From Nonomuraea harbinensis (lineage in GTDB: Bacteria > Actinomycetota > Actinomycetes > Streptosporangiales > Streptosporangiaceae), in contig NZ_JAHKRN010000002.1 in assembly GCF_019396385.1 (NCBI RefSeq), forward strand, positions 124,001 to 188,000: DNA of 64,000 nucleotides. The letters are read 5' to 3'. This document shows positions 1-64,000 of the stretch, piece by piece. The notes under the pieces are model-generated. The model had not been told where the DNA came from and ran no database searches. It saw only the letters and a program-made list of their open reading frames with translations. The position numbers and the translations under genes were made by a program. Position 1 is the first letter of the stretch. The number at the start of each line of letters is the position of its first letter.

Positions 1-6
1 ATCACC

Positions 7-2775
<2,769 letters not shown>

Positions 2776-2780
2776 GCCTT

Positions 2781-2819
2781 CCGCGCCTCCGCCCGGCCAC
2801 CAGCCGGCCGGAGGCGCGG
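2781..2819 (+). terminator. Hairpin terminator after acnA
   Basis: Perfect 11-bp arms, CCGCGCCTCCG and CGGAGGCGCGG, begin 5 bases after the acnA stop, with a GC-rich loop that can pair further. There is no clear T-run, which is common for actinobacterial terminators. Confidence 0.75.
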
Positions 2820-2914
2820 GCCAGGGCGAGATCCTGTCACGCCCGCATCAGGGGATCACCCGTGCCCACGAGACGCCGCCCGGCGACACACCCGTCGCCG
2901 GGCGGCTCTCCACG

Positions 2915-3679
2915 TCAGGACACTGCCGAGGGCGGGGCCGACCAGGTGTCGCAGGCGGAGGGGGAGACGGCGTGATGGCCGCGCTTGAGCCAGCGCACCC
3001 GGGTGGCGCCCGCGCCGTGGCTGCGCCGGTGCCCGTCGTCGCCGCTGGCGCGGGTGGCGTCGAGCAGTGCCGCCCAGTCGTCGCCGGTACGCTCCAGCGA
3101 CCCCCACACGGCGCCCAGGAACACCCCCGACAGGCAGTCGGTCTGCAGCTCGTAGCGGCGGCCCAGCTCGGCCTGGCGACCGGGGCTCGCCTTGACCCCG
3201 GCCTCGTAGTGGCGCCGGGCGCCGGTCAGCGACTGCAGGTGGTGGCCGTACTCGTGGGCGGCGACCTTCAGCGGGTAGAGGTCCGTGCGGTTCTCGATCC
3301 AGTCGCCGGTGAGCGGGAACACCAGGACGCGGCGGTTGGTGCAGTAGAAGGCGGCGGCGCTCTCGGGCCACGGCACGCCGCACACACGCCGCTCGGGCTC
3401 GTCGTAGAAGCGCACCGCGGGCTTGCGGAAGGGACGCCGGTCGGCGGCGAAGTGCGCCTTCCATGACTTATCCAGACACTTCACGACTGTGGCTAGATAC
3501 TCGCGCGTCTGCGGGATCCCCCCGTACGTGATCGCCGGCTCGGGGCACACCACCCGCGCCAGCTTCCCGCTCCCGGCGAACGGGTCCTTGTACGGGGCCG
3601 CGTGCGCGGGCAAGACGGGCACGGCTGCTGCGGCGACCACGCACAGCCCCAGGAACGCAGATCGGACTCGCACGATCAC
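2915..3679 (-). CDS. Secreted neutral zinc metallopeptidase (YpfJ-like)
   Basis: This is a predicted exported metalloprotease of the neutral zinc peptidase family (PF04228-like). A Sec signal peptide covers roughly residues 1-28: a short basic start, a hydrophobic core and an AHA-AP cleavage region. The zinc motif HEYGHHLQ is followed about 40 residues later by ELQTDCLSGVF, which supplies the third ligand region. The C terminus has ACDTW, the Cys-rich end shared with two paralogues at 22436-23215 and 23320-24186. The start is GTG, and an in-frame GTG two codons later is equally possible. The substrate is unknown. It converges on acnA and lies on the same strand as the next regulator, with a 39-bp gap. 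Confidence 0.85.
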   Translation of the reverse strand: MIVRVRSAFLGLCVVAAAAVPVLPAHAAPYKDPFAGSGKLARVVCPEPAITYGGIPQTREYLATVVKCLDKSWKAHFAADRRPFRKPAVRFYDEPERRVCGVPWPESAAAFYCTNRRVLVFPLTGDWIENRTDLYPLKVAAHEYGHHLQSLTGARRHYEAGVKASPGRQAELGRRYELQTDCLSGVFLGAVWGSLERTGDDWAALLDATRASGDDGHRRSHGAGATRVRWLKRGHHAVSPSACDTWSAPPSAVS

Positions 3680-3718
3680 GCAGCCTAGAGGATCCGCGGC
3701 CCCCGCCGCTCCGGGCCC

Positions 3719-4126
3719 TCATCGGCCTGTCGAGTCGCTCCTGGCCCGCCTGATGTCACCCTCGTGCCGTACCGCCCAGTCCGCCAGCGCCGAGAGGGGG
3801 ATCAGCAGGGACCGGCCGAGCGGGGTCAGGCTGTACTCGACGCTCGGCGGCACCGTCGGAAGCACCTCCCGCCGTACCAGCCCGTCGATCTCCAGGCCGC
3901 GCAGCGTACGGGTGAGCATGCGCTGGCTGATGCCCTCGACGGCGCGGTGCAGCTCGTTGTACCGGTGCGGCCGCCCGCCGAGCAGGACCACCAGGAGCAC
4001 GCTCCACTTGTCTCCGACGCGCCGGAACACCTCACCGGCAGGACAGGCCGCCAGTTCGTCCGCCGGCACGGGGCGCGGCAGCTCGTACGCGAGCGCGGAG
4101 GGAACACCGGTGTGCGTATCGGACAT
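3719..4126 (-). CDS. HxlR-family winged-helix transcriptional regulator
   Basis: This is a 135-residue MarR-like regulator of the HxlR family. It has the family start ACPAGEVFRRVGDKWSVLLV (one Cys near residue 28), then the HTH segment with YNELHRAVEGISQRMLTRTL and the wing LVRREVLPTVPPSVEYSLTPLG. Such proteins often sense electrophiles, redox state or small metabolites and usually control a divergent oxidoreductase. Here a short-chain dehydrogenase starts divergently 80 bases away, with a 7-bp-arm palindrome in the shared promoter. The ribosome site AAGAAGG lies a normal distance from the ATG. The inducer is unknown. Confidence 0.9.
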   Translation of the reverse strand: MSDTHTGVPSALAYELPRPVPADELAACPAGEVFRRVGDKWSVLLVVLLGGRPHRYNELHRAVEGISQRMLTRTLRGLEIDGLVRREVLPTVPPSVEYSLTPLGRSLLIPLSALADWAVRHEGDIRRARSDSTGR

Positions 4127-4157
4127 GAAACTGCCTTCTTTCGCCCTCTGCCCGGAT

Positions 4158-4174
4158 CCGCCCAGGATGGGCGG
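4158..4174. promoter_or_regulatory. Candidate HxlR operator in divergent promoter
   Basis: CCGCCCA-gga-TGGGCGG is a perfect 7-bp-arm inverted repeat. It sits between the divergent HxlR regulator (start 4126) and the SDR gene (start 4207), where an autoregulatory operator would be expected. Confidence 0.45.
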
Positions 4175-4206
4175 GCCATGATCTGACCTTACGGGGGAGG
4201 CGTACG

Positions 4207-5040
4207 ATGCCGAAGAATGTGATCATCAGCGGGGGCACGGACGGGATGGGCCGCGCGACCGCGCTGGCCCGGCTGGCGCGGGGCGACCAGGTCACCGTGA
4301 TCGGCAGCAGCGCCGCCAAGGGCCGCGCCCTGCTGGCCGAGGCGGACAGCGATCGCCTGCGGTTCCTGCGGGCGGACCTGTCGTCGATCGCCGAAGCGCG
4401 CCGGGCGATCGCGGAGATCGCCGGGCGGCACGGGACGGTGGACGCGCTGGCGCTGTTCGCCAACCGGGTGAACGCCCGCCGTCTGGAGACCGCCGACGGC
4501 CTGGAGTCCACGTTCGCCCTGTACTACCTGAGCCGTTACCTGCTGAGCCACGGCCTGCGCCCGCTGCTCGACGCCGCGCCCGATCCGGTCGTGGTGAACG
4601 TGGCCGGCGTCGGCGTCACGACGGGCCGGATCTTCTGGGACGACCCGCAGCTCACCCGCGGCTACGGTCAGGTACGCGCCCAGCTCCAGGCCGGTCGGGC
4701 CAACGACCTGCTCGGCGTCGCGTTCGCCCGGCACGCGGAAAGCCGCGCCAGGTACGTCCTCTATCACCCCGGGTTCACCCGCAGCGGCCTGGACGGGCAC
4801 CCGAACCCGCTGGTCCGCGCCGGGCTCAAGACGCTCGGCCGGCTCTTCGCCCGGCCGGTGGCCGACGCCGTGGCCCCCGTCGTGGCGTGGATCGACGCCC
4901 CGCCGCCGGCCCCGCTCACCGCCGTCGACCGCGGAAAACCGGTCCCGCTGTCGCTGCGTACGCTGGATCCGGACGACGCCGACCGGCTGGCCGCGTACAC
5001 CGGGGACCTGCTGAATGCCGTCGCCGGCTCTCCCGGATGA
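4207..5040 (+). CDS. Short-chain dehydrogenase/reductase-like protein (atypical active site)
   Basis: This Rossmann-fold NAD(P)-binding protein of 277 residues has the glycine-rich nucleotide motif SGGTDGMGRA near residue 8 and RFLRADLSS at the acidic-loop position. It resembles SDRs that form large families in actinomycetes. The canonical Tyr-x3-Lys catalytic pair is not evident: the expected segment reads QLQAGRANDLLGVAF. The protein may therefore be a non-catalytic or divergent member, or a reductase with changed chemistry. The GGGGGAGG ribosome site fixes the ATG. The divergent HxlR regulator probably controls it. The substrate is unknown. Confidence 0.8.
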   Translation: MPKNVIISGGTDGMGRATALARLARGDQVTVIGSSAAKGRALLAEADSDRLRFLRADLSSIAEARRAIAEIAGRHGTVDALALFANRVNARRLETADGLESTFALYYLSRYLLSHGLRPLLDAAPDPVVVNVAGVGVTTGRIFWDDPQLTRGYGQVRAQLQAGRANDLLGVAFARHAESRARYVLYHPGFTRSGLDGHPNPLVRAGLKTLGRLFARPVADAVAPVVAWIDAPPPAPLTAVDRGKPVPLSLRTLDPDDADRLAAYTGDLLNAVAGSPG

Positions 5041-5126
5041 CCCGGTCGCCGATCGCGTCGCCCGCGGAAGATCATCACTTCGTGCCAGGTGGGGCGACGG
5101 AGGGTGAGCATGATGGAGTAGTCCGC

Positions 5127-5855
5127 ATGGATGATCTGACGTTAGTGCTGCTAGTCGGCGGTTTGGCGGTTTTCGTGGGGGCGGTGGTCCAGGGGAGCGT
5201 GGGCTTCGGGATGGGCCTGGTGGCGGCTCCCGTGCTGACGCTGCTGGACCCTTCGCTGATGCCGGGCGCGATCCAGGTGACGAACATGACGTTGCCGCTG
5301 TTCACGCTGGCGGTGGAGTGGCGGCGCGTGGACTGGCGGGGGCTGGGTTTCGCGGTACTCGGCCGGTTGCCGGGCAGCGTCATCGGCGCCGCCATCGTGG
5401 TCTACATCTCCATCCACCACTTGGGCATCTTCGTGGGCGCCATGGTGCTCGTCGCGGTGATCCTCACGGCGCGGGCGGTGAGCCTGCCGCGGAACGGGTT
5501 CACGATCACCTCCGCGGGCTTCGTCTCCGGCATCACGGGCACCGCCACCGGCATCGGCGGGCCGCCCATCGCCCTCGTCTACCAGACCGCCAAGGGGCCG
5601 GAGATCCGGGCGACGCTGGCGATGTTCTTCTTCCTGAGCGCCGCCCAGTCTCTGGTCATCCTGGCCCTGGTCGGCCACCTGCCCGCCCGCGCGCTGGGCG
5701 CGGGCGCGGTGCTCGTCCTGCCGATGATCGCCGGCTTCCTCGTCTCGGGCCCGCTGCGCCGCTATCTCGACGGCGGCAAGGTCCGCATCGCCGTCCTCGT
5801 GGTGGCGGCGGTGTCGGCCGTCGTCCTGGTCGGCCAGAGCCTGGCGGGCGCGTGA
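5127..5855 (+). CDS. TauE/SafE-family membrane transporter
   Basis: This integral membrane protein of 242 residues has about eight hydrophobic segments. It belongs to the TauE/SafE (former DUF81) family, whose members are linked to export of sulfite, sulfoacetate or related organosulfur anions. Two repeated halves are visible, with FVGAVVQGSVGFGMGLVAAP near the start and the mirrored VSGITGTATGIGGPPIALV in the middle, which is the family hallmark. I chose the ATG at 5127 because GGAG lies 8 bases upstream. Longer versions of the frame run antisense-like through the preceding SDR and are unlikely. The transported anion cannot be read from sequence, and no sulfur-metabolism gene is adjacent. 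Confidence 0.88.
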   Translation: MDDLTLVLLVGGLAVFVGAVVQGSVGFGMGLVAAPVLTLLDPSLMPGAIQVTNMTLPLFTLAVEWRRVDWRGLGFAVLGRLPGSVIGAAIVVYISIHHLGIFVGAMVLVAVILTARAVSLPRNGFTITSAGFVSGITGTATGIGGPPIALVYQTAKGPEIRATLAMFFFLSAAQSLVILALVGHLPARALGAGAVLVLPMIAGFLVSGPLRRYLDGGKVRIAVLVVAAVSAVVLVGQSLAGA

Positions 5856-5856
5856 G

Positions 5857-5871
5857 CCCGCAGGACGCGGG
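5857..5871. terminator. Small hairpin between convergent genes
   Basis: CCCGC-aggac-GCGGG lies in the 16-bp gap between the TauE-like gene and the convergent beta-lactamase gene. It is short, so it is only a plausible bidirectional terminator. Confidence 0.4.
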
Positions 5872-6804
5872 TCAGGAGGCCTTGCCGAGCCCCCGTACCA
5901 GGAGGGAGGCGGTCCTGGCGATGACGCCGTTGTCCACCTCGGCGTCGGCGGAGGGGCGCTGGATGTAGACGGCGATGATCACCGGGGCGCCCGACGGCGG
6001 CCAGGCGATCGCGATGTCACTGGCGGTCCCGTACACGCCGCCCGTGCCCGTCTTGTCGCCTGCCGTCCAGCCCTTGGGCAGACCGGCGAAGATGCGCTCC
6101 TTCCCGGTCTCGGTGGCCCGCATCCAGTCGGTCAGCCGCTTCCTGTCGGCCGCCACCAGGGCGTCCCCGACAGTGATCTTCTTCAGGTCGCGGGCCATGG
6201 ACGCGGGCGTGATCGTGTCGCGCCTCTCTCCCGGCTTCCAGTCGTTCAGCTCGGTCTCCCAGCGGTCCAGCCGCCCGAACCGGTCGCCGAGCGAGCGGTA
6301 GTAGCGGGTCATGCCGGCGGGCCCGCCGATCTGCTTGAGCAGCACGTTGGCGGCGGTGTTGTCGCTCTGGGTGATGGTGGCGTGGCACAGCCGATCCGGG
6401 GTCATCCCGTTTCTGATGTTCTCCGGAAGGCCGGATACGGGGGAGTGGTCGACGACGTCCTTCTTCGTCCAGCGGAGGACGCGCTTCATCAGGCCGGGGT
6501 CCTCGGTGCGGGCCTTGTCCAGGATCGCGCCGCACAGGACGGCCTTGAACGTGGAGTTGCTCGGGAACCGCTCGCCGGCCCGGTGGCCGAAGGTCTTGCC
6601 GGTGCCCGTGTCGATGGCGAAGGCGCCGATGCGTCCCTGGTAGGAGGCTTCGAGCCGGCGCAGCTCCGCGCGGACGCCGTCCTCGCGGCCGGCCGGCGCG
6701 GCGACGGCGGCCTGCGGTCCCCCGGCGCCTCCGGCGAGCACTGCGGACAACGTCAGGAAGGAGAATGCGAGCTTGGCTCGGGTCCTCCGGAAGTAGCGCT
6801 GCAT
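5872..6804 (-). CDS. Secreted class A beta-lactamase
   Basis: This is a serine beta-lactamase of 310 residues that hydrolyses beta-lactams outside the membrane. A signal peptide covers about residues 1-35. All class A motifs are present in order: S-x-x-K as STFK in FPSNSTFKAV, SDN in TQSDNTAAN, the omega-loop E-x-x-L-N as ETELN, and KTG in DKTGTGG. Nothing suggests inactivation. The spectrum cannot be assigned; ETELNDWKPGERRDT matches general actinomycete class A enzymes. No BlaR/BlaI-type regulator is adjacent, so its regulation is unclear. A 251-bp region separates it from the divergent AfsR-type gene. Confidence 0.95.
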   Translation of the reverse strand: MQRYFRRTRAKLAFSFLTLSAVLAGGAGGPQAAVAAPAGREDGVRAELRRLEASYQGRIGAFAIDTGTGKTFGHRAGERFPSNSTFKAVLCGAILDKARTEDPGLMKRVLRWTKKDVVDHSPVSGLPENIRNGMTPDRLCHATITQSDNTAANVLLKQIGGPAGMTRYYRSLGDRFGRLDRWETELNDWKPGERRDTITPASMARDLKKITVGDALVAADRKRLTDWMRATETGKERIFAGLPKGWTAGDKTGTGGVYGTASDIAIAWPPSGAPVIIAVYIQRPSADAEVDNGVIARTASLLVRGLGKAS

Positions 6805-6880
6805 GTCAAAGCCCCTGATTCAGATCTCGATCTCGTACGGGAACGAGCAGACCAGAGGTTCCGGCAAGCTGTCCAATAGT

Positions 6881-6905
6881 GATATCGGTACCCCGTCGAT
6901 ATCGG
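6881..6905. repeat. Direct repeat GATATCGG in divergent promoter region
   Basis: Two copies of GATATCGG (6881-6888 and 6898-6905), 17 bp apart, lie in the 251-bp gap between the beta-lactamase and the AfsR-type regulator. Each core GATATC is also a palindrome. Apart from this pair I see no gene or clear structure in the gap. Confidence 0.4.
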
Positions 6906-7055
6906 GAACATCATGAGAGCAGGTAGGCGCGGCCTCGGACCGGCCTCATCCTGATCGACCGTCGTCCCCCAGATCGGTGGATCTCCTTCGCCATCGCCTG
7001 ACCGGGAACCGCCGACCGGCTCGGTACGTATGACGACGTTGGGGAGAACAGGAGC

Positions 7056-9890
7056 ATGGAGATCCGCATTCTCGGACCCGTCGAGGTCCGCAGGGACGGG
7101 GCGACGGTGCCGCTCGGCGGTGCGAAGCACCGTGCGCTGCTCGCGCTCCTGACGCTCAACGCCAACCGCGTCGTACCCCTCGACCGGCTGATCGCGGCGC
7201 TGTGGGGCGACGCCGTGCCCGCGACGGTCGCCAACCAGGTCCAGCAGGCGGTGTCCAAGCTGCGCCGGGTGCTGGGAGGGGACGCCACCGGAGCGTCCCC
7301 GCTCGTGCGCCGCTCGGCGGGTTATGTCCTGTGGCTGGACGAGGCGGCGAGCGATGTCGCGGCCTTCGAGCGCCTCGCCGAGCGTGGCCGCGCCGCGCTC
7401 GTCGAGGGCAGGCCGTCCGACGCCGCTCGTGACCTCGGCGCCGCGCTCGATCTGTGGCGAGGTCCGGCGTGCGGCGACACGACCGGCCCGCTGGTCATCC
7501 TCGAGCGGCCACGGCTTGAGGAGCGACGACTGGCCGTCCTGCACGACAGGATCGACGCCGATCTCGCGCTCGGCCGCCACGCGGAGCTGGCCGGCGAGCT
7601 GACGGCGCTGGTGGCCGGACATCCGCTGCGCGAGTCGTTACGCGAACGGCTCATGCTCGCGCTGTACAGGTCCGGCCGCCAGGCCGAGGCTCTGGAGGAG
7701 TACCAGCGGCTGTACCGCCTCCTCGACGAGGAGCTGGGGGTCCAGCCATGCCCGAGCGTGCGACGGCTGCACCGGCGGATGCTCGCCGGCGCACCCGATC
7801 TGGACGTCCCGCCGGCTTCGAGCCCACCGGCACCACCGGATCCGTCCGGCGGGCACGGGCTCAGGGAGACGCCGGTCGTCCCGCGCCAGCTTCCGGCGGG
7901 CACCGGTGACTTCGTCGGCCGGGACGAGCAGGTCAAGCTGCTCGACGGCCTGCTCCCCGACGCCGAGAGCCCCGCCCCGCGGGCCGTGGTGATCTCGGCC
8001 GTGTCCGGTACGGCCGGCATCGGCAAGACCGCGCTGGCGGTGCACTGGGCGCACCGGGTCGCCGGCCGTTTTCCCGACGGTCAGCTGTACGTGAACCTGA
8101 GGGGCTTCGACCCGGCCGGTCACGCGCTGACGCCGGCCGAATCGCTGCGCCGATGTCTCGACGCCCTCGGGGTATCACCGCGGCGGATCCCCGCCGACGT
8201 CGACGCCCAGGCAGGGCTCTACCGCAGCCTGCTGTCCGGCAAACGCGTGCTCGTCCTGCTGGACAATGCCCGGGACGAGGAACAGGTACGGCCCCTGCTC
8301 CCGGCCTCACCGGGTTGCCTCGCCTTGATCACCAGCCGCGACCGTCTTGCCGGCCTCGTCGCGACCGAGGCCGCCCGGCCGGTCAGTCTCGGCCTGCTCA
8401 CCGGTGCCGAGGCGCGCGAGCTGCTCGCGCGCCGGCTCGGCCACGATCGGGTCGCCGCCGAGCCACAGGCCGTCGACACCATCGTCTCCCGCTGCGCGCG
8501 GCTCCCTCTCGCGCTGGCGGTGATGGCCGCCCGCGCCGCCGTCCAGCCCGGCTTCCCCTTGCGGGCGCTGGCCGGGCAGCTGTGCGACGCCCCGGCCGCC
8601 CTCGACGCCTTCGCGGGCACCGATCCCGCCACCGACCTCAGAGCGGTCTTCTCGCTCTCCTACACCAGGCTCCCGGCGGGCGCGGCCCGGCTCTTCCGGC
8701 TTCTGGCACTGCACCCGGGCCCGGACGTCTCCGTCGCCGCGGCCGCCGGGCTCGCCGGCGTGCCGGTCGCCGAGGTCCGGCCCCTGCTGAACACCCTCAC
8801 CGCCGCCCAGCTGCTCGTCGAGCACCGTCCGGGCCGCTTCAGCTTCCACGACCTGCTCCGCGCCTACGCCGGCGAACTCGTCCGGGACCAGGAGACCGCC
8901 GCCGGATCGCGCGAGGCGCTGCGCCGGGTGCTCGACCACTACGCGCACACGGGCCATCGGGCGGCGCTGCTGATCAACCCGGCGCGCAGCGCGATCGAGT
9001 TCGGCGATCCCGCCCACGGGGTCACGGTTGACGAGCTCACCGACGACCGGCAGGCGCGGACCTGGTTCTCGGACGAGCGTCCCGCTCTGCTCGCGGCCGT
9101 CGGGCGGGCGGCGGCCGAGCGGTTCGACACCGCGGCGTGGCGGATCGCCTGGACTCTTGAGAACCACCTTGACTGGCAGGCTCAGTGGGACGACCTCGCC
9201 GGGACGCAGCGCGTCGCTCTCGCCGCGGCGGAGCGACTGGGCGATGTCCTCCAGCAGGTTCTGTCGCACCTGGCCCTGGGGTGCGCGCTCTGCAGCCTCG
9301 GCCGGTACGACGAGGCCCGGACCCATGCGGGGCGGGCCATGGAACTCGCGGCGGACCGCGCGGACGAGCGGGGGCAGGCGGAGGCGCACCACACGCTCGC
9401 CTGGATCCACGGGCAGCGCGGCGAGTTCGGCGAGGCCGTCCGTCACACGCGACTCGCCCTCGACCTGTACCGCGCCGCTGACATGCTGTTCGGGCAGGCC
9501 GAGGCGCTCGACGGGCTGGGCCGGCTGTACGCCGAGCTCGGCGAAGGCGACCGGGCCGTGCGATGCTGCCGGCAGGCGCTCGCCCTGTTCGAGCGGATCG
9601 GCGACCCCCGGGCGCAGGGCGGGGCCTGGGACAGTCTCGGGTACGCCCACCACCGTCTCGGCCGCCACGACGAGGCCGTCACCTGTTACCGCCGGGCCCT
9701 CGCTCTCCTGCGGACGGGGCTGGACCCCGTGACGGAGGCGGAGACGCTCGTTCACCTCGGTGACGCGTACGCGGCCCTGTGCGGCGACGAGCCGGCGCGA
9801 CAGGCCTGGCGCGACGCGCTGGCCATCCTGGACGAGCTCGGCCACCCCGGCGCCGGACGAGTCCGCGCGAAGCTCCATACCGGCGACTGA
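7056..9890 (+). CDS. AfsR/SARP-family regulator with NB-ARC and TPR domains
   Basis: This 944-residue large SARP activator resembles AfsR. The order is an OmpR-type winged helix (about 1-95, MEIRILGPVEVRRDG start), a bacterial transcriptional activation domain (about 100-245), a Pro-rich linker, and an NB-ARC/STAND ATPase with Walker A SGTAGIGKTALAV and Walker B RVLVLLDNARDEEQ. TPR-like helices follow (about 700-930), for example LSHLALGCALCSLGRYDEA. Such proteins integrate signals and activate antibiotic or stress genes by binding direct repeats near -35 boxes. GGAG precedes the ATG. No biosynthetic genes are adjacent; the nearest peptide cluster is 44 kb away. It may control the divergent beta-lactamase, but that is inference. 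Confidence 0.93.
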   Translation: MEIRILGPVEVRRDGATVPLGGAKHRALLALLTLNANRVVPLDRLIAALWGDAVPATVANQVQQAVSKLRRVLGGDATGASPLVRRSAGYVLWLDEAASDVAAFERLAERGRAALVEGRPSDAARDLGAALDLWRGPACGDTTGPLVILERPRLEERRLAVLHDRIDADLALGRHAELAGELTALVAGHPLRESLRERLMLALYRSGRQAEALEEYQRLYRLLDEELGVQPCPSVRRLHRRMLAGAPDLDVPPASSPPAPPDPSGGHGLRETPVVPRQLPAGTGDFVGRDEQVKLLDGLLPDAESPAPRAVVISAVSGTAGIGKTALAVHWAHRVAGRFPDGQLYVNLRGFDPAGHALTPAESLRRCLDALGVSPRRIPADVDAQAGLYRSLLSGKRVLVLLDNARDEEQVRPLLPASPGCLALITSRDRLAGLVATEAARPVSLGLLTGAEARELLARRLGHDRVAAEPQAVDTIVSRCARLPLALAVMAARAAVQPGFPLRALAGQLCDAPAALDAFAGTDPATDLRAVFSLSYTRLPAGAARLFRLLALHPGPDVSVAAAAGLAGVPVAEVRPLLNTLTAAQLLVEHRPGRFSFHDLLRAYAGELVRDQETAAGSREALRRVLDHYAHTGHRAALLINPARSAIEFGDPAHGVTVDELTDDRQARTWFSDERPALLAAVGRAAAERFDTAAWRIAWTLENHLDWQAQWDDLAGTQRVALAAAERLGDVLQQVLSHLALGCALCSLGRYDEARTHAGRAMELAADRADERGQAEAHHTLAWIHGQRGEFGEAVRHTRLALDLYRAADMLFGQAEALDGLGRLYAELGEGDRAVRCCRQALALFERIGDPRAQGGAWDSLGYAHHRLGRHDEAVTCYRRALALLRTGLDPVTEAETLVHLGDAYAALCGDEPARQAWRDALAILDELGHPGAGRVRAKLHTGD

Positions 9891-10027
9891 GCCGCACTCC
9901 CCGGCACCCGCCGGGCACGAGCGTGCAAAGCCCGCGCATAAGCGTCGCGATAACCCCCGCGTCGCACACTGGTCCAGCCGGAGACCTCCGGGCGGATCAC
10001 TGGACGAAATCGGGAGGACGAAGTCAG

Positions 10028-10453
10028 ATGACCTGGTCGCGACGGATCCGTTCAACCGCGGGAGCCGCGCTCGGCGCCCTCACTCTTGTGCTCTTCACGG
10101 CGACCCCGTCCAGTGCGGAGGAGCATCGCCACTTCAACCTGGTCGCGCACAACGGGGTCGACTACGCGGGGAACTTCGCCGGGCCGGAGCCTCACCTTTC
10201 CGCGTGGCTCATCTTCCACTCCCAGAGGGAGGTGTTCCTCAGAGGACATGTTCACGACACGCAGGTCGACGGCTGGTGCGCGATGGTGTCGGTAACCGTC
10301 AACGACGGGTTCCCCGGTGCCGGCACCTTCCGCAGGGAGACCTGCGGTTACCTGACGAAGAAGTTCGTCGACGAGACCATCAACAAGACCCGCCTCTACA
10401 CCATCAAAGTCGCGGTGGGCCTGCGTTATCCGCCCACCGGTCAGATCAGGTAG
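10028..10453 (+). CDS. Small secreted protein of unknown function
   Basis: I do not recognise this family. The product is 141 residues with a clear Sec signal peptide (basic MTWSRRIRSTAG, hydrophobic core, cleavage near PSSA-EE). The mature part is about 110 residues and begins EEHRHFNLVAHNG. It has two Cys, in DGWCAMVSVTV and FRRETCGYL, that could form a disulfide, and strand-rich sequence. I placed the start at the ATG preceded by GGGAGG. It follows the AfsR-type gene by 137 bp and ends before a strong hairpin, so it is likely its own transcript. Confidence 0.75.
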   Translation: MTWSRRIRSTAGAALGALTLVLFTATPSSAEEHRHFNLVAHNGVDYAGNFAGPEPHLSAWLIFHSQREVFLRGHVHDTQVDGWCAMVSVTVNDGFPGAGTFRRETCGYLTKKFVDETINKTRLYTIKVAVGLRYPPTGQIR

Positions 10454-10508
10454 GGCGAGAGCGTGAAGTACCAGAACCCGTACTGGTGAACGTTTCTCCA
10501 GCGCTGAT

Positions 10509-10540
10509 CGCCGGGAGTGCCTCGACGGGCGCTCCCGGCG
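10509..10540 (+). terminator. Hairpin terminator after the small secreted protein gene
   Basis: Perfect 9-bp arms CGCCGGGAG and CTCCCGGCG lie 55 bases after the stop, with a 14-base loop that allows a further GC pairing. Confidence 0.65.
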
Positions 10541-10589
10541 CTCTTCCGGCGCATGCGTAGGCCCGCCGGGCCCGGGCAGGCGCTCCCGC

Positions 10590-11036
10590 ATGAAGTCACG
10601 AGTTCTGACGAGTTCCGACGGCGTGAGCGTGCACGCGATCATCATGGACAAGGGCGACGAGGCCATGACCGAGCTGCAGCGCTGGGCGGAGGAGCACGAG
10701 GTCACGGCGGCCGCGCTCACCGCGATCGGCGCGTTCAGCGGCGCCACGCTCGGCTATTTCGACCCGGAGCGCGGCGGCTACCTCCGCATCCCCGTCAGGG
10801 AGCAGGTCGAGGTCCTGAGCCTGACCGGCGACATCGCGGTCGCCGACGGGCGCCCGCAGATCCACGCGCACGCGGTCGTCGGCCTGCGCGACGGCGCCAC
10901 CCGGGGCGGCCACCTCCTGGAGGCCACGGTCTGGCCCACGCTGGAGGTCATCGTGCGGGAGTCGCCGGTCTGGCTGCGCAAGCGCCACGACCCCGAGACC
11001 GGCCTTTGCCTGATCGACCTGCCGTCGTCCGGCTGA
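10590..11036 (+). CDS. PPC-domain (DUF296) protein
   Basis: This 148-residue protein consists of a single PPC domain (plants and prokaryotes conserved, DUF296). The bacterial fold is a trimeric beta-barrel, and in plants it is attached to AT-hook DNA-binding proteins. Recognisable parts are the opening MKSRVLTSSDGVSVHAIIMDKGDE, split here by hydrophobic strands, the AIGAFSGATLGYFD segment, and IHAHAVVGLRDG with GGHLLEA, whose histidines could bind metal. The bacterial role is unknown. The nearest in-frame ATG gives the conventional domain start. It converges on the ThDP enzyme with only three bases between stops. Confidence 0.85.
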   Translation: MKSRVLTSSDGVSVHAIIMDKGDEAMTELQRWAEEHEVTAAALTAIGAFSGATLGYFDPERGGYLRIPVREQVEVLSLTGDIAVADGRPQIHAHAVVGLRDGATRGGHLLEATVWPTLEVIVRESPVWLRKRHDPETGLCLIDLPSSG

Positions 11037-11047
11037 GGCTCAGCCGG
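11029..11047. terminator. Palindrome holding both convergent stop codons
   Basis: CCGGCTGAG-g-CTCAGCCGG is a perfect 9-bp-arm palindrome. The TGA of the PPC gene (11034-11036) and the TGA of the opposite-strand ThDP gene (11040-11042 read on the minus strand) both lie inside it. In RNA it would form a stem of about 7 bp and can stop transcription in both directions. Confidence 0.6.
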
Positions 11048-12809
11048 AACGCAGCTGCGAGATCTTGTCCTTGAACAGGGTGGAGGCGATGGACGCCCGG
11101 CGCGGCTGGCCGCGCAGGAACGCCTCCGCGAACTTCTTGGCCTGCTCGTAGGAGACCTTGCCCGGCATCGGCGGCTCGTCCGGATCCACGTCGACGTCCA
11201 CCAGGGCCGGTCCGTCGTGCGCGAGCGCCGCGCGGACGGTCTCGTCCAGCTCGCCCGCCTCGGTGACCTTCCTGCCGAACCCGCCGCAGGAGCGCGCCCA
11301 GGCCGAGAAGTCGGCGACCGGCTCGGCGAAGCGGACGCCGTGCTCCGGGTAGCCGAGCACCATCTGCTCCCACAGGATCTGGCCGAGCGCGTTGTTGTTG
11401 TTGATGACCACCTTGATCGGCAGCCGGTACCGGACCGCCGTCAGGAACTCCGCCATCAGCATCGCGAAGCCGCCGTCGCCGACGAACGCGATCACCTGCC
11501 GGCCGGGGAACGCGTGCTGCATCGCGATCGCGTACGGCAGCCCGGGAGCCATCGTGGCCAGGTTGCCCGAGAGGTAGAAGCCGCGGTCGCCGCGGATGGT
11601 CCAGTGCCTGGCGGCCCAGGTGGCGATGGTGCCGGAGTCGCAGGTGAGGATCGCGTCGCCGGTCGCGGCCCGGTCGACGCAACTGATCAGGTACTGCGGC
11701 GCGATCGGTGAGCGCCGCGGCGACTCCAGCGCCCGCATGTCGGCGCGCCAGGCGTTCATCAGCTCGGTGTACCTGGCCAGGTGAGCGCGGTCGCCGGCGT
11801 GCTTGAGCAGCGGCAGCAGGGCGCGCAGGCCCTCCTTGGCGTCGCCGATCATCGGCACCTCGGTGGGCAGCCGCACGCCCGCCCTGACCGGGTCCGCCTC
11901 CAGCTGGACCACCCGCGCCGCCCCCGGCTCCGGCAGGTGCCTGGTGTAGGGGAAGTTGGTGCCGATCATGAACAGGGTGTCGCAGTCCTCGACGAGCTCC
12001 TCGCCGGGACGGGTGCCGAGCAGGCCGATCCCGCCCACCGCGTACGGCGAGTCGTCGGGGATGACGGCCTTGCCGGGCAGCGTCTTGATCACCGGTGCGC
12101 CGAGGGTCTCGGCCACGGCCAGCACCTCGGCGCGGGCGTGCAGGGCTCCGGCCCCGGCCAGGATCGCCGGGCGTTCGGCCCGGTTGAGCACGTCGGCGGC
12201 GGCCTGCAGGTCCTCGGCGCGGGGCACGCCGGGCGGGCTCAGGTAGACGGGGGCGGTGGCCGGCGGCCGCGCGGGCGCGACCTGCGGGTAGGGGTCGGCG
12301 CCCGCCTCGGCGATCTGCACGTCGTTCGGCAGGGTCAGGTGCGCGACCCCGCGCCGGGCGTAGGCGGTCCTGATCGCGATGTCCACGACGCCGGGCAGCT
12401 GGGCAGGGTTGTCGACGACGAGGTTGTACTCGGCGACGTCGGCGAACAGGTGCTGCAGGTGGACCTCCTGCTGGTAGCCGGTGCCCAGCACGCTCGTCTC
12501 CTGCATCCCGGTGATCGCCAGGACCGGCTGGTGGTCCAGCTTGGCGTCGTACAGGCCGTTGAGCAGGTGGATGCCGCCGGGGCCGCTGGTGGCCAGGCAG
12601 ACGCCGATCCGGCCGGTGGCCTTGGCATGCCCGGCGGCCATGAACGCGGCCGCCTCCTCGTGGTGGACGAGCACGAACCGGACCCGGTCGGAGTGGCGCC
12701 GCAGGCCCTCCATGATGCCGTTGATGCCGTCGCCCGGTATCCCGAAGACCGTGTCGACGCCCCATTCGGCCAGGCGTTCGATGAGCAGTTCAGATGCGAT
12801 CGTAGCCAT
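11040..12809 (-). CDS. ThDP-dependent enzyme, pyruvate dehydrogenase (quinone)/PoxB-like
   Basis: This 589-residue thiamine-diphosphate enzyme is close in architecture to pyruvate oxidase/PoxB and acetolactate synthase. The N-terminal Pyr domain has VDTVFGIPGDGINGIMEGLR and the catalytic glutamate in HHEEAAAFMAAG. A central FAD/nucleotide domain follows. The C-terminal PP domain has the ThDP-magnesium motif GDGGFAMLMAEF with NNNNALGQ. It probably decarboxylates pyruvate (or another 2-oxoacid) to acetate and CO2. The start is chosen at MATIASELL, the usual family beginning; an upstream in-frame ATG would add about 11 residues. The next gene is divergent with 106 bp between them. Confidence 0.88.
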   Translation of the reverse strand: MATIASELLIERLAEWGVDTVFGIPGDGINGIMEGLRRHSDRVRFVLVHHEEAAAFMAAGHAKATGRIGVCLATSGPGGIHLLNGLYDAKLDHQPVLAITGMQETSVLGTGYQQEVHLQHLFADVAEYNLVVDNPAQLPGVVDIAIRTAYARRGVAHLTLPNDVQIAEAGADPYPQVAPARPPATAPVYLSPPGVPRAEDLQAAADVLNRAERPAILAGAGALHARAEVLAVAETLGAPVIKTLPGKAVIPDDSPYAVGGIGLLGTRPGEELVEDCDTLFMIGTNFPYTRHLPEPGAARVVQLEADPVRAGVRLPTEVPMIGDAKEGLRALLPLLKHAGDRAHLARYTELMNAWRADMRALESPRRSPIAPQYLISCVDRAATGDAILTCDSGTIATWAARHWTIRGDRGFYLSGNLATMAPGLPYAIAMQHAFPGRQVIAFVGDGGFAMLMAEFLTAVRYRLPIKVVINNNNALGQILWEQMVLGYPEHGVRFAEPVADFSAWARSCGGFGRKVTEAGELDETVRAALAHDGPALVDVDVDPDEPPMPGKVSYEQAKKFAEAFLRGQPRRASIASTLFKDKISQLRSG

Positions 12810-12915
12810 ACCTGCCGCAGTGCCCCACGGGGTCCACCCAAACATCGGGCAGGCGGGAAAGAAATTTCCGGATCGGCAGATATGTGGTGACCTGTTTCGT
12901 CGATCTGGAGCATTC

Positions 12916-15900
12916 ATGCGCATGAGAAAGAGAGCCGGGGCGTTACTGCTCGTCACCGCGCTGCTCACCCCGGGACCGGCCGTCGCCGCGTCGCCGTCCC
13001 CCGTGACGGGGCCGCCCGCCTCGGTCCCGCGGACCGTCACGCTCATCAGCGGTGACCGGGTCACCGTCACCGGGGAACGCGGCGCGGTGATCGAGGCCGG
13101 CGAAGGGAGGAAGGGGATCACCTTCCTCACCGACGAGAGCCGCGGGCGTCTGCGCGTCGTCCCGAGCGACGCGATGCCGCTGCTCAAGGCCGGGCGGCTG
13201 GACGCCCGGCTGTTCGACGTGACCACCCTGCTGGAGTACGGCTACGACGACCGGCGGAAGGACCTCCCCCTCATCGTCACCGGGGCCGCTCAGCCCCGGA
13301 CCATGGCCGGCACGGCGCTCCCCGCGATCGGCGGGTTCACGGTGCGGGCGGAGCGGGCGCACGCCACCCGTTTCTGGACGGACCTCACCCAGGAGGACGC
13401 CGGGGGAGCGGGGCTCCTGCGAAGCGGCAAGGCCAAGGTGTGGCTGGACGGGCTGCGCAAGGTGTCGCTGGACACCAGCGTCCCGCAGATCGGCGCGCCC
13501 GAGGCCTGGGCCAGGGGCTTCACCGGGGAAGGGGTCAAGGTCGCGGTGCTCGACACCGGGATCGACGCCGCCCACCCCGACCTGGCCGGCAAGGTGAGCG
13601 GCAGGAAGGACTTCACCGACGAGCCCGCCGAGCGGGACCCCGTCGGGCACGGCACCCACGTGGCCTCCACCATCGCCGGGAGCGGCGCGGCATCCGGCGG
13701 GAGCCACCGCGGCGTGGCCCCGGGCGTCACGTTGCTGGACGGCAGGGTGTGCGGCGCGATGGGCTTCTGCAAGGACTCGGCGATCCTGGCCGGCATGCAG
13801 TGGGCGGCGGAGCAGGGCGCCCGGGTGGTGAACATGAGCCTCGGCGGTCAGGACACGCCGGAGGAGGACCCGCTGGAGCAGGCGGTCGAGGCCCTCAGCG
13901 ACCAGTACGGCACCCTCTTCGTGGTCGCCGCCGGCAACGGGGGGATGGAACGCCGGGTCAGCACCCCGGCCACGGCGGACGCCGCCCTGGCCGTGGGCGC
14001 GGTCGACAAGTCGGACGAGCCGGCCGACTTCTCCAACAGGGGGCCCGTGCCGGGCGACGGCGGGCTCAAACCGGACATCACCGCTCCCGGCGTGGACATC
14101 ACGGCCGCGCGGGCGCAGGACAGCCCCGGCACCGGCTCCTACGTCGCCCTGACCGGCACCTCGATGGCCACGCCGCACGTGGCGGGCAGCGCGGCGCTGC
14201 TCGCGGGGCAGCACCCGGAGTGGAAGGGCGACCTGCTCAAGGCCGCGCTGATGGCCTCGGCCGAGCCGCACCCGGAGGCCGGCGTCTTCGTCCAGGGAGC
14301 GGGCCGGGTGAACGCGGCCCGCGCGACGGCACAGGCCGTGACGGCGCAGCCGCCAGGCCTGGGGTTCGGCATCCAGGCGTGGCCGCACGACGACGACCAG
14401 CCGATCGCCAGGAAGCTGGTCTACCGCAACTCGCTCACGACGCCCATCACGCTCACCCTGGAAGCCAGGGCGAGTGCGGCCTTCACGGTCAGCCCCGGCA
14501 CGCTCACCGTGCCCGCCGGCGGGCAGGCCGAGGCGACCGTCGTCGCCGACACCCGTGGCGCCGACGTGCCCGACGGACTGCTGGGCGGCTACGTCGTGGC
14601 CACGGGGCCCGGCGGGGTGAGCGTGAGCACGCCGATCGGCGTGGAGAAGGAAGTCGAGAGCTACGACCTGACCGTGCGCCACACCGACCGGGCCGGCGCC
14701 GCCACCGGCGACTTCGAGATGTCGATCAGGCGGCTGGACGCCGCCGACCCGTCGATCGTGGTGTTCGGCGGGCAGAGCAGCCTCGTCATGCGGTTGCCCA
14801 AGGGCAGGTGGCAGGTCGACACCGTCGTCCTGGACGACGCGGGCGTCACCCTGCTCGTCCAGCCCGAGCTGGTGCTGGACCAGGACCGGACGGTCGAGGC
14901 CGATGCCAGGCTCGGCAGACCGCTCAAGGTGACCCCACCGAGAGCCGACGCGACACCGGATCTCAGCCAGGTCGTCCACCAGTGGCGGGGTGCCGACGGC
15001 CCGTCGGCCAGGGGATGGGTCGGCAGAGGGTTCGACCGGCGTTTCACCGCCCAGCTCGGGCCCGACCGCGAGTACGACGGCCTGCTGACCGAAGTGGCGG
15101 GAGAATGGACGGCGGGCACGGACGTCTACCGGGCGGCCTGGTTTCAGCCGGGGCGGATGGTGACGGGCTTCGAACGGTCGGTGGACCCCGGGAAGCTGGC
15201 GACCATCCGCATGGACTACGCCGGTCACCTGCCTGACGCGGAAGCCCTGGCGCCCGGCCGGGCCTGGCCACGCGACGGCAGCATCCCTTCCTACCTCGGC
15301 GGGACCTGGTTCACCACCCCCTCGGTGCGGACCGTACACGTCAACACCGACGAGGGCGTCCGCTGGCAGCACCTGCTGTACGAGTATGGCGCTGACGGGC
15401 GGCTCAACCTGTTCGAGTCCGGGTTCACGCACTACCGGGCGGGCCGGGTCACCACCGAGCACTGGAACCGGGGCGTGTTCGGTCCTTCCCTGCCGTCCGG
15501 GGACCAGCACGGCGACAGCGTCAGCCGCACCGGCGACGTCATCTCGGCCGATCCGCGGATGTTCGGCGACGGGCGGGGCTCGCTCGGCTCCTCGTCGCGG
15601 GCCACCGGGAAGACCACCCTCTACCGCGACGGCGTGCTCGCCGGCGAGGCGCCGTCGCTGACCGCGGACTTCCCCGTGCCCGCGGGGCGGGCGGCGTACC
15701 GGCTGGTCGCCGAGGCGGAGCGGGGGGCTCCGGCGACCCTGTCCACGCGCGTCTCCGTGGCCTGGACCTTCCGGTCCGGCGGCACGGACGCGCTGACCCG
15801 GCTGCCGGTGTCCGTGGTGAGCTTCACTCCCGAGCTCGACGCGTGGAACACCGCACCGGCCGGTCGGTCCTTCACGGTCCCGGTCAGCGTGCGCCCGCTG

Positions 15901-16122
15901 CCCGGCAGCACGGCGGGCCGCGCGCGGGACCTGTCCGTGGAGGTCTCCTACGACGACGGGGCCACCTGGTCGAAGGCGAAGGTCGCGCGGTCGAGGATCG
16001 TGCTGCGCCACCCGGACGGTGACGGGTTCGTGTCGCTGCGGGCCACGTCGACGGACACCTCCGGCAACTCCGTCGAGCAGACCGTGATCCGGGCGTACCG
16101 GATCGCCTCCGCGGCAAGCTGA
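12916..16122 (+). CDS. Secreted S8 subtilisin-like serine protease, very long C-terminal region
   Basis: This is an extracellular protease of 1068 residues. A signal peptide (about 1-25, MRMRKRAGALLL to VAA) is followed by a prodomain and then the peptidase S8 catalytic core. The triad is visible: Asp in VAVLDTGIDAAHPDL, His in GHGTHVASTIAG, and Ser in GTSMATPHVAGSAALL, with the oxyanion Asn in VAAGNGG. About 570 residues after the core are rich in beta-sandwich-like sequence and have no recognised catalytic motif. GGAG precedes the ATG. It ends at a strong hairpin. An SSI-type inhibitor is encoded 12 kb away, but a pairing is only speculative. Confidence 0.93.
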   Translation: MRMRKRAGALLLVTALLTPGPAVAASPSPVTGPPASVPRTVTLISGDRVTVTGERGAVIEAGEGRKGITFLTDESRGRLRVVPSDAMPLLKAGRLDARLFDVTTLLEYGYDDRRKDLPLIVTGAAQPRTMAGTALPAIGGFTVRAERAHATRFWTDLTQEDAGGAGLLRSGKAKVWLDGLRKVSLDTSVPQIGAPEAWARGFTGEGVKVAVLDTGIDAAHPDLAGKVSGRKDFTDEPAERDPVGHGTHVASTIAGSGAASGGSHRGVAPGVTLLDGRVCGAMGFCKDSAILAGMQWAAEQGARVVNMSLGGQDTPEEDPLEQAVEALSDQYGTLFVVAAGNGGMERRVSTPATADAALAVGAVDKSDEPADFSNRGPVPGDGGLKPDITAPGVDITAARAQDSPGTGSYVALTGTSMATPHVAGSAALLAGQHPEWKGDLLKAALMASAEPHPEAGVFVQGAGRVNAARATAQAVTAQPPGLGFGIQAWPHDDDQPIARKLVYRNSLTTPITLTLEARASAAFTVSPGTLTVPAGGQAEATVVADTRGADVPDGLLGGYVVATGPGGVSVSTPIGVEKEVESYDLTVRHTDRAGAATGDFEMSIRRLDAADPSIVVFGGQSSLVMRLPKGRWQVDTVVLDDAGVTLLVQPELVLDQDRTVEADARLGRPLKVTPPRADATPDLSQVVHQWRGADGPSARGWVGRGFDRRFTAQLGPDREYDGLLTEVAGEWTAGTDVYRAAWFQPGRMVTGFERSVDPGKLATIRMDYAGHLPDAEALAPGRAWPRDGSIPSYLGGTWFTTPSVRTVHVNTDEGVRWQHLLYEYGADGRLNLFESGFTHYRAGRVTTEHWNRGVFGPSLPSGDQHGDSVSRTGDVISADPRMFGDGRGSLGSSSRATGKTTLYRDGVLAGEAPSLTADFPVPAGRAAYRLVAEAERGAPATLSTRVSVAWTFRSGGTDALTRLPVSVVSFTPELDAWNTAPAGRSFTVPVSVRPLPGSTAGRARDLSVEVSYDDGATWSKAKVARSRIVLRHPDGDGFVSLRATSTDTSGNSVEQTVIRAYRIASAAS

Positions 16123-16133
16123 CAGCGAAGGCC

Positions 16134-16165
16134 GCCGGCCGGTGCGGGATCCCCCACCGGCCGGC
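16134..16165 (+). terminator. Hairpin terminator after the subtilase gene
   Basis: Perfect 11-bp arms GCCGGCCGGTG and CACCGGCCGGC enclose a 10-base loop, starting 12 bases after the stop codon. Confidence 0.75.
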
Positions 16166-16242
16166 GCGCCCCTCCCGGGGAAAGGCCTCGCGGTCATCGG
16201 GTGATACACCCGCGACCGGTACTTTCACTCGAAAGGCTCTCG

Positions 16243-16803
16243 ATGACAGCCGCGCGAATCGAACGACCGCCGGACGAGTCGCTGGACGACTTCCCCGGCG
16301 TCTTCGACGCCCATTTCGACGAGCTGTTCAGGTACGTCTCCCACCGCCTCGGGCCCGCCCAGGCCGAGGACGTGGTGGCCGAGACGTTCCTGGTCGCGTT
16401 CCGCAAACAGGCCCGGTACGACCCCGCACGGGCGGCCGTCCGCACCTGGCTGTACGGCATCGCCACCAACCTGGTCAGCAAACATCGGCGGGCGGAGGTC
16501 AGAGGGCTCCGGGCGCGGCAGCGGCACGGGGCGGGCGGGAACGTCCCCGGGCCGGAGGAGCGCGTGGCCGACCGGGTCAGCGCGCAGAGCCTGCGGCCGG
16601 CGCTGGCCGCCGCCATCGCCTCGCTCGGCCGGGGCGAGCGCGACGTCCTGCTCCTCATGGCCCTCGCCGGACTGTCCCACCAGGAGATCGCCGCCGCGCT
16701 CGGCATCTCGTACGGCACGGTCGGCTCACGGCTGAGCCGGGCCAGAGCCAAGCTCCGCGCCGCCCTCGGCGACGCCAACCCGATGGAGGCCGACCATGGA
16801 TGA
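16243..16803 (+). CDS. ECF-type RNA polymerase sigma factor
   Basis: This 186-residue sigma-70 family factor has only regions 2 and 4. Region 2 includes FDAHFDELFRYVSHRL and the DNA-melting AEDVVAETFLVAF with TWLYGIATNLVSKHRR. Region 4 includes the HTH LSHQEIAAALGISYGTVGSRL followed by SRARAKLRAAL. I chose the ATG at 16243, preceded by GAAAGG. A GTG 14 codons upstream is in frame but lacks a ribosome site. The gene overlaps the next one by 8 bases, so the two are translationally coupled. In this arrangement the partner protein usually forms a regulatory pair with the sigma factor. Confidence 0.92.
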   Translation: MTAARIERPPDESLDDFPGVFDAHFDELFRYVSHRLGPAQAEDVVAETFLVAFRKQARYDPARAAVRTWLYGIATNLVSKHRRAEVRGLRARQRHGAGGNVPGPEERVADRVSAQSLRPALAAAIASLGRGERDVLLLMALAGLSHQEIAAALGISYGTVGSRLSRARAKLRAALGDANPMEADHG

Positions 16804-17791
16804 CCTGAGCGCGCTGGTGCGCGAGCTGTACGGCGACCCGCCCGCGGACCCGTTCGCCAGGGGACGGGTGGAGGCGCGTCTACAGGCGAGGACCAGGAGG
16901 CGCGTGCCGTGGAAGGCCGGCGTCGCCGGGCTCGCGGCGGCCATGGCGCTGGGCGCGGCGATCGTCGTGCCGAACCTGGGAACCCACGCGACCCGGGACA
17001 CGTTCTCCGGGAACCCGATCCTGCTGACCGCCGCGACCATGGCCGAGGCGGCGCCGACGGGCTCGTACTGGCACGTCAAGCGGCTGTACACGATGCGCTG
17101 GGACAAGCTGTACGGCAGCGGGGGCAACACGTACCGGCTGGAGACCTCCAACCTGGCCGAGCAGTGGGTATCCACGGACGGGCGGGTCTGGTCCGGGCAC
17201 AAGCGACTGGCCGCGCGGCCGCTCGACGAGGCGGCCTGGCGGCGCGACGGCGCGCCGACGGAGTGGAAGGCGGGGGACGGCGTCCACTCGACCACCCCCG
17301 GCGAGGGCCGGCTGACGGAGGTGGCGGGAGGGGGATCGTTCCGGTTCGGCGGCGAGGACCTGACGCCGGCGCAGCTGGCGGAGCTGCCGACAGACCCGGC
17401 GGCGCTGACCGAGCGGGCCCGCCGCGTGATCCGCGCGGACGGCGTCGAGGAGGGCTCCGTCTCCGACGTGGTGCCGACCACGCTGGCCACGCTGCTGTAC
17501 GAGCTGCCCGCCGCCCCCGAGGTGCGGGCGGCCGCCTACCGGGCGCTGGCGACGCTGCCGCGGGTGACCGTCGAGGAGGGCGCGGAGGACCCCACGGGCA
17601 GGCCGGGCGTGTCGGTCTCGTTCCCGCTCCAGCACGACCAGCCCACCCGCGGCCGGCTGATCGTCGATCCAGGCACGTCGATGGTGCTCGCCTACGAGGT
17701 CACCGGCGCACCGGGCAAGGGAGACAGGACGGAGGTGGTCCTCGCCTCGGGCTGGACCGACGCCGAGCCCGCGCCCCCCACGACCGGGTGA
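16796..17791 (+). CDS. CU044_5270-type membrane-anchored partner of the sigma factor
   Basis: This 331-residue protein matches the actinobacterial CU044_5270 family that commonly follows ECF sigma genes. The first 38 residues are charged and probably cytoplasmic. One transmembrane segment (about 40-60, PWKAGVAGLAAAMALGAAIVV) follows, and the remainder should be extracytoplasmic. The outer part contains WVSTDGRVW and FRFGGEDLTPAQLAELP and ends with a beta-rich segment. I infer a role in controlling or sensing for the sigma factor, by position only. No zinc anti-sigma H-x3-C-x2-C motif is visible, so it is not a ZAS-type anti-sigma factor. The 8-base overlap with the sigma gene supports joint expression. 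Confidence 0.75.
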   Translation: MDDLSALVRELYGDPPADPFARGRVEARLQARTRRRVPWKAGVAGLAAAMALGAAIVVPNLGTHATRDTFSGNPILLTAATMAEAAPTGSYWHVKRLYTMRWDKLYGSGGNTYRLETSNLAEQWVSTDGRVWSGHKRLAARPLDEAAWRRDGAPTEWKAGDGVHSTTPGEGRLTEVAGGGSFRFGGEDLTPAQLAELPTDPAALTERARRVIRADGVEEGSVSDVVPTTLATLLYELPAAPEVRAAAYRALATLPRVTVEEGAEDPTGRPGVSVSFPLQHDQPTRGRLIVDPGTSMVLAYEVTGAPGKGDRTEVVLASGWTDAEPAPPTTG

Positions 17792-17836
17792 CGACCTGGG
17801 CCGAGGTGTCGATCCGGCGTCCATGGCGTTTCTGGA

Positions 17837-17852
17837 TTGTTACCGGAAACAA
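17837..17852. promoter_or_regulatory. Candidate ROK operator upstream of xylF, dyad site
   Basis: TTGTT-a-CCGG-a-AACAA is a 16-bp inverted repeat with only two non-symmetric positions. It lies 103 bp before the xylose-type binding-protein gene. A partial copy follows at 17901-17916. The ROK repressor at the end of the same gene group is the natural candidate to bind it. Confidence 0.5.
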
Positions 17853-17900
17853 CAAACTACCCCTCCGAGAGGTCTTCCAAAGCAGGCTGTACCGGAATAC

Positions 17901-17916
17901 GTTGCCGCAAACAACA
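17901..17916. repeat. Second copy of the xyl promoter motif
   Basis: GTTGCCGCAAACAACA matches GTTACCGGAAACAACA at 17839-17854 in 14 of 16 positions. The two copies are 62 bp apart, close to six helical turns. A related core ACCGGAA also occurs at 17891-17897. Confidence 0.5.
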
Positions 17917-17954
17917 TTCATCCGGGCCCCTCCGGAAGAAAGGACCCTGCACCC

Positions 17955-19076
17955 ATGCGCAAGGGGATCCTCAGTCTGACCGCCGCGGCGGCCGCACTAA
18001 CTCTCGGTCTCACCGCCTGCGGGGGCGACGGCGGTCAGACCTCCACGACGACCTCGGCAGAGGCTTCGGCGGAGGCTTCACAGCCGGCCGCAGGCAAGAT
18101 CGGCGTCATCCTGCCCGACAGCAAGTCGTCCGCACGCTGGGAGACGGCCGACCGGAAGTACCTGCAGGAGGCCTTCGAGGCCGCCGGCGTCGAGTACGAC
18201 ATCCAGAACGCGCAGAACGACAAGACCGCGTTCCAGACCATCGCCGACCAGATGATCACGAACGGCGCCACCGTCCTGATGATCGTCAACCTGGACAGCG
18301 GCACCGGCAAGACCGTGATCGACAAGGCCAGGTCGCAGGGCGTGGCCACCATCGACTACGACCGCCTGACGCTGGGCGGCAACGCCGCCTACTACGTCAG
18401 CTTCGACAACGAGAAGGTGGGCCAGCTCCAGGGCGAGGGCCTGTCGAAGTGCCTGGCCGACAAGGGCGCGGAGAAGCCCATCGTGGCCTACCTGAACGGC
18501 TCGCCGACCGACAACAACGCGACGCTGTTCAAGCAGGGCTACGACGGCGTGCTCAAGCCGAAGTTCGACTCCGGCGAGTACGTCAAGGGTCCCGAGCAGT
18601 CCGTGCCCGACTGGGACAACACGCAGGCCGGCACCCTCTTCGAGCAGATGCTCACCAGCGAGCCGAAGATCGCCGGCGTGCTCTCCGCCAACGACGGCCT
18701 CGGCAACGCGGCCATCACCGTGCTGAAGAAGAACAACCTCAACGGCAAGGTGCCGGTCACGGGCCAGGACGCCACCGTGCAGGGCCTGCAGAACATCCTC
18801 GCGGGCGACCAGTGCATGACCGTCTACAAGGCCGTCAAGAAGGAGGCCGACGCCGCCGCCAAGCTCGCGGTCGCGCTGGCCAAGGGCGAGAAGCCGGCCG
18901 CGAGCGGCAGCGTCAAGGACCCGGAGACGGGCCAGGACGTCCCCGCCGAGCTGCTGGACCCGCAGGCCATCTACGCCGAGAACGTCAAGGACGTGGTGGC
19001 CGACGGTTACGTGACCAAGGAAGAGCTGTGCACCGGCGACTTCGCCGACAAGTGCACCGAGGCGGGAATCCAGTAA
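17955..19076 (+). CDS. xylF: Xylose-type sugar ABC transporter substrate-binding lipoprotein
   Basis: This 373-residue solute-binding protein of the D-xylose/ribose class (periplasmic-binding-like fold I) is anchored outside the membrane. The lipobox L-T-A-C is at residues 19-22, after a basic start and hydrophobic core. A Thr/Ala/Ser linker leads into the binding domain, which opens GKIGVILPDS. Family markers are TIDYDRLTLGGNAAYYVSFD and EKVGQLQGEGL, typical of XylF rather than ribose RbsB. It is first in an operon with the ATPase and permease genes. An intercistronic hairpin may help it reach the higher level usual for binding proteins. The sugar is inferred, not proven. Confidence 0.88.
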   Translation: MRKGILSLTAAAAALTLGLTACGGDGGQTSTTTSAEASAEASQPAAGKIGVILPDSKSSARWETADRKYLQEAFEAAGVEYDIQNAQNDKTAFQTIADQMITNGATVLMIVNLDSGTGKTVIDKARSQGVATIDYDRLTLGGNAAYYVSFDNEKVGQLQGEGLSKCLADKGAEKPIVAYLNGSPTDNNATLFKQGYDGVLKPKFDSGEYVKGPEQSVPDWDNTQAGTLFEQMLTSEPKIAGVLSANDGLGNAAITVLKKNNLNGKVPVTGQDATVQGLQNILAGDQCMTVYKAVKKEADAAAKLAVALAKGEKPAASGSVKDPETGQDVPAELLDPQAIYAENVKDVVADGYVTKEELCTGDFADKCTEAGIQ

Positions 19077-19105
19077 CAACCAGGCACCTCGTAGAACCGG
19101 TAGAA

Positions 19106-19139
19106 GGCACGGCTCGCGCTCAGGGGCGCGGGCCGTGCC
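19106..19139 (+). terminator. Intercistronic hairpin between xylF and the ATPase gene
   Basis: Perfect 8-bp arms GGCACGGC and GCCGTGCC, with a GC-rich loop able to pair further, lie 30 bases after the xylF stop and end 17 bases before the next start. Such structures often stabilise binding-protein mRNA and attenuate the downstream genes. Confidence 0.6.
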
Positions 19140-19156
19140 CCTCGTGAGGGAGCCCC

Positions 19157-19909
19157 ATGACCCCCCTGCTCGAAGTCCGCGGGATCGACAAAAGCTTCGG
19201 TCCCGTGCAAGTCCTGCACGACGTGGCGTTCTCGGCCAACGCCGGAGAGGTGACCGCACTGGTCGGCGACAACGGCGCCGGCAAGTCGACGCTGGTCAAG
19301 TGCATCGGCGGCATCTACCCGATCGACTCGGGCGAGATCCTGTTCGACGGCAAGCCGGTGCACGTGCACGGCCCGCGCGACGCGGCGGCGCTCGGCATCG
19401 AGATCGTCTACCAGGACCTGGCGCTCTGCGACAACCTCGACATCGTCCAGAACATGTTCCTCGGCCGCGAACGCCGCCGCGGCATCATGCTGGACGAGGC
19501 CGCGATGGAGGAACAGGCCCAGGAGACGCTCACCGGCCTGTCGGTCCGCACGGTCAAGTCGATCAGGCAGCAGGTCTCCAGCCTGTCCGGCGGCCAGCGC
19601 CAGACCGTCGCCATCGCCAAGGCCGTGCTGTGGAACAGCAAGGTCGTCATCCTCGACGAGCCCACCGCCGCGCTGGGCGTCGCCCAGACCGCGCAGGTGC
19701 TCGAACTGGTGCGGAGGCTGGCCGACAAGGGCCTGGCCGTCGTGCTCATCTCGCACAACATGAACGACGTGTTCGCGGTGTCCGACAGGATCGCGGCCCT
19801 CTACCTCGGCAGGATGGCCGCCCAGGTCCGCACCGCCGACGTGACTCACGCGCAGGTCGTCGAACTGATCACATCCGGCCGCAGCGGAGACCTGGGGATC
19901 ACGCAATGA
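19157..19909 (+). CDS. Sugar ABC transporter ATP-binding protein
   Basis: This 250-residue ATPase energises the xylose-type importer at the inner face of the membrane. Walker A is GDNGAGKST (about residue 36), the signature is LSGGQRQTVAIAKAVL, and Walker B is VVILDEPTAAL, followed by the switch histidine in VLISHNMNDVF. It has a single nucleotide-binding domain, unlike the double-domain XylG of enterobacteria, as is common in actinomycete copies. The start ATG follows GAGGGAG. The stop overlaps the permease start as ATGA, so the two are translationally coupled. Confidence 0.93.
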   Translation: MTPLLEVRGIDKSFGPVQVLHDVAFSANAGEVTALVGDNGAGKSTLVKCIGGIYPIDSGEILFDGKPVHVHGPRDAAALGIEIVYQDLALCDNLDIVQNMFLGRERRRGIMLDEAAMEEQAQETLTGLSVRTVKSIRQQVSSLSGGQRQTVAIAKAVLWNSKVVILDEPTAALGVAQTAQVLELVRRLADKGLAVVLISHNMNDVFAVSDRIAALYLGRMAAQVRTADVTHAQVVELITSGRSGDLGITQ

Positions 19910-21168
19910 ACAAGGTCAAAGAACTGCCCGGCGACGCGATCGCCGCCGCGAAGACGTCGCCGTCGATCGGCCTCAGCGTCCGCGCCTACGCCGAGCGGGT
20001 GCGCGGCGGGGACATGGGCGCGCTGCCCGCGGTGCTCGGGCTGATCGTGCTCTGCACGGTGTTCGCCGTCGCCCGGCCGGCCTTCCTCACGGCGATCAAC
20101 TTCGCCAACCTGTTCACCCAGGGCGCCGCGATCACGGTCATCGCGATGGGCCTGGTGTTCGTGCTGCTCGTCGGCGAGATCGACCTGTCGGCCGGGTTCG
20201 CCAGCGGCGTCTGCGCGGCGGTGCTCGCGGTGACGCTCACCAGCCTGGGCCTGCCCTGGTACGTCTGCGTGCTGGCCGCGATCGTCACCGGCGTGGTCAT
20301 CGGCGTCACGCTCGGCGGCCTGGTGGCCAAGGTGGGCATCCCGTCGTTCGTGGTCACGCTGGCCGCGTTCCTCGCCTTCCAGGGCCTGGTGCTGGTGCTG
20401 GTCAGGGAAGGCACGAACATCTCGATCAGGGACGACGTGATCGTCGCGATCGCCACCAGGAACCTGCCGCCGTGGCTCGGCTGGGCCCTGTTCGCGGTCT
20501 GCGTGGCGGTCTACGCGGGCATCCAGCTCCTCCGGGCCAGGAAGCGCACCACGCGCGGCCTGGTGGCCGACCCGATGTCGCTGATCGCCGCCCGGGTGGG
20601 GGCGCTCGTGGTCATCGGCGGCCTCGCGGTGTACGTGCTCAACCTGGAGCGCAGCCGCAACCCGCTGCTCACCTCGCTGACCGGTGTGCCGATCGTGGTG
20701 CCGATCATCCTGGCGCTGCTGGTGCTGTGGACGTTCGTGCTGCACCGTACCGCGTTCGGCCGGCACATCTACGCGGTCGGCGGGAACCCGGAGGCGGCCC
20801 GCAGGGCCGGCATCCCGGTGGACCGGATCAAGGTCGCCGCGTTCGTCATCTGCTCCTCGATGGCCGCGGTCGGCGGCATCATCGCCGCCTCGCGGGCCAG
20901 CTCCGTCGACCCGAACACCGGCGGCAGCTCGGTGCTGCTCTACGCGGTGGGCGCCGCCGTCATCGGCGGGACCAGCCTGTTCGGCGGCAAGGGCAGGGTG
21001 CTCGACGCCATACTCGGCGGCGCCGTGGTGGCGGTCATCGAGAACGGGATGGGCCTGATGGGGTACGGAGCGAGTGTGAAGTATCTGGTCACCGGATCGG
21101 TGCTGCTGCTCGCCGCGGGCGTGGACGCCATCGCGCGCAAACGGGCCTCCGCCGCTGGTCTAAGGTGA
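19906..21168 (+). CDS. Sugar ABC transporter permease (XylH-like)
   Basis: This 420-residue membrane permease of the BPD_transp_2 family forms the channel of the xylose-type importer. It has a hydrophilic N terminus of about 35 residues, then roughly ten membrane segments. The family signature lies in GRHIYAVGGNPEAARRAGIP with the following SSMAAVGGIIAASRAS, and ENGMGLMGYGAS is near the end. There is a cytoplasmic insertion around ARKRTTRGL (about residue 210), as in XylH. It overlaps the ATPase gene by 4 bases and is followed 35 bp later by the ROK regulator on the same strand. Confidence 0.93.
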   Translation: MNKVKELPGDAIAAAKTSPSIGLSVRAYAERVRGGDMGALPAVLGLIVLCTVFAVARPAFLTAINFANLFTQGAAITVIAMGLVFVLLVGEIDLSAGFASGVCAAVLAVTLTSLGLPWYVCVLAAIVTGVVIGVTLGGLVAKVGIPSFVVTLAAFLAFQGLVLVLVREGTNISIRDDVIVAIATRNLPPWLGWALFAVCVAVYAGIQLLRARKRTTRGLVADPMSLIAARVGALVVIGGLAVYVLNLERSRNPLLTSLTGVPIVVPIILALLVLWTFVLHRTAFGRHIYAVGGNPEAARRAGIPVDRIKVAAFVICSSMAAVGGIIAASRASSVDPNTGGSSVLLYAVGAAVIGGTSLFGGKGRVLDAILGGAVVAVIENGMGLMGYGASVKYLVTGSVLLLAAGVDAIARKRASAAGLR

Positions 21169-21203
21169 TCAGCGACTTCCACCCGTTGAAGGAACCACAG
21201 CCT

Positions 21204-22439
21204 ATGCGTGCCGGTCCGTCCCAGGAGGACATCAGGCGCCACAACCTCGGCGCGCTGCTGCGTCATGTCCATCTGGGCGGGCCGATCTCGCGCGCCGAGC
21301 TCACCTCCAGGATGGGGCTCAACCGCAGCACCATCATGGCGCTCACCTCCGACCTGACGGCGGCCGGGCTGGTACGCGAGGAGCTGCCGCGCGAGACCGG
21401 CCGCGCCGGGCGGCCCTCCCTGGTGGTCCGTCCCGAGTCGTCGCGGGTGTACGTGTTCGCGTTCGACGTGGGGCCCGACCGGCTGGTGGCCGCCCGCGTC
21501 GGGCTGGGCGGGGTGATCCTCGACCGGCGGGAGCTGCCACGCCGGCGCGGCCCGTTCGAGCTGCCGGAGCTGGTCGGCGCGCTGGCCGGGTTCGCCCGGC
21601 AGATGCGACGCAAGACCAGGCCCGACACCGTGTGCGTGGGCGCCGCCGCGGCCGTGGCCGGCGGGGTGCGCAAGGGCGACGGCGTCATCACCTTCGGCCC
21701 CAACCTGATGAAACCTCACCAGGAGGTGCCGTTCGGTGAGGAACTGGGCCGCAGGCTCGGCCTCGGCCTGCCGGTGAGCGTGGGCAACGACGCCAACCTG
21801 GGCGCGCTGGCCGAGCACAGCCGCGGCCTGGGCGTGTCCGTCAAGGACCTCATCTACCTGCACGGCGACGTCGGCATCGGCGGCGGCATCATCGCGGGCG
21901 GCCACCTGCTCGGCGGCCACGACGGCTACGGCGGCGAGGTCGGCCACATGGTCGTCAACCCCGGCGGCCGGGCGTGCGGCTGCGGCTCGCACGGCTGCCT
22001 GGAGGCCGAGGTGGGGGAGCGGGCGCTGCTGGAGGCGGCGGGCCGGGCCAAGGCGGACCAGAACGGGGACGCCCAGCAGGGCAAGCACGGCCGGGAGGCG
22101 GTGCGCGCCGTCGTCGACGCCGCCGACCGGGGCGACATCGTGGCCCAGGAGGCGCTCAAGCGGGTCGGCGACTGGCTCGGCCTGGGCGTCGCCAACCTGA
22201 TCAACATCTTCAACCCGGAGATGGTCATCTTCGGCGGCATGCTGAGGGAGATCTACCTCGGCTCGGCGGCGCGGGTGCGCAGCCAGCTGACCCTGCACGC
22301 CATGACCCCCCAGCGCGAGCGGCTGCGGCTGCGCACCTCGGCACTGGCCGACGACGCGACGCTGGTGGGCGCGGCCGAGCTGGCCTTCGCCCACGTCCTC
22401 GCGGACCCGCTGGAGGTGCTGGCCAGGGCGGGCGGCTAG
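21204..22439 (+). CDS. ROK-family transcriptional repressor (XylR-like)
   Basis: This 411-residue regulator has an N-terminal winged helix (about 10-75, GPISRAELTSRMGLNRSTIM) and a C-terminal ROK/ASKHA sugar-binding domain. The domain contains GNDANLGALAEHSRG, the glucokinase-like GDVGIGGGIIAGGHLL, and the zinc-binding CGCGSHGCLE motif. It follows the importer genes by 35 bp with its own GAAGGA ribosome site. It is the obvious repressor of the upstream promoter, where a TTGTT...AACAA dyad is present. The inducer is probably the transported sugar. Its stop overlaps the convergent metallopeptidase gene by four bases. Confidence 0.93.
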   Translation: MRAGPSQEDIRRHNLGALLRHVHLGGPISRAELTSRMGLNRSTIMALTSDLTAAGLVREELPRETGRAGRPSLVVRPESSRVYVFAFDVGPDRLVAARVGLGGVILDRRELPRRRGPFELPELVGALAGFARQMRRKTRPDTVCVGAAAAVAGGVRKGDGVITFGPNLMKPHQEVPFGEELGRRLGLGLPVSVGNDANLGALAEHSRGLGVSVKDLIYLHGDVGIGGGIIAGGHLLGGHDGYGGEVGHMVVNPGGRACGCGSHGCLEAEVGERALLEAAGRAKADQNGDAQQGKHGREAVRAVVDAADRGDIVAQEALKRVGDWLGLGVANLINIFNPEMVIFGGMLREIYLGSAARVRSQLTLHAMTPQRERLRLRTSALADDATLVGAAELAFAHVLADPLEVLARAGG

Positions 22440-23215
22440 GCGACCCGCGCGTTCGGCGCCGTCCAGGTGTTGCAGGCGCCGGCCGAGCCGGCGTCGTAGC
22501 CGCGGTCCTGCCAGTAGGCGAGGTTGCGCGGCTTGCCGTGGATCTCGCTCTCGCGGCTCCGCTTCACCCCGTCGATCCACTGCGCCCAGGTGATGTCGGA
22601 GTTGAGCGTGTCGAGCGTGGACCGGTAGAACACGCCGGCGAAGCACTCGGCCTGCATCTCCAGCCGGCGGCTCAGCGCCGCGCGCCGGGTCTTGCCGGAG
22701 CGCCAGTAGAGCGTGTTCTGCGCGTCCAGGATGCCGGTGAGCTCCTGTACGTGGTGGCCCCACTCGTGCGCGACCGAGTGCGCGAGGTTCAGCTTGATCT
22801 GGTCGCGCAGGTCACGCTTCATGATCCGGATCGCGACGGTGCGCTGCTGCGGGCAGTACTGCGCGCCGTTGGTGGTGATCTTCCCGCAGACCGAGCGGCT
22901 TCCGGTCGTGATCTGCAGCTTGGGCGGGCTGTAGCGCAGGCCCGCGGCCTTGAACCGGGCGGCCCAGAAGCGGTTGGCGCACCGGGCCAGCTCCTGCTGG
23001 AACCTCTTCACCGAGGCGGCGCTGCCCGGCCTGACCTCGGAGGTCGCGCAGGACATGGGGGCCGCGGTGCCCGACCGGTAGATCTTGTTCTTGGTGAGGA
23101 CGGCCGGCAGCGCGGCGGTCGCGGTGGTGCTCGCGGCCGCCGCGCTGCTCGCCGTACCCGTGAGGCCCAGACCCGCGATCATGCAGGACGCCACTGCGAT
23201 AAGGGGAATACGCAC
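22436..23215 (-). CDS. Secreted neutral zinc metallopeptidase, second copy
   Basis: This predicted exported protease of 259 residues belongs to the same family as the proteins at 2915-3679 and 23320-24186. A signal peptide (about 1-28) precedes an Ala/Thr-rich stretch. The zinc site is HEWGHHVQELTG with the downstream EMQAECFAGVFYRS. The Cys pair CGKITTNGAQYCPQQ lies before the active site, and CNTWTAPN is near the C terminus, so disulfides are likely. The start is GTG, giving V-R-I-P-L-I as the first codons read with Met. It is the downstream member of a two-gene same-strand array with a terminator between them. Confidence 0.85.
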   Translation of the reverse strand: MRIPLIAVASCMIAGLGLTGTASSAAAASTTATAALPAVLTKNKIYRSGTAAPMSCATSEVRPGSAASVKRFQQELARCANRFWAARFKAAGLRYSPPKLQITTGSRSVCGKITTNGAQYCPQQRTVAIRIMKRDLRDQIKLNLAHSVAHEWGHHVQELTGILDAQNTLYWRSGKTRRAALSRRLEMQAECFAGVFYRSTLDTLNSDITWAQWIDGVKRSRESEIHGKPRNLAYWQDRGYDAGSAGACNTWTAPNARVA

Positions 23216-23281
23216 GATCGCGGATCTTAGACCAGTTCATGGTGTTTTGTTTACGCAACCTTGGCATTCGGCCGCGGAAGG

Positions 23282-23309
23282 CACGGCCGCGCCCGGTGAC
23301 GCGGCCGTG
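23282..23309 (-). terminator. Hairpin terminator between two metallopeptidase genes
   Basis: Perfect 10-bp arms CACGGCCGCG and CGCGGCCGTG, with an 8-base loop, lie just 3' of the minus-strand gene that ends at 23320. Confidence 0.7.
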
Positions 23310-23319
23310 TGTCAGGACG

Positions 23320-24186
23320 TCAGGCGACCGCCCTGGAGGACGCCTTCCAGGTGTTGCAGGAGCCCGGCTGCGCGGAGTTGTAGCCCCGCTCCATCCAGGC
23401 CGCCTGGCTCCGGCCCTTGCCGTGGTCGTTCTGCGCCCAGCCCTTGTGGCCGTTCTCGCGGAACCAGTTCACGGTGTGGTCCCAGTGCTCCTGGGGAACC
23501 GGCAGCGAGTGGGCGATCGTCCGCATGAAGACGGCGGAGAAGCACTCGGCCTGGAGCTCGTGGCGGCGCGACAGCTGCAGCTGGGCCGAGCGGCTGGCCC
23601 GCTGCCTGGCCTGGAAGTAGTAGTTCGAGATGCCGGCCAGCTGCTGGACGTGGTGGCCGTACTCGTGGGCCATCAGCCGGGCGATGCCGACCGCGAACGG
23701 GTCGCGCAGCTCGCGCTTGGTGATCAGCATGTACATGGTGCGGTCGGCGCTGCAGTACACGCCGGCGGCGCCCGAGACCCAGCGCCCGCAGGCGTTGTTG
23801 ACCTTCCTGGTGACGATGCGCAGCCTCGGCTTGCTGAAGCGCAGGTTCGCCTTGCGGAACTGGGTGGCCCACGCCTTGTTCAGGCAGTTCGTCATCCGCT
23901 GGAGGAAGCGCTTGTACGCGGCCGTGCTGCCCCGCCGGATCTCGCCCGGCGAGCAGTTGGTGGCGGCCAGGCGGCCGGTCCGGTAGAGCCGGCTGTTCGT
24001 GGCCGCGGACTTCGGAGCGGCCTGCAGGGCCGCGACCTGCTGCGCCGCCGCGGGCCGGCTCGTGACCTGCTGGACCCCGGGCTGTGCGCTGTGCGTCTGT
24101 GCGACCGCCGTCCCCGTGCCGGCCAGCGTGATGACCACGCCGGCTGCCGTGAGTGACGCCAGTTTCTTCATGGGGAGAGTGTTCAT
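23320..24186 (-). CDS. Secreted neutral zinc metallopeptidase, third copy
   Basis: This is a 288-residue homologue of the preceding gene. The signal peptide has a Lys-Lys n-region, and the mature N terminus carries a Gln/Ala-rich stretch ([17 protein letters not shown]). The active site is [12 protein letters not shown] and the third-ligand region [14 protein letters not shown]. The C terminus reads CNTWKASS. Two ATGs are possible: 24186, used here, and 24171 (MKKLASLT). Neither has a good ribosome site. The gene is divergent from dxs across 124 bp. With its neighbour it looks like a tandem duplication that has since diverged. Confidence 0.85.
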
Positions 24187-24310
24187 AATGTGCCAAAGAC
24201 TAGGTCAAGAGCTGACAAATGTGGGTGGATTTAAGTCGATGGGTCTAGTGCGGCATCGGCGAACTAGACTCGTCCCAGTCGGCGAACAAGAGCAGAGGGG
24301 AGCCGGATCC

Positions 24311-26200
24311 GTGAGCGGGTTGCTGGGCTCGATCAAGGGACCGCACGACGTCAAACGGCTCGCGGCGGGAGACCTGCCGCTGCTGGCGGGTGAGATTCGC
24401 GACCTGCTCGTCGACTCGTGCGCGCGCTTCGGCGGCCACCTCGGCCCCAACCTCGGTGTGGTGGAACTCACCATCGCTATCCACCGCGTCTTCGACTCGC
24501 CGCGCGACCCGGTCATCTGGGACACCGGTCATCAGGCGTACGTGCACAAGCTGCTCACCGGCCGGGTGGCCGGCTTCGGCGCGCTCAAGCAGGAGGGCGG
24601 CCTGTCGGGCTACCCCAGCCAGGCCGAGTCCGAGCACGACTTCGTGGAGAACTCCCACGCCTCCACCGCCCTGTCCTACGCCGACGGCCTGGCCAAGGCG
24701 TTCAAGCTGCGCGGCGAGCGCGACCGCACCGCCGTCGCGGTGATCGGCGACGGCGCGCTCACCGGCGGCATGGCCTGGGAGGCGCTCAACAACATCGCCG
24801 CCGTCAAGGACCTGCCGGTCGTCATCGTGGTCAACGACAACGGGCGCTCCTACTCGCCGACCATCGGCGGCCTCGCCTCCCACCTGTCGTCGCTGCGCGT
24901 CGACCGCCGCTACGAGGACGCGCTGGAGTTCGTGAAGGAGAAGCTCGGGAACGTTCCCGTGCTCTACGACGCCCTCCACGGCCTCAAGAAGGGCGTCAAG
25001 GACGCCATCGCCCCGCAGGTCATGTTCGAGGACCTCGGCCTCAAGTACGTCGGCCCCATCGACGGCCACGACGAGCAGGCCATGGAGGCGGCGCTGCGCC
25101 GGGCCCGCGGCTTCCGCGGCCCGGTCATCGTGCACGCGCTCACCCAGAAGGGCCGCGGCTACAGCCCGGCGGAGAACCACGACGAGGACCAGTTCCACTC
25201 GCCGGGCGCCTTCGACCGCGCCACCGGCGCCGAGAAGCCCAAGGGCCGCATCTGGACCGACGTGTTCAGCGACGAGCTGGTCCGGCTCGGCAAGGAGCGC
25301 GAGGACGTGGTCGCGATCACCGCCGCGATGCTCCACCCGACCGGCCTGGCGCGCTTCGCCGACGCCTTCCCCGACCGCACCTACGACGTCGGCATCGCCG
25401 AGCAGCACGCCCTGACCAGCGCTGCCGGTCTGGCCATGGGCGGACTCCACCCGGTCGTGGCCGTCTACGCCACCTTCCTCAACCGCGCCTTCGACCAGCT
25501 CCTCATGGACGTCGCCCTGCACCGGCTGCCCGTCACCGTGGCGCTCGACCGGGCCGGCGTGACCGGCGACGACGGCGCCAGCCACAACGGCATGTGGGAC
25601 CTCTCCATCCTCCAGGTCGTGCCCGGCCTGCGGCTCGCCGTCCCGCGCGACGGCGAGCGGCTGACCGAGCTGCTGCGCGAGGCGGTGGCCGTCACCGACG
25701 GGCCGACCGTGCTGCGCTTCCCCAAGGGCCCCGTCGCCGAGGCGATCGAGCCCGTACGCAAGCTCGGCGGCATGGACGTCCTGCGCGACCCCGACACCTC
25801 CGACCCCGACGTGCTGCTGGTCGGCGTGGGCCCGATGGCGCACGTCTGCCTGGAGGCCGCCACCCTCCTCGACGCGCAGGGCATCAGCGCCACGGTGGTC
25901 GACCCGCGCTGGGTCAAGCCGCTCGACGAGGCCCTGATCGGCGCGGCGGCCGGACGCCGGCTCGTCGCCGTCGTCGAGGACAACGGCCGGGTCGGCGGCG
26001 TGGGCGACGCGGTCTCGCGGCTGCTGCGCGACGCCGACGTCGACGTGCCCGTGCGCAACTTCGGCATCCCGCAGCGCTTCCTCGACCACGCCAAGCGGGC
26101 CGTCATCCTCGGCCGGATCGGGCTCAACGGCCAGGACCTCGCCCGCCAGATCACCGAGGCGGTCGCCAAGCGCAGCTCGCAGGTCGTCAGTCCTTCGTAG
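24311..26200 (+). CDS. dxs: 1-deoxy-D-xylulose-5-phosphate synthase
   Basis: DXS is the ThDP enzyme that condenses pyruvate and glyceraldehyde 3-phosphate in the first step of the MEP isoprenoid pathway. The 629-residue length is normal. Motifs include [18 protein letters not shown] near the N terminus, the ThDP-magnesium site [16 protein letters not shown], the transketolase-like [18 protein letters not shown] and the C-terminal RFPKGP. The start is GTG, chosen because GAGGGGAG precedes it and because [10 protein letters not shown] is the typical opening. The downstream permease start is only 78 bases after the stop, inside an RNA structure that may couple the two. Confidence 0.97.
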
Positions 26201-26205
26201 GAGAG

Positions 26206-26268
26206 CCTTCCCGGGTTACGCTCACGTGAGATTCCGCACCTCGCATGATCGCCCCGGACCCGGGAAGG
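26206..26268 (+). promoter_or_regulatory. Inverted-repeat leader that hides the permease ribosome site
   Basis: Perfect 11-bp arms CCTTCCCGGGT (26206-26216) and ACCCGGGAAGG (26258-26268) enclose 41 bases. That loop contains a separate 10-bp palindrome, CTCACGTGAG (26221-26230). The right arm includes the GGAAGG ribosome site of the permease gene that starts at 26279. The left arm begins five bases after the dxs stop codon. Folded RNA would block permease translation. Confidence 0.65.
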
Positions 26269-26278
26269 ATCACCGACC

Positions 26279-27745
26279 GTGGACATCTTTCGCACGAAGA
26301 GTGTCGAGCAGTCGATCCGTGACACCGAGGCGCCCGAGCACCGGCTCCGCAAGCGTCTCACCGCCGTCGACCTGACGGTCTTCGGCATCGGTGTGATCAT
26401 CGGCACCGGCATCTTCGTGCTGACCGGTCAGGTCGCCAGGGAGATGGCCGGGCCGGCGGTGGCGATCTCGTTCGTGGTGGCCGGGGTGGTGTGCGGGCTG
26501 GCCGCGCTGTGCTACGCGGAGTTCGCCTCCACGATCCCCGTGGCCGGATCGGCCTACACCTTCTCCTTCGCCACGCTGGGCGAGTTCCCCGCCTGGATCA
26601 TCGGCTGGGACCTGCTGCTGGAGATGGCGCTGGCAGCCGCCGTGGTCGCCGTCGGCTGGTCAGGCTACTTCAACGCGCTGCTCACCTCGGCCGGCGTGCA
26701 CCTGCCCCCGTCGATCGCGGGCGAGGACCCCGTGGTGGACGTGCCCGCGATGGCCGTCGTGCTCATCCTCACCGCGGTCCTGATCGCCGGCATCAAGCTG
26801 TCGTCCCGGGTCAACCTGGTCATCGTGATCATCAAGGTCACGGTCGTCCTGCTGGTGATCCTGGCCGGGCTGTTCTTCATCTCCATGGCCAACTACACGC
26901 CGTTCGTCCCCGAGCCGCAGCCGACCCCGGCGGTGGAGGGCGTGCAGGCGCCGCTCATCCAGGTGCTCTTCGGCATCACGCCGGTGGCGTTCGGCGTGCT
27001 GGGCATCTTCACCGCCGCGGCCATCGTGTTCTTCGCCTTCATCGGCTTCGACATCGTGGCCACCGCCGCGGAGGAGACCATCGAGCCGCAGCGCGCCCTG
27101 CCGCGCGGCATCCTCGGCTCGCTGGTGATCTGCACGCTGCTGTACGTGGCGGTCTCGCTGGTGGTGGTGGGCATGCAGCCCTACACCGAGCTGAGCACCG
27201 CCGCGCCGCTGGCCGACGCGTTCACCGCGGTCGGGCAGCCCTGGGCGGCGGCGCTGATCAGCATCGGCGCGATCGCCGGTCTGACCACCGTGGTGATGAT
27301 CCTCATGCTGGGGCAGACCCGGGTGCTGTTCGCCATGTGCCGCGACGGGCTGCTGCCGCGCCCGCTGGCCAAGGTCCACCCGAGGACCGGCACGCCCGCG
27401 CTGCTCACCGCGATCGTCGGCGTGGTCGCCGCCCTGCTGGCCGGGTTCATCTCCCTGAGCGCGCTGGCCGAGCTGGTGAACATCGGCACGCTCTTCGCGT
27501 TCGTGGTGGTGTCCGCCGGTGTGATCATCCTGCGGCGCACCCGTCCGGACCTCCCGCGGGCCTTCAGGGCGCCGCTGGTGCCGCTGCTGCCGATCCTGTC
27601 GGTGCTCGCCTGCCTCTACCTGATGCTGAACCTGCCGGTCGAGACCTGGCTCAGGTTCCTCATCTGGATGGTCATCGGCGCGGTGCTCTACTTCGCGTAC
27701 GGCTACCGCCACAGCATGGTGGCCGGGCCCGACCGGCGGTCGTGA
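26279..27745 (+). CDS. APC-superfamily amino acid permease
   Basis: This 488-residue integral membrane transporter has at least twelve hydrophobic segments, of the cationic amino acid/YfnA-like APC group. The first segment contains the substrate-binding IGVIIGTGIFVLTGQVA. The sixth region holds FFAFIGFDIVATAAEETIEPQ, both family signatures. It probably takes up amino acids by proton or sodium coupling; the specificity is not readable. The start is GTG with GGAAGGA nine bases before it. That site lies in the 3' arm of a long inverted repeat, so translation may be controlled. A hairpin separates it from the convergent inhibitor gene. Confidence 0.92.
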   Translation: MDIFRTKSVEQSIRDTEAPEHRLRKRLTAVDLTVFGIGVIIGTGIFVLTGQVAREMAGPAVAISFVVAGVVCGLAALCYAEFASTIPVAGSAYTFSFATLGEFPAWIIGWDLLLEMALAAAVVAVGWSGYFNALLTSAGVHLPPSIAGEDPVVDVPAMAVVLILTAVLIAGIKLSSRVNLVIVIIKVTVVLLVILAGLFFISMANYTPFVPEPQPTPAVEGVQAPLIQVLFGITPVAFGVLGIFTAAAIVFFAFIGFDIVATAAEETIEPQRALPRGILGSLVICTLLYVAVSLVVVGMQPYTELSTAAPLADAFTAVGQPWAAALISIGAIAGLTTVVMILMLGQTRVLFAMCRDGLLPRPLAKVHPRTGTPALLTAIVGVVAALLAGFISLSALAELVNIGTLFAFVVVSAGVIILRRTRPDLPRAFRAPLVPLLPILSVLACLYLMLNLPVETWLRFLIWMVIGAVLYFAYGYRHSMVAGPDRRS

Positions 27746-27765
27746 GGGGCGGCCGGAGCCGCCCC
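27746..27765. terminator. Bidirectional hairpin between permease and inhibitor genes
   Basis: GGGGCGGC-cgga-GCCGCCCC is a perfect 8-bp stem with a tetraloop, in the 36-bp gap between convergent stops. Confidence 0.75.
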
Positions 27766-27781
27766 CGCTGAGACCCGCGGA

Positions 27782-28162
27782 TCAGGGCGTGAAGAGCGCC
27801 CCGCCTGCCGACTTCATCAGGCACGCGTTCGAGTACATCCGGCCGAACGAGATCGGCTCGCCGCGCCACCGGCCCGTCACGACCACGGCGGCGGGCCGGA
27901 ACTCGCGCGTGCAGGCGGCCTTCGAGCTGCCCACCAGCCGGGCCGGATCGCCGCCGGCCCGCGCCAGCAGCTTGCAGGCCGCGCTCGCCGACCGGTGGGT
28001 GCCGCCCGCCGGACGGCAGGTGAGGGTGGCCGTCCGCGTGGGACCGTTCTTCACCGTGACCAGGATCCGCAGGACCGCTCCCGGCGTGCTTGCCGCGACC
28101 GCCGGGGCCGGGACCGTCAGGAGGGACCCGCACAGCGCGATCGCGCCGAACGCCTTCATCAT
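27782..28162 (-). CDS. SSI-family secreted subtilisin inhibitor
   Basis: This 126-residue secreted protein of the Streptomyces subtilisin inhibitor family binds and blocks extracellular serine proteases. After the signal peptide (about 1-24, ending PAVA-AS), the mature domain shows TLTCRPAGGTHRSASAACKLL with the first disulfide Cys pair. It ends with ACTREFRPAAVVVTGRWRG and YSNACLMKSAG, with the second pair. I chose the ATG at 28162 because GAAGGGA lies upstream; a longer frame begins seven codons earlier. The reactive-site region around the P1 residue is not securely located. It probably protects the cell or modulates its own secreted proteases. Confidence 0.9.
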   Translation of the reverse strand: MMKAFGAIALCGSLLTVPAPAVAASTPGAVLRILVTVKNGPTRTATLTCRPAGGTHRSASAACKLLARAGGDPARLVGSSKAACTREFRPAAVVVTGRWRGEPISFGRMYSNACLMKSAGGALFTP

Positions 28163-28220
28163 GATCTTTTCCCTTCGTAGCACACGGCATCAGAGGCTAC
28201 GACGGAGAGTGACGATCGGA

Positions 28221-28247
28221 GGGGAGGCCCGCCGGGCGAGCCTCCCC
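28221..28247 (-). terminator. Hairpin terminator after the fad genes
   Basis: Arms GGGGAGGC and GCCTCCCC, with further possible pairing in the loop, lie 10 bases beyond the minus-strand fadB stop. Confidence 0.65.
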
Positions 28248-28256
28248 AAAGGCAGG

Positions 28257-30362
28257 TCAAGCGGGGAGCGAGGCGACTCCCGGCGGCAGGAACCGTGACG
28301 GCGAGTGACCGGCGCGGTCCAGGTACGGCGTGATGCCGCCCAGGTGGAACGGCCAGCCGGCGCCCAGGATCATGCACAGGTCGATGTCCTGCGGCGCCGC
28401 CACGACGCCCTCGTCCAGCATGATCCGGATCTCCCCGGCCAGCGCCCTCAGCACGCGCACGCGTACCTGATCGGCGGTGGACGGCCCGTCCGCGACGCCG
28501 GAGCCGCCCGCGAACAGCGCGACCGCCTCCTCGTCCAGCGAGAAGTCCGGCCGGTACACGCCCGGCTTGCCGGCGGCGACCAGCTTGGCCAGGTTGGCCG
28601 AGACCCCGAACCGGTCGGGGAACGCCTCGTGCAGCGTCTCCGCCACGTGCAGGCCCACCGCCGGGCCGACGAGCTGCAGCAGCGCGAACGGCGTCATCGG
28701 CAGCCCGAGCCGGTCCAGCGCGTGCTCGGCCGCCTCCAGCGGGGTGCCCTCGTCCACGGCCCCGATGACCTCGCCCATGAACCGGGTGAGCAGCCGGTTG
28801 ACGACGAACGCCGGGGCGTCCTTGACCAGCACCGACGACTTCTTCAGCGCCTTGCCGACGGCGAACGCGGTGGCCAGCGTGGCGTCGTCGGTCGCGCCGC
28901 CCCTGACGATCTCCAGCAGCGGCATGACCGCGACCGGGTTGAAGAAGTGGAAGCCGACCAGCCGCTCCGGGTGCGCCAGGTCCTCGCCCATCGCGGTGAC
29001 GCTCAGCGAGGAGGTGTTGGTGGCCAGCACGCAGTCGGCCCGCACCACGGCCTCCACCTCGGCGAACACCTGCTTCTTGACCGTCAGGTCCTCGAAGACC
29101 GCCTCGATCACGAAGTCGGCGTCGGCGAAGGCGTCCTTGGTCAGCGAGCCCGTCACCAGCGCCTTGAGCCGGTTGGCCTGGTCGGGCGAGACGCGGCCCT
29201 TGCCGGCCAGCTTGTCGACCTCGGCGTGCACGTACGAGACGCCCTTGTCGAGCCTGGCCTGGTCGAGGTCGGTCAGCACGACCGGGACCTGCAGCCGGCG
29301 GGCGAACAGCAGCGCCATCTGCGAGGCCATGAGGCCCGCGCCGACGACGCCGACCTTGGTGACCTTGCGCGCCAGCGACGCGTCCGGCGCGCCCGCGGGC
29401 CGCCTGGCCCGGCGCTGCACCAGGTCGAAGGAGTAGAGACCGGCCCGCAGCTCGTCGCTGAGCAGCAGGTCGGCGAGCGCCTCGTCCTCGGCGGCGAAGC
29501 CCTCGTCGCGGGAGGCGGTACGGGCCAGCGCGACCAGGTCGAGCGCCCGGTACGGCGCGGGAGCGGCGCCGTGGAGCTTCATGTCGACCAGGAAACGGGC
29601 GTCGGCGACCACCTTGTCCCAGTCGGCGGCGGTGTGGTCGGGGCGCTCGACCGTCACCTCGCCGGTGAGCACGCGGGCCGCCCAGCGCAGCGACTCCTCC
29701 AGGAAGTCGGCCGGCTCGAACAGCGCGTCCGCGACCCCCAGCTCGAACGCCTCGCGGCCCCTGGTCATGCGGTTCTGCGCGAGCGGGTTCTCCACGATCA
29801 GCTTGATCGCGTTCGCCGGGCCTGTCAGGCGGGGGAGCAGCTGCGTGCCGCCCCAGCCCGGCACCAGGCCGAGCGAGCACTCCGGCAGCGCCACCGCGGG
29901 GACGCCCGAGGAGATCGTGCGGTAGGTGCAGTGCAGCGCCACCTCCAGGCCGCCGCCCATGGCCGCGCCGTTGACGAACGCGAACGACGGGACGCCCAGC
30001 TCGCCCAGCCGGCGGAACACGTGGTGGCCCAGGGCGCCGATCGCCAGCGCCTCCTCACGGGTGGTCAGCGCCGCCGCGCCCTTCAGGTCGGCGCCGACGC
30101 CGAACACGAACGGCTTGCCGGTGACGCCCACCGCCGCCAGGTCGGTCCGCTCGGCGATCTCCGACAGCGCGCCGTTGAGCGCGAACAGGCCGTGCGGGCC
30201 GAACGTGTTGGGCTTGGTGTGGTCGAAGCCGTTGTCGAGCGTGATCAGCGCCATCGTGCCCGCGCCGCCGGGCAGCTCCACGTCGCGGACCAGGGCCTTG
30301 GTGACGACCTCGTCCGTGGCGCGCTCGGTCAGCAGCGCGCGCCAGGTGTCAAGAGTGCTCAC
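28257..30362 (-). CDS. fadB: Fatty-acid oxidation multifunctional enzyme (enoyl-CoA hydratase/3-hydroxyacyl-CoA dehydrogenase)
   Basis: This 701-residue protein catalyses hydration of enoyl-CoA and NAD-dependent oxidation of 3-hydroxyacyl-CoA in beta-oxidation. The crotonase domain (about 1-270) has FVFGVGADLKG for the oxyanion hole and ALPECSLGLVPGWGGTQLLPRL with the catalytic glutamates. The dehydrogenase NAD fold begins at about residue 335 (KVGVVGAGLMASQMAL), and GFHFFNPVAVMPLLEIV marks the active-site region with the catalytic His. The C-terminal 3HCDH domain includes VKDAPAFVVNRLLTRF. The start is GTG with GGAGGG upstream. It is co-oriented with the thiolase gene, 64 bp apart, as the alpha/beta pair of the complex. 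Confidence 0.95.
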   Translation of the reverse strand: MSTLDTWRALLTERATDEVVTKALVRDVELPGGAGTMALITLDNGFDHTKPNTFGPHGLFALNGALSEIAERTDLAAVGVTGKPFVFGVGADLKGAAALTTREEALAIGALGHHVFRRLGELGVPSFAFVNGAAMGGGLEVALHCTYRTISSGVPAVALPECSLGLVPGWGGTQLLPRLTGPANAIKLIVENPLAQNRMTRGREAFELGVADALFEPADFLEESLRWAARVLTGEVTVERPDHTAADWDKVVADARFLVDMKLHGAAPAPYRALDLVALARTASRDEGFAAEDEALADLLLSDELRAGLYSFDLVQRRARRPAGAPDASLARKVTKVGVVGAGLMASQMALLFARRLQVPVVLTDLDQARLDKGVSYVHAEVDKLAGKGRVSPDQANRLKALVTGSLTKDAFADADFVIEAVFEDLTVKKQVFAEVEAVVRADCVLATNTSSLSVTAMGEDLAHPERLVGFHFFNPVAVMPLLEIVRGGATDDATLATAFAVGKALKKSSVLVKDAPAFVVNRLLTRFMGEVIGAVDEGTPLEAAEHALDRLGLPMTPFALLQLVGPAVGLHVAETLHEAFPDRFGVSANLAKLVAAGKPGVYRPDFSLDEEAVALFAGGSGVADGPSTADQVRVRVLRALAGEIRIMLDEGVVAAPQDIDLCMILGAGWPFHLGGITPYLDRAGHSPSRFLPPGVASLPA

Positions 30363-30426
30363 AGGCCCTCCTCCGTCGGTCCTGTGAGCATGCTGCTGTG
30401 TCTCATGGTTCTCTCGCTTCGCTCGC

Positions 30427-31611
30427 TCATGCCAGGTTCTCCCAGATCACGGTGCCGCCCATGCCCATGCCGACGCACATGGTGGTGATGCCGTAGCGCA
30501 CGTCGGGGCGCTCGCCGAACTGGCGGGCGAGCTGCGTCATCAGCCGTACGCCGGAGGAGGCCAGCGGGTGGCCGAACGCGATCGCGCCGCCGTACGGGTT
30601 CACCCGGGGGTCGTCGTCGGCGAGGCCGAAGTGTTCCAGGAAGGCGAGGACCTGGACGGCGAACGCCTCGTTGATCTCGATCAGCCCAATGTCCGACATT
30701 TCGAGATTCGCCAGGCGGAGAGCGCGCTCCGTGGACGGGATCGGGCCGACGCCCATGACCTCCGGGTCCACACCGGCGAACGCGTACGAGACGAGCCGCA
30801 TCTTCGGCGTCAGGCCGAGCTCCGCGGCGACGTCGGCGGCCGCCACGACGCAGCCGGTCGCGCCGTCGTTGATGCCCGAGGAGTTGCCGGCCGTCACGTG
30901 GCCGTGCGGGCGGAACGGCGTCTTCAGTGTGCCCAGCGCCTCCAGGGTGGTGCCGGGACGCGGCGCCTCGTCCTGGGTGGCCAGGCCCCAGCCCTTCTCC
31001 GCCGTGCGCACCGCGGTCGGCACCAGGTCGGGCTGAATCTTGCCGTCCGCGTACGCCTTGGCCACCTTCTCCTGCGACAGCACCGCGTACGCGTCGGCGC
31101 GCTCCTTGGTGATCGTGGGATGGCGGTCGTGCAGGTTCTCCGCCGTCATGCCCATGACCAGGGCGCTCGGGTCGACCAGCTTCTCCGACAGGAACCGCGG
31201 GTTCGGGTCGACGCCCTCGCCCATCGGGTGGCGGCCCATGTGCTCGACGCCGCCCGCGATGGCCACGTCGTAGGCGCCGAAGGCGATGCCGCCGGCGACC
31301 GTGGTCACCGCGGTCATCGCGCCCGCGCACATCCGGTCGATCGCGTAGCCGGGCACGGACTTCGGCAGCCCTGCCAGCACCGCCGCCGAGCGGCCGATGG
31401 TCAGGCCCTGGTCGCCGATCTGGGTGGTGGCGGCGATGGCGACCTCGTCCACCCGCTCGGGCGGCAGGGCGGGGTTGCGCCGCATGAGTTCGCGGATGAC
31501 GCGCACGACCAGGTCGTCAGCGCGGGTCTCCGCATACAGCCCCTTCGGCCCGGATCTGCCGAAAGGGGTGCGCACGCCGTCGACGAACACGACGTCACGA
31601 GAGGAAGGCAC
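30427..31611 (-). CDS. fadA: Acetyl-CoA C-acyltransferase (thiolase)
   Basis: This 394-residue thiolase cleaves 3-ketoacyl-CoA to acetyl-CoA and a shortened acyl-CoA. The nucleophilic Cys is in DRMCAGAMTAV (about residue 95). The His is in GGAIAFGHPLASSGVR and the second Cys in TTMCVGMGMGGTVI near the C terminus. NEAFAVQ is also present. The substitution of the usual ALGHPLG by AFGHPLAS is a mild variation. The start is GTG. It is upstream of fadB in the same operon, which fits the degradative fadBA pair. No FadR or TetR regulator is adjacent. Confidence 0.95.
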   Translation of the reverse strand: MPSSRDVVFVDGVRTPFGRSGPKGLYAETRADDLVVRVIRELMRRNPALPPERVDEVAIAATTQIGDQGLTIGRSAAVLAGLPKSVPGYAIDRMCAGAMTAVTTVAGGIAFGAYDVAIAGGVEHMGRHPMGEGVDPNPRFLSEKLVDPSALVMGMTAENLHDRHPTITKERADAYAVLSQEKVAKAYADGKIQPDLVPTAVRTAEKGWGLATQDEAPRPGTTLEALGTLKTPFRPHGHVTAGNSSGINDGATGCVVAAADVAAELGLTPKMRLVSYAFAGVDPEVMGVGPIPSTERALRLANLEMSDIGLIEINEAFAVQVLAFLEHFGLADDDPRVNPYGGAIAFGHPLASSGVRLMTQLARQFGERPDVRYGITTMCVGMGMGGTVIWENLA

Positions 31612-31650
31612 GGATCAGCTCCTCGTTGCTGGACAGCTTCCGCCCTTATG

Positions 31651-32436
31651 CTACTCATGAGTAACTACCGCGCACGCGACCCCCGCGGCGACCAGGGCGC
31701 AGATCACCACCGGATCGAGGTCCCACACCCTCCCCCTTACCCCCAGCACCCCGGTCACAGCCACCATCATCCCTGCTCTCCGTGTCACCGCCCGCACGCG
31801 CCCGAGGCGGGGACCCGCTCGATGCCTGGGCGCCCTCCCGCTCGTGGGGGCCTGAGGTCCGGGGAGGTTCCCGGCGAGCCGGGCGGGGTCCCAGGGGTCG
31901 CTGGGAGGTGTGCCCGGGTGGGCGACGCGCGCCGCGAGGTCACGGGCCCACCAGGCGGCGAAGCAGACCGCCGCTCCCGCCCCGGCCCAGCCGAGCGCCG
32001 TCATCGCGCTCTCCAGGACGGCGGCGAGCGCGGACTCCCCGAACAGGCCCGGCAGCGTGCCGCCGAGCAGCAGCACCACCGCCCACCCGCACGCCATGAC
32101 CAGCCTGCCCACCGGCAGCAGGGGTGAGGGCGGCGCCACCGCGTACAGCTCCCGCTCCCGGCGCCGGGCGGCGCGCGCCCGCGACCCCCACACCACCTGC
32201 GTGACGGCCAGCGCGGCCAGCGCGCCGGCGAAGGACGCCAGGGAGAGCAGGGCGAGCGGCGCCGCCCACGCGCCGTCCGCCCGCTCGGCGAGCACCTGCG
32301 TGGCGGCCGGGAACAGGAGTGCGGCGGCCAGCGCCACACGGGCGCGGCGCCGCGCGTCCCGGACCCGCGCCCGCAGCGCCGCCACGGCCACGGCGCCGGG
32401 AGGGGGCGCGATCTCGCTCGTGAGCATGGTGGTCAT
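31651..32436 (-). CDS. Hypothetical multi-span membrane protein
   Basis: I do not recognise this protein (261 residues). It starts with a charged segment rich in Ala and Arg (about 10-35, ALRARVRDARRRARVAL) and has four likely membrane segments: near LAAALLFPAATQVL, WAAPLALLSLASFAGALAALAV, LVMACGWAVVLLLGGTLPGLF and LGWAGAGAAVCFAAWWA. A Pro/Arg-rich linker follows, then a last hydrophobic stretch, VVICALVAAGVACAVV. I placed the start at MTTMLTSE; the ribosome site is weak. It ends 39 bp before the thiolase start on the same strand, so it could be cotranscribed. It is a plausible gene, but its homology is unknown. Confidence 0.55.
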   Translation of the reverse strand: MTTMLTSEIAPPPGAVAVAALRARVRDARRRARVALAAALLFPAATQVLAERADGAWAAPLALLSLASFAGALAALAVTQVVWGSRARAARRRERELYAVAPPSPLLPVGRLVMACGWAVVLLLGGTLPGLFGESALAAVLESAMTALGWAGAGAAVCFAAWWARDLAARVAHPGTPPSDPWDPARLAGNLPGPQAPTSGRAPRHRAGPRLGRVRAVTRRAGMMVAVTGVLGVRGRVWDLDPVVICALVAAGVACAVVTHE

Positions 32437-32569
32437 GATGCGGGACAACGCTCCGTGACGTCCCGGTTTCGGCAAGCTGGAGTCACCGATCCACCCGACT
32501 CCCGAATCCACGTCCACGTGAGCTGGTGTCGCCCGCTCGTGACGCGGGCGTCTGTGCGGGCCGGGAGTG

Positions 32570-33301
32570 TCAGGTGCTGACGCCGGCGTCCACGGGGATG
32601 GCGGCGCCGGTGATGTTGCGGCCGCCCTCGCCGGCCAGGTGGGCCACGGTCGCGGCGATGTCCTCCGGGGAGCAGTAGCGGCCCAGCGCGGTGTACGAGC
32701 GTTCCTCGTCGGCGCCCGGCCCGTCGGCCGGGTTCATCTCGGTGTCGGTGGAGCCGGGATGGACCAGGTTGGCGGTGATGCCGCGGGAGCCGAGGTCGCG
32801 GGCCAGCCCCTTGGTGAGGCCGACGAGCGCGGACTTGCTCATCGCGTACAGCGTCCAGTCCGGGTACGGGACGCGCTCGGCCAGGCTGCTGCCGATCATG
32901 ATGATCCGCCCGCCCTCCGGCAGGTGCCGCGCCGCGGCCTGGGCCAGCACGAACGACGCGCGGGCGTGCACCGCGAGCACACGGTCCACCTCCTCAAGCG
33001 TGACATCCTCCAGTGGCCCGTACGGGGCGATGCCGGCGTTGCCGACGACCACGTCGAGCCGGCCCAGGGTGGCCACCGTGCGCTCGACCGCCGCCACCAC
33101 CTCGCCCGCGTCCTCGGCCCTGGCCCGGACGGCCAGGGCGCGCCGTCCCAGCGCCTCGGCCTCCGCGGCCACGGCCGCCGCCCGGCCGGCCTCGGCGGCG
33201 TACGTGATCGCCACGTCGAACCCGTCGGCGGCGAGCCGGCGGGCGATGGCGGCGCCGATCCCCCTGCTGCCTCCGGTGACCAGCGCGACCTTGCGTCCCA
33301 T
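32570..33301 (-). CDS. Short-chain dehydrogenase/reductase (classical SDR)
   Basis: This 243-residue NAD(P)-dependent oxidoreductase is of the FabG/3-ketoacyl reductase-like group. It has the cofactor motif TGGSRGIGAAIA, NAG in VVVGNAGIAPYG, the catalytic Ser in IIMIGSSLAE and the catalytic Tyr-x3-Lys as YAMSK. PGSTDTEMNP follows, as in classical SDRs. GGAGG just upstream fixes the ATG. It is divergent from a TetR-family regulator across a 76-bp region holding two related palindromes, so it is almost certainly the regulated target. The substrate is unknown. Confidence 0.92.
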   Translation of the reverse strand: MGRKVALVTGGSRGIGAAIARRLAADGFDVAITYAAEAGRAAAVAAEAEALGRRALAVRARAEDAGEVVAAVERTVATLGRLDVVVGNAGIAPYGPLEDVTLEEVDRVLAVHARASFVLAQAAARHLPEGGRIIMIGSSLAERVPYPDWTLYAMSKSALVGLTKGLARDLGSRGITANLVHPGSTDTEMNPADGPGADEERSYTALGRYCSPEDIAATVAHLAGEGGRNITGAAIPVDAGVST

Positions 33302-33314
33302 GATTCCTCCAGTG

Positions 33315-33334
33315 AAGCGGAATGGATTCCGCTT
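33315..33334. promoter_or_regulatory. TetR-family operator 1
   Basis: AAGCGGAAT-gg-ATTCCGCTT is a perfect 9-bp-arm palindrome in the divergent SDR/TetR promoter. It sits just upstream of the SDR ribosome site. Confidence 0.7.
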
Positions 33335-33342
33335 GAGATAGT

Positions 33343-33362
33343 AACCGGAATCTATTCCGTTT
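33343..33362. promoter_or_regulatory. TetR-family operator 2
   Basis: AACCGGAAT-ct-ATTCCGTTT has the same core CGGAAT-n2-ATTCCG with one mismatched arm position. Its centre is 28 bp from that of operator 1. Confidence 0.65.
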
Positions 33363-33377
33363 GTCTCGGGTGGAAGG

Positions 33378-33944
33378 ATGGACGCCGTGAGAAGCGAGCG
33401 CAGCGACGCCGCCCGCAACCGGGCGAAGATCCTCGCCGCCGCCGCCGGCATCGTCGCCGAGCGGGGGGTGGAGGGCCTGGCGATGGCGGAGGTCGCCGCC
33501 GCGGCAGGGGTCGGCGTCGGCACGCTCTACCGCCGCTTCGGCGACCGCTCCGGGCTCGCCTACGCGCTCATCGACGAGCGGGAGCGCGAGTTCCAGGCGG
33601 CCTTCGTCGGAGGGCCGCCGCCGCTCGGGCCGGGGGCGGAGCCGCGCGAGCGCATCCGCGCGTTCCTGCACGCCCTGCTGGAGCGTACGGTCGAGCAGCT
33701 CGACCTGCTGCTGATGGCCGAGACGGCCGCGCCGCTGGCCCGCTTCGGCGGCGCCTACCAGGCCCACCACGCCCACCTGGCGATGCTGGTCGCGCAGGCG
33801 GCGCCCGGCGCCGACGCCGCCCCGCTGGCCGACGCGCTGCTGGCGCCGTTCGCCGCGCCGCTGCTGGCGCACCGGCTGCGCGAGGGTGTCACGCCCGAGC
33901 GGGTCAGGTCCGCGCTCGACGCTCTCCTTGCCGGGATCCGCTGA
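33378..33944 (+). CDS. TetR/AcrR-family transcriptional regulator
   Basis: This 188-residue repressor has an N-terminal HTH domain, RAKILAAAAGIVAERGVEGL then MAEVAAAAGVGVGTLYRRFG, the canonical TetR signature. A helical ligand-binding domain follows, including AFLHALLERTVEQLDLLL. It is divergently placed against the SDR gene with two palindromic operators between, as expected for autorepression plus control of the SDR. The ligand is not predictable. Its N terminus MDAVRSERSDAARNRAKIL is the usual family opening, which supports the ATG. Confidence 0.93.
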   Translation: MDAVRSERSDAARNRAKILAAAAGIVAERGVEGLAMAEVAAAAGVGVGTLYRRFGDRSGLAYALIDEREREFQAAFVGGPPPLGPGAEPRERIRAFLHALLERTVEQLDLLLMAETAAPLARFGGAYQAHHAHLAMLVAQAAPGADAAPLADALLAPFAAPLLAHRLREGVTPERVRSALDALLAGIR

Positions 33945-34101
33945 AGGCCCTCCGGCGTCTCCGAGGGTGGGACGTCGAGTCACGGCAGGGGCCGATGTGA
34001 CTGTGAGTAGTCTTCGGGAAAAGAGTGAAATATCCGGACAGATGTTGGTTAAATCTGTTATGAAAGGTTGCACTCCGTATTCGCACTAGAAGAGGTTCAG
34101 C

Positions 34102-35307
34102 GTGGCGCGCGACGACAACGACAGGCCATACGACGACGGGCAGGGCAGGCCGGTGAACCCGGACCTGACCGGCGATGTCCTGTCTCCGCGCTGGAGCACG
34201 GATGACACCGACGAGCAGCCCGCCATCCAGGTCTCGGGCAACGAGACGTACATCCTGCCCCCGGACGACACCCCCGCCGGCGACCCGTACCCGGCCAAGG
34301 ACGAGCCCTCCTACCTCGACGCCCCGTACGCCGAGAGCGGCTCGTACGCCGACAACACCCCGTACGCCGAGAGCGGCCCGTATGCCAAGGGCACCCAGTA
34401 CGCCGAGGGCGCCTCGTACGCCGAAAGCGGCCCGTACGCCGCGAGCGGCGGTTACACCGACGACCAGGGCGCCTCCTACATCGACGGCTACCCCGACTCC
34501 CAGGGTCCGGTGTACACCGACGCCTTCGCCGAGAACGCGGCCGGCGAGTACGCGGGAGACGAGCCGAGCGACCCGCGCAGGCCCGCCGACGACCCGGATG
34601 GGGCCGGTTACCTGCCCCTCGACCGGGGCTACGAGGAGCCCGACGAGGAGCCCAAGCGCGGATTCCTCGGCTCCGGCTGGACCGGCTCCTCCGGCGACGG
34701 CGACGACCACGGCAAGGACTACGGCAAGGACTACGGCAAGGACTACGACAACGGCGACGGCGAGGTGCGGCGCCGCACCAGGCTGCTGCTGGCCGCCGCC
34801 GCTGCCGTGGTGGTGCTGGGCGTGGGCGGCGGCTGGATGCTCACCAGCACCTCCTCCGACGACCCCTGCGCGGGCGGGCGGTGCGCCTCCGTCAGCGACC
34901 TCAGCTCGCCCTCCGCCGACGAGGAGGCGGAGACGGACGTCCCCATCGAGGAGGCGACCGATACGGCCACTCCCGAGCCCGAGGTCTCCGAGACCCCCAC
35001 CACCGCGCCCACGACGCAGACCAGGGTCCGCCCGACCCGGACGGCCTCGGCCGAACCGGAGCCCGAACCGGAGCCCGAGCCCACCCGCACGCGGACCCGC
35101 GCCGCCGAGCCGGACCCGGAGCCGTCGAGCAGGGCCACCCGCGCGCCGGTCGACGAGATGAACGAGGCCAAGGTCAGCGCCCGGCCCGAGCCGGACCGGA
35201 CGGAGGACACCGAGTCGAGCGCGCCGACCAGCGATCCCGTCACCGACATGCCGCAGCCGGAGGAGACCAGGCGAGGCCTGCTGGACATCCTGTTCCCCTG
35301 GGGCTGA
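34102..35307 (+). CDS. Single-pass membrane protein with hexapeptide Tyr repeats
   Basis: I know no family for this protein (401 residues). The N-terminal part of about 226 residues is acidic and disordered. Between residues 76 and 118 it carries seven tandem hexapeptides beginning YA (YAESGS, YADNTP, YAESGP, YAKGTQ, YAEGAS, YAESGP, YAASGG), then a triple GKDY repeat. One membrane helix (about 227-247) follows RRR, so the repeats should be cytoplasmic and the C terminus outside. The outer part is rich in Glu-Pro pairs and Thr-Arg. The start is GTG with AGAAGAGG upstream. An AT-rich promoter region precedes it. Tyr phosphorylation or scaffolding is speculation. Confidence 0.7.
   Translation: MARDDNDRPYDDGQGRPVNPDLTGDVLSPRWSTDDTDEQPAIQVSGNETYILPPDDTPAGDPYPAKDEPSYLDAPYAESGSYADNTPYAESGPYAKGTQYAEGASYAESGPYAASGGYTDDQGASYIDGYPDSQGPVYTDAFAENAAGEYAGDEPSDPRRPADDPDGAGYLPLDRGYEEPDEEPKRGFLGSGWTGSSGDGDDHGKDYGKDYGKDYDNGDGEVRRRTRLLLAAAAAVVVLGVGGGWMLTSTSSDDPCAGGRCASVSDLSSPSADEEAETDVPIEEATDTATPEPEVSETPTTAPTTQTRVRPTRTASAEPEPEPEPEPTRTRTRAAEPDPEPSSRATRAPVDEMNEAKVSARPEPDRTEDTESSAPTSDPVTDMPQPEETRRGLLDILFPWG
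34324..34452 (+). repeat. Tandem 18-base repeat coding YA-hexapeptides
   Basis: The stretch coding for residues 75-118 repeats a unit like CCGTACGCCGAGAGCGGC, with drift. A second array, GGCAAGGACTAC three times, occurs at 34711-34746 in the same gene. Confidence 0.7.
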
Positions 35308-35351
35308 GACGTGTAAGGATGCGGTTCCGGACGCTTGTTTTCCGGCATACT

Positions 35352-35365
35352 GGAAACCGTTTTCC
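35352..35365. promoter_or_regulatory. LacI-type operator at its own promoter
   Basis: GGAAAC-CG-TTTTCC is the usual LacI-family dyad with central CG, with one asymmetric pair. It lies 11 bases before the TTG start of the LacI gene, so bound repressor would block its own expression. Confidence 0.6.
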
Positions 35366-35376
35366 TGGAGGGTCTC

Positions 35377-36369
35377 TTGGTCACGCTGGAAGACGTCGCC
35401 AAGCAGGCGGGCGTCTCGCTCGCGACCGCCTCGCGGGTGCTCAACGGCAGCACCCGCCAGGTGGGCGCCACGCTGCGGGCGCGCGTCGAGCGCGCCGCCG
35501 ACGAACTGGGCTACCGCGCCAACATCGCCGCCCAGACGCTCGCCCGCGGCGCCAGCAACGTCATCGGCATCGTGGTGCATGACCTGACCGACCCGTACTT
35601 CGCGGCCCTGGCCGACGGCGCCATGCGGGCCGCCGCCGGTGAGGGCCTGCTGGTGATGGTCGGCACCACCCACCGCGACCCCGAGCAGGAGATCGCGTAC
35701 GTGTCCACCCTGCACGCGCAGCGGGTCCGCGCCGTGCTGCTGGCCGGGTCCCGCATGGCCGACCCCGAGGTCACCGGCCGTTTGGCCGCCGAGCTCGCCG
35801 CCTACCGCGCGAGCGGCGGGCGGGTGGCCTGCGTCGGCCAGGACCTGCTGGGCGTGAACACCGTCGCGCCCGCCAACCGGGAAGGCTCCGCCGCCCTGGC
35901 CCGCGCGCTGGCCGGGCTCGGCCACACCCGCTTCGCCGTGCTCGCCGGGCCGCCCCACCTGATGACCGCCGCCGACCGGTGCGCCGGGTTCACCTCGGCC
36001 CTGCGGGAGCTGGGGCTGCCGGAGCCGCTCGTCCTGCACGGCCCGTTCGACCGCGACGGCGGTTACGCGGCGGCCCGGCGCACCGGCGACGCGACCTGCG
36101 TGTTCGCGGTCAACGACGTGATGGCCGTGGGCGCGCTCGCCGCCTACCGGGAGCACGGCATCCGGGTTCCGCAGGACCTGTCGGTGGCCGGTTTCGACGA
36201 CATCGCCACGCTGCGTGACCAGGTGCCCGCGCTGACGACGGTCCGGCTGCCGCTGAAGGACATGGGCGCGCGGGCGCTGGAGCTGGCGCTGACGACCGAC
36301 GAGGGCGCGGTGGTGGAGCGGGTGGCCGGCGAGGTCGTGCTCCGCGAGAGCGTCAGAGACCTGCGGTGA
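35377..36369 (+). CDS. LacI-family transcriptional regulator
   Basis: This 330-residue repressor has the N-terminal HTH VTLEDVAKQAGVSLATASRVLNGS and hinge ADELGYRANIAAQTLARG. A periplasmic-binding-protein-like effector domain follows, with VIGIVVHDLTDPYFAALADG and VAGFDDIATLRDQVPALTTV. I take the TTG at 35377 as start because GGAGG is correctly placed and the HTH begins there; an earlier TTG is in frame. An operator-like dyad overlaps the start region. It is followed 16 bp later by a sugar isomerase-like gene. A perfect dyad of the same type stands before the sugar-oxidation operon at 45.8 kb, so it may control both. Confidence 0.92.
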   Translation: MVTLEDVAKQAGVSLATASRVLNGSTRQVGATLRARVERAADELGYRANIAAQTLARGASNVIGIVVHDLTDPYFAALADGAMRAAAGEGLLVMVGTTHRDPEQEIAYVSTLHAQRVRAVLLAGSRMADPEVTGRLAAELAAYRASGGRVACVGQDLLGVNTVAPANREGSAALARALAGLGHTRFAVLAGPPHLMTAADRCAGFTSALRELGLPEPLVLHGPFDRDGGYAAARRTGDATCVFAVNDVMAVGALAAYREHGIRVPQDLSVAGFDDIATLRDQVPALTTVRLPLKDMGARALELALTTDEGAVVERVAGEVVLRESVRDLR

Positions 36370-36385
36370 CGGGAGAACCCACCTG

Positions 36386-37159
36386 ATGCGACTGGCCTTC
36401 AGCACCCTGGGCATGCCGGGCGCCGGCCTGGACGAGGCCATCGGGACCGGCCTGCGAACCGGCTGCGCGGGGCTGGAGCTGCGGCTGCATCCCGGCACCG
36501 GCGTGCACGCGGGGCTCGGCGGCCCGGAGCGGCTGTCGGTGCGGCGGCGCGTCGAGGACGCCGGGCTGGAGATCGCCGCGCTCGCCGGCTACGTCGGCGT
36601 CTGCGAGCCGGCGGACGACGAGGCGGTGATCGGGGCGCTCCGCGCCGACCTGGAGCTGGCCGCCGACCTCGGCGCGCCGGCGGTGCGGGTGTTCCCGCGC
36701 GGCGACGATCTCGCGCTGGGCGCGCGTCGGCTCAAGGCGGTCTCCGGTACGGCGGCGGAGCTGGGCGTGCGGGTGCTGGTGGAGACCCACGACAAGATGG
36801 CCACCGGGGCCGCGGTGGCCGCCCTGCTGGCCGAGGCCGGCACCCCCGCGACGGCCGGCGCGCTCTGGGACCTGCTCCACCCGTGGCGCCACGGCGAGTC
36901 CCCGGCCGCCACGCTCGCCGCGCTCGGCCCGAGCCTGGCCTACGTCCAGGTCAAGGACGCGGTGTCGGCCGCCGACACCACCCCGGTGCCGATGTGGACC
37001 GGGTCCGTGCCGCTGGACGAGGCGGGCGAGCTGCTCCGCGCGGCCGGCTACCGCGGCTGGGTGTCGCTGGAGTGGGAGCGCACCTGGTATCCGCAGGTCG
37101 CGCCGGTGGAGGAGATCCTGCCGGGGGCCGCCGCGTGGGTGCGGCGGTTCGGCGTCTAA
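36386..37159 (+). CDS. Sugar phosphate isomerase/epimerase (xylose isomerase-like TIM barrel)
   Basis: This 257-residue protein has the AP-endonuclease-2/xylose isomerase-like barrel. Metal-binding positions are suggested by the Glu in VLVETHDKM, the region ALWDLLHPWRHG, and the C-terminal SLEWERTWYP. Such proteins isomerise, epimerise or eliminate from keto-sugars; several belong to 3-keto-glycoside pathways. It is directly downstream of the LacI regulator by 16 bp and probably cotranscribed. A second protein of the same broad family is at 42621-43508. The exact reaction is unknown. Confidence 0.82.
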   Translation: MRLAFSTLGMPGAGLDEAIGTGLRTGCAGLELRLHPGTGVHAGLGGPERLSVRRRVEDAGLEIAALAGYVGVCEPADDEAVIGALRADLELAADLGAPAVRVFPRGDDLALGARRLKAVSGTAAELGVRVLVETHDKMATGAAVAALLAEAGTPATAGALWDLLHPWRHGESPAATLAALGPSLAYVQVKDAVSAADTTPVPMWTGSVPLDEAGELLRAAGYRGWVSLEWERTWYPQVAPVEEILPGAAAWVRRFGV

Positions 37160-37161
37160 AC

Positions 37162-37187
37162 GATTGATTCCAAGGGGCGTGGGATCA
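37162..37187. repeat. Palindromic repeat element, degenerate copy
   Basis: Starting three bases after the isomerase stop, GATTGATTCCAAGGGG followed by CGTGGGATCA matches 24 of 26 bases of the reverse complement of the element at 39003-39043. Its TGATTCC and GGGATCA ends can pair. It probably doubles as a terminator. Confidence 0.6.
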
Positions 37188-37367
37188 GTGGTCGCAGGCG
37201 GTGAGTGACCGCGCGGTGGGCCGGTCGAGGGGCTTCGCCGCCTTGAGCCGACCGCCTCTTCGCGCTGCACCTGCGTGTCTCACGAGCCGTCGACGTCCGC
37301 GGCTGACCGATCAGGCCGCCCGTCCTGCCGTTCCCCCGTCACGCGCGCGGGTCGACGTTCACCTTGG

Positions 37368-38996
37368 TTGACCAGGGACGACAAGGAGACGGCCGCGCAG
37401 GCGCACATCACCGCCCCCGTACGGGGTAACCGGTACGGGATGCGGATCGAGGACTGGTTCCTGACCGAGGAGGAACGCGGCAACGGGGCGACCAGGCTCG
37501 GCCCGTGGACGACCGGCAACGACGTACGCCCGCTCGTCCACGGAGCGACCTATTTCGCCGAGCTGCGGGCCTGCGTCGAGCGGCTCGGCCACGACGACCT
37601 GCTGCTCTTCGCCGACTGGCGCGGCGACCCCGACGAGCGCCTGACCCCCGACGGCCCGACCGTGGGCGAGGCGATGGCCGCGGCCGCGCGGCGCGGCGCC
37701 CTCGTACGCGGCCTCATCTGGCGCTCCCACATGGACCTGCTGCGTTTCAGCTCGGCCGAGAACCGCCGCCTCGGCAGGGAGATCGAGGACTCCGGCGGCC
37801 AGGCCCTGCTGGACACGCGGACCAAGCCGGGCGGCGCGCATCACCAGAAGTTCGTCATCCTGCGCCACGACGGCGACCCCGCCAGGGACGTCGCCTTCGT
37901 CGGCGGCATCGACCTGTGTCACAGCCGCCGCGACGACGCGGACCATCTGGGCGACCCGCAGAGCTGCCCCATGCCCGCCGTGTACGGCCACCGCCCGCCC
38001 TGGCACGACGTCCAGGTCGCCATCCACGGGCCGGCCGTCGCCGAGGTGGAGGCGGTCTTCTGTGAACGCTGGGAGGACCCCGCCCCCGAGACCCGCGACC
38101 CGCTGCGCCGGCTGCGCGACCACATCGGCCGGATGGACGACGCCCCGCCGCTGCCGAAGCCGGGTCCGCCTCCGCCGCCGGCCGGGCGGCACGCGGTGCA
38201 GTTATTGCGTACCTATCCGGCGCGGCGCGACCGCTACCCGTTCGCGCCGGACGGCGAGCGCAGCATCGCCCGCGCCTACCGCAAGGTGCTGGCCCGCGCC
38301 CGCTCCATCGTCTATCTGGAGGACCAGTACCTGTGGTCCACCGACGTCATCGAGCCGTTCGCGGAGGCGCTGGAGCGCGAGCCCGGCCTGCGCATGATCG
38401 TCGTCGTGCCGCGCCATCCCGACCAGGACGGCCTGCTGGCCGGCCCCGCCAGCCTGATCGGCCGTGCGGACGCCCTGGCCCGGCTGCGCGCCGCCGGCGG
38501 CGACCGGGTCGCCGTCTACGACCTGGAGAACCACCGGGGCACGCCGATCTACGTGCACGCCAAGGCCTGCGTGGTGGACGACATGTGGGCCACGGTCGGC
38601 TCCGACAACGTCAACCTGCGCTCGTGGACGTACGACTCGGAGCTGAGCTGCGCGGTGCTGGACGAGCGGGAGGACCCGCGTCCGCCGTACGGCGCGCTGC
38701 GCTTCGCCCGCGACCTGCGGCTGACCCTCATGGCCGAGCACCTGGATCTACCCGGCGGCGAGCAGGACAAGCTGTGCGACCCGGCCGCCGCCTTCGCGGC
38801 GTTCGCGCGGGCCGCGTCCCGGCTGGAGGAGTGGCACCGGGGCGGCGAGGAGGGGCCGCGCCCGCCGGGCCGGCTGCGCCCGCACCCGGAGCCCACCCTG
38901 TCGAGGCTGCAGAAGGTACTGGCCATGCCCCTCTACCGGTTCGCGGTGGACCCGGACGGGCGGCCGGCCGAGCTTCGGCGGTCGGGCCGGTTCTGA
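37368..38996 (+). CDS. Phospholipase D-family protein
   Basis: This PLD superfamily enzyme of about 542 residues has both HKD motifs. The first is HHQKFVILRHD followed by VGGIDLC (about residue 158). The second is HAKACVVDDMWATVGSDNVN (about 396). It may hydrolyse or transfer phosphatidyl groups; no signal peptide is seen. The start is uncertain. I use the TTG at 37368, because codons between it and the ATG at 37440 have strong G/C third positions while those upstream do not. A GTG at 37275 is the longest option. The gene is bracketed by two copies of a palindromic element. Confidence 0.88.
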   Translation: MTRDDKETAAQAHITAPVRGNRYGMRIEDWFLTEEERGNGATRLGPWTTGNDVRPLVHGATYFAELRACVERLGHDDLLLFADWRGDPDERLTPDGPTVGEAMAAAARRGALVRGLIWRSHMDLLRFSSAENRRLGREIEDSGGQALLDTRTKPGGAHHQKFVILRHDGDPARDVAFVGGIDLCHSRRDDADHLGDPQSCPMPAVYGHRPPWHDVQVAIHGPAVAEVEAVFCERWEDPAPETRDPLRRLRDHIGRMDDAPPLPKPGPPPPPAGRHAVQLLRTYPARRDRYPFAPDGERSIARAYRKVLARARSIVYLEDQYLWSTDVIEPFAEALEREPGLRMIVVVPRHPDQDGLLAGPASLIGRADALARLRAAGGDRVAVYDLENHRGTPIYVHAKACVVDDMWATVGSDNVNLRSWTYDSELSCAVLDEREDPRPPYGALRFARDLRLTLMAEHLDLPGGEQDKLCDPAAAFAAFARAASRLEEWHRGGEEGPRPPGRLRPHPEPTLSRLQKVLAMPLYRFAVDPDGRPAELRRSGRF

Positions 38997-39002
38997 CCGC
39001 TG

Positions 39003-39043
39003 CTGGATGATTGATTCCACACCCCTTGGAATCAATCATCCAG
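39003..39043. repeat. Perfect palindromic repeat element/hairpin
   Basis: The 17-bp arms CTGGATGATTGATTCCA and TGGAATCAATCATCCAG are perfectly complementary around a 7-base loop, CACCCCT, seven bases after the phospholipase D stop. It matches the element at 37162 in opposite orientation. It can end transcription, but the sequence conservation suggests a dispersed repeat. Confidence 0.75.
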
Positions 39044-39065
39044 ACGGGGGCGCTTAGATGGGGGA

Positions 39066-39992
39066 ATGTCCCAGCTGAGAAACAAGGTGCTCGTCGTCGG
39101 CATGGACGGCCTGCGCTTCGACCGGCTGCGCGCGCTGCGCCCGCCGGTCCTGACGTCGCTGATGTCCGCGGGCGCGTACGGCACGAGCCTGCTCCCGTAC
39201 GGGGAGGAGGACGCGCCGCGGACCGAGTCGCCCGGCGAGGTCGTCCCCGAGCCGCCGGCGGAGCCGGCTCCGCCCGGGGAACGCGTGATCAGGGCGCGGA
39301 CCGACTCGGGGCCTGGCTGGTCGTCGATCGCCAGCGGGGTGTGGCCGGACAAACATGGCGTGGTGGACAACGGGTTCGCCGGAGCACAGTTCACGAAATA
39401 TCCGGACTTCTTGTCGCGGGCGCAGGCCGCGCGCCCCGACCTCACGACGGCGGCGTTCTTCTCCTGGGCGGCCCTCGACGAGCACGGCGCCTTCGGCCGG
39501 ACCATCGGCCACCGGCTCGTCCTCGACGGCTACGCGCTCACCTTCGCCGGCGCCGACAAGCAGGTCACCGCCGAGGCCGGGCGCCACCTGGCGGAGGCCG
39601 GCCCCGACCTGTCGTTCGTCTACCTGGGCGACACCGACGAGGTGGCGCACGAGCTGGGGCCGTTCTGCCCCGAGTACACCGCCGCGCTCATGACCCAGGA
39701 CACCGCCCTGGGCGGCTTCCTCGACGCGATCCGCGGCCGGCCCTCGTACGCGGGGGAGCGGTGGACGGTTCTGGTGACCACCGACCACGGCCACGTCGAC
39801 GAGGGCGGCCACGGCGGCGCCTCGGACGAGGAGCGGACGGTGTTCGTCATCGCCGCCCGGCTGGGCGCCGACCTGGGCGGCGTGCCGCTGGCCGGGCCGC
39901 GGCCGGTGGACGTGGGCCCGACGGCGCTGGCCCAGCTCGGCATCCCGGTGGACCCGGCGTGGGACCTGGACGGTGTGCCGCTGCCGATCTGA
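39066..39992 (+). CDS. Alkaline phosphatase-superfamily phosphodiesterase
   Basis: This 308-residue protein resembles the type I phosphodiesterase/nucleotide pyrophosphatase group. Metal ligands fit Asp in VVGMDGLRFD, a serine/threonine region near RTDSGPGWSSIASGVWP (the nucleophile equivalent), YLGDTDEVAHELG with Asp and His, and TTDHGHVDEGGHGG with further Asp/His ligands. It has no signal peptide, so it acts in the cytoplasm or at the membrane. It starts 23 bp after the palindromic element with a GGGGGA-type ribosome site, and it is 76 bp upstream of the PEP-utilising enzyme. The substrate is unknown. Confidence 0.82.
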   Translation: MSQLRNKVLVVGMDGLRFDRLRALRPPVLTSLMSAGAYGTSLLPYGEEDAPRTESPGEVVPEPPAEPAPPGERVIRARTDSGPGWSSIASGVWPDKHGVVDNGFAGAQFTKYPDFLSRAQAARPDLTTAAFFSWAALDEHGAFGRTIGHRLVLDGYALTFAGADKQVTAEAGRHLAEAGPDLSFVYLGDTDEVAHELGPFCPEYTAALMTQDTALGGFLDAIRGRPSYAGERWTVLVTTDHGHVDEGGHGGASDEERTVFVIAARLGADLGGVPLAGPRPVDVGPTALAQLGIPVDPAWDLDGVPLPI

Positions 39993-40068
39993 TTGTTCAT
40001 CAAGTGTTGAATTTCTCGCCCACCAGGGGAAGACTCGTGTTCAGGGACCACGAGGGGCGGGAGGCCCG

Positions 40069-42669
40069 ATGGTGCTTGACCTTTCCCAGGTGCGCGGCGG
40101 GATGCTGGCGGAAGCCGGCGGGAAGGCCGCCAACCTCGGCGAGCTGATCGGGGCGGGCCTGCCGGTGCCGCCGGGCTGGGTGGTGACCACCGACGCCTAC
40201 CGGCGGGTCGCCGCCGAGGCGGGCCTGGACGGGCTGATCGCCGCCGGCGGTGACGGGCTGGCGGAGAAGGCCAGGGAACGGCTGCTCGCCACCCCCGTCC
40301 CGCCGGACATCGCGCGGGCCGTCGCCGTCGCGTACGAGAAGCTGCCGGCGGGCGCGGCGGTGGCGGTGCGGTCGTCGGCCACGGCCGAGGACCTGCCGCA
40401 CGCCAGCTTCGCCGGCCAGCAGGACACCTACCTCAACGTGACGGGCGCCGAGGCGGTGCTCGACGCGGTGCGCCGCTGCTGGGCCTCGCTCTGGACCGAC
40501 AGGGCCGTCGCCTACCGCGAGGCCAACGGCGTCGATCACGCCGGCGTCAGCCTGGCCGTCGTGGTGCAGGAGATGGTGGACGCCCGGGTGGCCGGCGTGA
40601 TGTTCACCGCCAACCCGGTGACCGGCAGGCGGCACGAGGCGGTGATCGACGCCGCCCCCGGTCTCGGCGAGGCCGTCGTGTCGGGCGCGGTCAACCCCGA
40701 CCGGTTCGTCGCCGACGCCCGCACCGGCGAGATCCGCGAGCGCCGCGCGGGCGACAAGCGGCTGCTCGTCCGGGCCCTGCCGGGCGGCGGCACCGAGCGG
40801 CTCGACACGCCGCCGCGCGACGGGTTCTGCCTCACCGACGACCAGGTGCGGGAGCTGGCCGCGCTGGGCGCCAGGGTCGAGGAGCACTACGGCGCCCCGC
40901 AGGACACCGAGTGGGCCATCGGCGCCGACGGCGGGCTGTGGCTGACCCAGGCCAGGCCGATCACCACCCTGTACCCGCTGCCCGAGCCCCGGGACGGCCT
41001 GCGGGTGTACTTCTCGTTCAACGTCGCGCAGGGCGTCATGGGCCCGCTCACGCCGCTGGGGCAGGCGACGATCAAGCTGCTCGCCTCCGGCGCCGCGGGC
41101 GCGTTCGGGCGCCCGCCCGCCGACCCGCGCGAGGGGCCGCCGGTCCTGGTCTCGGCGGGGGAGCGGCTCTGGATCGACATCACCACCCCGCTGCGCAGCC
41201 GCGCGGGACGGGTGATCCTGCCCCGGGTCATGCAGGTGGGCGAGGCCCGCACCGTGGCGCTGGTGCGCGAGCTGGCCGCCGACCCCCGGCTGCCGGTGAC
41301 GCACACCTCGCGCCGCCCGCTCCTCCGGGCCGCCGCCCACTTCGGCCGCCGCCTGCGGGTCCCCGCCAAGGTGCTGCGGGCGCTCACCCGCCCGGAACGC
41401 GCGCTCGCGTACACCCGCAAGCTGGGCGAGGACCTCGACGGGCACCTGCGGCTGCCCGAGACGGCCACGCCCGCCGACCGGCTGCGGCACGCCCAGCGGA
41501 TGCTCGGCGGCGCCTTCCCCGCGATCGTCTCGATCATGCCGACGGCGCTCACCGGATACGGGCTGTACGCGCTGGCCGCCAGGCTGTCCGGGACGCCGCT
41601 GGGCGAGATGCAGGAGGTGCTGCGCAGCGTCCCGAACAACCCGACCACCGAGATGGACCTGGAGCTGTGGCGGCTCGCCACGCGCATCGAGCCGGAGGTG
41701 TTCCGGCGCGAGCCGGTCGCCGAGCTGGTCCGCCGCTACCGCGCCGGCACGCTGCCTCCCGTCGCCCAGCGCGAGATCACCGCGTTCCTCGGCCTGTACG
41801 GGCACCGCGGCGTCGCCGAGATCGACATCGGCGTGCCCCGCTGGTCGGAGGAGCCGGGCCACATCCTCGGCGCGCTGGCCAACTACCTGCGCATGGACGC
41901 GGACGCCGACCACGCCCCGGCCGCGCTGTTCGCCAGGGGCGAGGTGGCCGCCCGGCGGGCGGTGGCCGAGGCCGTGGCCGCCGCGCGCCGCCGCGGCCGG
42001 CTCCGCGCCGCGGTCGTCCGGTTCGCCCTGGGCCGCGCCCGGCAGTTCGCCGGGCTCCGCGAGCTGCCCAAGTTCTACGCGGTCAAGGCCATCGCCGGCG
42101 TACGGGCGAGCCTGCTGGAGGTGGGCGGCCACCTGGTGGACGAGGGTGTGCTGGACTCGGCGCAGGACGTGTTCTTCCTGGACTTCGCCGAGCTGGAGGC
42201 GGCGGTGGCCGGGGAGGGCGGTGACGCGCGGGAGACCGTCGCCGCCCGCCGGGCCGTCCACGAGCGGGAGCGCCGCCGCAGGCACGTGCCGAGGCTTATG
42301 CTGTCGGACGGCACCGAGCCCGAGGCGGCGATGGCCGGCGCGGCGCCGGAGGGGGCGATCACCGGCACCCCCGCCTCGTCGGGCACCGTCACGGGGACGG
42401 CGCGGGTGGTGCTCGACCCGGTCGGCGCCCAGCTGGAGCCCGGCGAGATCCTGGTCTGCCCGTCCACCGACCCCGGGTGGACGCCGCTGTTCCTCACCGC
42501 GGGCGGCCTGGTCATGGAGATGGGCGGCGCCATGTCGCACGGCGCGGTGGTGGCGCGGGAGTACGGCATCCCCGCCGTCGTCGGCGTCCCCGACGCCACC
42601 CACCGCATCGCGTCGGGCGCTCAGGTCACGGTGAACGGCGCCGCCGGCACGGTCACCACGCCCGCGTAG
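40069..42669 (+). CDS. PEP-utilising phosphotransferase with rifampicin phosphotransferase-like domain order
   Basis: This 866-residue protein has three parts. An N-terminal ATP-grasp/PEP-pyruvate-binding domain (about 1-310) carries GGKAANLGELIGAGLPVPPG and AVRSSATAEDLPHASFAGQQ. A middle region (about 330-760) follows, then a C-terminal phosphohistidine swivel domain with GGAMSHGAVVAREYGIPAVV. The swivel His is residue 824. PEP synthase of E. coli instead has its His in the middle, whereas rifampicin phosphotransferase has ATP, substrate and His domains in this order and a His near 825. It could be an antibiotic kinase or another phosphotransferase. No rifamycin-associated element-like promoter motif was found upstream. 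The GGGAGG site fixes the start. Confidence 0.8.
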   Translation: MVLDLSQVRGGMLAEAGGKAANLGELIGAGLPVPPGWVVTTDAYRRVAAEAGLDGLIAAGGDGLAEKARERLLATPVPPDIARAVAVAYEKLPAGAAVAVRSSATAEDLPHASFAGQQDTYLNVTGAEAVLDAVRRCWASLWTDRAVAYREANGVDHAGVSLAVVVQEMVDARVAGVMFTANPVTGRRHEAVIDAAPGLGEAVVSGAVNPDRFVADARTGEIRERRAGDKRLLVRALPGGGTERLDTPPRDGFCLTDDQVRELAALGARVEEHYGAPQDTEWAIGADGGLWLTQARPITTLYPLPEPRDGLRVYFSFNVAQGVMGPLTPLGQATIKLLASGAAGAFGRPPADPREGPPVLVSAGERLWIDITTPLRSRAGRVILPRVMQVGEARTVALVRELAADPRLPVTHTSRRPLLRAAAHFGRRLRVPAKVLRALTRPERALAYTRKLGEDLDGHLRLPETATPADRLRHAQRMLGGAFPAIVSIMPTALTGYGLYALAARLSGTPLGEMQEVLRSVPNNPTTEMDLELWRLATRIEPEVFRREPVAELVRRYRAGTLPPVAQREITAFLGLYGHRGVAEIDIGVPRWSEEPGHILGALANYLRMDADADHAPAALFARGEVAARRAVAEAVAAARRRGRLRAAVVRFALGRARQFAGLRELPKFYAVKAIAGVRASLLEVGGHLVDEGVLDSAQDVFFLDFAELEAAVAGEGGDARETVAARRAVHERERRRRHVPRLMLSDGTEPEAAMAGAAPEGAITGTPASSGTVTGTARVVLDPVGAQLEPGEILVCPSTDPGWTPLFLTAGGLVMEMGGAMSHGAVVAREYGIPAVVGVPDATHRIASGAQVTVNGAAGTVTTPA

Positions 42670-43508
42670 CGCTCCTTCATCGTGGCCACCACCTCGTCCG
42701 GGTCCGCCGCCCAGACGTCGGCGTTGAAGATCTCCACCTCGACGTCGCCGATGTATCCGGCGGCGGCCACCGCCCGGGTGATCGGCGGGAAGTCGATCAC
42801 CCCGTCGCCCATCATGCCCCGGCCCAGCAGCACGTCCGCCGGCAGCGGGTGCAGGTAGTCGCACACCTGGTAGGAGGCGATCCGCCGGCCCGCCCTGGCG
42901 ATCTGCTCGTGGAGCGCCGGGTCCCACCACACGTGGAAGGTGTCGACCACCACGCCGACCTGCTCCTCCGGGTACGGCAGCGCCAGGTCGAGCGCCTGCC
43001 CGAGCGTGGAGAGCACGGCCCGGTCCGGGCAGTAGACCGGGTGCAGCGGCTCCAGGGCCAGCTTCACCCCGCGCTCTCCCGCGTACGGGGCCAGCGAGGC
43101 GAGGGCCTCGGCCACCCGCTCCCGCGCCCCGGCGACATCGCGCGAGAACCCGGCGGGCAGCGGCTCGCCCGGCCGCACCCCCGGCAGCCCGCCGACCACC
43201 ATCACCAGGCAGGCCGCGCCCAGTTCGGCGGCCTCGTCGACGGCCCGCCGGTTGTCCTCCAGCGCCTCCGCGAACGCCCGCCGGCCCTCCTCGCCGGGCA
43301 GCCCGCCCGCCGTCAGGAAGCCGCCCCGGCAGAGTGACGAGACCCGCAGCCCGGCCTCGCGCACCAGCTTGGCGCTGCGCGCGAGCCCCGTCTCGGCCAC
43401 CTTCTCCCGCCACAGGCCGACGGCCTCCAGCCCGTGCCTGGCGCAGCCGTCGACCGCCTCGGGCAGCGACCACCGCCGTGTCGTCCACTGGTTCAGCGAC
43501 AGGCTCAC
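42621..43508 (-). CDS. Sugar phosphate isomerase/epimerase-like protein
   Basis: This 295-residue TIM-barrel protein of the xylose isomerase-like family opens SLSLNQWTTRRWSLPEAVDG. Candidate metal ligands are Glu in LALEPLHPVY, Asp/His in VVVDTFHVWWDP and Glu in DVEVEIFNADVW. Related proteins act on keto-sugars and cyclitols. The start is GTG, overlapping the stop of the preceding DUF993 gene as GTGA. It is the last gene of a three-gene operon with an oxidoreductase and an aldolase-like protein. Its 3' end overlaps the convergent PEP-utilising gene by 49 bases. Confidence 0.85.
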   Translation of the reverse strand: MSLSLNQWTTRRWSLPEAVDGCARHGLEAVGLWREKVAETGLARSAKLVREAGLRVSSLCRGGFLTAGGLPGEEGRRAFAEALEDNRRAVDEAAELGAACLVMVVGGLPGVRPGEPLPAGFSRDVAGARERVAEALASLAPYAGERGVKLALEPLHPVYCPDRAVLSTLGQALDLALPYPEEQVGVVVDTFHVWWDPALHEQIARAGRRIASYQVCDYLHPLPADVLLGRGMMGDGVIDFPPITRAVAAAGYIGDVEVEIFNADVWAADPDEVVATMKERYAGVVTVPAAPFTVT

Positions 43509-44668
43509 AGCCCGTTCACCTCCAGCAGCGCCCGCATCCGGCGCACCGCGAGCTCCTGGTCGGCCAGCAGCCCCGCCCGGTCGGCCAGCCGGAACACCTC
43601 CGCCAGATGCGTCAGCGACCGGGCCGACTGCGCGCCGTTCACCATCGCGAACGCGTCCTGGTGCCCGTTCAGCCACGCCAGGAACACGATCCCCGTCTTG
43701 TAGTGGAACGTCGGCGACTCGAAGATCTTGCGCGACAACGGCACCGTCGGCGCCAGGATCTCCTCGTACGAGGCCAGCAGCCGGTCCCTGTCCGGCCCGG
43801 CGGGCGCGGCCTCGGCGGCGTCCAGCGCCCGCAGCGCCGCGGCGGCGGCCGGGGCGATCGCGTCGAAGATGCCCAGCAGCGCGTGCGAGCCCGTCCTGAT
43901 CAGCGACGGGTAGTTGAAGTCGTCGCCGGTGTAGAGCCTGACGCCCGCGGGCAGCGCGGCGCGCAGCCGCACCTCGTGCTCCTCGTCCAGCAGCGACACC
44001 TTCACCCCGTCCACCATCGGGGCGTGCGCGTGGACCAGCTCCAGGAACGACTCCGTGGCCGCCGCGACGTCGCGCGCCCCCCAGTAGCCGGCCAGCTGGG
44101 GGTCGAACATCTCGCCCAGCCAGTGCAGGATCACCGGCCGGTCCGCCAGCCCGAACAGCTTCCCGTACACCCGGTGGTAGTCCTTCGGGCCGCCCGCCAC
44201 CCGGGCGAGCTGCCGCGACGCCATGATGATCACTCCGGCGCCGGTCTCCTGGACGGTCTCCACCTGTTCGGCGTACGCGGCGACGATGGCGTCCAGGTCG
44301 TCCGCGCCGGGCGCGTGATCGGTCCCGGCGCCGCACGCGACCAGCTCCGCCGGGTCGCCGAGCGTGGCCGCCTCGGCGGCGCTGCGCCTGATCAGCTCAC
44401 GGGTGGCGGCCCAGTCCAGGCCCATGTTGCGCTGCGCGGTGTCCATCGCGTCGGCCACCCGCAGCCCGTACGACCACAGATGGCGGCGGAAACGCAGCGT
44501 GGCTTCCCAGTCGACGGCGGCCGGCGCGCCGGGGGTGTTGTCGCCGAGCGGGTCGGCCACCACGTGCGCGGCCGCGTACACCACGCGGCTGGTGGCGGGG
44601 CCGCCGCCGGTCGGCCAGGTCACCGGCTCGCTCAGCGTGTACGGGCCGCCGGGCAGGTCGATCCTCAC
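43505..44668 (-). CDS. DUF993/dihydrodipicolinate synthase-like aldolase family protein
   Basis: This 387-residue protein belongs to the DUF993 group, a TIM-barrel family distantly related to dihydrodipicolinate synthase-type class I aldolases. Recognisable segments are RHLWSYGLRVADAMDTAQRN, VILHWLGEMFDPQLAGYWG, and DGVKVSLLDEEHEVRLR, whose Lys may be the Schiff-base residue. FNYPSLI follows. Its reaction has not been settled, but the genes recur with Gfo/Idh dehydrogenases and xylose isomerase-like proteins. It is coupled on both sides by GTGA overlaps, so the three proteins should be made in fixed ratio. Confidence 0.8.
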   Translation of the reverse strand: MRIDLPGGPYTLSEPVTWPTGGGPATSRVVYAAAHVVADPLGDNTPGAPAAVDWEATLRFRRHLWSYGLRVADAMDTAQRNMGLDWAATRELIRRSAAEAATLGDPAELVACGAGTDHAPGADDLDAIVAAYAEQVETVQETGAGVIIMASRQLARVAGGPKDYHRVYGKLFGLADRPVILHWLGEMFDPQLAGYWGARDVAAATESFLELVHAHAPMVDGVKVSLLDEEHEVRLRAALPAGVRLYTGDDFNYPSLIRTGSHALLGIFDAIAPAAAAALRALDAAEAAPAGPDRDRLLASYEEILAPTVPLSRKIFESPTFHYKTGIVFLAWLNGHQDAFAMVNGAQSARSLTHLAEVFRLADRAGLLADQELAVRRMRALLEVNGL

Positions 44669-45810
44669 AGCTGCGGCACCTCGATCCTGCGGCCCTCCGC
44701 CGACGAGCGCAGGCCCAGCTCGGCCAGCTGCACGCCGCGCGCGCCCGACGCGAAGTCGTACGGGAACGGCGCGTCCTCCAGGACGTGGCGGACGTACAGC
44801 TCCCACTGGATCTTGAAGCCGTTGTCGAACTCGGCGTTGTCCGGCACCGTCTGCCAGTCGTCGCGGAAGCGGGCGGTCACCGGCAGGTCGGGGTTCCAGA
44901 CCGGCTTGGGGGTGGCGGCGCGATGCTGCGCCCGGCAGTCGCGCAGGCCCGCGACGGCGCTGCCGTGGGTGCCGTCCACCTGGAACTCCACCAGCTCGTC
45001 CCGGTTGACGCGGACCGTCCAGGAGGAGTTGATCTGCGCGACGACGCCGCCCTCCAGCTCGAAGATCCCGTAGGCGGCGTCGTCGGCGGTGGCCGCGTAG
45101 CGGTCGCCCCGCTCGTCCACCCGCTCGGGGATGTGCGTGGCGGCGTGCGCGTACACCGAGGTGACCCGGCCGAAGAGGTTCTCCATCACGTAGTGCCAGT
45201 GCGGGAACATGTCGAGCACGATGCCGCCGCCGTCCTCCGACCGGTAGTTCCACGACGGGCGCTGCGCCTCCTGCCAGTCGCCCTCGAACACCCAGTAGCC
45301 GAACTCGCCGCGCACCGACAGGATCCGGCCGAAGAAGCCGCCGTCGACCAGGCGCTTGAGCTTCAGCAGGCCCGGCAGGAACAGCTTGTCCTGCACCACG
45401 CCGTTCTTGACGCCCTTGGCCGCGGCGGCCTCCGCCAGCGCGACCGCCTCCTGCACCGACTCGGCGGTGGGCTTCTCGGCGTAGATGTGCTTGCCCGCGT
45501 CGACGGCCTTGAGCACGGCCTTGACCCGGGCCGAGGTGACCTGGGCGTCGAAGTAGATCAGGTTGCCGTCGTCGGCCAGCGCGGCGTCGAGGTCGGTGGT
45601 GTGGTCGGGGATGCCGTGGGCGGCCGCGATCCGGGCGAGCTTGTCGGCGTTCCTGCCGACGAGCACCGGCCTGAGGGTGACCCTGCTGCCGTCGGAGAGC
45701 GTCACACCGCCCTGTTCGTTGATCGCCAAAACGGAGCGGACCAGATGCTGCCGGTAGCCCATCCGTCCGGTGACGCCGTTCATGACGACGCCGATGGTGC
45801 GCACGCTCAT
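44665..45810 (-). CDS. Gfo/Idh/MocA-family sugar/cyclitol dehydrogenase
   Basis: This 381-residue NAD(P)-dependent oxidoreductase has an N-terminal Rossmann fold (RTIGVVMNGVTGRMGYRQHL, an unusual glycine-rich region) and the catalytic lysine motif IYAEKPTAES (about residue 130). C-terminal beta-sheet residues include DMFPHWHYVMEN, with Asp/His as in this family. These enzymes oxidise sugar or inositol hydroxyls to ketones. It is the first gene of the operon with the DUF993 and isomerase-like genes. AAAGGA precedes the ATG, and a perfect LacI-type operator lies 14 bases upstream. Confidence 0.92.
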   Translation of the reverse strand: MSVRTIGVVMNGVTGRMGYRQHLVRSVLAINEQGGVTLSDGSRVTLRPVLVGRNADKLARIAAAHGIPDHTTDLDAALADDGNLIYFDAQVTSARVKAVLKAVDAGKHIYAEKPTAESVQEAVALAEAAAAKGVKNGVVQDKLFLPGLLKLKRLVDGGFFGRILSVRGEFGYWVFEGDWQEAQRPSWNYRSEDGGGIVLDMFPHWHYVMENLFGRVTSVYAHAATHIPERVDERGDRYAATADDAAYGIFELEGGVVAQINSSWTVRVNRDELVEFQVDGTHGSAVAGLRDCRAQHRAATPKPVWNPDLPVTARFRDDWQTVPDNAEFDNGFKIQWELYVRHVLEDAPFPYDFASGARGVQLAELGLRSSAEGRRIEVPQL

Positions 45811-45823
45811 GGGGATCCTTTCA

Positions 45824-45839
45824 GGGAAAGCGCTTTCCC
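45824..45839. promoter_or_regulatory. LacI-type operator of the sugar-oxidation operon
   Basis: GGGAAAGC-GCTTTCCC is a perfect 16-bp palindrome with central CG, between the dehydrogenase start (45810) and RNase D (end 45879). It has the same core as the dyad at the LacI gene at 35352. Confidence 0.75.
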
Positions 45840-45878
45840 GAACCGTACGGCGGAGCCGCCTGAGGCGTCAAGAGCCGC

Positions 45879-47105
45879 TCAGCCCTCGCTCGCGGACTCC
45901 AGCCTGGCCAGCGCCTTCGCGATCGGGTGGGCGGTGAGTGAGAGCTGCCACTCGCGGGCGCCGAGCTTGCGCAGGCGGGCGGCGACGCTCTCGTCGGTGA
46001 TGTCCTCGGGCGGCTCCCACGTGAGCCTGCGCACCGCGTCGGGCTGCAGCAGGTTCTCCGTGGGCATACGGTGCTCCTCGGCCAGCGCGGCCACCACGGC
46101 GCGCGCCGCCGCGAGCCGCTTGGCGGCGGCCGGATCGCGGTCGGGCCAGCGGTTGGCCGGCGGCGGCCCGTCGCCGGGCGTGCTCGGCTGCGGGAGCTGG
46201 CTGTCGGGCAGGTTGCGCGCCCTGGCCACGGCGGCCAGCCAGTCGTTCATGTGGCGGCGGGCGCTGCGCCCGGTGAAGGCGGTGATCTCGGTGAGCGCCT
46301 TCTTGGTGCGGGGGACCTCCAGCGCGGCCGTCACGATCGCGGCGTCGGGCAGCACCCGGCCGGGGGCCAGGTCGTTCTCGCTGGCGATCCGGTCGCGCAT
46401 GGTCCACAGCTCGCGCACGATGGCCAGGGCGCGCACGTTGCGCACCTTGTGGATGCCCGACGTGCGCCGCCACGGGTCGGCCCGCGGCATCGGCGGCGGC
46501 GTGTTGAGCACCGCCTCGAACTCCTCGCGCGCCCACTCCAGCTTGCCGGCCTCCGCCAGCTCGCGGTGGAGCGCGTCACGGAGCTCCACCAGCACCTCCA
46601 CGTCGAGCGCGGCGTAGCGCAGCCACGCCTCGGGCAGCGGCCTGGTCGACCAGTCGGCGGCCGAATGCCCCTTCTCCAGCCGCAGGCCCAGCACGGTCTC
46701 CACCATCGTGCCGAGCCCCACCCGCTCGTAGCCGAGCAGCCGGCCCGCCAGCTCGGTGTCGAAGATGTAGCGCGGCCGGAACCCCAGCTCCAGCAGGCAC
46801 GGCAAATCCTGGGACGCGGCGTGCAGCACGATCTCCGTCTCGGCGACGGCCGCGTCGAGCCCCGACAGGTCGGGGCAGGAGACCGGGTCGATCAGCGCGG
46901 TGCCGGCGCCCTCACGGCGCAGCTGCACGAGGTAGGCGCGGTTGCCGTAGCGGTAGCCGGAGGCGCGCTCGGCGTCGACGGCCACCGGCCCGGAGCCGGA
47001 GGCGAACGCCTCGACGGTGCGGGAGTAGGCGGCGTCGTCGGCCACGATCGGCGGGATGCCGTCGCGCGGCTCCAGGAGCGGGACGACGGTTCTCTCTTCG
47101 GTCAT
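45879..47105 (-). CDS. rnd: Ribonuclease D (3'-5' exonuclease with HRDC domain)
   Basis: This 408-residue protein is predicted to trim the 3' ends of stable RNAs. The DEDD exonuclease domain is at about 15-200: VAVDAERASGYRYGNRAYLVQL gives the first Asp-Glu pair, the second Asp region is VLHAASQDLPCL and the last is RYAALDVEVLVEL. The HRDC domain spans about 220-300 (RTKKALTEITAFTGRS) and the C terminus carries WQLSLTAHPI. It lies 45 bp downstream of the DUF3000 gene on the same strand, so probably in one operon. DNA-binding helicase homology is limited to HRDC. Confidence 0.93.
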   Translation of the reverse strand: MTEERTVVPLLEPRDGIPPIVADDAAYSRTVEAFASGSGPVAVDAERASGYRYGNRAYLVQLRREGAGTALIDPVSCPDLSGLDAAVAETEIVLHAASQDLPCLLELGFRPRYIFDTELAGRLLGYERVGLGTMVETVLGLRLEKGHSAADWSTRPLPEAWLRYAALDVEVLVELRDALHRELAEAGKLEWAREEFEAVLNTPPPMPRADPWRRTSGIHKVRNVRALAIVRELWTMRDRIASENDLAPGRVLPDAAIVTAALEVPRTKKALTEITAFTGRSARRHMNDWLAAVARARNLPDSQLPQPSTPGDGPPPANRWPDRDPAAAKRLAAARAVVAALAEEHRMPTENLLQPDAVRRLTWEPPEDITDESVAARLRKLGAREWQLSLTAHPIAKALARLESASEG

Positions 47106-47150
47106 GAGGTCACCGCCCTCGTGACACCGGTGCTGTGTTGTCTGGTGCCC

Positions 47151-47747
47151 TCACGTCGTTCGGTCACTCTCCGGATCTTCGGGTCTGCGGGGCATGGCGG
47201 CCACGTCAGGGGGAAGCGGCGGGATCCCGGCAGCCACGCACATGAGGTCGCACCAGGCGGCGACATGTCCGGACAGATCCTCCTGCGCGGGGGACCAGGA
47301 CGCCCGCAGCTCGAGCTCGGTGGTGACCGGATCGTCGGCCTTGTTGCCGAAACCCTCGGACACCGCTCTTGTCACGGTACCGCCGGCGGCGGAGTAGTCG
47401 GCGTGGTGAGCGTCGAGCGCTTCGGTCAGCCAGCTCCACGCGACCGGCCCGAGCATCGGGTCGGAGGTGATCTCCGGCTCCATGTCGGCCCGCACGTAGG
47501 CCACCAGCCGGAACGGCCCGTCCCAGCCGCGCTGGCCGTCGGGGTCGTAGAGCAGGATCAGCCGGCCGACCGCCAGCTCGTCGTCGTCGCGGTAGACCGA
47601 GGCGCCGATGGCCGCCGAGTGGGGGGCCAGGCGCTGCGGCGCGGGCAGCTCCTCCAGCTCGATCTCCGGCCTGACCTCGGCCGGACGCAGGCTCTCGACC
47701 GCGCGGAGGAACGCCGCGGGAGCCGACGGCCCGTCACCGAGGGTCAT
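47151..47747 (-). CDS. DUF3000 protein
   Basis: This actinobacterial conserved protein of unknown function has 198 residues from the start chosen here. It has no membrane helix or signal peptide. Conserved-looking segments are RRPEIELEELPAPQRLAPHS without the first residue, ILLYDPDGQRGWDGPFRLVAYVR and WLTEALDAHHADYSAAGGTVT, plus the LRASWSPAQEDLSGHVAAW end. I use MTLGDGPSAPAAF as start because homologues begin there; an upstream frame would add 17 residues. It is followed by RNase D. The same neighbourhood near hemE is common in actinobacteria, which suggests but does not prove a link. Confidence 0.82.
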   Translation of the reverse strand: MTLGDGPSAPAAFLRAVESLRPAEVRPEIELEELPAPQRLAPHSAAIGASVYRDDDELAVGRLILLYDPDGQRGWDGPFRLVAYVRADMEPEITSDPMLGPVAWSWLTEALDAHHADYSAAGGTVTRAVSEGFGNKADDPVTTELELRASWSPAQEDLSGHVAAWCDLMCVAAGIPPLPPDVAAMPRRPEDPESDRTT

Positions 47748-47807
47748 AGTCGAAGAGTAGGCCGGAGCGGGACGGAAGGGGACCACGGGGGTGCTCATCG
47801 TGCGTGG

Positions 47808-48011
47808 TCACACCGTCGCCAGCAGGCGGACCGGGCGGGCGGTCTGAGCCGAACCGAGGAGGATCGCGTGGCCGCACGAGACGCAGGCCCACTCCGGGCA
47901 CTCACCCGGCTCGTGCCCGTCGGCGCAGCCCGGCTGCTCGAACGGCCGCTCGCCGGCACAGGACGCGCAGTGCTCGCTGCGGCACTCCGCGGAACTCCAC
48001 AACGCTGTCAT
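47808..48011 (-). CDS. Small Cys-rich (zinc-ribbon-like) protein
   Basis: This is a 67-residue protein with seven cysteines and a His clustered in ECRSEHCASCAGERPF and ECPEWACVSCGHAILL, separated by PGCADGHEPG. The spacing C-x2-C and C-x2-C-x-H suggests one zinc ribbon. No other domain is seen. GAAAGG about ten bases before the ATG supports the start. It is divergent from hemE across 299 bp and upstream of DUF3000 on the same strand. The family is unknown. It could be a structural zinc protein or redox adaptor. Confidence 0.6.
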   Translation of the reverse strand: MTALWSSAECRSEHCASCAGERPFEQPGCADGHEPGECPEWACVSCGHAILLGSAQTARPVRLLATV

Positions 48012-48310
48012 GAACCGGGGCCTTTCTTCGGGTCGTGGCTCCGACGGTGGCACGAGCGACTGACATTTCCGCGCAACGCGCTCGGCGTGTCCCGAAAGTG
48101 GATGCCGAATCGATGCCGCGCGGTGCCTTTGCCGATAATTGGCCCATCCGAGACCGGCATCCGGCCGTCCCGAGGGGCGACCTCGACCCCGCGGGCCGGC
48201 GTTGAAACGTCCACCCCCACATCTGATCATGAATCGGGGGTGAACCGGCGGGATTTTCCGCACAACGCGCCGATGGCGGGACCGCCACCCCGTCATGGCA
48301 CCCTTGAAGG
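48012..48310. other. Divergent intergenic region upstream of hemE
   Basis: I see no gene in this 299-bp stretch. It contains a 16-base direct repeat, TTTCCGCgCAACGCGC at 48066-48081 and TTTCCGCaCAACGCGC at 48255-48270, one copy near each divergent gene. No convincing promoter box or riboswitch is visible. Confidence 0.5.
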
Positions 48311-49333
48311 GTGAACCTCGACGACTCCGCCTTCCTGCGCGCCTGCCGCCGCCAGGAGGTCCCGCACACCCCTGTCTGGTACATGCGCCAGGCCGGGCGT
48401 TCGCTGCCCGAATACCTCAAGGTGCGCGAGGGCGTGCCCATGCTCACCGCCTGCGCCACGCCCGAACTGATCGTCGAGATCACCATGCAGCCGGTCCGCC
48501 GCTACGGCGTCGACGCGGCCATCTTCTTCAGCGACATCGTGGTGCCGCTCAAGGCCATCGGCATCGACCTCGACATCAAGCCGGGCGTCGGCCCGGTCGT
48601 CGCCGACCCGATCCGCGACCGGGCCGGGCTCGGCGCGCTGCGCCCGCTGGAGCCCGGCGACGTGCCGTACGTCACCGAGGCGATCGAGGCGCTCACCGGC
48701 GAGCTGGGCGGCACGCCGCTGATCGGCTTCGCCGGCGCCCCGTTCACGCTCGGCTCCTACCTGATCGAGGGCGGGCCGTCCAAGAACCACGACCGCACCA
48801 AGGCCATGATGTACGGCGAGCCCGAGCTGTGGCACGACCTCATGGACCGGCTGGCCGGCATCGTCCTCGAACACCTGCGCATCCAGATCCGGGCCGGCGC
48901 GTCCGCCGTCCAGCTGTTCGACTCCTGGGTGGGCGCGGTGGCGGCCGACGACTACCGCGAGTTCGTGCTGCCCCACACCCGCCGCATCTTCGAGGGCCTG
49001 GCCGGCCTGGGCGTGCCGCGCATCCACTTCGGCGTCGGCACCGGCGAGCTGCTGGGGCTGCTCGGCGAGGCGGGGGCCGACGTGGTCGGCGTCGACTGGA
49101 GGGTGCCGCTCGACGAGGCGGCCCGCCGGGTCGGGCCGGGCAAGGCGCTGCAGGGCAACCTCGACCCGGCCGTCCTGCTGGCCCCGTGGGAGGTCGTCGA
49201 GCGCAAGGCCCGCGAGGTGCTGCGGCGCGGCGCGGCGGCCGAGGGCCACGTGTTCAACCTCGGCCACGGCGTGCTGCCGTCCGTCGACCCCGACCAGCTC
49301 AAGCGGCTCACGGACCTGGTCCACGAGTTCTGA
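48311..49333 (+). CDS. hemE: Uroporphyrinogen decarboxylase
   Basis: HemE decarboxylates uroporphyrinogen III to coproporphyrinogen III in heme synthesis. The 340-residue length is normal. The family start region [18 protein letters not shown] (about residue 22) contains the conserved Arg residues. [16 protein letters not shown] and the C-terminal [16 protein letters not shown] are also typical. The start is GTG, though the ribosome site GAAGG is very close. The downstream heme genes cgoX and chdC lie about 1 kb away, separated by an opposite-strand lipoprotein gene. Confidence 0.97.
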
Positions 49334-49338
49334 GCGGG

Positions 49339-50262
49339 TCAGGCCGCCGACGGGTCCGGCGCGGGTGTCCTGCGACGTCGCCGCCGCCGTACCATCACCA
49401 GCGCGAGCACGACCGGCGGGGTGATCACCGCCAGCCACGGCAGGGCCGCCCCGAGCGCCGTGACCAGCACCATCAGGAAGGTCACGAGAGAGTCCCAGCC
49501 CGCGCGCAGGCCGCCGAGGAAGCCCGCGGGCTCGTCGGCCGGCAGCGACACCGCCGCGGCCGGGCCCACCAGCCGCAGCGTGAGCGTGGCCATGGCGGTC
49601 TGCTCGGCCAGGCTCTTGCGCTGGGCCTGCAGCGACTCCAGGTCGGCCGCGCGGGTGGCGATCTCGCGCTCCACGTCCAGCACCTGGCCGATCGTGTCCG
49701 CCTTGGTGAGCAGCGTGCGCAGCGACTCGAGCGCCCGCTCGGCCGACTTCACCCTGCTCTCCACGTCGGCCACCTGGACCGTGACGTCCTCCGTCTCCTG
49801 GTTCAGCGACAGCCGCTCGCCCAGGTCCCGCCCGAGCCGGGTCAGCACGTCCGGGTAACGCGCGGGCGGGATCTTGAACTCCAGCTCCGCCGACGCGCTC
49901 GCCCGCTCGGACGACCGGCTCTCCTCCTTGGCCAGATGGCCGCCCGCCCCGGTGACGGCGTCCTTGGCCTGCTGGGCCGCCGCCGTCACGTCCTTGACCC
50001 GCACCGTCATCCGGCCGGTGTAGATGACCTGCCGGTCCTGCCGGGTGACCTCCACCCCGGAGGCGGGGTTGCGCCCGCCCGAGTCCTGCTTCTGGGCTTC
50101 GGCCCTGGCCGGAGCCTCCGAGGCCATGACGGAGGCCTCGCCGGTCGCGTAGGCCGGGGCGGCCGCGGAGTCGGCCGCCGACCCGCCGCCGCCGGCGCAG
50201 CCGGTCACCAGCAGGGCCGCGCACCCCGTCACCAGCGCGGCGATCATCTGTGCTCTCCTCAT
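49339..50262 (-). CDS. DUF4349 lipoprotein
   Basis: This 307-residue exported lipoprotein has an n-region MRRAQ, a hydrophobic stretch and the lipobox V-T-G-C (about residue 22). A Ser/Ala-rich linker follows, then the DUF4349 domain with the conserved QVIYTGRMTVRVKDV and AELEFKIPPARY. A long coiled coil includes VESRVKSAERALESLR and QRKSLAEQTAMATLTLRLVG. A C-terminal membrane helix precedes RRRRRRR, so both ends are membrane-held. The function is unknown. A second ATG five codons later has the stronger ribosome site AGGAGAG, but the basic n-region supports the longer start. Confidence 0.85.
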   Translation of the reverse strand: MRRAQMIAALVTGCAALLVTGCAGGGGSAADSAAAPAYATGEASVMASEAPARAEAQKQDSGGRNPASGVEVTRQDRQVIYTGRMTVRVKDVTAAAQQAKDAVTGAGGHLAKEESRSSERASASAELEFKIPPARYPDVLTRLGRDLGERLSLNQETEDVTVQVADVESRVKSAERALESLRTLLTKADTIGQVLDVEREIATRAADLESLQAQRKSLAEQTAMATLTLRLVGPAAAVSLPADEPAGFLGGLRAGWDSLVTFLMVLVTALGAALPWLAVITPPVVLALVMVRRRRRRRTPAPDPSAA

Positions 50263-50368
50263 GCCCCTGAGACGGCTCCCGGCCTGGGCCGGTTTGATGG
50301 CAAGGATCACGTTACGGTCACGCCCCCGAGCAGCTGACCGGCCCTCCGGGGCGGTAGCGTCGGAAAGC

Positions 50369-51781
50369 GTGGAAGGTAATCGGGCACACGTGGCCGTCAT
50401 CGGCGGCGGGATCTCCGGCCTGGCCGCCGCCTGGCACCTCAGGCAGAGCGCGGGCGAGCGGGTCAAGGTGACGGTGGTCGAGGGCGCCCCCCGCATCGGC
50501 GGCAAGCTGTACGCCACGGAGGTGGCCGGGGTGAGCCTCGACGCCGGCGCCGAGGCCATGCTCGCCAGGCGGCCGGAGGGCAAAGACCTCGCCGGGGCGG
50601 TCGGGCTCGGCGACGACCTGATGACCCCCGGCGCCGCCTCGTCGGCCATCTACACCAGGGGCGCGCTCCGGTCGCTGCCCAAGGGCCAGGTCATGGGCGT
50701 GCCGTCCGACCTGGCCGAGCTGGCCAGGTCCGGCATCCTGTCGGCGGGCGGCCTGCTGCGGGTGCCGCTCGACCAGATCATGCCCGCGACCCTGGTCCGC
50801 ACCGACGTGTCCGTCGCCGCCTACATCCGGGCGCGGATGGGCGGCGAGGTGCTCGACCGGCTGGTCGAGCCGCTGCTGGGCGGCGTCTACGCGGGCCGCT
50901 CCGACATGCTCTCGCTGGAGGCGACGATGCCGCGCGTCGCCGCCGCGGCCCGGGCCGAGCGCTCCCTGCTCGCCGCCGCCCGCCACATCGTGGCAGAGAC
51001 CCCGAAGGACGCCGGCCCGGTCTTCACCACGCTCCGCAACGGCATGGGCAGCCTGCCGGAGGCCGTCGCCAAGGCGTCCGGGGCCGACGTCAGGACCGGC
51101 GTCACCGTACGCGAACTGCACCGCACCCCGCACGGCTGGCGGCTCGTCGCCGGGCCGGTGCCGAGGCCCGAGACCATCGAGGCCGACGCGGTCATCGTCG
51201 CCGTGCCCGCCCCCGCCGCGGCCCGCATGCTGAAGGCCGAGGTGCCGGGGGCGGCCGCCGAGCTGGCGCGCGTCGAGTACGCCAGCATGGCCGTCGTCAC
51301 CCTCGCCTACCCTGCCGGCGCCTTCCCCGAGCGGCCGGCGCGCAGCGGCTACCTGGTGCCGCCGGTCGAGGGGCGGGCCGTCAAGGCGGTCACGTTCAGC
51401 TCGGTCAAGTGGCCCCACCTCTCGCGCGACCTCGTGCTGGTGCGCTGCTCGATCGGCCGGATCGGCGAGGAACACCTGCTGCAACGCGACGACGCGGAGC
51501 TGGTCTCGGTGGCCATGGCCGAGATGAGCGAGGTCATGGGGGCGCGCGGGCTCCCGCTCGACACCCGCGTCACCCGGTGGGGCGGAGCCCTGCCGCAGTA
51601 CAACGTGGGTCACATCGACCGGGTGGCGCGCGTGCACGCCGCCGTCGCCGGGCAGCCGGCGCTGGCGGTGTGCGGGGCCGCCTACGACGGGCTGGGGATC
51701 CCCGCCTGCCTGGCCACCGCGCGCACGGCCGCCTCCCGGATCCTGGACCACCTGTCCCGACGAGGAGAATCGACATCATGA
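50369..51781 (+). CDS. cgoX: Coproporphyrinogen III oxidase (HemY/CgoX type)
   Basis: This 470-residue FAD-dependent oxidase converts coproporphyrinogen III to coproporphyrin III in the Gram-positive heme branch. The FAD motif is [17 protein letters not shown] (about residue 8). The C-terminal FAD region is [20 protein letters not shown], with GISG-type motif loss replaced by YDGLGIP as in Hem[17 protein letters not shown] is the substrate-side signature. The start is GTG with GGAAAG upstream. The stop overlaps the ATG of chdC by four bases, which links two consecutive steps of the same pathway. Confidence 0.93.
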
Positions 51782-52479
51782 CGCAGGACGCAGCGCGGCC
51801 GAAGGCCCGCGATCTCAATCAGGTGATCCGCTACACCATGTGGTCGGTGTTCCAGGCGAGCGCGCCTGTCACCGGCGCCCGCGACGCGGTCGGCGAGGAG
51901 GTCGAGGAGCTCCTGGAGCAGGCCGCGGGCAAGGACGTCGTCACCCGGGGCCTCTACGACGTGGGCGGGTTCCGCGCCGACGCCGACTTCATGTTCTGGT
52001 GGCACGCCCCGACGGCGGAGGCCCTGCAGGAGGTCTACTCCCGCTTCCGCCGCACCGAGCTGGGCCGCCACAGCCGCCCGGTCTGGTCGGCGATGGCGCT
52101 CCACCGGCCCGCCGAGTTCAACAAGTCGCACATCCCGGCGTTCCTGGCCGAGGAGGAGCCGCGGGCCTACGTGTGCGTCTACCCGTTCGTCCGCTCGCTG
52201 GAGTGGTACCTCCTGGAGGACTCCGAGCGCCGGGCGATGCTCGCCGAGCACGGCCGGATGGCGCGCGACTACCCCGACGTGCGGGCCAACACCGTCTCCT
52301 CCTTCGCGCTCAGCGACTACGAGTGGATGCTGGCGTTCGAGGCCGACGAGCTGCACCGCATCGTCGACCTGATGCGCACCCTGCGCGGCGCCGAGGCCCG
52401 GCGGCACACCCGGCTGGAGATCCCCTTCTACACCGGCACCCGCAAGCCGGTCCGCGAGCTGGTGGCCGATCTGCCCTGA
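51778..52479 (+). CDS. chdC: Coproheme decarboxylase (chlorite dismutase-like, HemQ)
   Basis: This 233-residue enzyme uses peroxide to convert coproheme III to heme b in the last step of the coproporphyrin-dependent pathway. The key tyrosine is in [16 protein letters not shown] (Tyr135), matching the actinobacterial motif. The axial histidine should be His158 in [15 protein letters not shown]. The C-terminal domain includes [18 protein letters not shown]. It is coupled to cgoX by ATGA and followed by a convergent MFS gene. Its presence shows this organism uses the coproporphyrin rather than the protoporphyrin branch. Confidence 0.95.
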
Positions 52480-52494
52480 GCCTTCCCGGCTGTC

Positions 52495-53718
52495 TCAGCG
52501 GGTGACCGCGTCCTGCTCGGCGTCCGGCGACTCCGCGGCCGGCGGTTCGTCCGGGCGGCCGGTGCCGAGGACGAGCGCCGCCAGCAGCACCACCGCGCAG
52601 ACCACGCCCAGCATCACCCGGTAGTCGAGAGCCGCGATCAAGCTGGCGCCCACGGCGATGGAGGCGACCTGCGGCACGGTCACCCCGAACTCGAACGCGG
52701 CGAAGACGCGTCCGCGCAGATCCTCCGGGGTGCGCCGCTGGAGCGAGGTGGTGGCGCCGATGACGATCCACGGCGCCGCCACGCCCAGCACCAGCATGCC
52801 CGCGATGACCACCGGGGCGATCGGCACGGTCAGCAGCAGGCTGCTCGCGCCGACCATGACGAGCGCGACGACCACCAGCCCGCGCTCGCCGGCGCGGCGG
52901 ATCACCCCGCCCGCGAGCGCGCCGCCGGCGATGGTGCCGACCGCCTGCGCCCCGGCGAGCACGGCGAGGAAGGTGGCCTGGCGCGCCAGCCCCTCGGTGA
53001 CGACGGCGATGGCGATGGACTCGAAGAAGCCGATGACGAGCATCGTGAGCGCGCAGGCGATGACGAGCCTGCGCAGGTTGGCGGCGTCGCGCAGGAAGCG
53101 CAGCCCGCCCGTGGTCTCGGCTATCAGCGACTGGCCGGTCCTGGTGGGGCGCGGCTCGGAGACCCGGATGAGGAGTACGGCCACGGCCGCCACGACGAAG
53201 ACCACCGCGTCGATCACCACGACGACCTGGGCGCCCTGCCAGACGAACACCCCGGCGCCGATGATCGGGGCGAACACCCGCAGGAGGCCGCGCATCGCCT
53301 GCACCGTGCCGTTGGCGTCGCCGAGCTGGTCTTCCGGGACGACGGCGGGCAGGAGGGCGTTCTGCGCGGGTCCGGTGACGCTGCCCAGCGCGCCGTACAG
53401 GAACATGATCACGTAGACGAGCCAGACGTCGTCCCGGTCGTCGACCAGCAGGAGCAGGAGGACGACGGCCGCCGAGGACAGGTACGAGGCGGCCAGGAGC
53501 GGGCGGCGGCGGAAGCGGTCCACCAGCAGGCCCGACAGGGGTAACACCAGGCTGCCGCCGGCGAAGGCGAACATGACGAGCCCGGCGGCCGGCGTGCTTC
53601 CCGTGAGCGTTTTCACCCAAATGGCCATTGCCAGGAATAGCGCGTAGTCGCCGAGATTGGAAAGCACGTCACCGAGAATGTAGAAGCGCATCTGCGGGCG
53701 CTTGAGTAGTTGCGCCAT
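52495..53718 (-). CDS. MFS transporter, drug-efflux type
   Basis: This 407-residue major facilitator protein has about twelve membrane segments. The cytoplasmic loop between helices 2 and 3 is SGLLVDRFRRRPLL, the usual MFS motif A. Its mirrored second-half equivalent is GVIRRAGERGLVVV. GPAQNALLPAVVPEDQLGDAN resembles macrolide/multidrug exporters. I chose the ATG at 53718 because GGGAAGAGAG precedes it. It is divergent from the NRPS operon (177 bp apart) and may export its peptide. The assignment to the cluster is by position only. Confidence 0.88.
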   Translation of the reverse strand: MAQLLKRPQMRFYILGDVLSNLGDYALFLAMAIWVKTLTGSTPAAGLVMFAFAGGSLVLPLSGLLVDRFRRRPLLAASYLSSAAVVLLLLLVDDRDDVWLVYVIMFLYGALGSVTGPAQNALLPAVVPEDQLGDANGTVQAMRGLLRVFAPIIGAGVFVWQGAQVVVVIDAVVFVVAAVAVLLIRVSEPRPTRTGQSLIAETTGGLRFLRDAANLRRLVIACALTMLVIGFFESIAIAVVTEGLARQATFLAVLAGAQAVGTIAGGALAGGVIRRAGERGLVVVALVMVGASSLLLTVPIAPVVIAGMLVLGVAAPWIVIGATTSLQRRTPEDLRGRVFAAFEFGVTVPQVASIAVGASLIAALDYRVMLGVVCAVVLLAALVLGTGRPDEPPAAESPDAEQDAVTR

Positions 53719-53913
53719 TTTCGGCTCTCTTCCCATCGCGGCTGCTTATCGGGCGTCACTGTAACACCGGCCGGAGGCGGCCCGGCCCAACCTGGCGCGA
53801 ACTTGCCACCTTGCCGTCCCCCTGCTCGTGGCGGGGCGCGACCCCGGGATAGCTTCCTGCTCAGCACGCGGAGTTTCGTGGAATTCCCACTCTTGCGAAT
53901 TGGCGTGGTCCAC

Positions 53914-55803
53914 ATGGAAAATCAGATATTCGAGGCCGCGGAACGGCTCGCGGATAAACTCGACGTCCCTTCCGGTGCGGTGGTCGCGGCGGCCGGGCTG
54001 GTGGTGCTCGCCCGCCGGGCCGGCGCTGATGAGCTGAGCGGTGAGATCTGCGGGCACGAGGTCCGGCTGCCGTGGCGGGCGCCCCTGAGCGCGGTGGCCG
54101 GTCACGCCGCGGCCGTGCCCGGGGTGGCCGGTCCTGTGGTGCCGGTGAGCGCGGGCGGGCGGACTGTCGTGGCCGACCTCGGCGCCCGCTCCGTCGAGGC
54201 GGAGCCGCTGCTGCGCGGGCACCTGGCCGCCGTCCTCGCCGCGGATGCCGAGCAGCCGGCGGGGCGGGCGTGGCTGTGGGGTGAGGAGGACGAGCGCGTC
54301 GTCGCGGGCGCCCACACCGAGCGCGCCTGGGACACCGACCGCACCGTGGCGTCGATGATCCGGGAGCACATGGTCTCCCGGCCCGGCGAGGTGGCCGTCG
54401 AGCAGGGTGGCGAGGTCGTCACGTACCGGCGGCTCGGCGAGCTGACGGCGGCCGTCGCCGCGGGCTTCGCGCGGGCCGGGGTCGCCCGGGGCGACCTGGT
54501 CGGCATCGGCCTGCCGCGCCGGATCGAGACCATCGCCGCGCTGCTGGCCACCTGGTCGCTGGGCGCAGGGTTCCTGCCGCTCGACCCGGCGCACCCGCCG
54601 CTCCGGCTGGGCCGCCAGCTTGAGGCGGCGGGAGCGCGCTTCGCGGTGCTGCCGTCCGGCGTCGACGTCCCCGGCTGCGTCCAGCTCAGCCTGGACACCG
54701 GCGCCGGAGCCGCGGTCGCACCGCCGGACTTTCCGGTGGAGCACGACGGTGTCGCCTACGCGCTGTCCACGTCGGGTTCCACCGGCACGCCGAAGGCGGT
54801 CGCCATCCCGCACGCCGCGCTGCGGCACTGCGTGGGCGCCATCGCTCACCTGATCGGCGCCGACCGTCCGCGCGTCACCTGCATGGCCACGCTGACGTTC
54901 GACATGTCGACCATGGAGATCTTCCTGCCGCTCGCGACCGGCGGCCGCCTCCTGCTGGTCGGCGAGGACCTGCAGCGGGACCCGGAACGGCTGGCGGCCT
55001 GGCTCTCCGGCAGGCGCCTGGACCTGGTCCAGGCCACGCCCACCACCTGGCGGATGACCGTGCCGTACCTGGAGCCGGGCAGCCTGGCCGGCGCGGACGT
55101 CATCGCGGGCGGCGAGGCGCTCAGCGCCGCCCTGGCCGCCGGGCTGCAGCGCACCGGAGCCCGCGTGTGGAACGGCTACGGGCCGACCGAGACCACCATC
55201 TACACGGTCCTCCATCACGTGCCCGATCCGCCGGCGGACCCGGTGCCGATCGGCAGGCCGCTGCCCGGCATCCGCGCCGCCGTGCTCGACCAGTGGGACC
55301 GCGCGGCCCCCGTCGGGCAGATCGGCGAGCTGGTGCTGAGCGGCCCGCAGCTCGCGCTCGGCTACGTCGGCGACCCGGCGCGGACGGCCGCCGTCTTCCA
55401 GGAGCATCCCGGCCTGGGCCGGGTGTACCGGACCGGCGATCTGTGCGCGTGGCGCCAGGACGGCACGCTGGCCTACCACGGCCGCGTCGACCACCAGGTG
55501 AAGCTGCGCGGCCAGCGCGTCGAGCTGGAGGAGATCGAGGCCGTCGCCGAGCGGCACCGGCAGGTCGTCAGGGCGGCGGCGGTGGTGGTGGAGCACGGCG
55601 CCAACGACAAGCGGCTGGTGCTGTACGCGCAGGCGGACGGCCTGCGCGGGGCCGAGCTGCGGGAGCACCTGGAGCAGTGGCTCCCGCGCGCGCTGATGCC
55701 GCAGCACGTCGCGATCCTGCCCGCCCTTCCCCTGACGGGCAGCCAGAAGATCGACAGGTCCGCGCTCCAGACGCACGCGGAGACCCTCGTGGAGGCGCGA
55801 TGA
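53914..55803 (+). CDS. Stand-alone NRPS adenylation protein
   Basis: This 629-residue protein has an N-terminal region of about 130 residues with no clear domain, then an adenylation domain without a carrier domain. A3 is LSTSGSTGTPKAVA (about 285), A4 is FDMSTMEIFLPL (about 329), A5 is NGYGPTETT, A7 is YRTGD and A10 is TGSQKIDRS, with the catalytic Lys. The specificity line read by alignment to GrsA is D-M-M-Q-I-G-G-I-Y. The nearest known code I recall is the glycine type (DILQLGLIW), so Gly or another small residue is a weak guess. It should load the free N-terminal T domain of the next synthetase in trans. The ribosome site is weak. Confidence 0.9.
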   Translation: MENQIFEAAERLADKLDVPSGAVVAAAGLVVLARRAGADELSGEICGHEVRLPWRAPLSAVAGHAAAVPGVAGPVVPVSAGGRTVVADLGARSVEAEPLLRGHLAAVLAADAEQPAGRAWLWGEEDERVVAGAHTERAWDTDRTVASMIREHMVSRPGEVAVEQGGEVVTYRRLGELTAAVAAGFARAGVARGDLVGIGLPRRIETIAALLATWSLGAGFLPLDPAHPPLRLGRQLEAAGARFAVLPSGVDVPGCVQLSLDTGAGAAVAPPDFPVEHDGVAYALSTSGSTGTPKAVAIPHAALRHCVGAIAHLIGADRPRVTCMATLTFDMSTMEIFLPLATGGRLLLVGEDLQRDPERLAAWLSGRRLDLVQATPTTWRMTVPYLEPGSLAGADVIAGGEALSAALAAGLQRTGARVWNGYGPTETTIYTVLHHVPDPPADPVPIGRPLPGIRAAVLDQWDRAAPVGQIGELVLSGPQLALGYVGDPARTAAVFQEHPGLGRVYRTGDLCAWRQDGTLAYHGRVDHQVKLRGQRVELEEIEAVAERHRQVVRAAAVVVEHGANDKRLVLYAQADGLRGAELREHLEQWLPRALMPQHVAILPALPLTGSQKIDRSALQTHAETLVEAR

Positions 55804-57569
55804 GAATCCTGGGTATCAGTGGCCTGCACGACTCCGAGGAGTTCAAGCGGCGCGAACTGCCGGGGCTGTCGGAGCGGGAGTACCGCATCAGCCAGGGCCG
55901 CGACTCGGCCGCCGCGCTGGTCGTGGACGGCCGGATCGTGGCCGCCGCGGCCGAGGAGCGGTTCACCGGAGACAAGTCCACCGGGAGCTTCCCGGTCAAC
56001 GCCATCAAGTTCTGCCTCGACAGGGCCGGGCTTGGCCTGGACGACCTGGACCTGATCGGCCACGGCTTCGCCCACGAGCGGTCCGAGCTGGAGTCCGGCG
56101 ACGGCTACCTGGCCAGGCGCTTCACGGAGGTGTACGACCCGGAACGCCAGGTGGGCTGGTTCGCCGAGCACTTCCCCGGCGCGGCGGTGCGCTCCCGCTT
56201 CACGCCGGTCCCGCACCACCTGGCCCACGCGGCCAGCGCCTACTACGTGAGCGGGTTCGACGACTGCCTGGTGCTCGTGGCCGACGGCCGGGGCGAGACC
56301 GAGAGCCTGACCGTGCTCGCGGGGACCGGCGGCAAACTGGAGGTCCTGCACACGGTCCCCGCCATGCACTCGCTCGGCACCCTCTACGGCGTGTTCACCC
56401 TGTACCTGGGCTTCGAGATGGCTCTCGACGAGTACAAGATGATGGGCCTGGCGTCGTACGGCGACCGCACCCGCTACGAGCGCGAAATGCGGCAGCTGGT
56501 GCGCCTGCGCCCCGGCCCCGAGTTCGCCCTCCCGCTGCTGGCCCGCGACGGCGACCTGCTGCAACGCGAGACGCACCGGGGCGTGCTGGCCGTACTGGAA
56601 GAGACGTTCGGACCGGCCAGGGAGCCGGGCGGGCCGATCGAGCGGCGGCACATGGACGTCGCGGCGGCGGCGCAGGCGGCGCTGGAGAACTGCCTGCTGC
56701 ACGTGCTGCGGCACTTCCGCCGCCAGACCGGGCTGCGGGACCTGTGCTACGCGGGCGGTGTCGCGCTCAACTGCACGGCCAACGGGCTCATCCTGCGCAG
56801 CCGCCTGTTCGACCGGGTCTTCGTGCCGCCGGGCGCGGGCGACGACGGGACGGCGGTGGGCTCGGCGCTCTACCTGCACGCGACGCGCAAGCCGGAGACG
56901 CCGATCCAGCCGATGCGGATGCCGTACTGGGGCACCGCGTACGAGTCCGGCGAGATCGCCGAGCACCTGGCGGCCAGGGAGGACGTGCGGGCCCGGCGGG
57001 TGACGGACGAGGCGGAGCTGCTGGCGGAGACCGCCGAGGCGCTGGAGCGGGGCGAGGTGGTGGCCTGGTTCCAGGGCGGCATGGAGTTCGGCCCGCGCGC
57101 GCTGGGCTGCCGCAGCATCCTGGCAGACCCGCGCGAGGCGCGCATGCGCGACCACATCAACAACCTGATCAAGAAGCGGGAGGACTTCAGGCCCTTCGCC
57201 CCGGTGGTGACCGAGGCGGACGCGTCGACGTTCTTCGAGATCGGGCGCGGGCGGGAACGGCAGTACGCGCACATGCTGTTCACCACGCGCACCCGCCCCG
57301 AGCACCGCGACCGGCTGGGCGCCGTCACCCACGTCGACGGCACCGCCCGGGTCCAGGCGGTCGGGCCCGACGCCAACCCTCTCCTGCACGGACTCCTGGA
57401 GGCCTTCGGCGCGCGCACCGGGATGCCCGTGCTGCTGAACACCTCGTTCAACATGCGCGGCCAGCCGATCGTGCGCACGCCGCGCGAGGCGGTCGACACC
57501 TTCCTGCGCGCGGGCCTGGACCGGCTGGTCATCGGCGACCACGTGGTGCTGCCGGGGGGCACGTCGTGA
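55800..57569 (+). CDS. NodU/TobZ-family carbamoyltransferase
   Basis: This 589-residue enzyme transfers a carbamoyl group from carbamoyl phosphate through carbamoyl-adenylate. The N-terminal Kae1-like domain has the metal motif HHLAHAASAYY (His139 and His143) and VLVADGRGETES. The C-terminal YrdC-like half has MEFGPRALGCRSILADPR and VLLNTSFNMRGQPIV. The motif equivalent to HDAS of TobZ reads GRDSAAAL here (Arg34), after an insertion of about 20 residues at the N terminus. It overlaps the A-protein gene by ATGA and the next synthetase by GTGA, so it is an integral part of the assembly line. The acceptor is unknown. Confidence 0.9.
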   Translation: MRILGISGLHDSEEFKRRELPGLSEREYRISQGRDSAAALVVDGRIVAAAAEERFTGDKSTGSFPVNAIKFCLDRAGLGLDDLDLIGHGFAHERSELESGDGYLARRFTEVYDPERQVGWFAEHFPGAAVRSRFTPVPHHLAHAASAYYVSGFDDCLVLVADGRGETESLTVLAGTGGKLEVLHTVPAMHSLGTLYGVFTLYLGFEMALDEYKMMGLASYGDRTRYEREMRQLVRLRPGPEFALPLLARDGDLLQRETHRGVLAVLEETFGPAREPGGPIERRHMDVAAAAQAALENCLLHVLRHFRRQTGLRDLCYAGGVALNCTANGLILRSRLFDRVFVPPGAGDDGTAVGSALYLHATRKPETPIQPMRMPYWGTAYESGEIAEHLAAREDVRARRVTDEAELLAETAEALERGEVVAWFQGGMEFGPRALGCRSILADPREARMRDHINNLIKKREDFRPFAPVVTEADASTFFEIGRGRERQYAHMLFTTRTRPEHRDRLGAVTHVDGTARVQAVGPDANPLLHGLLEAFGARTGMPVLLNTSFNMRGQPIVRTPREAVDTFLRAGLDRLVIGDHVVLPGGTS

Positions 57570-60500
57570 ACCGCGCGACCACGCTCCCGGCCGACGTCGC
57601 GCCGACCGTACGGCCCCGCTACGTCCGCGGGCACCTGTCGGCCGGCCTCTCCGTCCCGGCCGCACCGGGGACGCCCCTGGCCTGGCTCGCGGCGGCGGCG
57701 ATGGCGTTGATCGCCGCGCCGGACTCGGACGAGGTCACGGTGGGCACGGTGGGCACGGTGGGCGCGGCGGACGCCGGGCTGGTGGCACTGAGATCCGCCG
57801 TGGGTCCCGGCACCCGGCTGAGCGATCTGCTGAGCTCCGCCTCGCGCGACGGCACCCGGCTGAGCGCAGACCGGGACGACGAGCCCCGGGTGCTGGTGGC
57901 GGCCGGGATCGGGCGGGCCGAGGCCCAGCGGGTGGCACTGGAGCTGCGTGACTGCGACTGCGTGTTCCTGCTGGCCGACGCCGCGGACGGCTGGCTGCTG
58001 GAGTGCGACTACGACGCCGACCGCTACACCGAGCCGGCGATGCGCTGGCACCTGGACCGCCTGGAGACGCTCCTGCTGCTCCTGGCCGAGGAGCCGGACG
58101 CGCCGCTGGCGGATGTGGTGGTCGCCGCCGAACCGGTGGCGGCGCCCCGGGACTGGGACGAGATCCCCTACGTCGCCCCGCGCACCCCCACCGAGCGGAA
58201 GCTGGCGGCCATCTGGGCCGAGGTGCTGGAGGTCCCCAGGGTCGGCGTGGACGACGACTTCTTCGCCGTCGGCGGCCACTCCATCCTGGCCGCCATGGCC
58301 CTGAGCAGGATCCGCGCGGCCTTCGGCGTCGAGGTGCACTTCGACGAGCTGTTCACCGCCCCGACGCTGGCCGCCTGCGCCAAGGTCGTCGAACGCGCCG
58401 CGGCCGGCCCGGCCCGCCCGCTGACCGGCGCGTCCGGGCCCGCCGTGGCGTCGCTGGAGCAGGAGCGCCTGTGGTTCCTGGAGCAGTGGCGTCCCGGCAC
58501 CGCCCTCTACAACGTGCCGCTGGTGCTGGAGCTGACCGGACCGGTGGATCCGGGCCGGCTGGGGGAGGCGCTGCAGCGCGTGGCGGGCCGCCATCCGGCG
58601 CTGCGCACCGCGTTCGAGAGCGTGGACGGCCGGCCGCGGCCGCTGACCCGCGACGCCGAGGTGCCGTGGCGGCGGGAGGAGGCCGACGACCGGGCGCACG
58701 CCTGGCGGCTGGTGCGCGAACACGTCGCCGAGCCGTTCGACCTGAGCGTCCCGCCGCTGATCCGGGGCGGGCTGGTCAGCTTCGCGGCGGACCGGCACCT
58801 GCTGTACCTGTGCATCCACCACCTGGCCGTCGACGGCTGGTCGCTGGGTCACCTGCTCGACGACCTGGGCGCGGCCTACCGCGGGCTGCCGCTGCCGCCG
58901 CCGGACGGGTTCGGCTACGCCGACTACGCGGCCTGGCAGCGCGGCCGTCCCGTCGCCGACGACCTGCGATGGTGGCGCTCCTACCTGGCGGGGCTGCCGC
59001 CGGTGCTGGAGCTCCCTGGTGACCGGCCGCGCCCGGCGGTGCAGAGCTTCCTCGGCGGCACCAGACGCCGGGTGCTGCCGCCGGACCTGGCCTCGGCGCT
59101 GGCGGACTTCGCGCGGTCGCGCTCGGCGACCGTGTTCGACGTGGCGCTGTCGGCCTTCGCGCTGCTGTTGCGCCGCTGGACGGGACGGAGCGACCTGCCC
59201 ATCGCCACCCCGGTGGCGGCCAGGCCGCTGCCCGAGCTGGAGCCGCTCGTCGGCTTCTTCGTCAACACCCTGGTCGTCCGCGCCGACGTGGGCGGCGACC
59301 CGAGCTTCGCGCAGCTCGTCGAGAGGGTACGGCACAGCGCGACCGCCGCGCTCGGCCACCAGGAGCTGCCGTTCGCCCTGCTGGTGGAGGCGCTGCAGCC
59401 GGAGCGGGCGCTGAGCCACGCGCCGGTGGTCCAGGTGGCCTTCGCGCACTACCGGCCCTCGCATCACGACTGGGAACTGGCCGACGGGCTGGCGGCACGG
59501 CTGCGGCACGCCGACACCGGGACGGCCAAGTTCGACCTCACGCTCACCCTGCACGAGGCGCCGGGGGAGATGGCGCTGGAGGTCGAGTACGCCGCCGACC
59601 TGCTGGACGAGGCCACGGCCGACCGCCTGGCCGGACAGTGGCTGGAGCTGGTGCGCGGGCTGCTGGCGGCGCCCGGGGAGCCGGTGTCGCGGATCGGCTC
59701 GCTGCCCGCCGACCAGCGGCGCCGGCTCACGAGCTGGTCCCGCGCCGCTGACGAGACGCACCGGCCGGCGAGCCGGGTCACGATCCCGGAGCTGGTCGCC
59801 CGGCAGGTGGCCGATCGCGGCGACGCGGTGGCCGTCTCGGCGGGTCCCGTCAAGCTCACCTACGCCGAGCTCTGGTCCAGGTCGGGAGCGCTGGCCGCGC
59901 GCCTCGGCCCCCGCCGGGGACAGCTGGTCGGCCTGGCCTGCCACCGCGGCGCCGACCTGGTCGTCGCCATGCTCGCGATCCTGCGCGCCGGTGCGGCGTA
60001 CGTGCCGCTCGACCCTTCCTACCCGGCCGCCCGGCTGTCCTTCATGGTGGAGGACACCGGCGTGGGCACGCTCGTCGGCCACCGCGACCTGCTCGCCGCG
60101 CTGCCCGGGACGGGAATCGAGACGATCCCGATCGACGGTGTGGCCCCGGCGACCGCGCCCGAGGTGCCGATCCGTCCCGAGGACGCCGCCTACGTCATCT
60201 ACACCTCCGGTTCCACGGGCCGGCCCAAGGGCGTCGTCGTCCCGCACCGCGGCATCGCCCGCTTGGTGAGCGGCGCCGACTACGTCCCGCTCGACACCAC
60301 GACCGTGCTCGCCCAGCTGTCCAACGCCTCCTTCGACGCCATCACCTTCGAGGTCTGGGGCGCGCTGGCCAACGGCGGCAGGGTGGTCGTCGTCCCGCCC
60401 GCCGCGGTCCTGTCGCCGCCGGCGCTGGCCGAGCTGCTCAGGGCCGAGCACGTCACCACGCTCTTCCTCACCACCGCCCTGTTCAACGCCGTCACCAGCG

Positions 60501-61591
60501 AGGAGCCGGGCGCCTTCGCCACCGTCGACCACCTGTACTTCGGCGGCGAGGCGCTCGACGTGGCCCGGGTGGGCGAGGTGCTGCGCGGCGGGCGCGGCCC
60601 GCGCCACCTGCACAACATCTACGGCCCGACCGAGGTCACCACCTTCTCCACCTGGCAGCCGCTCGCCGAGCCGCCCACGACCCGGGGCCCCATCGGCCGG
60701 CCGATCTCCGGCACCACCGCCCGGGTGGTCGACCTGGACACCGGCGACCTCGCCCCGGTGGGCGTGCCGGGCGAGCTGTGGCTCGGCGGACCCGGCGTGG
60801 CCTGGGGCTACTGGCGGCGGCCCGGGGCCACCGCCCGCGCCTTCGTCGCCGACCCCTTCTCCGGCGAGCCGGGGCGACGGCTCTACCGCACCGGCGACCT
60901 CGTGCGCTGGACGCCCGGCGGGACCCTCGAATTCCTCGGCCGCATCGACAGGCAGCTGAAGATCCGCGGATTCCGCGTCGAGCCCGGCGAGGTCGAGCTG
61001 GCCCTGTCGGCGCTGCCCGGGGTGCGCGCCCGCGCCGTCGTCGCGCGTACCCCGCAGGACGGCCCGGTGGAGCTGATCGCCTACGTCCAGCCCGGCGGTG
61101 ACACCGGGCTGACGGCCGGAGCGGTGCGCGAGGCCCTGGCCCGCGAGCTGCCCGACCATCTGGTGCCCGCCCAGGTGATCCTGGTGGACCGGATGCCGCT
61201 CGATCCCAACGGCAAGGTCGAGACGTCCTCGCTGCCCGCGCCGGAGGAGCGGCGCGCCGAGGCGGCGGCGGTCGCGCCCGCGGGCCCGGTGGAGGAACTG
61301 CTCGCCGAGGTCTGGGCCGAGGTGCTCGGCCTGGAGCGGCTGGGCGTCACCGACGACTTCTTCGAACTCGGCGGCCACTCGCTGCACGCCGTCAAGGTCA
61401 CCACCCGGGCCGAGCGCGCCCTGCGCACCTCGATGTCGGTCCGCGACCTGTTCCGGCACAAGACCGTCCGGCGTCTGGCCGCCGCGTTACGCGAGGCGGA
61501 TCCCGACCGGCTGGACCGGATAGCCGCCATCGTCCTGCAGGTACGGCACGCCCGCGTGGGCGCGGAGGAAGAGATCGCAGATGCACACTGA
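57566..61591 (+). CDS. Nonribosomal peptide synthetase, T-C-A-T
   Basis: This protein has 1341 residues. Residues 1-195 look like the worn C-terminal part of a condensation domain (ECDYDADRYTEPAMRWHLDRL, split by changes). A T domain follows (DDDFFAVGGHSILA, Ser239), then a C domain (about 295-720) with HHLAVDG at 418-424. The A domain (about 770-1240) has A3 YTSGSTGRPKGVV, and the second T domain has Ser1272 in GGHSLHA. The A-domain line reads D-A-F-F-Y-G-I-T-F with Lys, matching the published isoleucine type as I recall it. The tail from 1300 is a probable docking helix. The start is GTG, overlapping the carbamoyltransferase stop. Confidence 0.93.
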   Translation: MNRATTLPADVAPTVRPRYVRGHLSAGLSVPAAPGTPLAWLAAAAMALIAAPDSDEVTVGTVGTVGAADAGLVALRSAVGPGTRLSDLLSSASRDGTRLSADRDDEPRVLVAAGIGRAEAQRVALELRDCDCVFLLADAADGWLLECDYDADRYTEPAMRWHLDRLETLLLLLAEEPDAPLADVVVAAEPVAAPRDWDEIPYVAPRTPTERKLAAIWAEVLEVPRVGVDDDFFAVGGHSILAAMALSRIRAAFGVEVHFDELFTAPTLAACAKVVERAAAGPARPLTGASGPAVASLEQERLWFLEQWRPGTALYNVPLVLELTGPVDPGRLGEALQRVAGRHPALRTAFESVDGRPRPLTRDAEVPWRREEADDRAHAWRLVREHVAEPFDLSVPPLIRGGLVSFAADRHLLYLCIHHLAVDGWSLGHLLDDLGAAYRGLPLPPPDGFGYADYAAWQRGRPVADDLRWWRSYLAGLPPVLELPGDRPRPAVQSFLGGTRRRVLPPDLASALADFARSRSATVFDVALSAFALLLRRWTGRSDLPIATPVAARPLPELEPLVGFFVNTLVVRADVGGDPSFAQLVERVRHSATAALGHQELPFALLVEALQPERALSHAPVVQVAFAHYRPSHHDWELADGLAARLRHADTGTAKFDLTLTLHEAPGEMALEVEYAADLLDEATADRLAGQWLELVRGLLAAPGEPVSRIGSLPADQRRRLTSWSRAADETHRPASRVTIPELVARQVADRGDAVAVSAGPVKLTYAELWSRSGALAARLGPRRGQLVGLACHRGADLVVAMLAILRAGAAYVPLDPSYPAARLSFMVEDTGVGTLVGHRDLLAALPGTGIETIPIDGVAPATAPEVPIRPEDAAYVIYTSGSTGRPKGVVVPHRGIARLVSGADYVPLDTTTVLAQLSNASFDAITFEVWGALANGGRVVVVPPAAVLSPPALAELLRAEHVTTLFLTTALFNAVTSEEPGAFATVDHLYFGGEALDVARVGEVLRGGRGPRHLHNIYGPTEVTTFSTWQPLAEPPTTRGPIGRPISGTTARVVDLDTGDLAPVGVPGELWLGGPGVAWGYWRRPGATARAFVADPFSGEPGRRLYRTGDLVRWTPGGTLEFLGRIDRQLKIRGFRVEPGEVELALSALPGVRARAVVARTPQDGPVELIAYVQPGGDTGLTAGAVREALARELPDHLVPAQVILVDRMPLDPNGKVETSSLPAPEERRAEAAAVAPAGPVEELLAEVWAEVLGLERLGVTDDFFELGGHSLHAVKVTTRAERALRTSMSVRDLFRHKTVRRLAAALREADPDRLDRIAAIVLQVRHARVGAEEEIADAH
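57736..57762 (+). repeat. Triple 9-base repeat in the NRPS N-terminal region
   Basis: CACGGTGGG occurs three times in tandem, coding VGT repeats in the worn N-terminal domain. Confidence 0.6.
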
Positions 61592-64000
61592 CCGCGCACA
61601 GGAGCTGCTGATCGACAAGCTGCTCGCCGAGGCCGGCCTCGGCGACGCGGCCGGCGCCCCGCCGGCGGTGCCGCGCAGGCGGCCGGGCGACGATCCGCTG
61701 TCGTCCGGCCAGGAGCGGCTGTGGTTCCTCGACCAGTGGCGGCCCGGCACCCCCCTCTACAACGTGCCCGTGCTGCTGGAACTGCACGGTCCCGCCGACG
61801 TGGAAGAGCTGCGCCGTGCCGTACAGGGGCTGGCCGACCGGCACGCGGTGCTGCGCACCGCCTTCACCGTGGGCGCCGGCGGCCGTCCGCGCACGCGGGT
61901 CCACGAGCGGGCCGGCGTCCCGTGGAGCCACGAGCAGGCGTCCGCCTGGCAGGCCGCCACGGCGCTCGCCGGCGAGCGGGTCAGGGAGCCCTTCGACCTG
62001 ACGGCGGCGCCGCTGATGCGGGCCGGACTGATCAGCCACACGGCGGAGCACCACCTGCTGTGGATCTCCTTCCACCACATCGCCGTCGACGGCTGGTCGC
62101 TCGGGCTGCTGCTGGACGAGCTGGCGGGCGGCGAGCCCGCCGTGCCTCCCGTCGAGTACGCCGACTACGCGGCGTGGGAGCGGGCCAGGCCGCTGGAGGA
62201 CGGGCTGGCCTGGTGGCGTCAGCACCTGGAGGGCCTGCCGCCGCTGCTCGAACTGCCCGCCGACCGGCGCCGCCCGCCGGTCCAGGAGTACGGCGGCGCC
62301 ACCGAGCACTTCCTTCTCCCCGCCCCAGAGCGGGTCCGCGACCTGGCCAGGGCGTCCGGCGCGACCGTGTTCGAGGTGCTCTTCTCGGCCTTCGCGCTGG
62401 TGCTCGGACGCTGGAGCGGGCGCACCGACCTGGTGATCGGCACACCGGTGGCCGGGAGACCGGCTCCCGAGCTGGAGGAGCTCGTCGGCTTCTTCGTCAA
62501 CACGCTCGTCGTCCGGGCCGACCTGAGCGGCGACCCCACCTTCACCGAGCTGCTTGAGCGGGTGCGCGAGTCGTCGGCGCAGTCGCAGGCGCACCAGCAG
62601 GTGCCGTTCGCGGCGCTGGTCGACGCGCTGCAGCCGGAGCGCGAGCTGTCACACCCGCCCCTGGTCCAGGTGCAGTTCGGCCTGCACAGGCAGGAGCGCT
62701 CCCGCTGGCGGCTGGGCGCCGCCGAGGCGGTCCAACTGCCCGCCGACACCGGCACCGCCAAGTTCGACCTCACCGTCACCGTGGTCGACTGCGACGGCGA
62801 GCTGCGCGTCGAGCTGGAGTACGCGACCGCGCTGTTCGACGCCGGGACCGCGCGGCGGCTGGCCGACCAGTGGCAGACCCTGCTCGCGGGGCTGCTGGCC
62901 GCGCCCCACCTGCCCGTCTCGCACATCAGCGCGCTGCCGGAAGCCGAACGGCGGCTCATCGAAGGCTGGTCCGGCCCGGCCCGCCGGATCGAACCGGGCA
63001 CGACCCTGCCCGGCCTGGTCGCCGAGCAGGTCAGGGCGCGGCCGGACGCCGTCGCCGTCACCGACGGGCCGCTGCGGCTCACCTACGCCGAGCTGTGGGA
63101 GCGGTCGGGCGCCCTGGCCGCGCGGCTGGGCTCGGGGCCGGGCGACCTGGTCGGCCTGGCCTGCCGGCGCAGCGCGGAGCTCGTCGTCGGGATGCTCGCC
63201 ATCCTGCGCACCGGCGCGGCCTACGTGCCGCTCGACCCCGCCTACCCGGCGGCGCGGCTGGCGTTCATGCTGGCCGACGCCGAGCTGGAGATCGTGGTCA
63301 CGCAGCGCGGCGTCGAGCTGCCGGACGGGGACCACCGCACGGTCCTGGCCGACGCGCCGGCCGCCGAGGTGGACTACGACGGCCCCGGGCCGGACCCCGG
63401 CGACCTGGCCTACCTGATCTACACCTCCGGCTCCACCGGCACGCCCAAGGCCGTCATGGTCACCCACCACAACGTGGTCAGGCTGCTGGAGAGCACCCGG
63501 CCCGCCTACGGCTTCGGCCCCGATGACGTCTGGACGCTCCTGCACTCCAGCTCCTTCGACGTCTCCGTCTGGGAAGTGTGGAACTGCCTGGCCACCGGCG
63601 GCCGGCTGGTCGTCGTGAGCCACTGGGAGAGCCGCGAGCCCGAGGCGTACTACGACCTCGTGGCCCGCGAACGGGTGACCGTGCTGAACGCCACCCCGGC
63701 CGTCTTCCGCCAGTTCGTCGGCGTGGACGAGCGCCGGGCCGCCGAGCTGGCGCTGCGGCTGGTCGTCTTCGCGGGTGACGCGCTCGACCGGGACTCGGTG
63801 CGGCGCTGGTGGCAGCGCCACCCCGAGGACGCCCCGCGGCTGGTCAACATGTACGGCATCACCGAGACCACCGTGCACAGCACCTACGCCCCGCTCACCG
63901 GTGAACTGCTGGCCGGGCGGACGAGCCCGATCGGCGTGCCCCTGCCCGACCTGGGCATCCACGTCCTGGACCGCGACGGGCTGCCGGTCGCGGCCGGGGT
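61581..64000 (+). CDS. Nonribosomal peptide synthetase, C-A (runs off the window)
   Basis: The frame is open to the right edge, so at least 806 residues are visible. An N-terminal helix-rich stretch (RAQELLIDKLLAEAGL) suggests a docking element. The C domain (about 40-470) has HHIAVDG at 165-171, and the A domain starts near 490 with A3 YTSGSTGTPKAVM and A5 MYGITETTVH. The specificity line reads D-V-W-N-V-A-M-V-H, closest to the threonine type (DFWNIGMVH) with two changes. The ATG overlaps the previous gene by 11 bases, with GAGGAAGAG as ribosome site. Domains after A5-A6 are beyond the window. Confidence 0.93.
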   Translation, partial: MHTDRAQELLIDKLLAEAGLGDAAGAPPAVPRRRPGDDPLSSGQERLWFLDQWRPGTPLYNVPVLLELHGPADVEELRRAVQGLADRHAVLRTAFTVGAGGRPRTRVHERAGVPWSHEQASAWQAATALAGERVREPFDLTAAPLMRAGLISHTAEHHLLWISFHHIAVDGWSLGLLLDELAGGEPAVPPVEYADYAAWERARPLEDGLAWWRQHLEGLPPLLELPADRRRPPVQEYGGATEHFLLPAPERVRDLARASGATVFEVLFSAFALVLGRWSGRTDLVIGTPVAGRPAPELEELVGFFVNTLVVRADLSGDPTFTELLERVRESSAQSQAHQQVPFAALVDALQPERELSHPPLVQVQFGLHRQERSRWRLGAAEAVQLPADTGTAKFDLTVTVVDCDGELRVELEYATALFDAGTARRLADQWQTLLAGLLAAPHLPVSHISALPEAERRLIEGWSGPARRIEPGTTLPGLVAEQVRARPDAVAVTDGPLRLTYAELWERSGALAARLGSGPGDLVGLACRRSAELVVGMLAILRTGAAYVPLDPAYPAARLAFMLADAELEIVVTQRGVELPDGDHRTVLADAPAAEVDYDGPGPDPGDLAYLIYTSGSTGTPKAVMVTHHNVVRLLESTRPAYGFGPDDVWTLLHSSSFDVSVWEVWNCLATGGRLVVVSHWESREPEAYYDLVARERVTVLNATPAVFRQFVGVDERRAAELALRLVVFAGDALDRDSVRRWWQRHPEDAPRLVNMYGITETTVHSTYAPLTGELLAGRTSPIGVPLPDLGIHVLDRDGLPVAAG

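What the first reader, a model, noticed from the sequence alone, without database searches (positions are those of the whole stretch)
53914..61591. Split NRPS initiation module with a carbamoyltransferase between its halves
The first protein is an adenylation domain with no carrier domain. The third protein begins with a carrier domain that has no A domain. Between them, overlapping both by four bases, is a NodU/TobZ-type carbamoyltransferase. The simplest reading is that the free A domain loads the free T domain in trans and the carbamoyltransferase decorates the tethered or free starter residue. That would give an N- or O-carbamoylated starter unit (for example a ureido or carbamate group) on a peptide continuing with Ile-like and Thr-like residues. 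I know of no characterised cluster with exactly this three-gene order.
Basis: partly seen in the sequence, partly recalled or inferred. Interest (0 to 1): 0.75.

Follow-up and report, generated by a model that had tools for sequence, protein, structure and literature searches.

The report
Carbamoyl-capping starter for an antibiotic-like peptide
A three-gene set in a Nonomuraea-like actinomycete appears to load the first amino acid of a seven-residue peptide onto its carrier from a separate enzyme and to add a urea-like (carbamoyl) cap while it sits there, which would be a new way of starting such molecules.

Summary
A free A protein (A1), a NodU/TobZ-type carbamoyltransferase (CT) and an NRPS whose first carrier (T0) lacks an A domain overlap by ATGA and GTGA. 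Beyond the window the line continues to seven modules and a thioesterase, then a Trp-5-halogenase-like gene and a B12-type radical SAM. The order A1-CT-N1 recurs in four other actinobacteria. T0 is preceded by a degenerate C-terminal half of a C domain.

Comparison goes further. In a tree of 74 CTs, 13 form one clade: 12 have a carrier within 700 nt downstream, the 13th has half-C-A-T. None of 73 other CT loci has a carrier within 1.5 kb (six hold under 1 kb of flank). One relative fuses CT to T. Eight free A partners form their own clade against 12 controls. Burkholderia glumae keeps half-C-A-T unsplit, feeding a PKS whose domains fit a biotin-like ureido acid.

Best reading: A1 loads T0 in trans with a small amino acid and CT carbamoylates it there, most likely on the alpha-nitrogen. 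The N-position is only moderately supported. Two relatives where T0 may be internal, and Thr modules in 10 of 12 NRPS clusters, argue against. No biochemistry exists.

The parts
52495..53736 (-). MFS exporter, divergent from A1; kept beside the trio in the four orthologous clusters
   Evidence: tblastn 86, 76, 54 and 60% identity in L036, L037, L038, L039
53914..55803 (+). A1: free adenylation protein without carrier, 629 aa; signature DMMQIGGIYK
   Evidence: Pfam, code with GrsA numbering, motifs
53914..54318 (+). A1 N-terminal extension (135 aa), probable remnant of the C-terminal lobe of a C domain
   Evidence: hhalign only weak: 5.6%, 36 columns, 6.0% over 125 columns against the 8-row half-C profile; the two best Foldseek hits of the A1 model are chains of a C-A didomain, 6p1j
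55800..57569 (+). CT: NodU/TobZ/GdmN-type carbamoyltransferase, 589 aa
   Evidence: PF02543 and PF16861; PDB matches 7xb6, 9s2t, GdmN, TobZ; HHxxH invariant in 9 of 9
57566..61591 (+). N1: half-C - T0 - C - A - T, 1341 aa, GTG start
   Evidence: Pfam, start and GTGA overlap
57578..58123 (+). degenerate C-terminal half of a condensation domain
   Evidence: hhalign 93.8%, E 1.7e-7 to columns 213-446 of 477 of a C profile; 97.2%, E 4.6e-11 with 8 rows; AF2 model pLDDT 75.8 matches C domains
58172..58393 (+). T0: carrier domain without A domain, GGHS intact
   Evidence: HMM 120 bits, motif
58451..59728 (+). C domain next to T0, HHLAVDG, expected to take the T0-bound residue as donor
   Evidence: Pfam, motif
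59798..61216 (+). A domain, signature DAFFYGITFK (Ile-like, recalled)
61298..61489 (+). T domain of module 2
61581..64000 (+). N2 (runs past the window to C45:192006): C-A(DVWNVAMVHK)-T-C-A(DPFAYGISIK)-T

Best explanation
The trio is a split initiation module with its own N-capping enzyme. (1) A1 adenylates a small amino acid (Gly/Ala-like pocket) and loads it in trans onto T0 of N1. (2) CT, using carbamoyl phosphate and ATP (as recalled for its family), carbamoylates the residue while it is bound to T0, most likely on the free alpha-amine, giving an N-carbamoyl (ureido) aminoacyl-T0. (3) The first C domain of N1 passes this capped residue to the Ile-type residue; the line goes on Thr, X4, an Arg/Orn-like residue, X6, X7, and the thioesterase releases a heptapeptide. 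A Trp-5-halogenase-like enzyme and a B12-type radical SAM modify it. Shown: genes, domains, overlaps, conservation, phylogenetic tie of CT to T0 and of the free A partners to each other. Inferred: loading, carbamoylation, its position, and all residues. My weights: trans loading of T0 by A1 0.85; CT acts on the T0-bound residue 0.75; alpha-nitrogen 0.6.
For: A1-CT-N1 with orthologues of the halogenase (75-91%) and radical SAM (60-87%) in the four relatives as in the window's genome. CT tree of 74: T0-linked clade of 13 (support 0.97), 12 of 13 with a T within 700 nt downstream and the 13th with half-C-A-T; 0 of 61 others within 1500 nt and 0 of 12 more that had fallen out of that count. G013 fuses CT to a T domain and has a free A next. 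G825 and G938 have CT, then T0-C-A-T, then a free A in its own open frame. The 8 free A partners form one clade (0.966) with 12 control A domains in the tree. B. glumae keeps the module unsplit (half-C-A-T) behind its CT. The nine A partners, eight free and the B. glumae one, keep Asp235, which suggests that they load an amino acid with a free alpha-amine (role of Asp235 recalled). Alpha-N: two orthologous A1 proteins carry DILQLGVIWK, a Gly code with no side chain to carbamoylate (code recalled), and none of the partner codes resembles the Ser or Thr codes that I recall. B. glumae: first PKS module with KR and DH but no ER, two further modules with DH, ER and KR, AT motifs HAFH, HAFH, YASH, thioesterase, BioB, avidin-family and methylmalonyl-CoA mutase genes are what an N-carbamoyl-aminoacyl starter would need to become a methylated dethiobiotin/biotin skeleton by ring closure of the urea onto the enoyl thioester.
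Against: I know of no assay of an enzyme of this clade. Characterised NodU-type enzymes that I recall mostly carbamoylate oxygen. Ten of the 12 NRPS clusters of the clade, the window's included, also show a Thr-type A domain (in Actinocrinis and M. qiuiae that stretch was not read), so O-carbamoyl-Thr is possible. In G023 and G073 a separate A-T protein with an Ile/Val-type code stands apart from the protein that T0 begins, so T0 may be internal there, where an alpha-N cap would block elongation. No free A partner of this clade was found near T0 in G023, G073, Kitasatospora or Solihabitans. In the tree with controls the B. glumae A domain does not join the free-A clade. The code of A1 itself (DMMQIGGIYK) is not one I know. 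The B. glumae product is a retro-biosynthetic guess: an aminotransferase class I/II gene there could equally mean a BioF- or BioA-like step, and my motif scan did not find the KS motif in its second PKS nor an ER motif in any.
Confidence: 0.6

Rival explanations
1. The CT carbamoylates an oxygen: the side chain of Thr (module 3) or of a hydroxylated residue, on the line or after release. Its place beside T0 is operon history only.
For: The family's characterised members that I recall are mostly O-carbamoyltransferases; PDB matches are 7xb6, 9s2t, GdmN and TobZ. Thr-type codes were seen in 10 of the 12 NRPS clusters of the clade, and the other two were not read there.
Against: The CT clade goes with T0 or half-C-A-T in 13 of 13 and is fused to T in G013; B. 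glumae has the CT with a PKS and no second A domain in the stretch read.
Confidence: 0.25
2. The CT acts on the side chain of the T0-bound residue (for example a hydroxyl or a second amine added earlier), so that T0 can also be internal.
For: Would suit G023 and G073, where T0 may be internal.
Against: Two orthologous A1 proteins have a Gly code. The genes that I found in all five clusters are exporter, A1, CT, NRPS, halogenase, flavin reductase and radical SAM; none is plainly a hydroxylase or aminating enzyme.
Confidence: 0.12
3. A1 does not serve T0; another A domain of the line loads T0 in trans, as CmnA-A1 does for CmnI, and A1 plays another role.
For: Such cross-loading is proven for capreomycin (PMC12400406, passages seen); four relatives lack a free A of this clade near T0.
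Against: A1 overlaps CT by four bases in five genomes by coordinates, a free A sits next to the CT-T fusion in G013, and the free A partners form their own clade.
Confidence: 0.1

Closest known systems
NodU/TobZ/GdmN carbamoyltransferases (PF02543 + PF16861)
   Same: Both Pfam domains, HHxxH and C-terminal motifs; best PDB matches 7xb6, 9s2t, GdmN, TobZ
   Different: This clade is linked to, and once fused with, an NRPS carrier; the enzymes recalled act on small molecules or finished products and mostly on oxygen
LgrA-type initiation module with a formylation domain (linear gramicidin)
   Same: Works alike if the reading is right: the alpha-amine of the carrier-bound first residue is capped with a one-carbon unit before the first condensation (recalled)
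   Different: Separate NodU-type enzyme and carbamoyl instead of a formylation domain; A and T are split
A-less NRPS modules loaded in trans (capreomycin CmnI / CmnA-A1)
   Same: A carrier without its own A domain, loaded by an A domain elsewhere (PMC12400406, passages); CmnI structure 9uay is among the fold matches of half-C-T0
   Different: Here a dedicated free A gene, an initiation position and a CT between the two
Streptavidin nexus / alpha-methyldesthiobiotin (mkp, mdb) clusters
   Same: Biotin-like acid with an avidin-family gene, as guessed for the B. glumae relative (PMC13336041, passages)
   Different: Those make alpha-methyl-KAPA with FAS-like genes and a BioF-like enzyme and then use BioA/BioD; the B. 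glumae relative has CT, half-C-A-T and three PKS genes
Padanamide N-carbamoylation; GE81112 and plantariitin clusters
   Same: NRPS clusters with a carbamoyltransferase (padanamide and GE81112: from titles and recall)
   Different: Padanamide carbamoylates diaminobutyrate (title seen in a reference list); GE81112 paper not held; plaA's role in plantariitin is not established (PMC11858073, first quarter of the text and passages). None shows the A-CT-T0 order in what I saw

Membership tests
NodU/TobZ-type carbamoyltransferase | N-terminal Kae1-like and C-terminal domains (PF02543, PF16861) | tested here: met
   157.7 and 223.2 bits against cut-offs 24 and 27
NodU/TobZ-type carbamoyltransferase | HHxxH metal-site motif (recalled) | tested here: met
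   HHLAH at 139, invariant H139, H140, H143 in 9 of 9
NodU/TobZ-type carbamoyltransferase | carbamoyl phosphate and ATP dependent transfer | not testable with these tools
   needs enzyme assay
NRPS initiation module (split, trans-loaded) | free A domain with intact core motifs and no carrier | tested here: met
NRPS initiation module (split, trans-loaded) | A-less carrier with active serine, followed by a C domain | tested here: met
   GGHS at 236 then Condensation
NRPS initiation module (split, trans-loaded) | A1 loads T0 | not testable with these tools
   only comparative support
NRPS initiation module (split, trans-loaded) | T0 is the first carrier of the line in all relatives | tested here: inconclusive
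   judged from gene order only: not contradicted in 11 of 13, several of them read in part; in G023 and G073 T0 may be internal
LgrA-type formylating initiation module | formylation domain fused to A-T | tested here: not met
   no formyltransferase family in A1, CT or N1 at E up to 0.001
Trp 5-halogenase (downstream gene) | Trp_halogenase family, nearest to a 5-halogenase | tested here: met
   PF04820 466.5 bits; 2wet 831 bits; regiospecificity not tested

The most novel reading that the evidence does not exclude
There is a class of N-carbamoyl (ureido) initiation modules shared by NRPS and PKS lines: a NodU-type enzyme caps the alpha-amine of the carrier-bound first amino acid. In actinobacteria the module is split into free A, CT and T0 (often half-C-T0) and yields ureido-capped peptides; in B. 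glumae it is intact and the urea then closes the imidazolidinone ring of a polyketide-made biotin-like antimetabolite.
Probability: 0.45. Interest if true: 0.82.

Novelty: new variant of a known kind. Interest (0 to 1): 0.63.

Why it matters
It would add carbamoyl to the caps that assembly lines can place on their first residue (formyl and acyl being the ones I recall), give genome miners a marker (T0-linked CT clade) for ureido-started peptides and polyketides, offer a split, portable starter for engineering, and suggest a PKS route to the ureido ring of biotin-like antibiotics that differs from the route published for Streptomyces (PMC13336041, passages seen).

Tried and rejected
Looked for a known product by papers. 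In the titles and abstract beginnings listed, nothing matched: 3 of 3 listed; 1 of 1; 15 of 121; 25 of 35; 25 of 114; 1 of 1; 15 of 23; 15 of 15; 12 of 107; open-licence PMC only. Saskemycin has a carbamoyltransferase but is a glycolipid (PMC12637814, passages). Plantariitin A's plaA was considered; the paper does not assign its role. Acidomycin (PMC13111796) and PRISM (PMC4787774) papers: passages only. A1 extension as half C: sequence evidence weak, kept only as probable. G073's half-C is weak on its own (40.5%). B. glumae A domain as member of the free-A clade: it joined (0.955) but not once 12 control A domains were added; claim withdrawn. T-domain tree too short to resolve the T0 of all relatives. 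Methyltransferase, 301-aa, M16 and NDK-like genes downstream were left out of the cluster core: of the four downstream stretches read only N. soli's has them. On plasmids 103 records match the CT at E up to 1e-80, but I saw only the best 10, so further clade members there may be missed.
Full report
What is there. The window is bases 124001-188000 of a 342-kb contig of a 9.39-Mb genome whose nearest named relative by this locus is Nonomuraea soli. A1 (53914-55803) is an adenylation protein without carrier; CT (55800-57569) has both carbamoyltransferase Pfam domains; N1 (57566-61591) holds two carriers, one C and one A domain. The overlaps are ATGA and GTGA. N1's start is the GTG at 57566, not 57563 as my first script took it.

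Rest of the line. On the same contig N2 (C-A-T-C-A-T, 2141 aa) and N3 (three C-A-T modules and a thioesterase, 3318 aa) follow, then a Trp halogenase, a flavin reductase and a radical SAM of family TIGR03975. Seven carriers and seven A domains were found. Signatures in order: DMMQIGGIYK, DAFFYGITFK, DVWNVAMVHK, DPFAYGISIK, DVGDVGAIDK, DVSHVGAVDK, DTWDMGYNDK. From recalled codes the second is Ile-like, the third Thr-like and the fifth Arg/Orn-like; the others I leave open. The halogenase is nearest to tryptophan 5-halogenase 2wet (831 bits).

The two extensions. N1 starts with about 200 residues that match the C-terminal half of C domains: hhalign 93.8%, E 1.7e-7 for five orthologues; of 20 column-shuffled controls eight were printed, all at or below 0.1%. 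With B. glumae, Kitasatospora and G073 added it is 97.2%, E 4.6e-11; alone these three give 96.3, 86.9 and only 40.5%. The AF2 model (pLDDT 75.8) finds C domains in the PDB. A1's extension gives only 5.6-6.0%; its model's two best PDB hits are chains of a C-A didomain, but that model is poor in the A domain (mean pLDDT 67.0).

Relatives. In a sample of 250 genomes of the family, four besides the window's own have a CT at 51% or more (84, 57, 56 and 51%). A class sample of 394 added two, G825 and G938, a phylum sample of 396 none above 45%. Among plasmid records the best ten are Kitasatospora NBC_00039 (54.3%) and nine of Burkholderia glumae (51.8%); 93 more were not listed. MFS-A1-CT-N1 is kept in N. 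soli, Acrocarpospora, Actinocrinis and M. qiuiae; these four also have the halogenase (91, 85, 77, 75%), the other four genomes searched do not at E 1e-30, and Solihabitans was not held. In three of the four the downstream half lies on another contig, so synteny there is inferred; in N. soli it is continuous.

CT goes with T0. I built a tree of 74 CTs. Thirteen form a clade with support 0.97: the five above, G023, G073, Solihabitans, G013, G825, G938, Kitasatospora and B. glumae. Twelve have a carrier within 700 nt downstream on the same strand; in B. glumae an A domain comes first and the carrier after it. None of the other 61 has a carrier within 1500 nt, nor any of 12 further loci that had fallen out of the count. 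Most of those 73 loci hold only about 1.5 kb of flank, and six hold under 1 kb, so that zero is for close neighbours only. In G013 the CT reads on into a carrier in one protein of 704 aa, with the free A next.

A goes with CT and T0. Free A proteins beside CT or T0 occur in eight of the 13. With 12 control A domains (A1's best matches elsewhere in the genomes of G013, G023, G073, G205, G825 and G938, four of them with the code DILQLGLIWK) the eight still form a clade with support 0.966. B. glumae has the A in cis, between half-C and T, which shows what an unsplit module looks like, though its A domain joins the Gly-like controls, not the free-A clade. Kitasatospora, Solihabitans, G023 and G073 lack such a partner in the stretches read (22 to 42 kb each).

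Which atom. Orthologous A1 proteins of Actinocrinis and M. qiuiae carry DILQLGVIWK, a Gly code as I recall it; A1's best one-stretch PDB matches, 5u89 (282 bits) and 4zxh (257), and the second domain of LgrA (225), are Gly-activating as I recall. Glycine has only its amine to offer. The partner codes differ (DMMQIGGIYK, DMVAGGGIAK, DMPWIGAVVK, DMPYVAGVCK, DILQLGVIWK; B. glumae DIAQVGVVWK) while the CT stays, again pointing to the part that amino acids share. Asp235 is kept, so the residue is probably loaded with a free amine and capped afterwards.

B. glumae logic. Its cluster has CT, half-C-A-T-KS-AT-DH-KR-ACP, then KS-AT-DH-ER-KR-ACP, then the same with a thioesterase, and AT motifs HAFH, HAFH, YASH (malonyl, malonyl, methylmalonyl as recalled). 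Beside it are BioB, an avidin-family gene and methylmalonyl-CoA mutase. An N-carbamoyl-alanyl starter, extended once and left as the enoyl thioester, could close by addition of the urea nitrogen to an imidazolidin-2-one; two reducing rounds would give the six-carbon acid with an alpha-methyl group: alpha-methyldethiobiotin, and with BioB alpha-methylbiotin. This is retro-biosynthesis, not shown. It needs Ala; the code does not decide between Gly and Ala. An aminotransferase, an FAD-dependent and a quinone oxidoreductase gene are left unexplained, and a BioF- or BioA-like step is a possible alternative. My motif scan found the KS pattern in the first and third PKS only and its ER pattern in none; ER rests on Pfam. 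The Streptomyces route to alpha-methyldesthiobiotin is different (PMC13336041, passages). I propose no bench work on this organism.

Against. G023 and G073 have an A-T protein (Ile/Val-type code) and C-A(Thr)-T-C, and T0 starts another protein, T0-C-A-T. If T0 is fed by the C before it, a capped amine could not be the acceptor. The Thr-type domain in 10 of 12 NRPS clusters, the other two not read there, leaves O-carbamoyl-Thr open.

Novelty. No title or abstract beginning listed by my searches describes a T0-linked carbamoyltransferase (open-licence PMC only, lists capped). The enzyme families are known and trans loading of an A-less carrier is proven elsewhere (PMC12400406, passages), so I class this as a new variant of a known kind.

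Noticed in passing
C45:204168-206057 (L005:2168-4057), beyond the window: A radical SAM enzyme of TIGR03975, called RiPP maturation C-methyltransferase (514 bits, cut-off 282), sits in an NRPS cluster next to a Trp-5-halogenase-like gene and is kept in the four orthologous clusters.
   Followed up: partly
L105/L110, B. glumae plasmid pWSGX3, record 14123-46847: PKS cluster with carbamoyltransferase, BioB, avidin-family protein and methylmalonyl-CoA mutase whose domain order fits a methylated dethiobiotin/biotin skeleton.
   Followed up: partly
C45:206115-210335 and 211372-219632, beyond the window: Methyltransferase, an unassigned 301-aa protein, M16-peptidase-like and NDK-like genes, then an unassigned 331-aa gene, a ThiS/TtcA-like gene and, by eye only, aminopeptidase-like and MFS genes. 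The first four are kept in N. soli (76-90%) but were not found in the stretches read of the other three; the MFS has a 72% match in Acrocarpospora. Possibly a second small cluster.
   Followed up: no
N2, second C domain (C45:188803-190191): C domain of a distinct type after the Thr module, kept at 81-87% in the two nearest relatives and found after Thr modules in Solihabitans, G023 and G073 (43-45%); may be an epimerising (dual) type.
   Followed up: no
L065:11084-14863 (G073): MbtH domain in frame at the end of the T0-C-A-T protein.
   Followed up: no
L064:2690-4210 and L065:17328-18854 (G023, G073): M20-type peptidase gene directly before CT in both.
   Followed up: no
L104 (Kitasatospora NBC_00039): CT is followed by half-C - T0 - C - T with no A domain in that protein; three A or A-T genes and genes annotated asnB and aspartate/glutamate racemase lie on the other strand.
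   Followed up: partly
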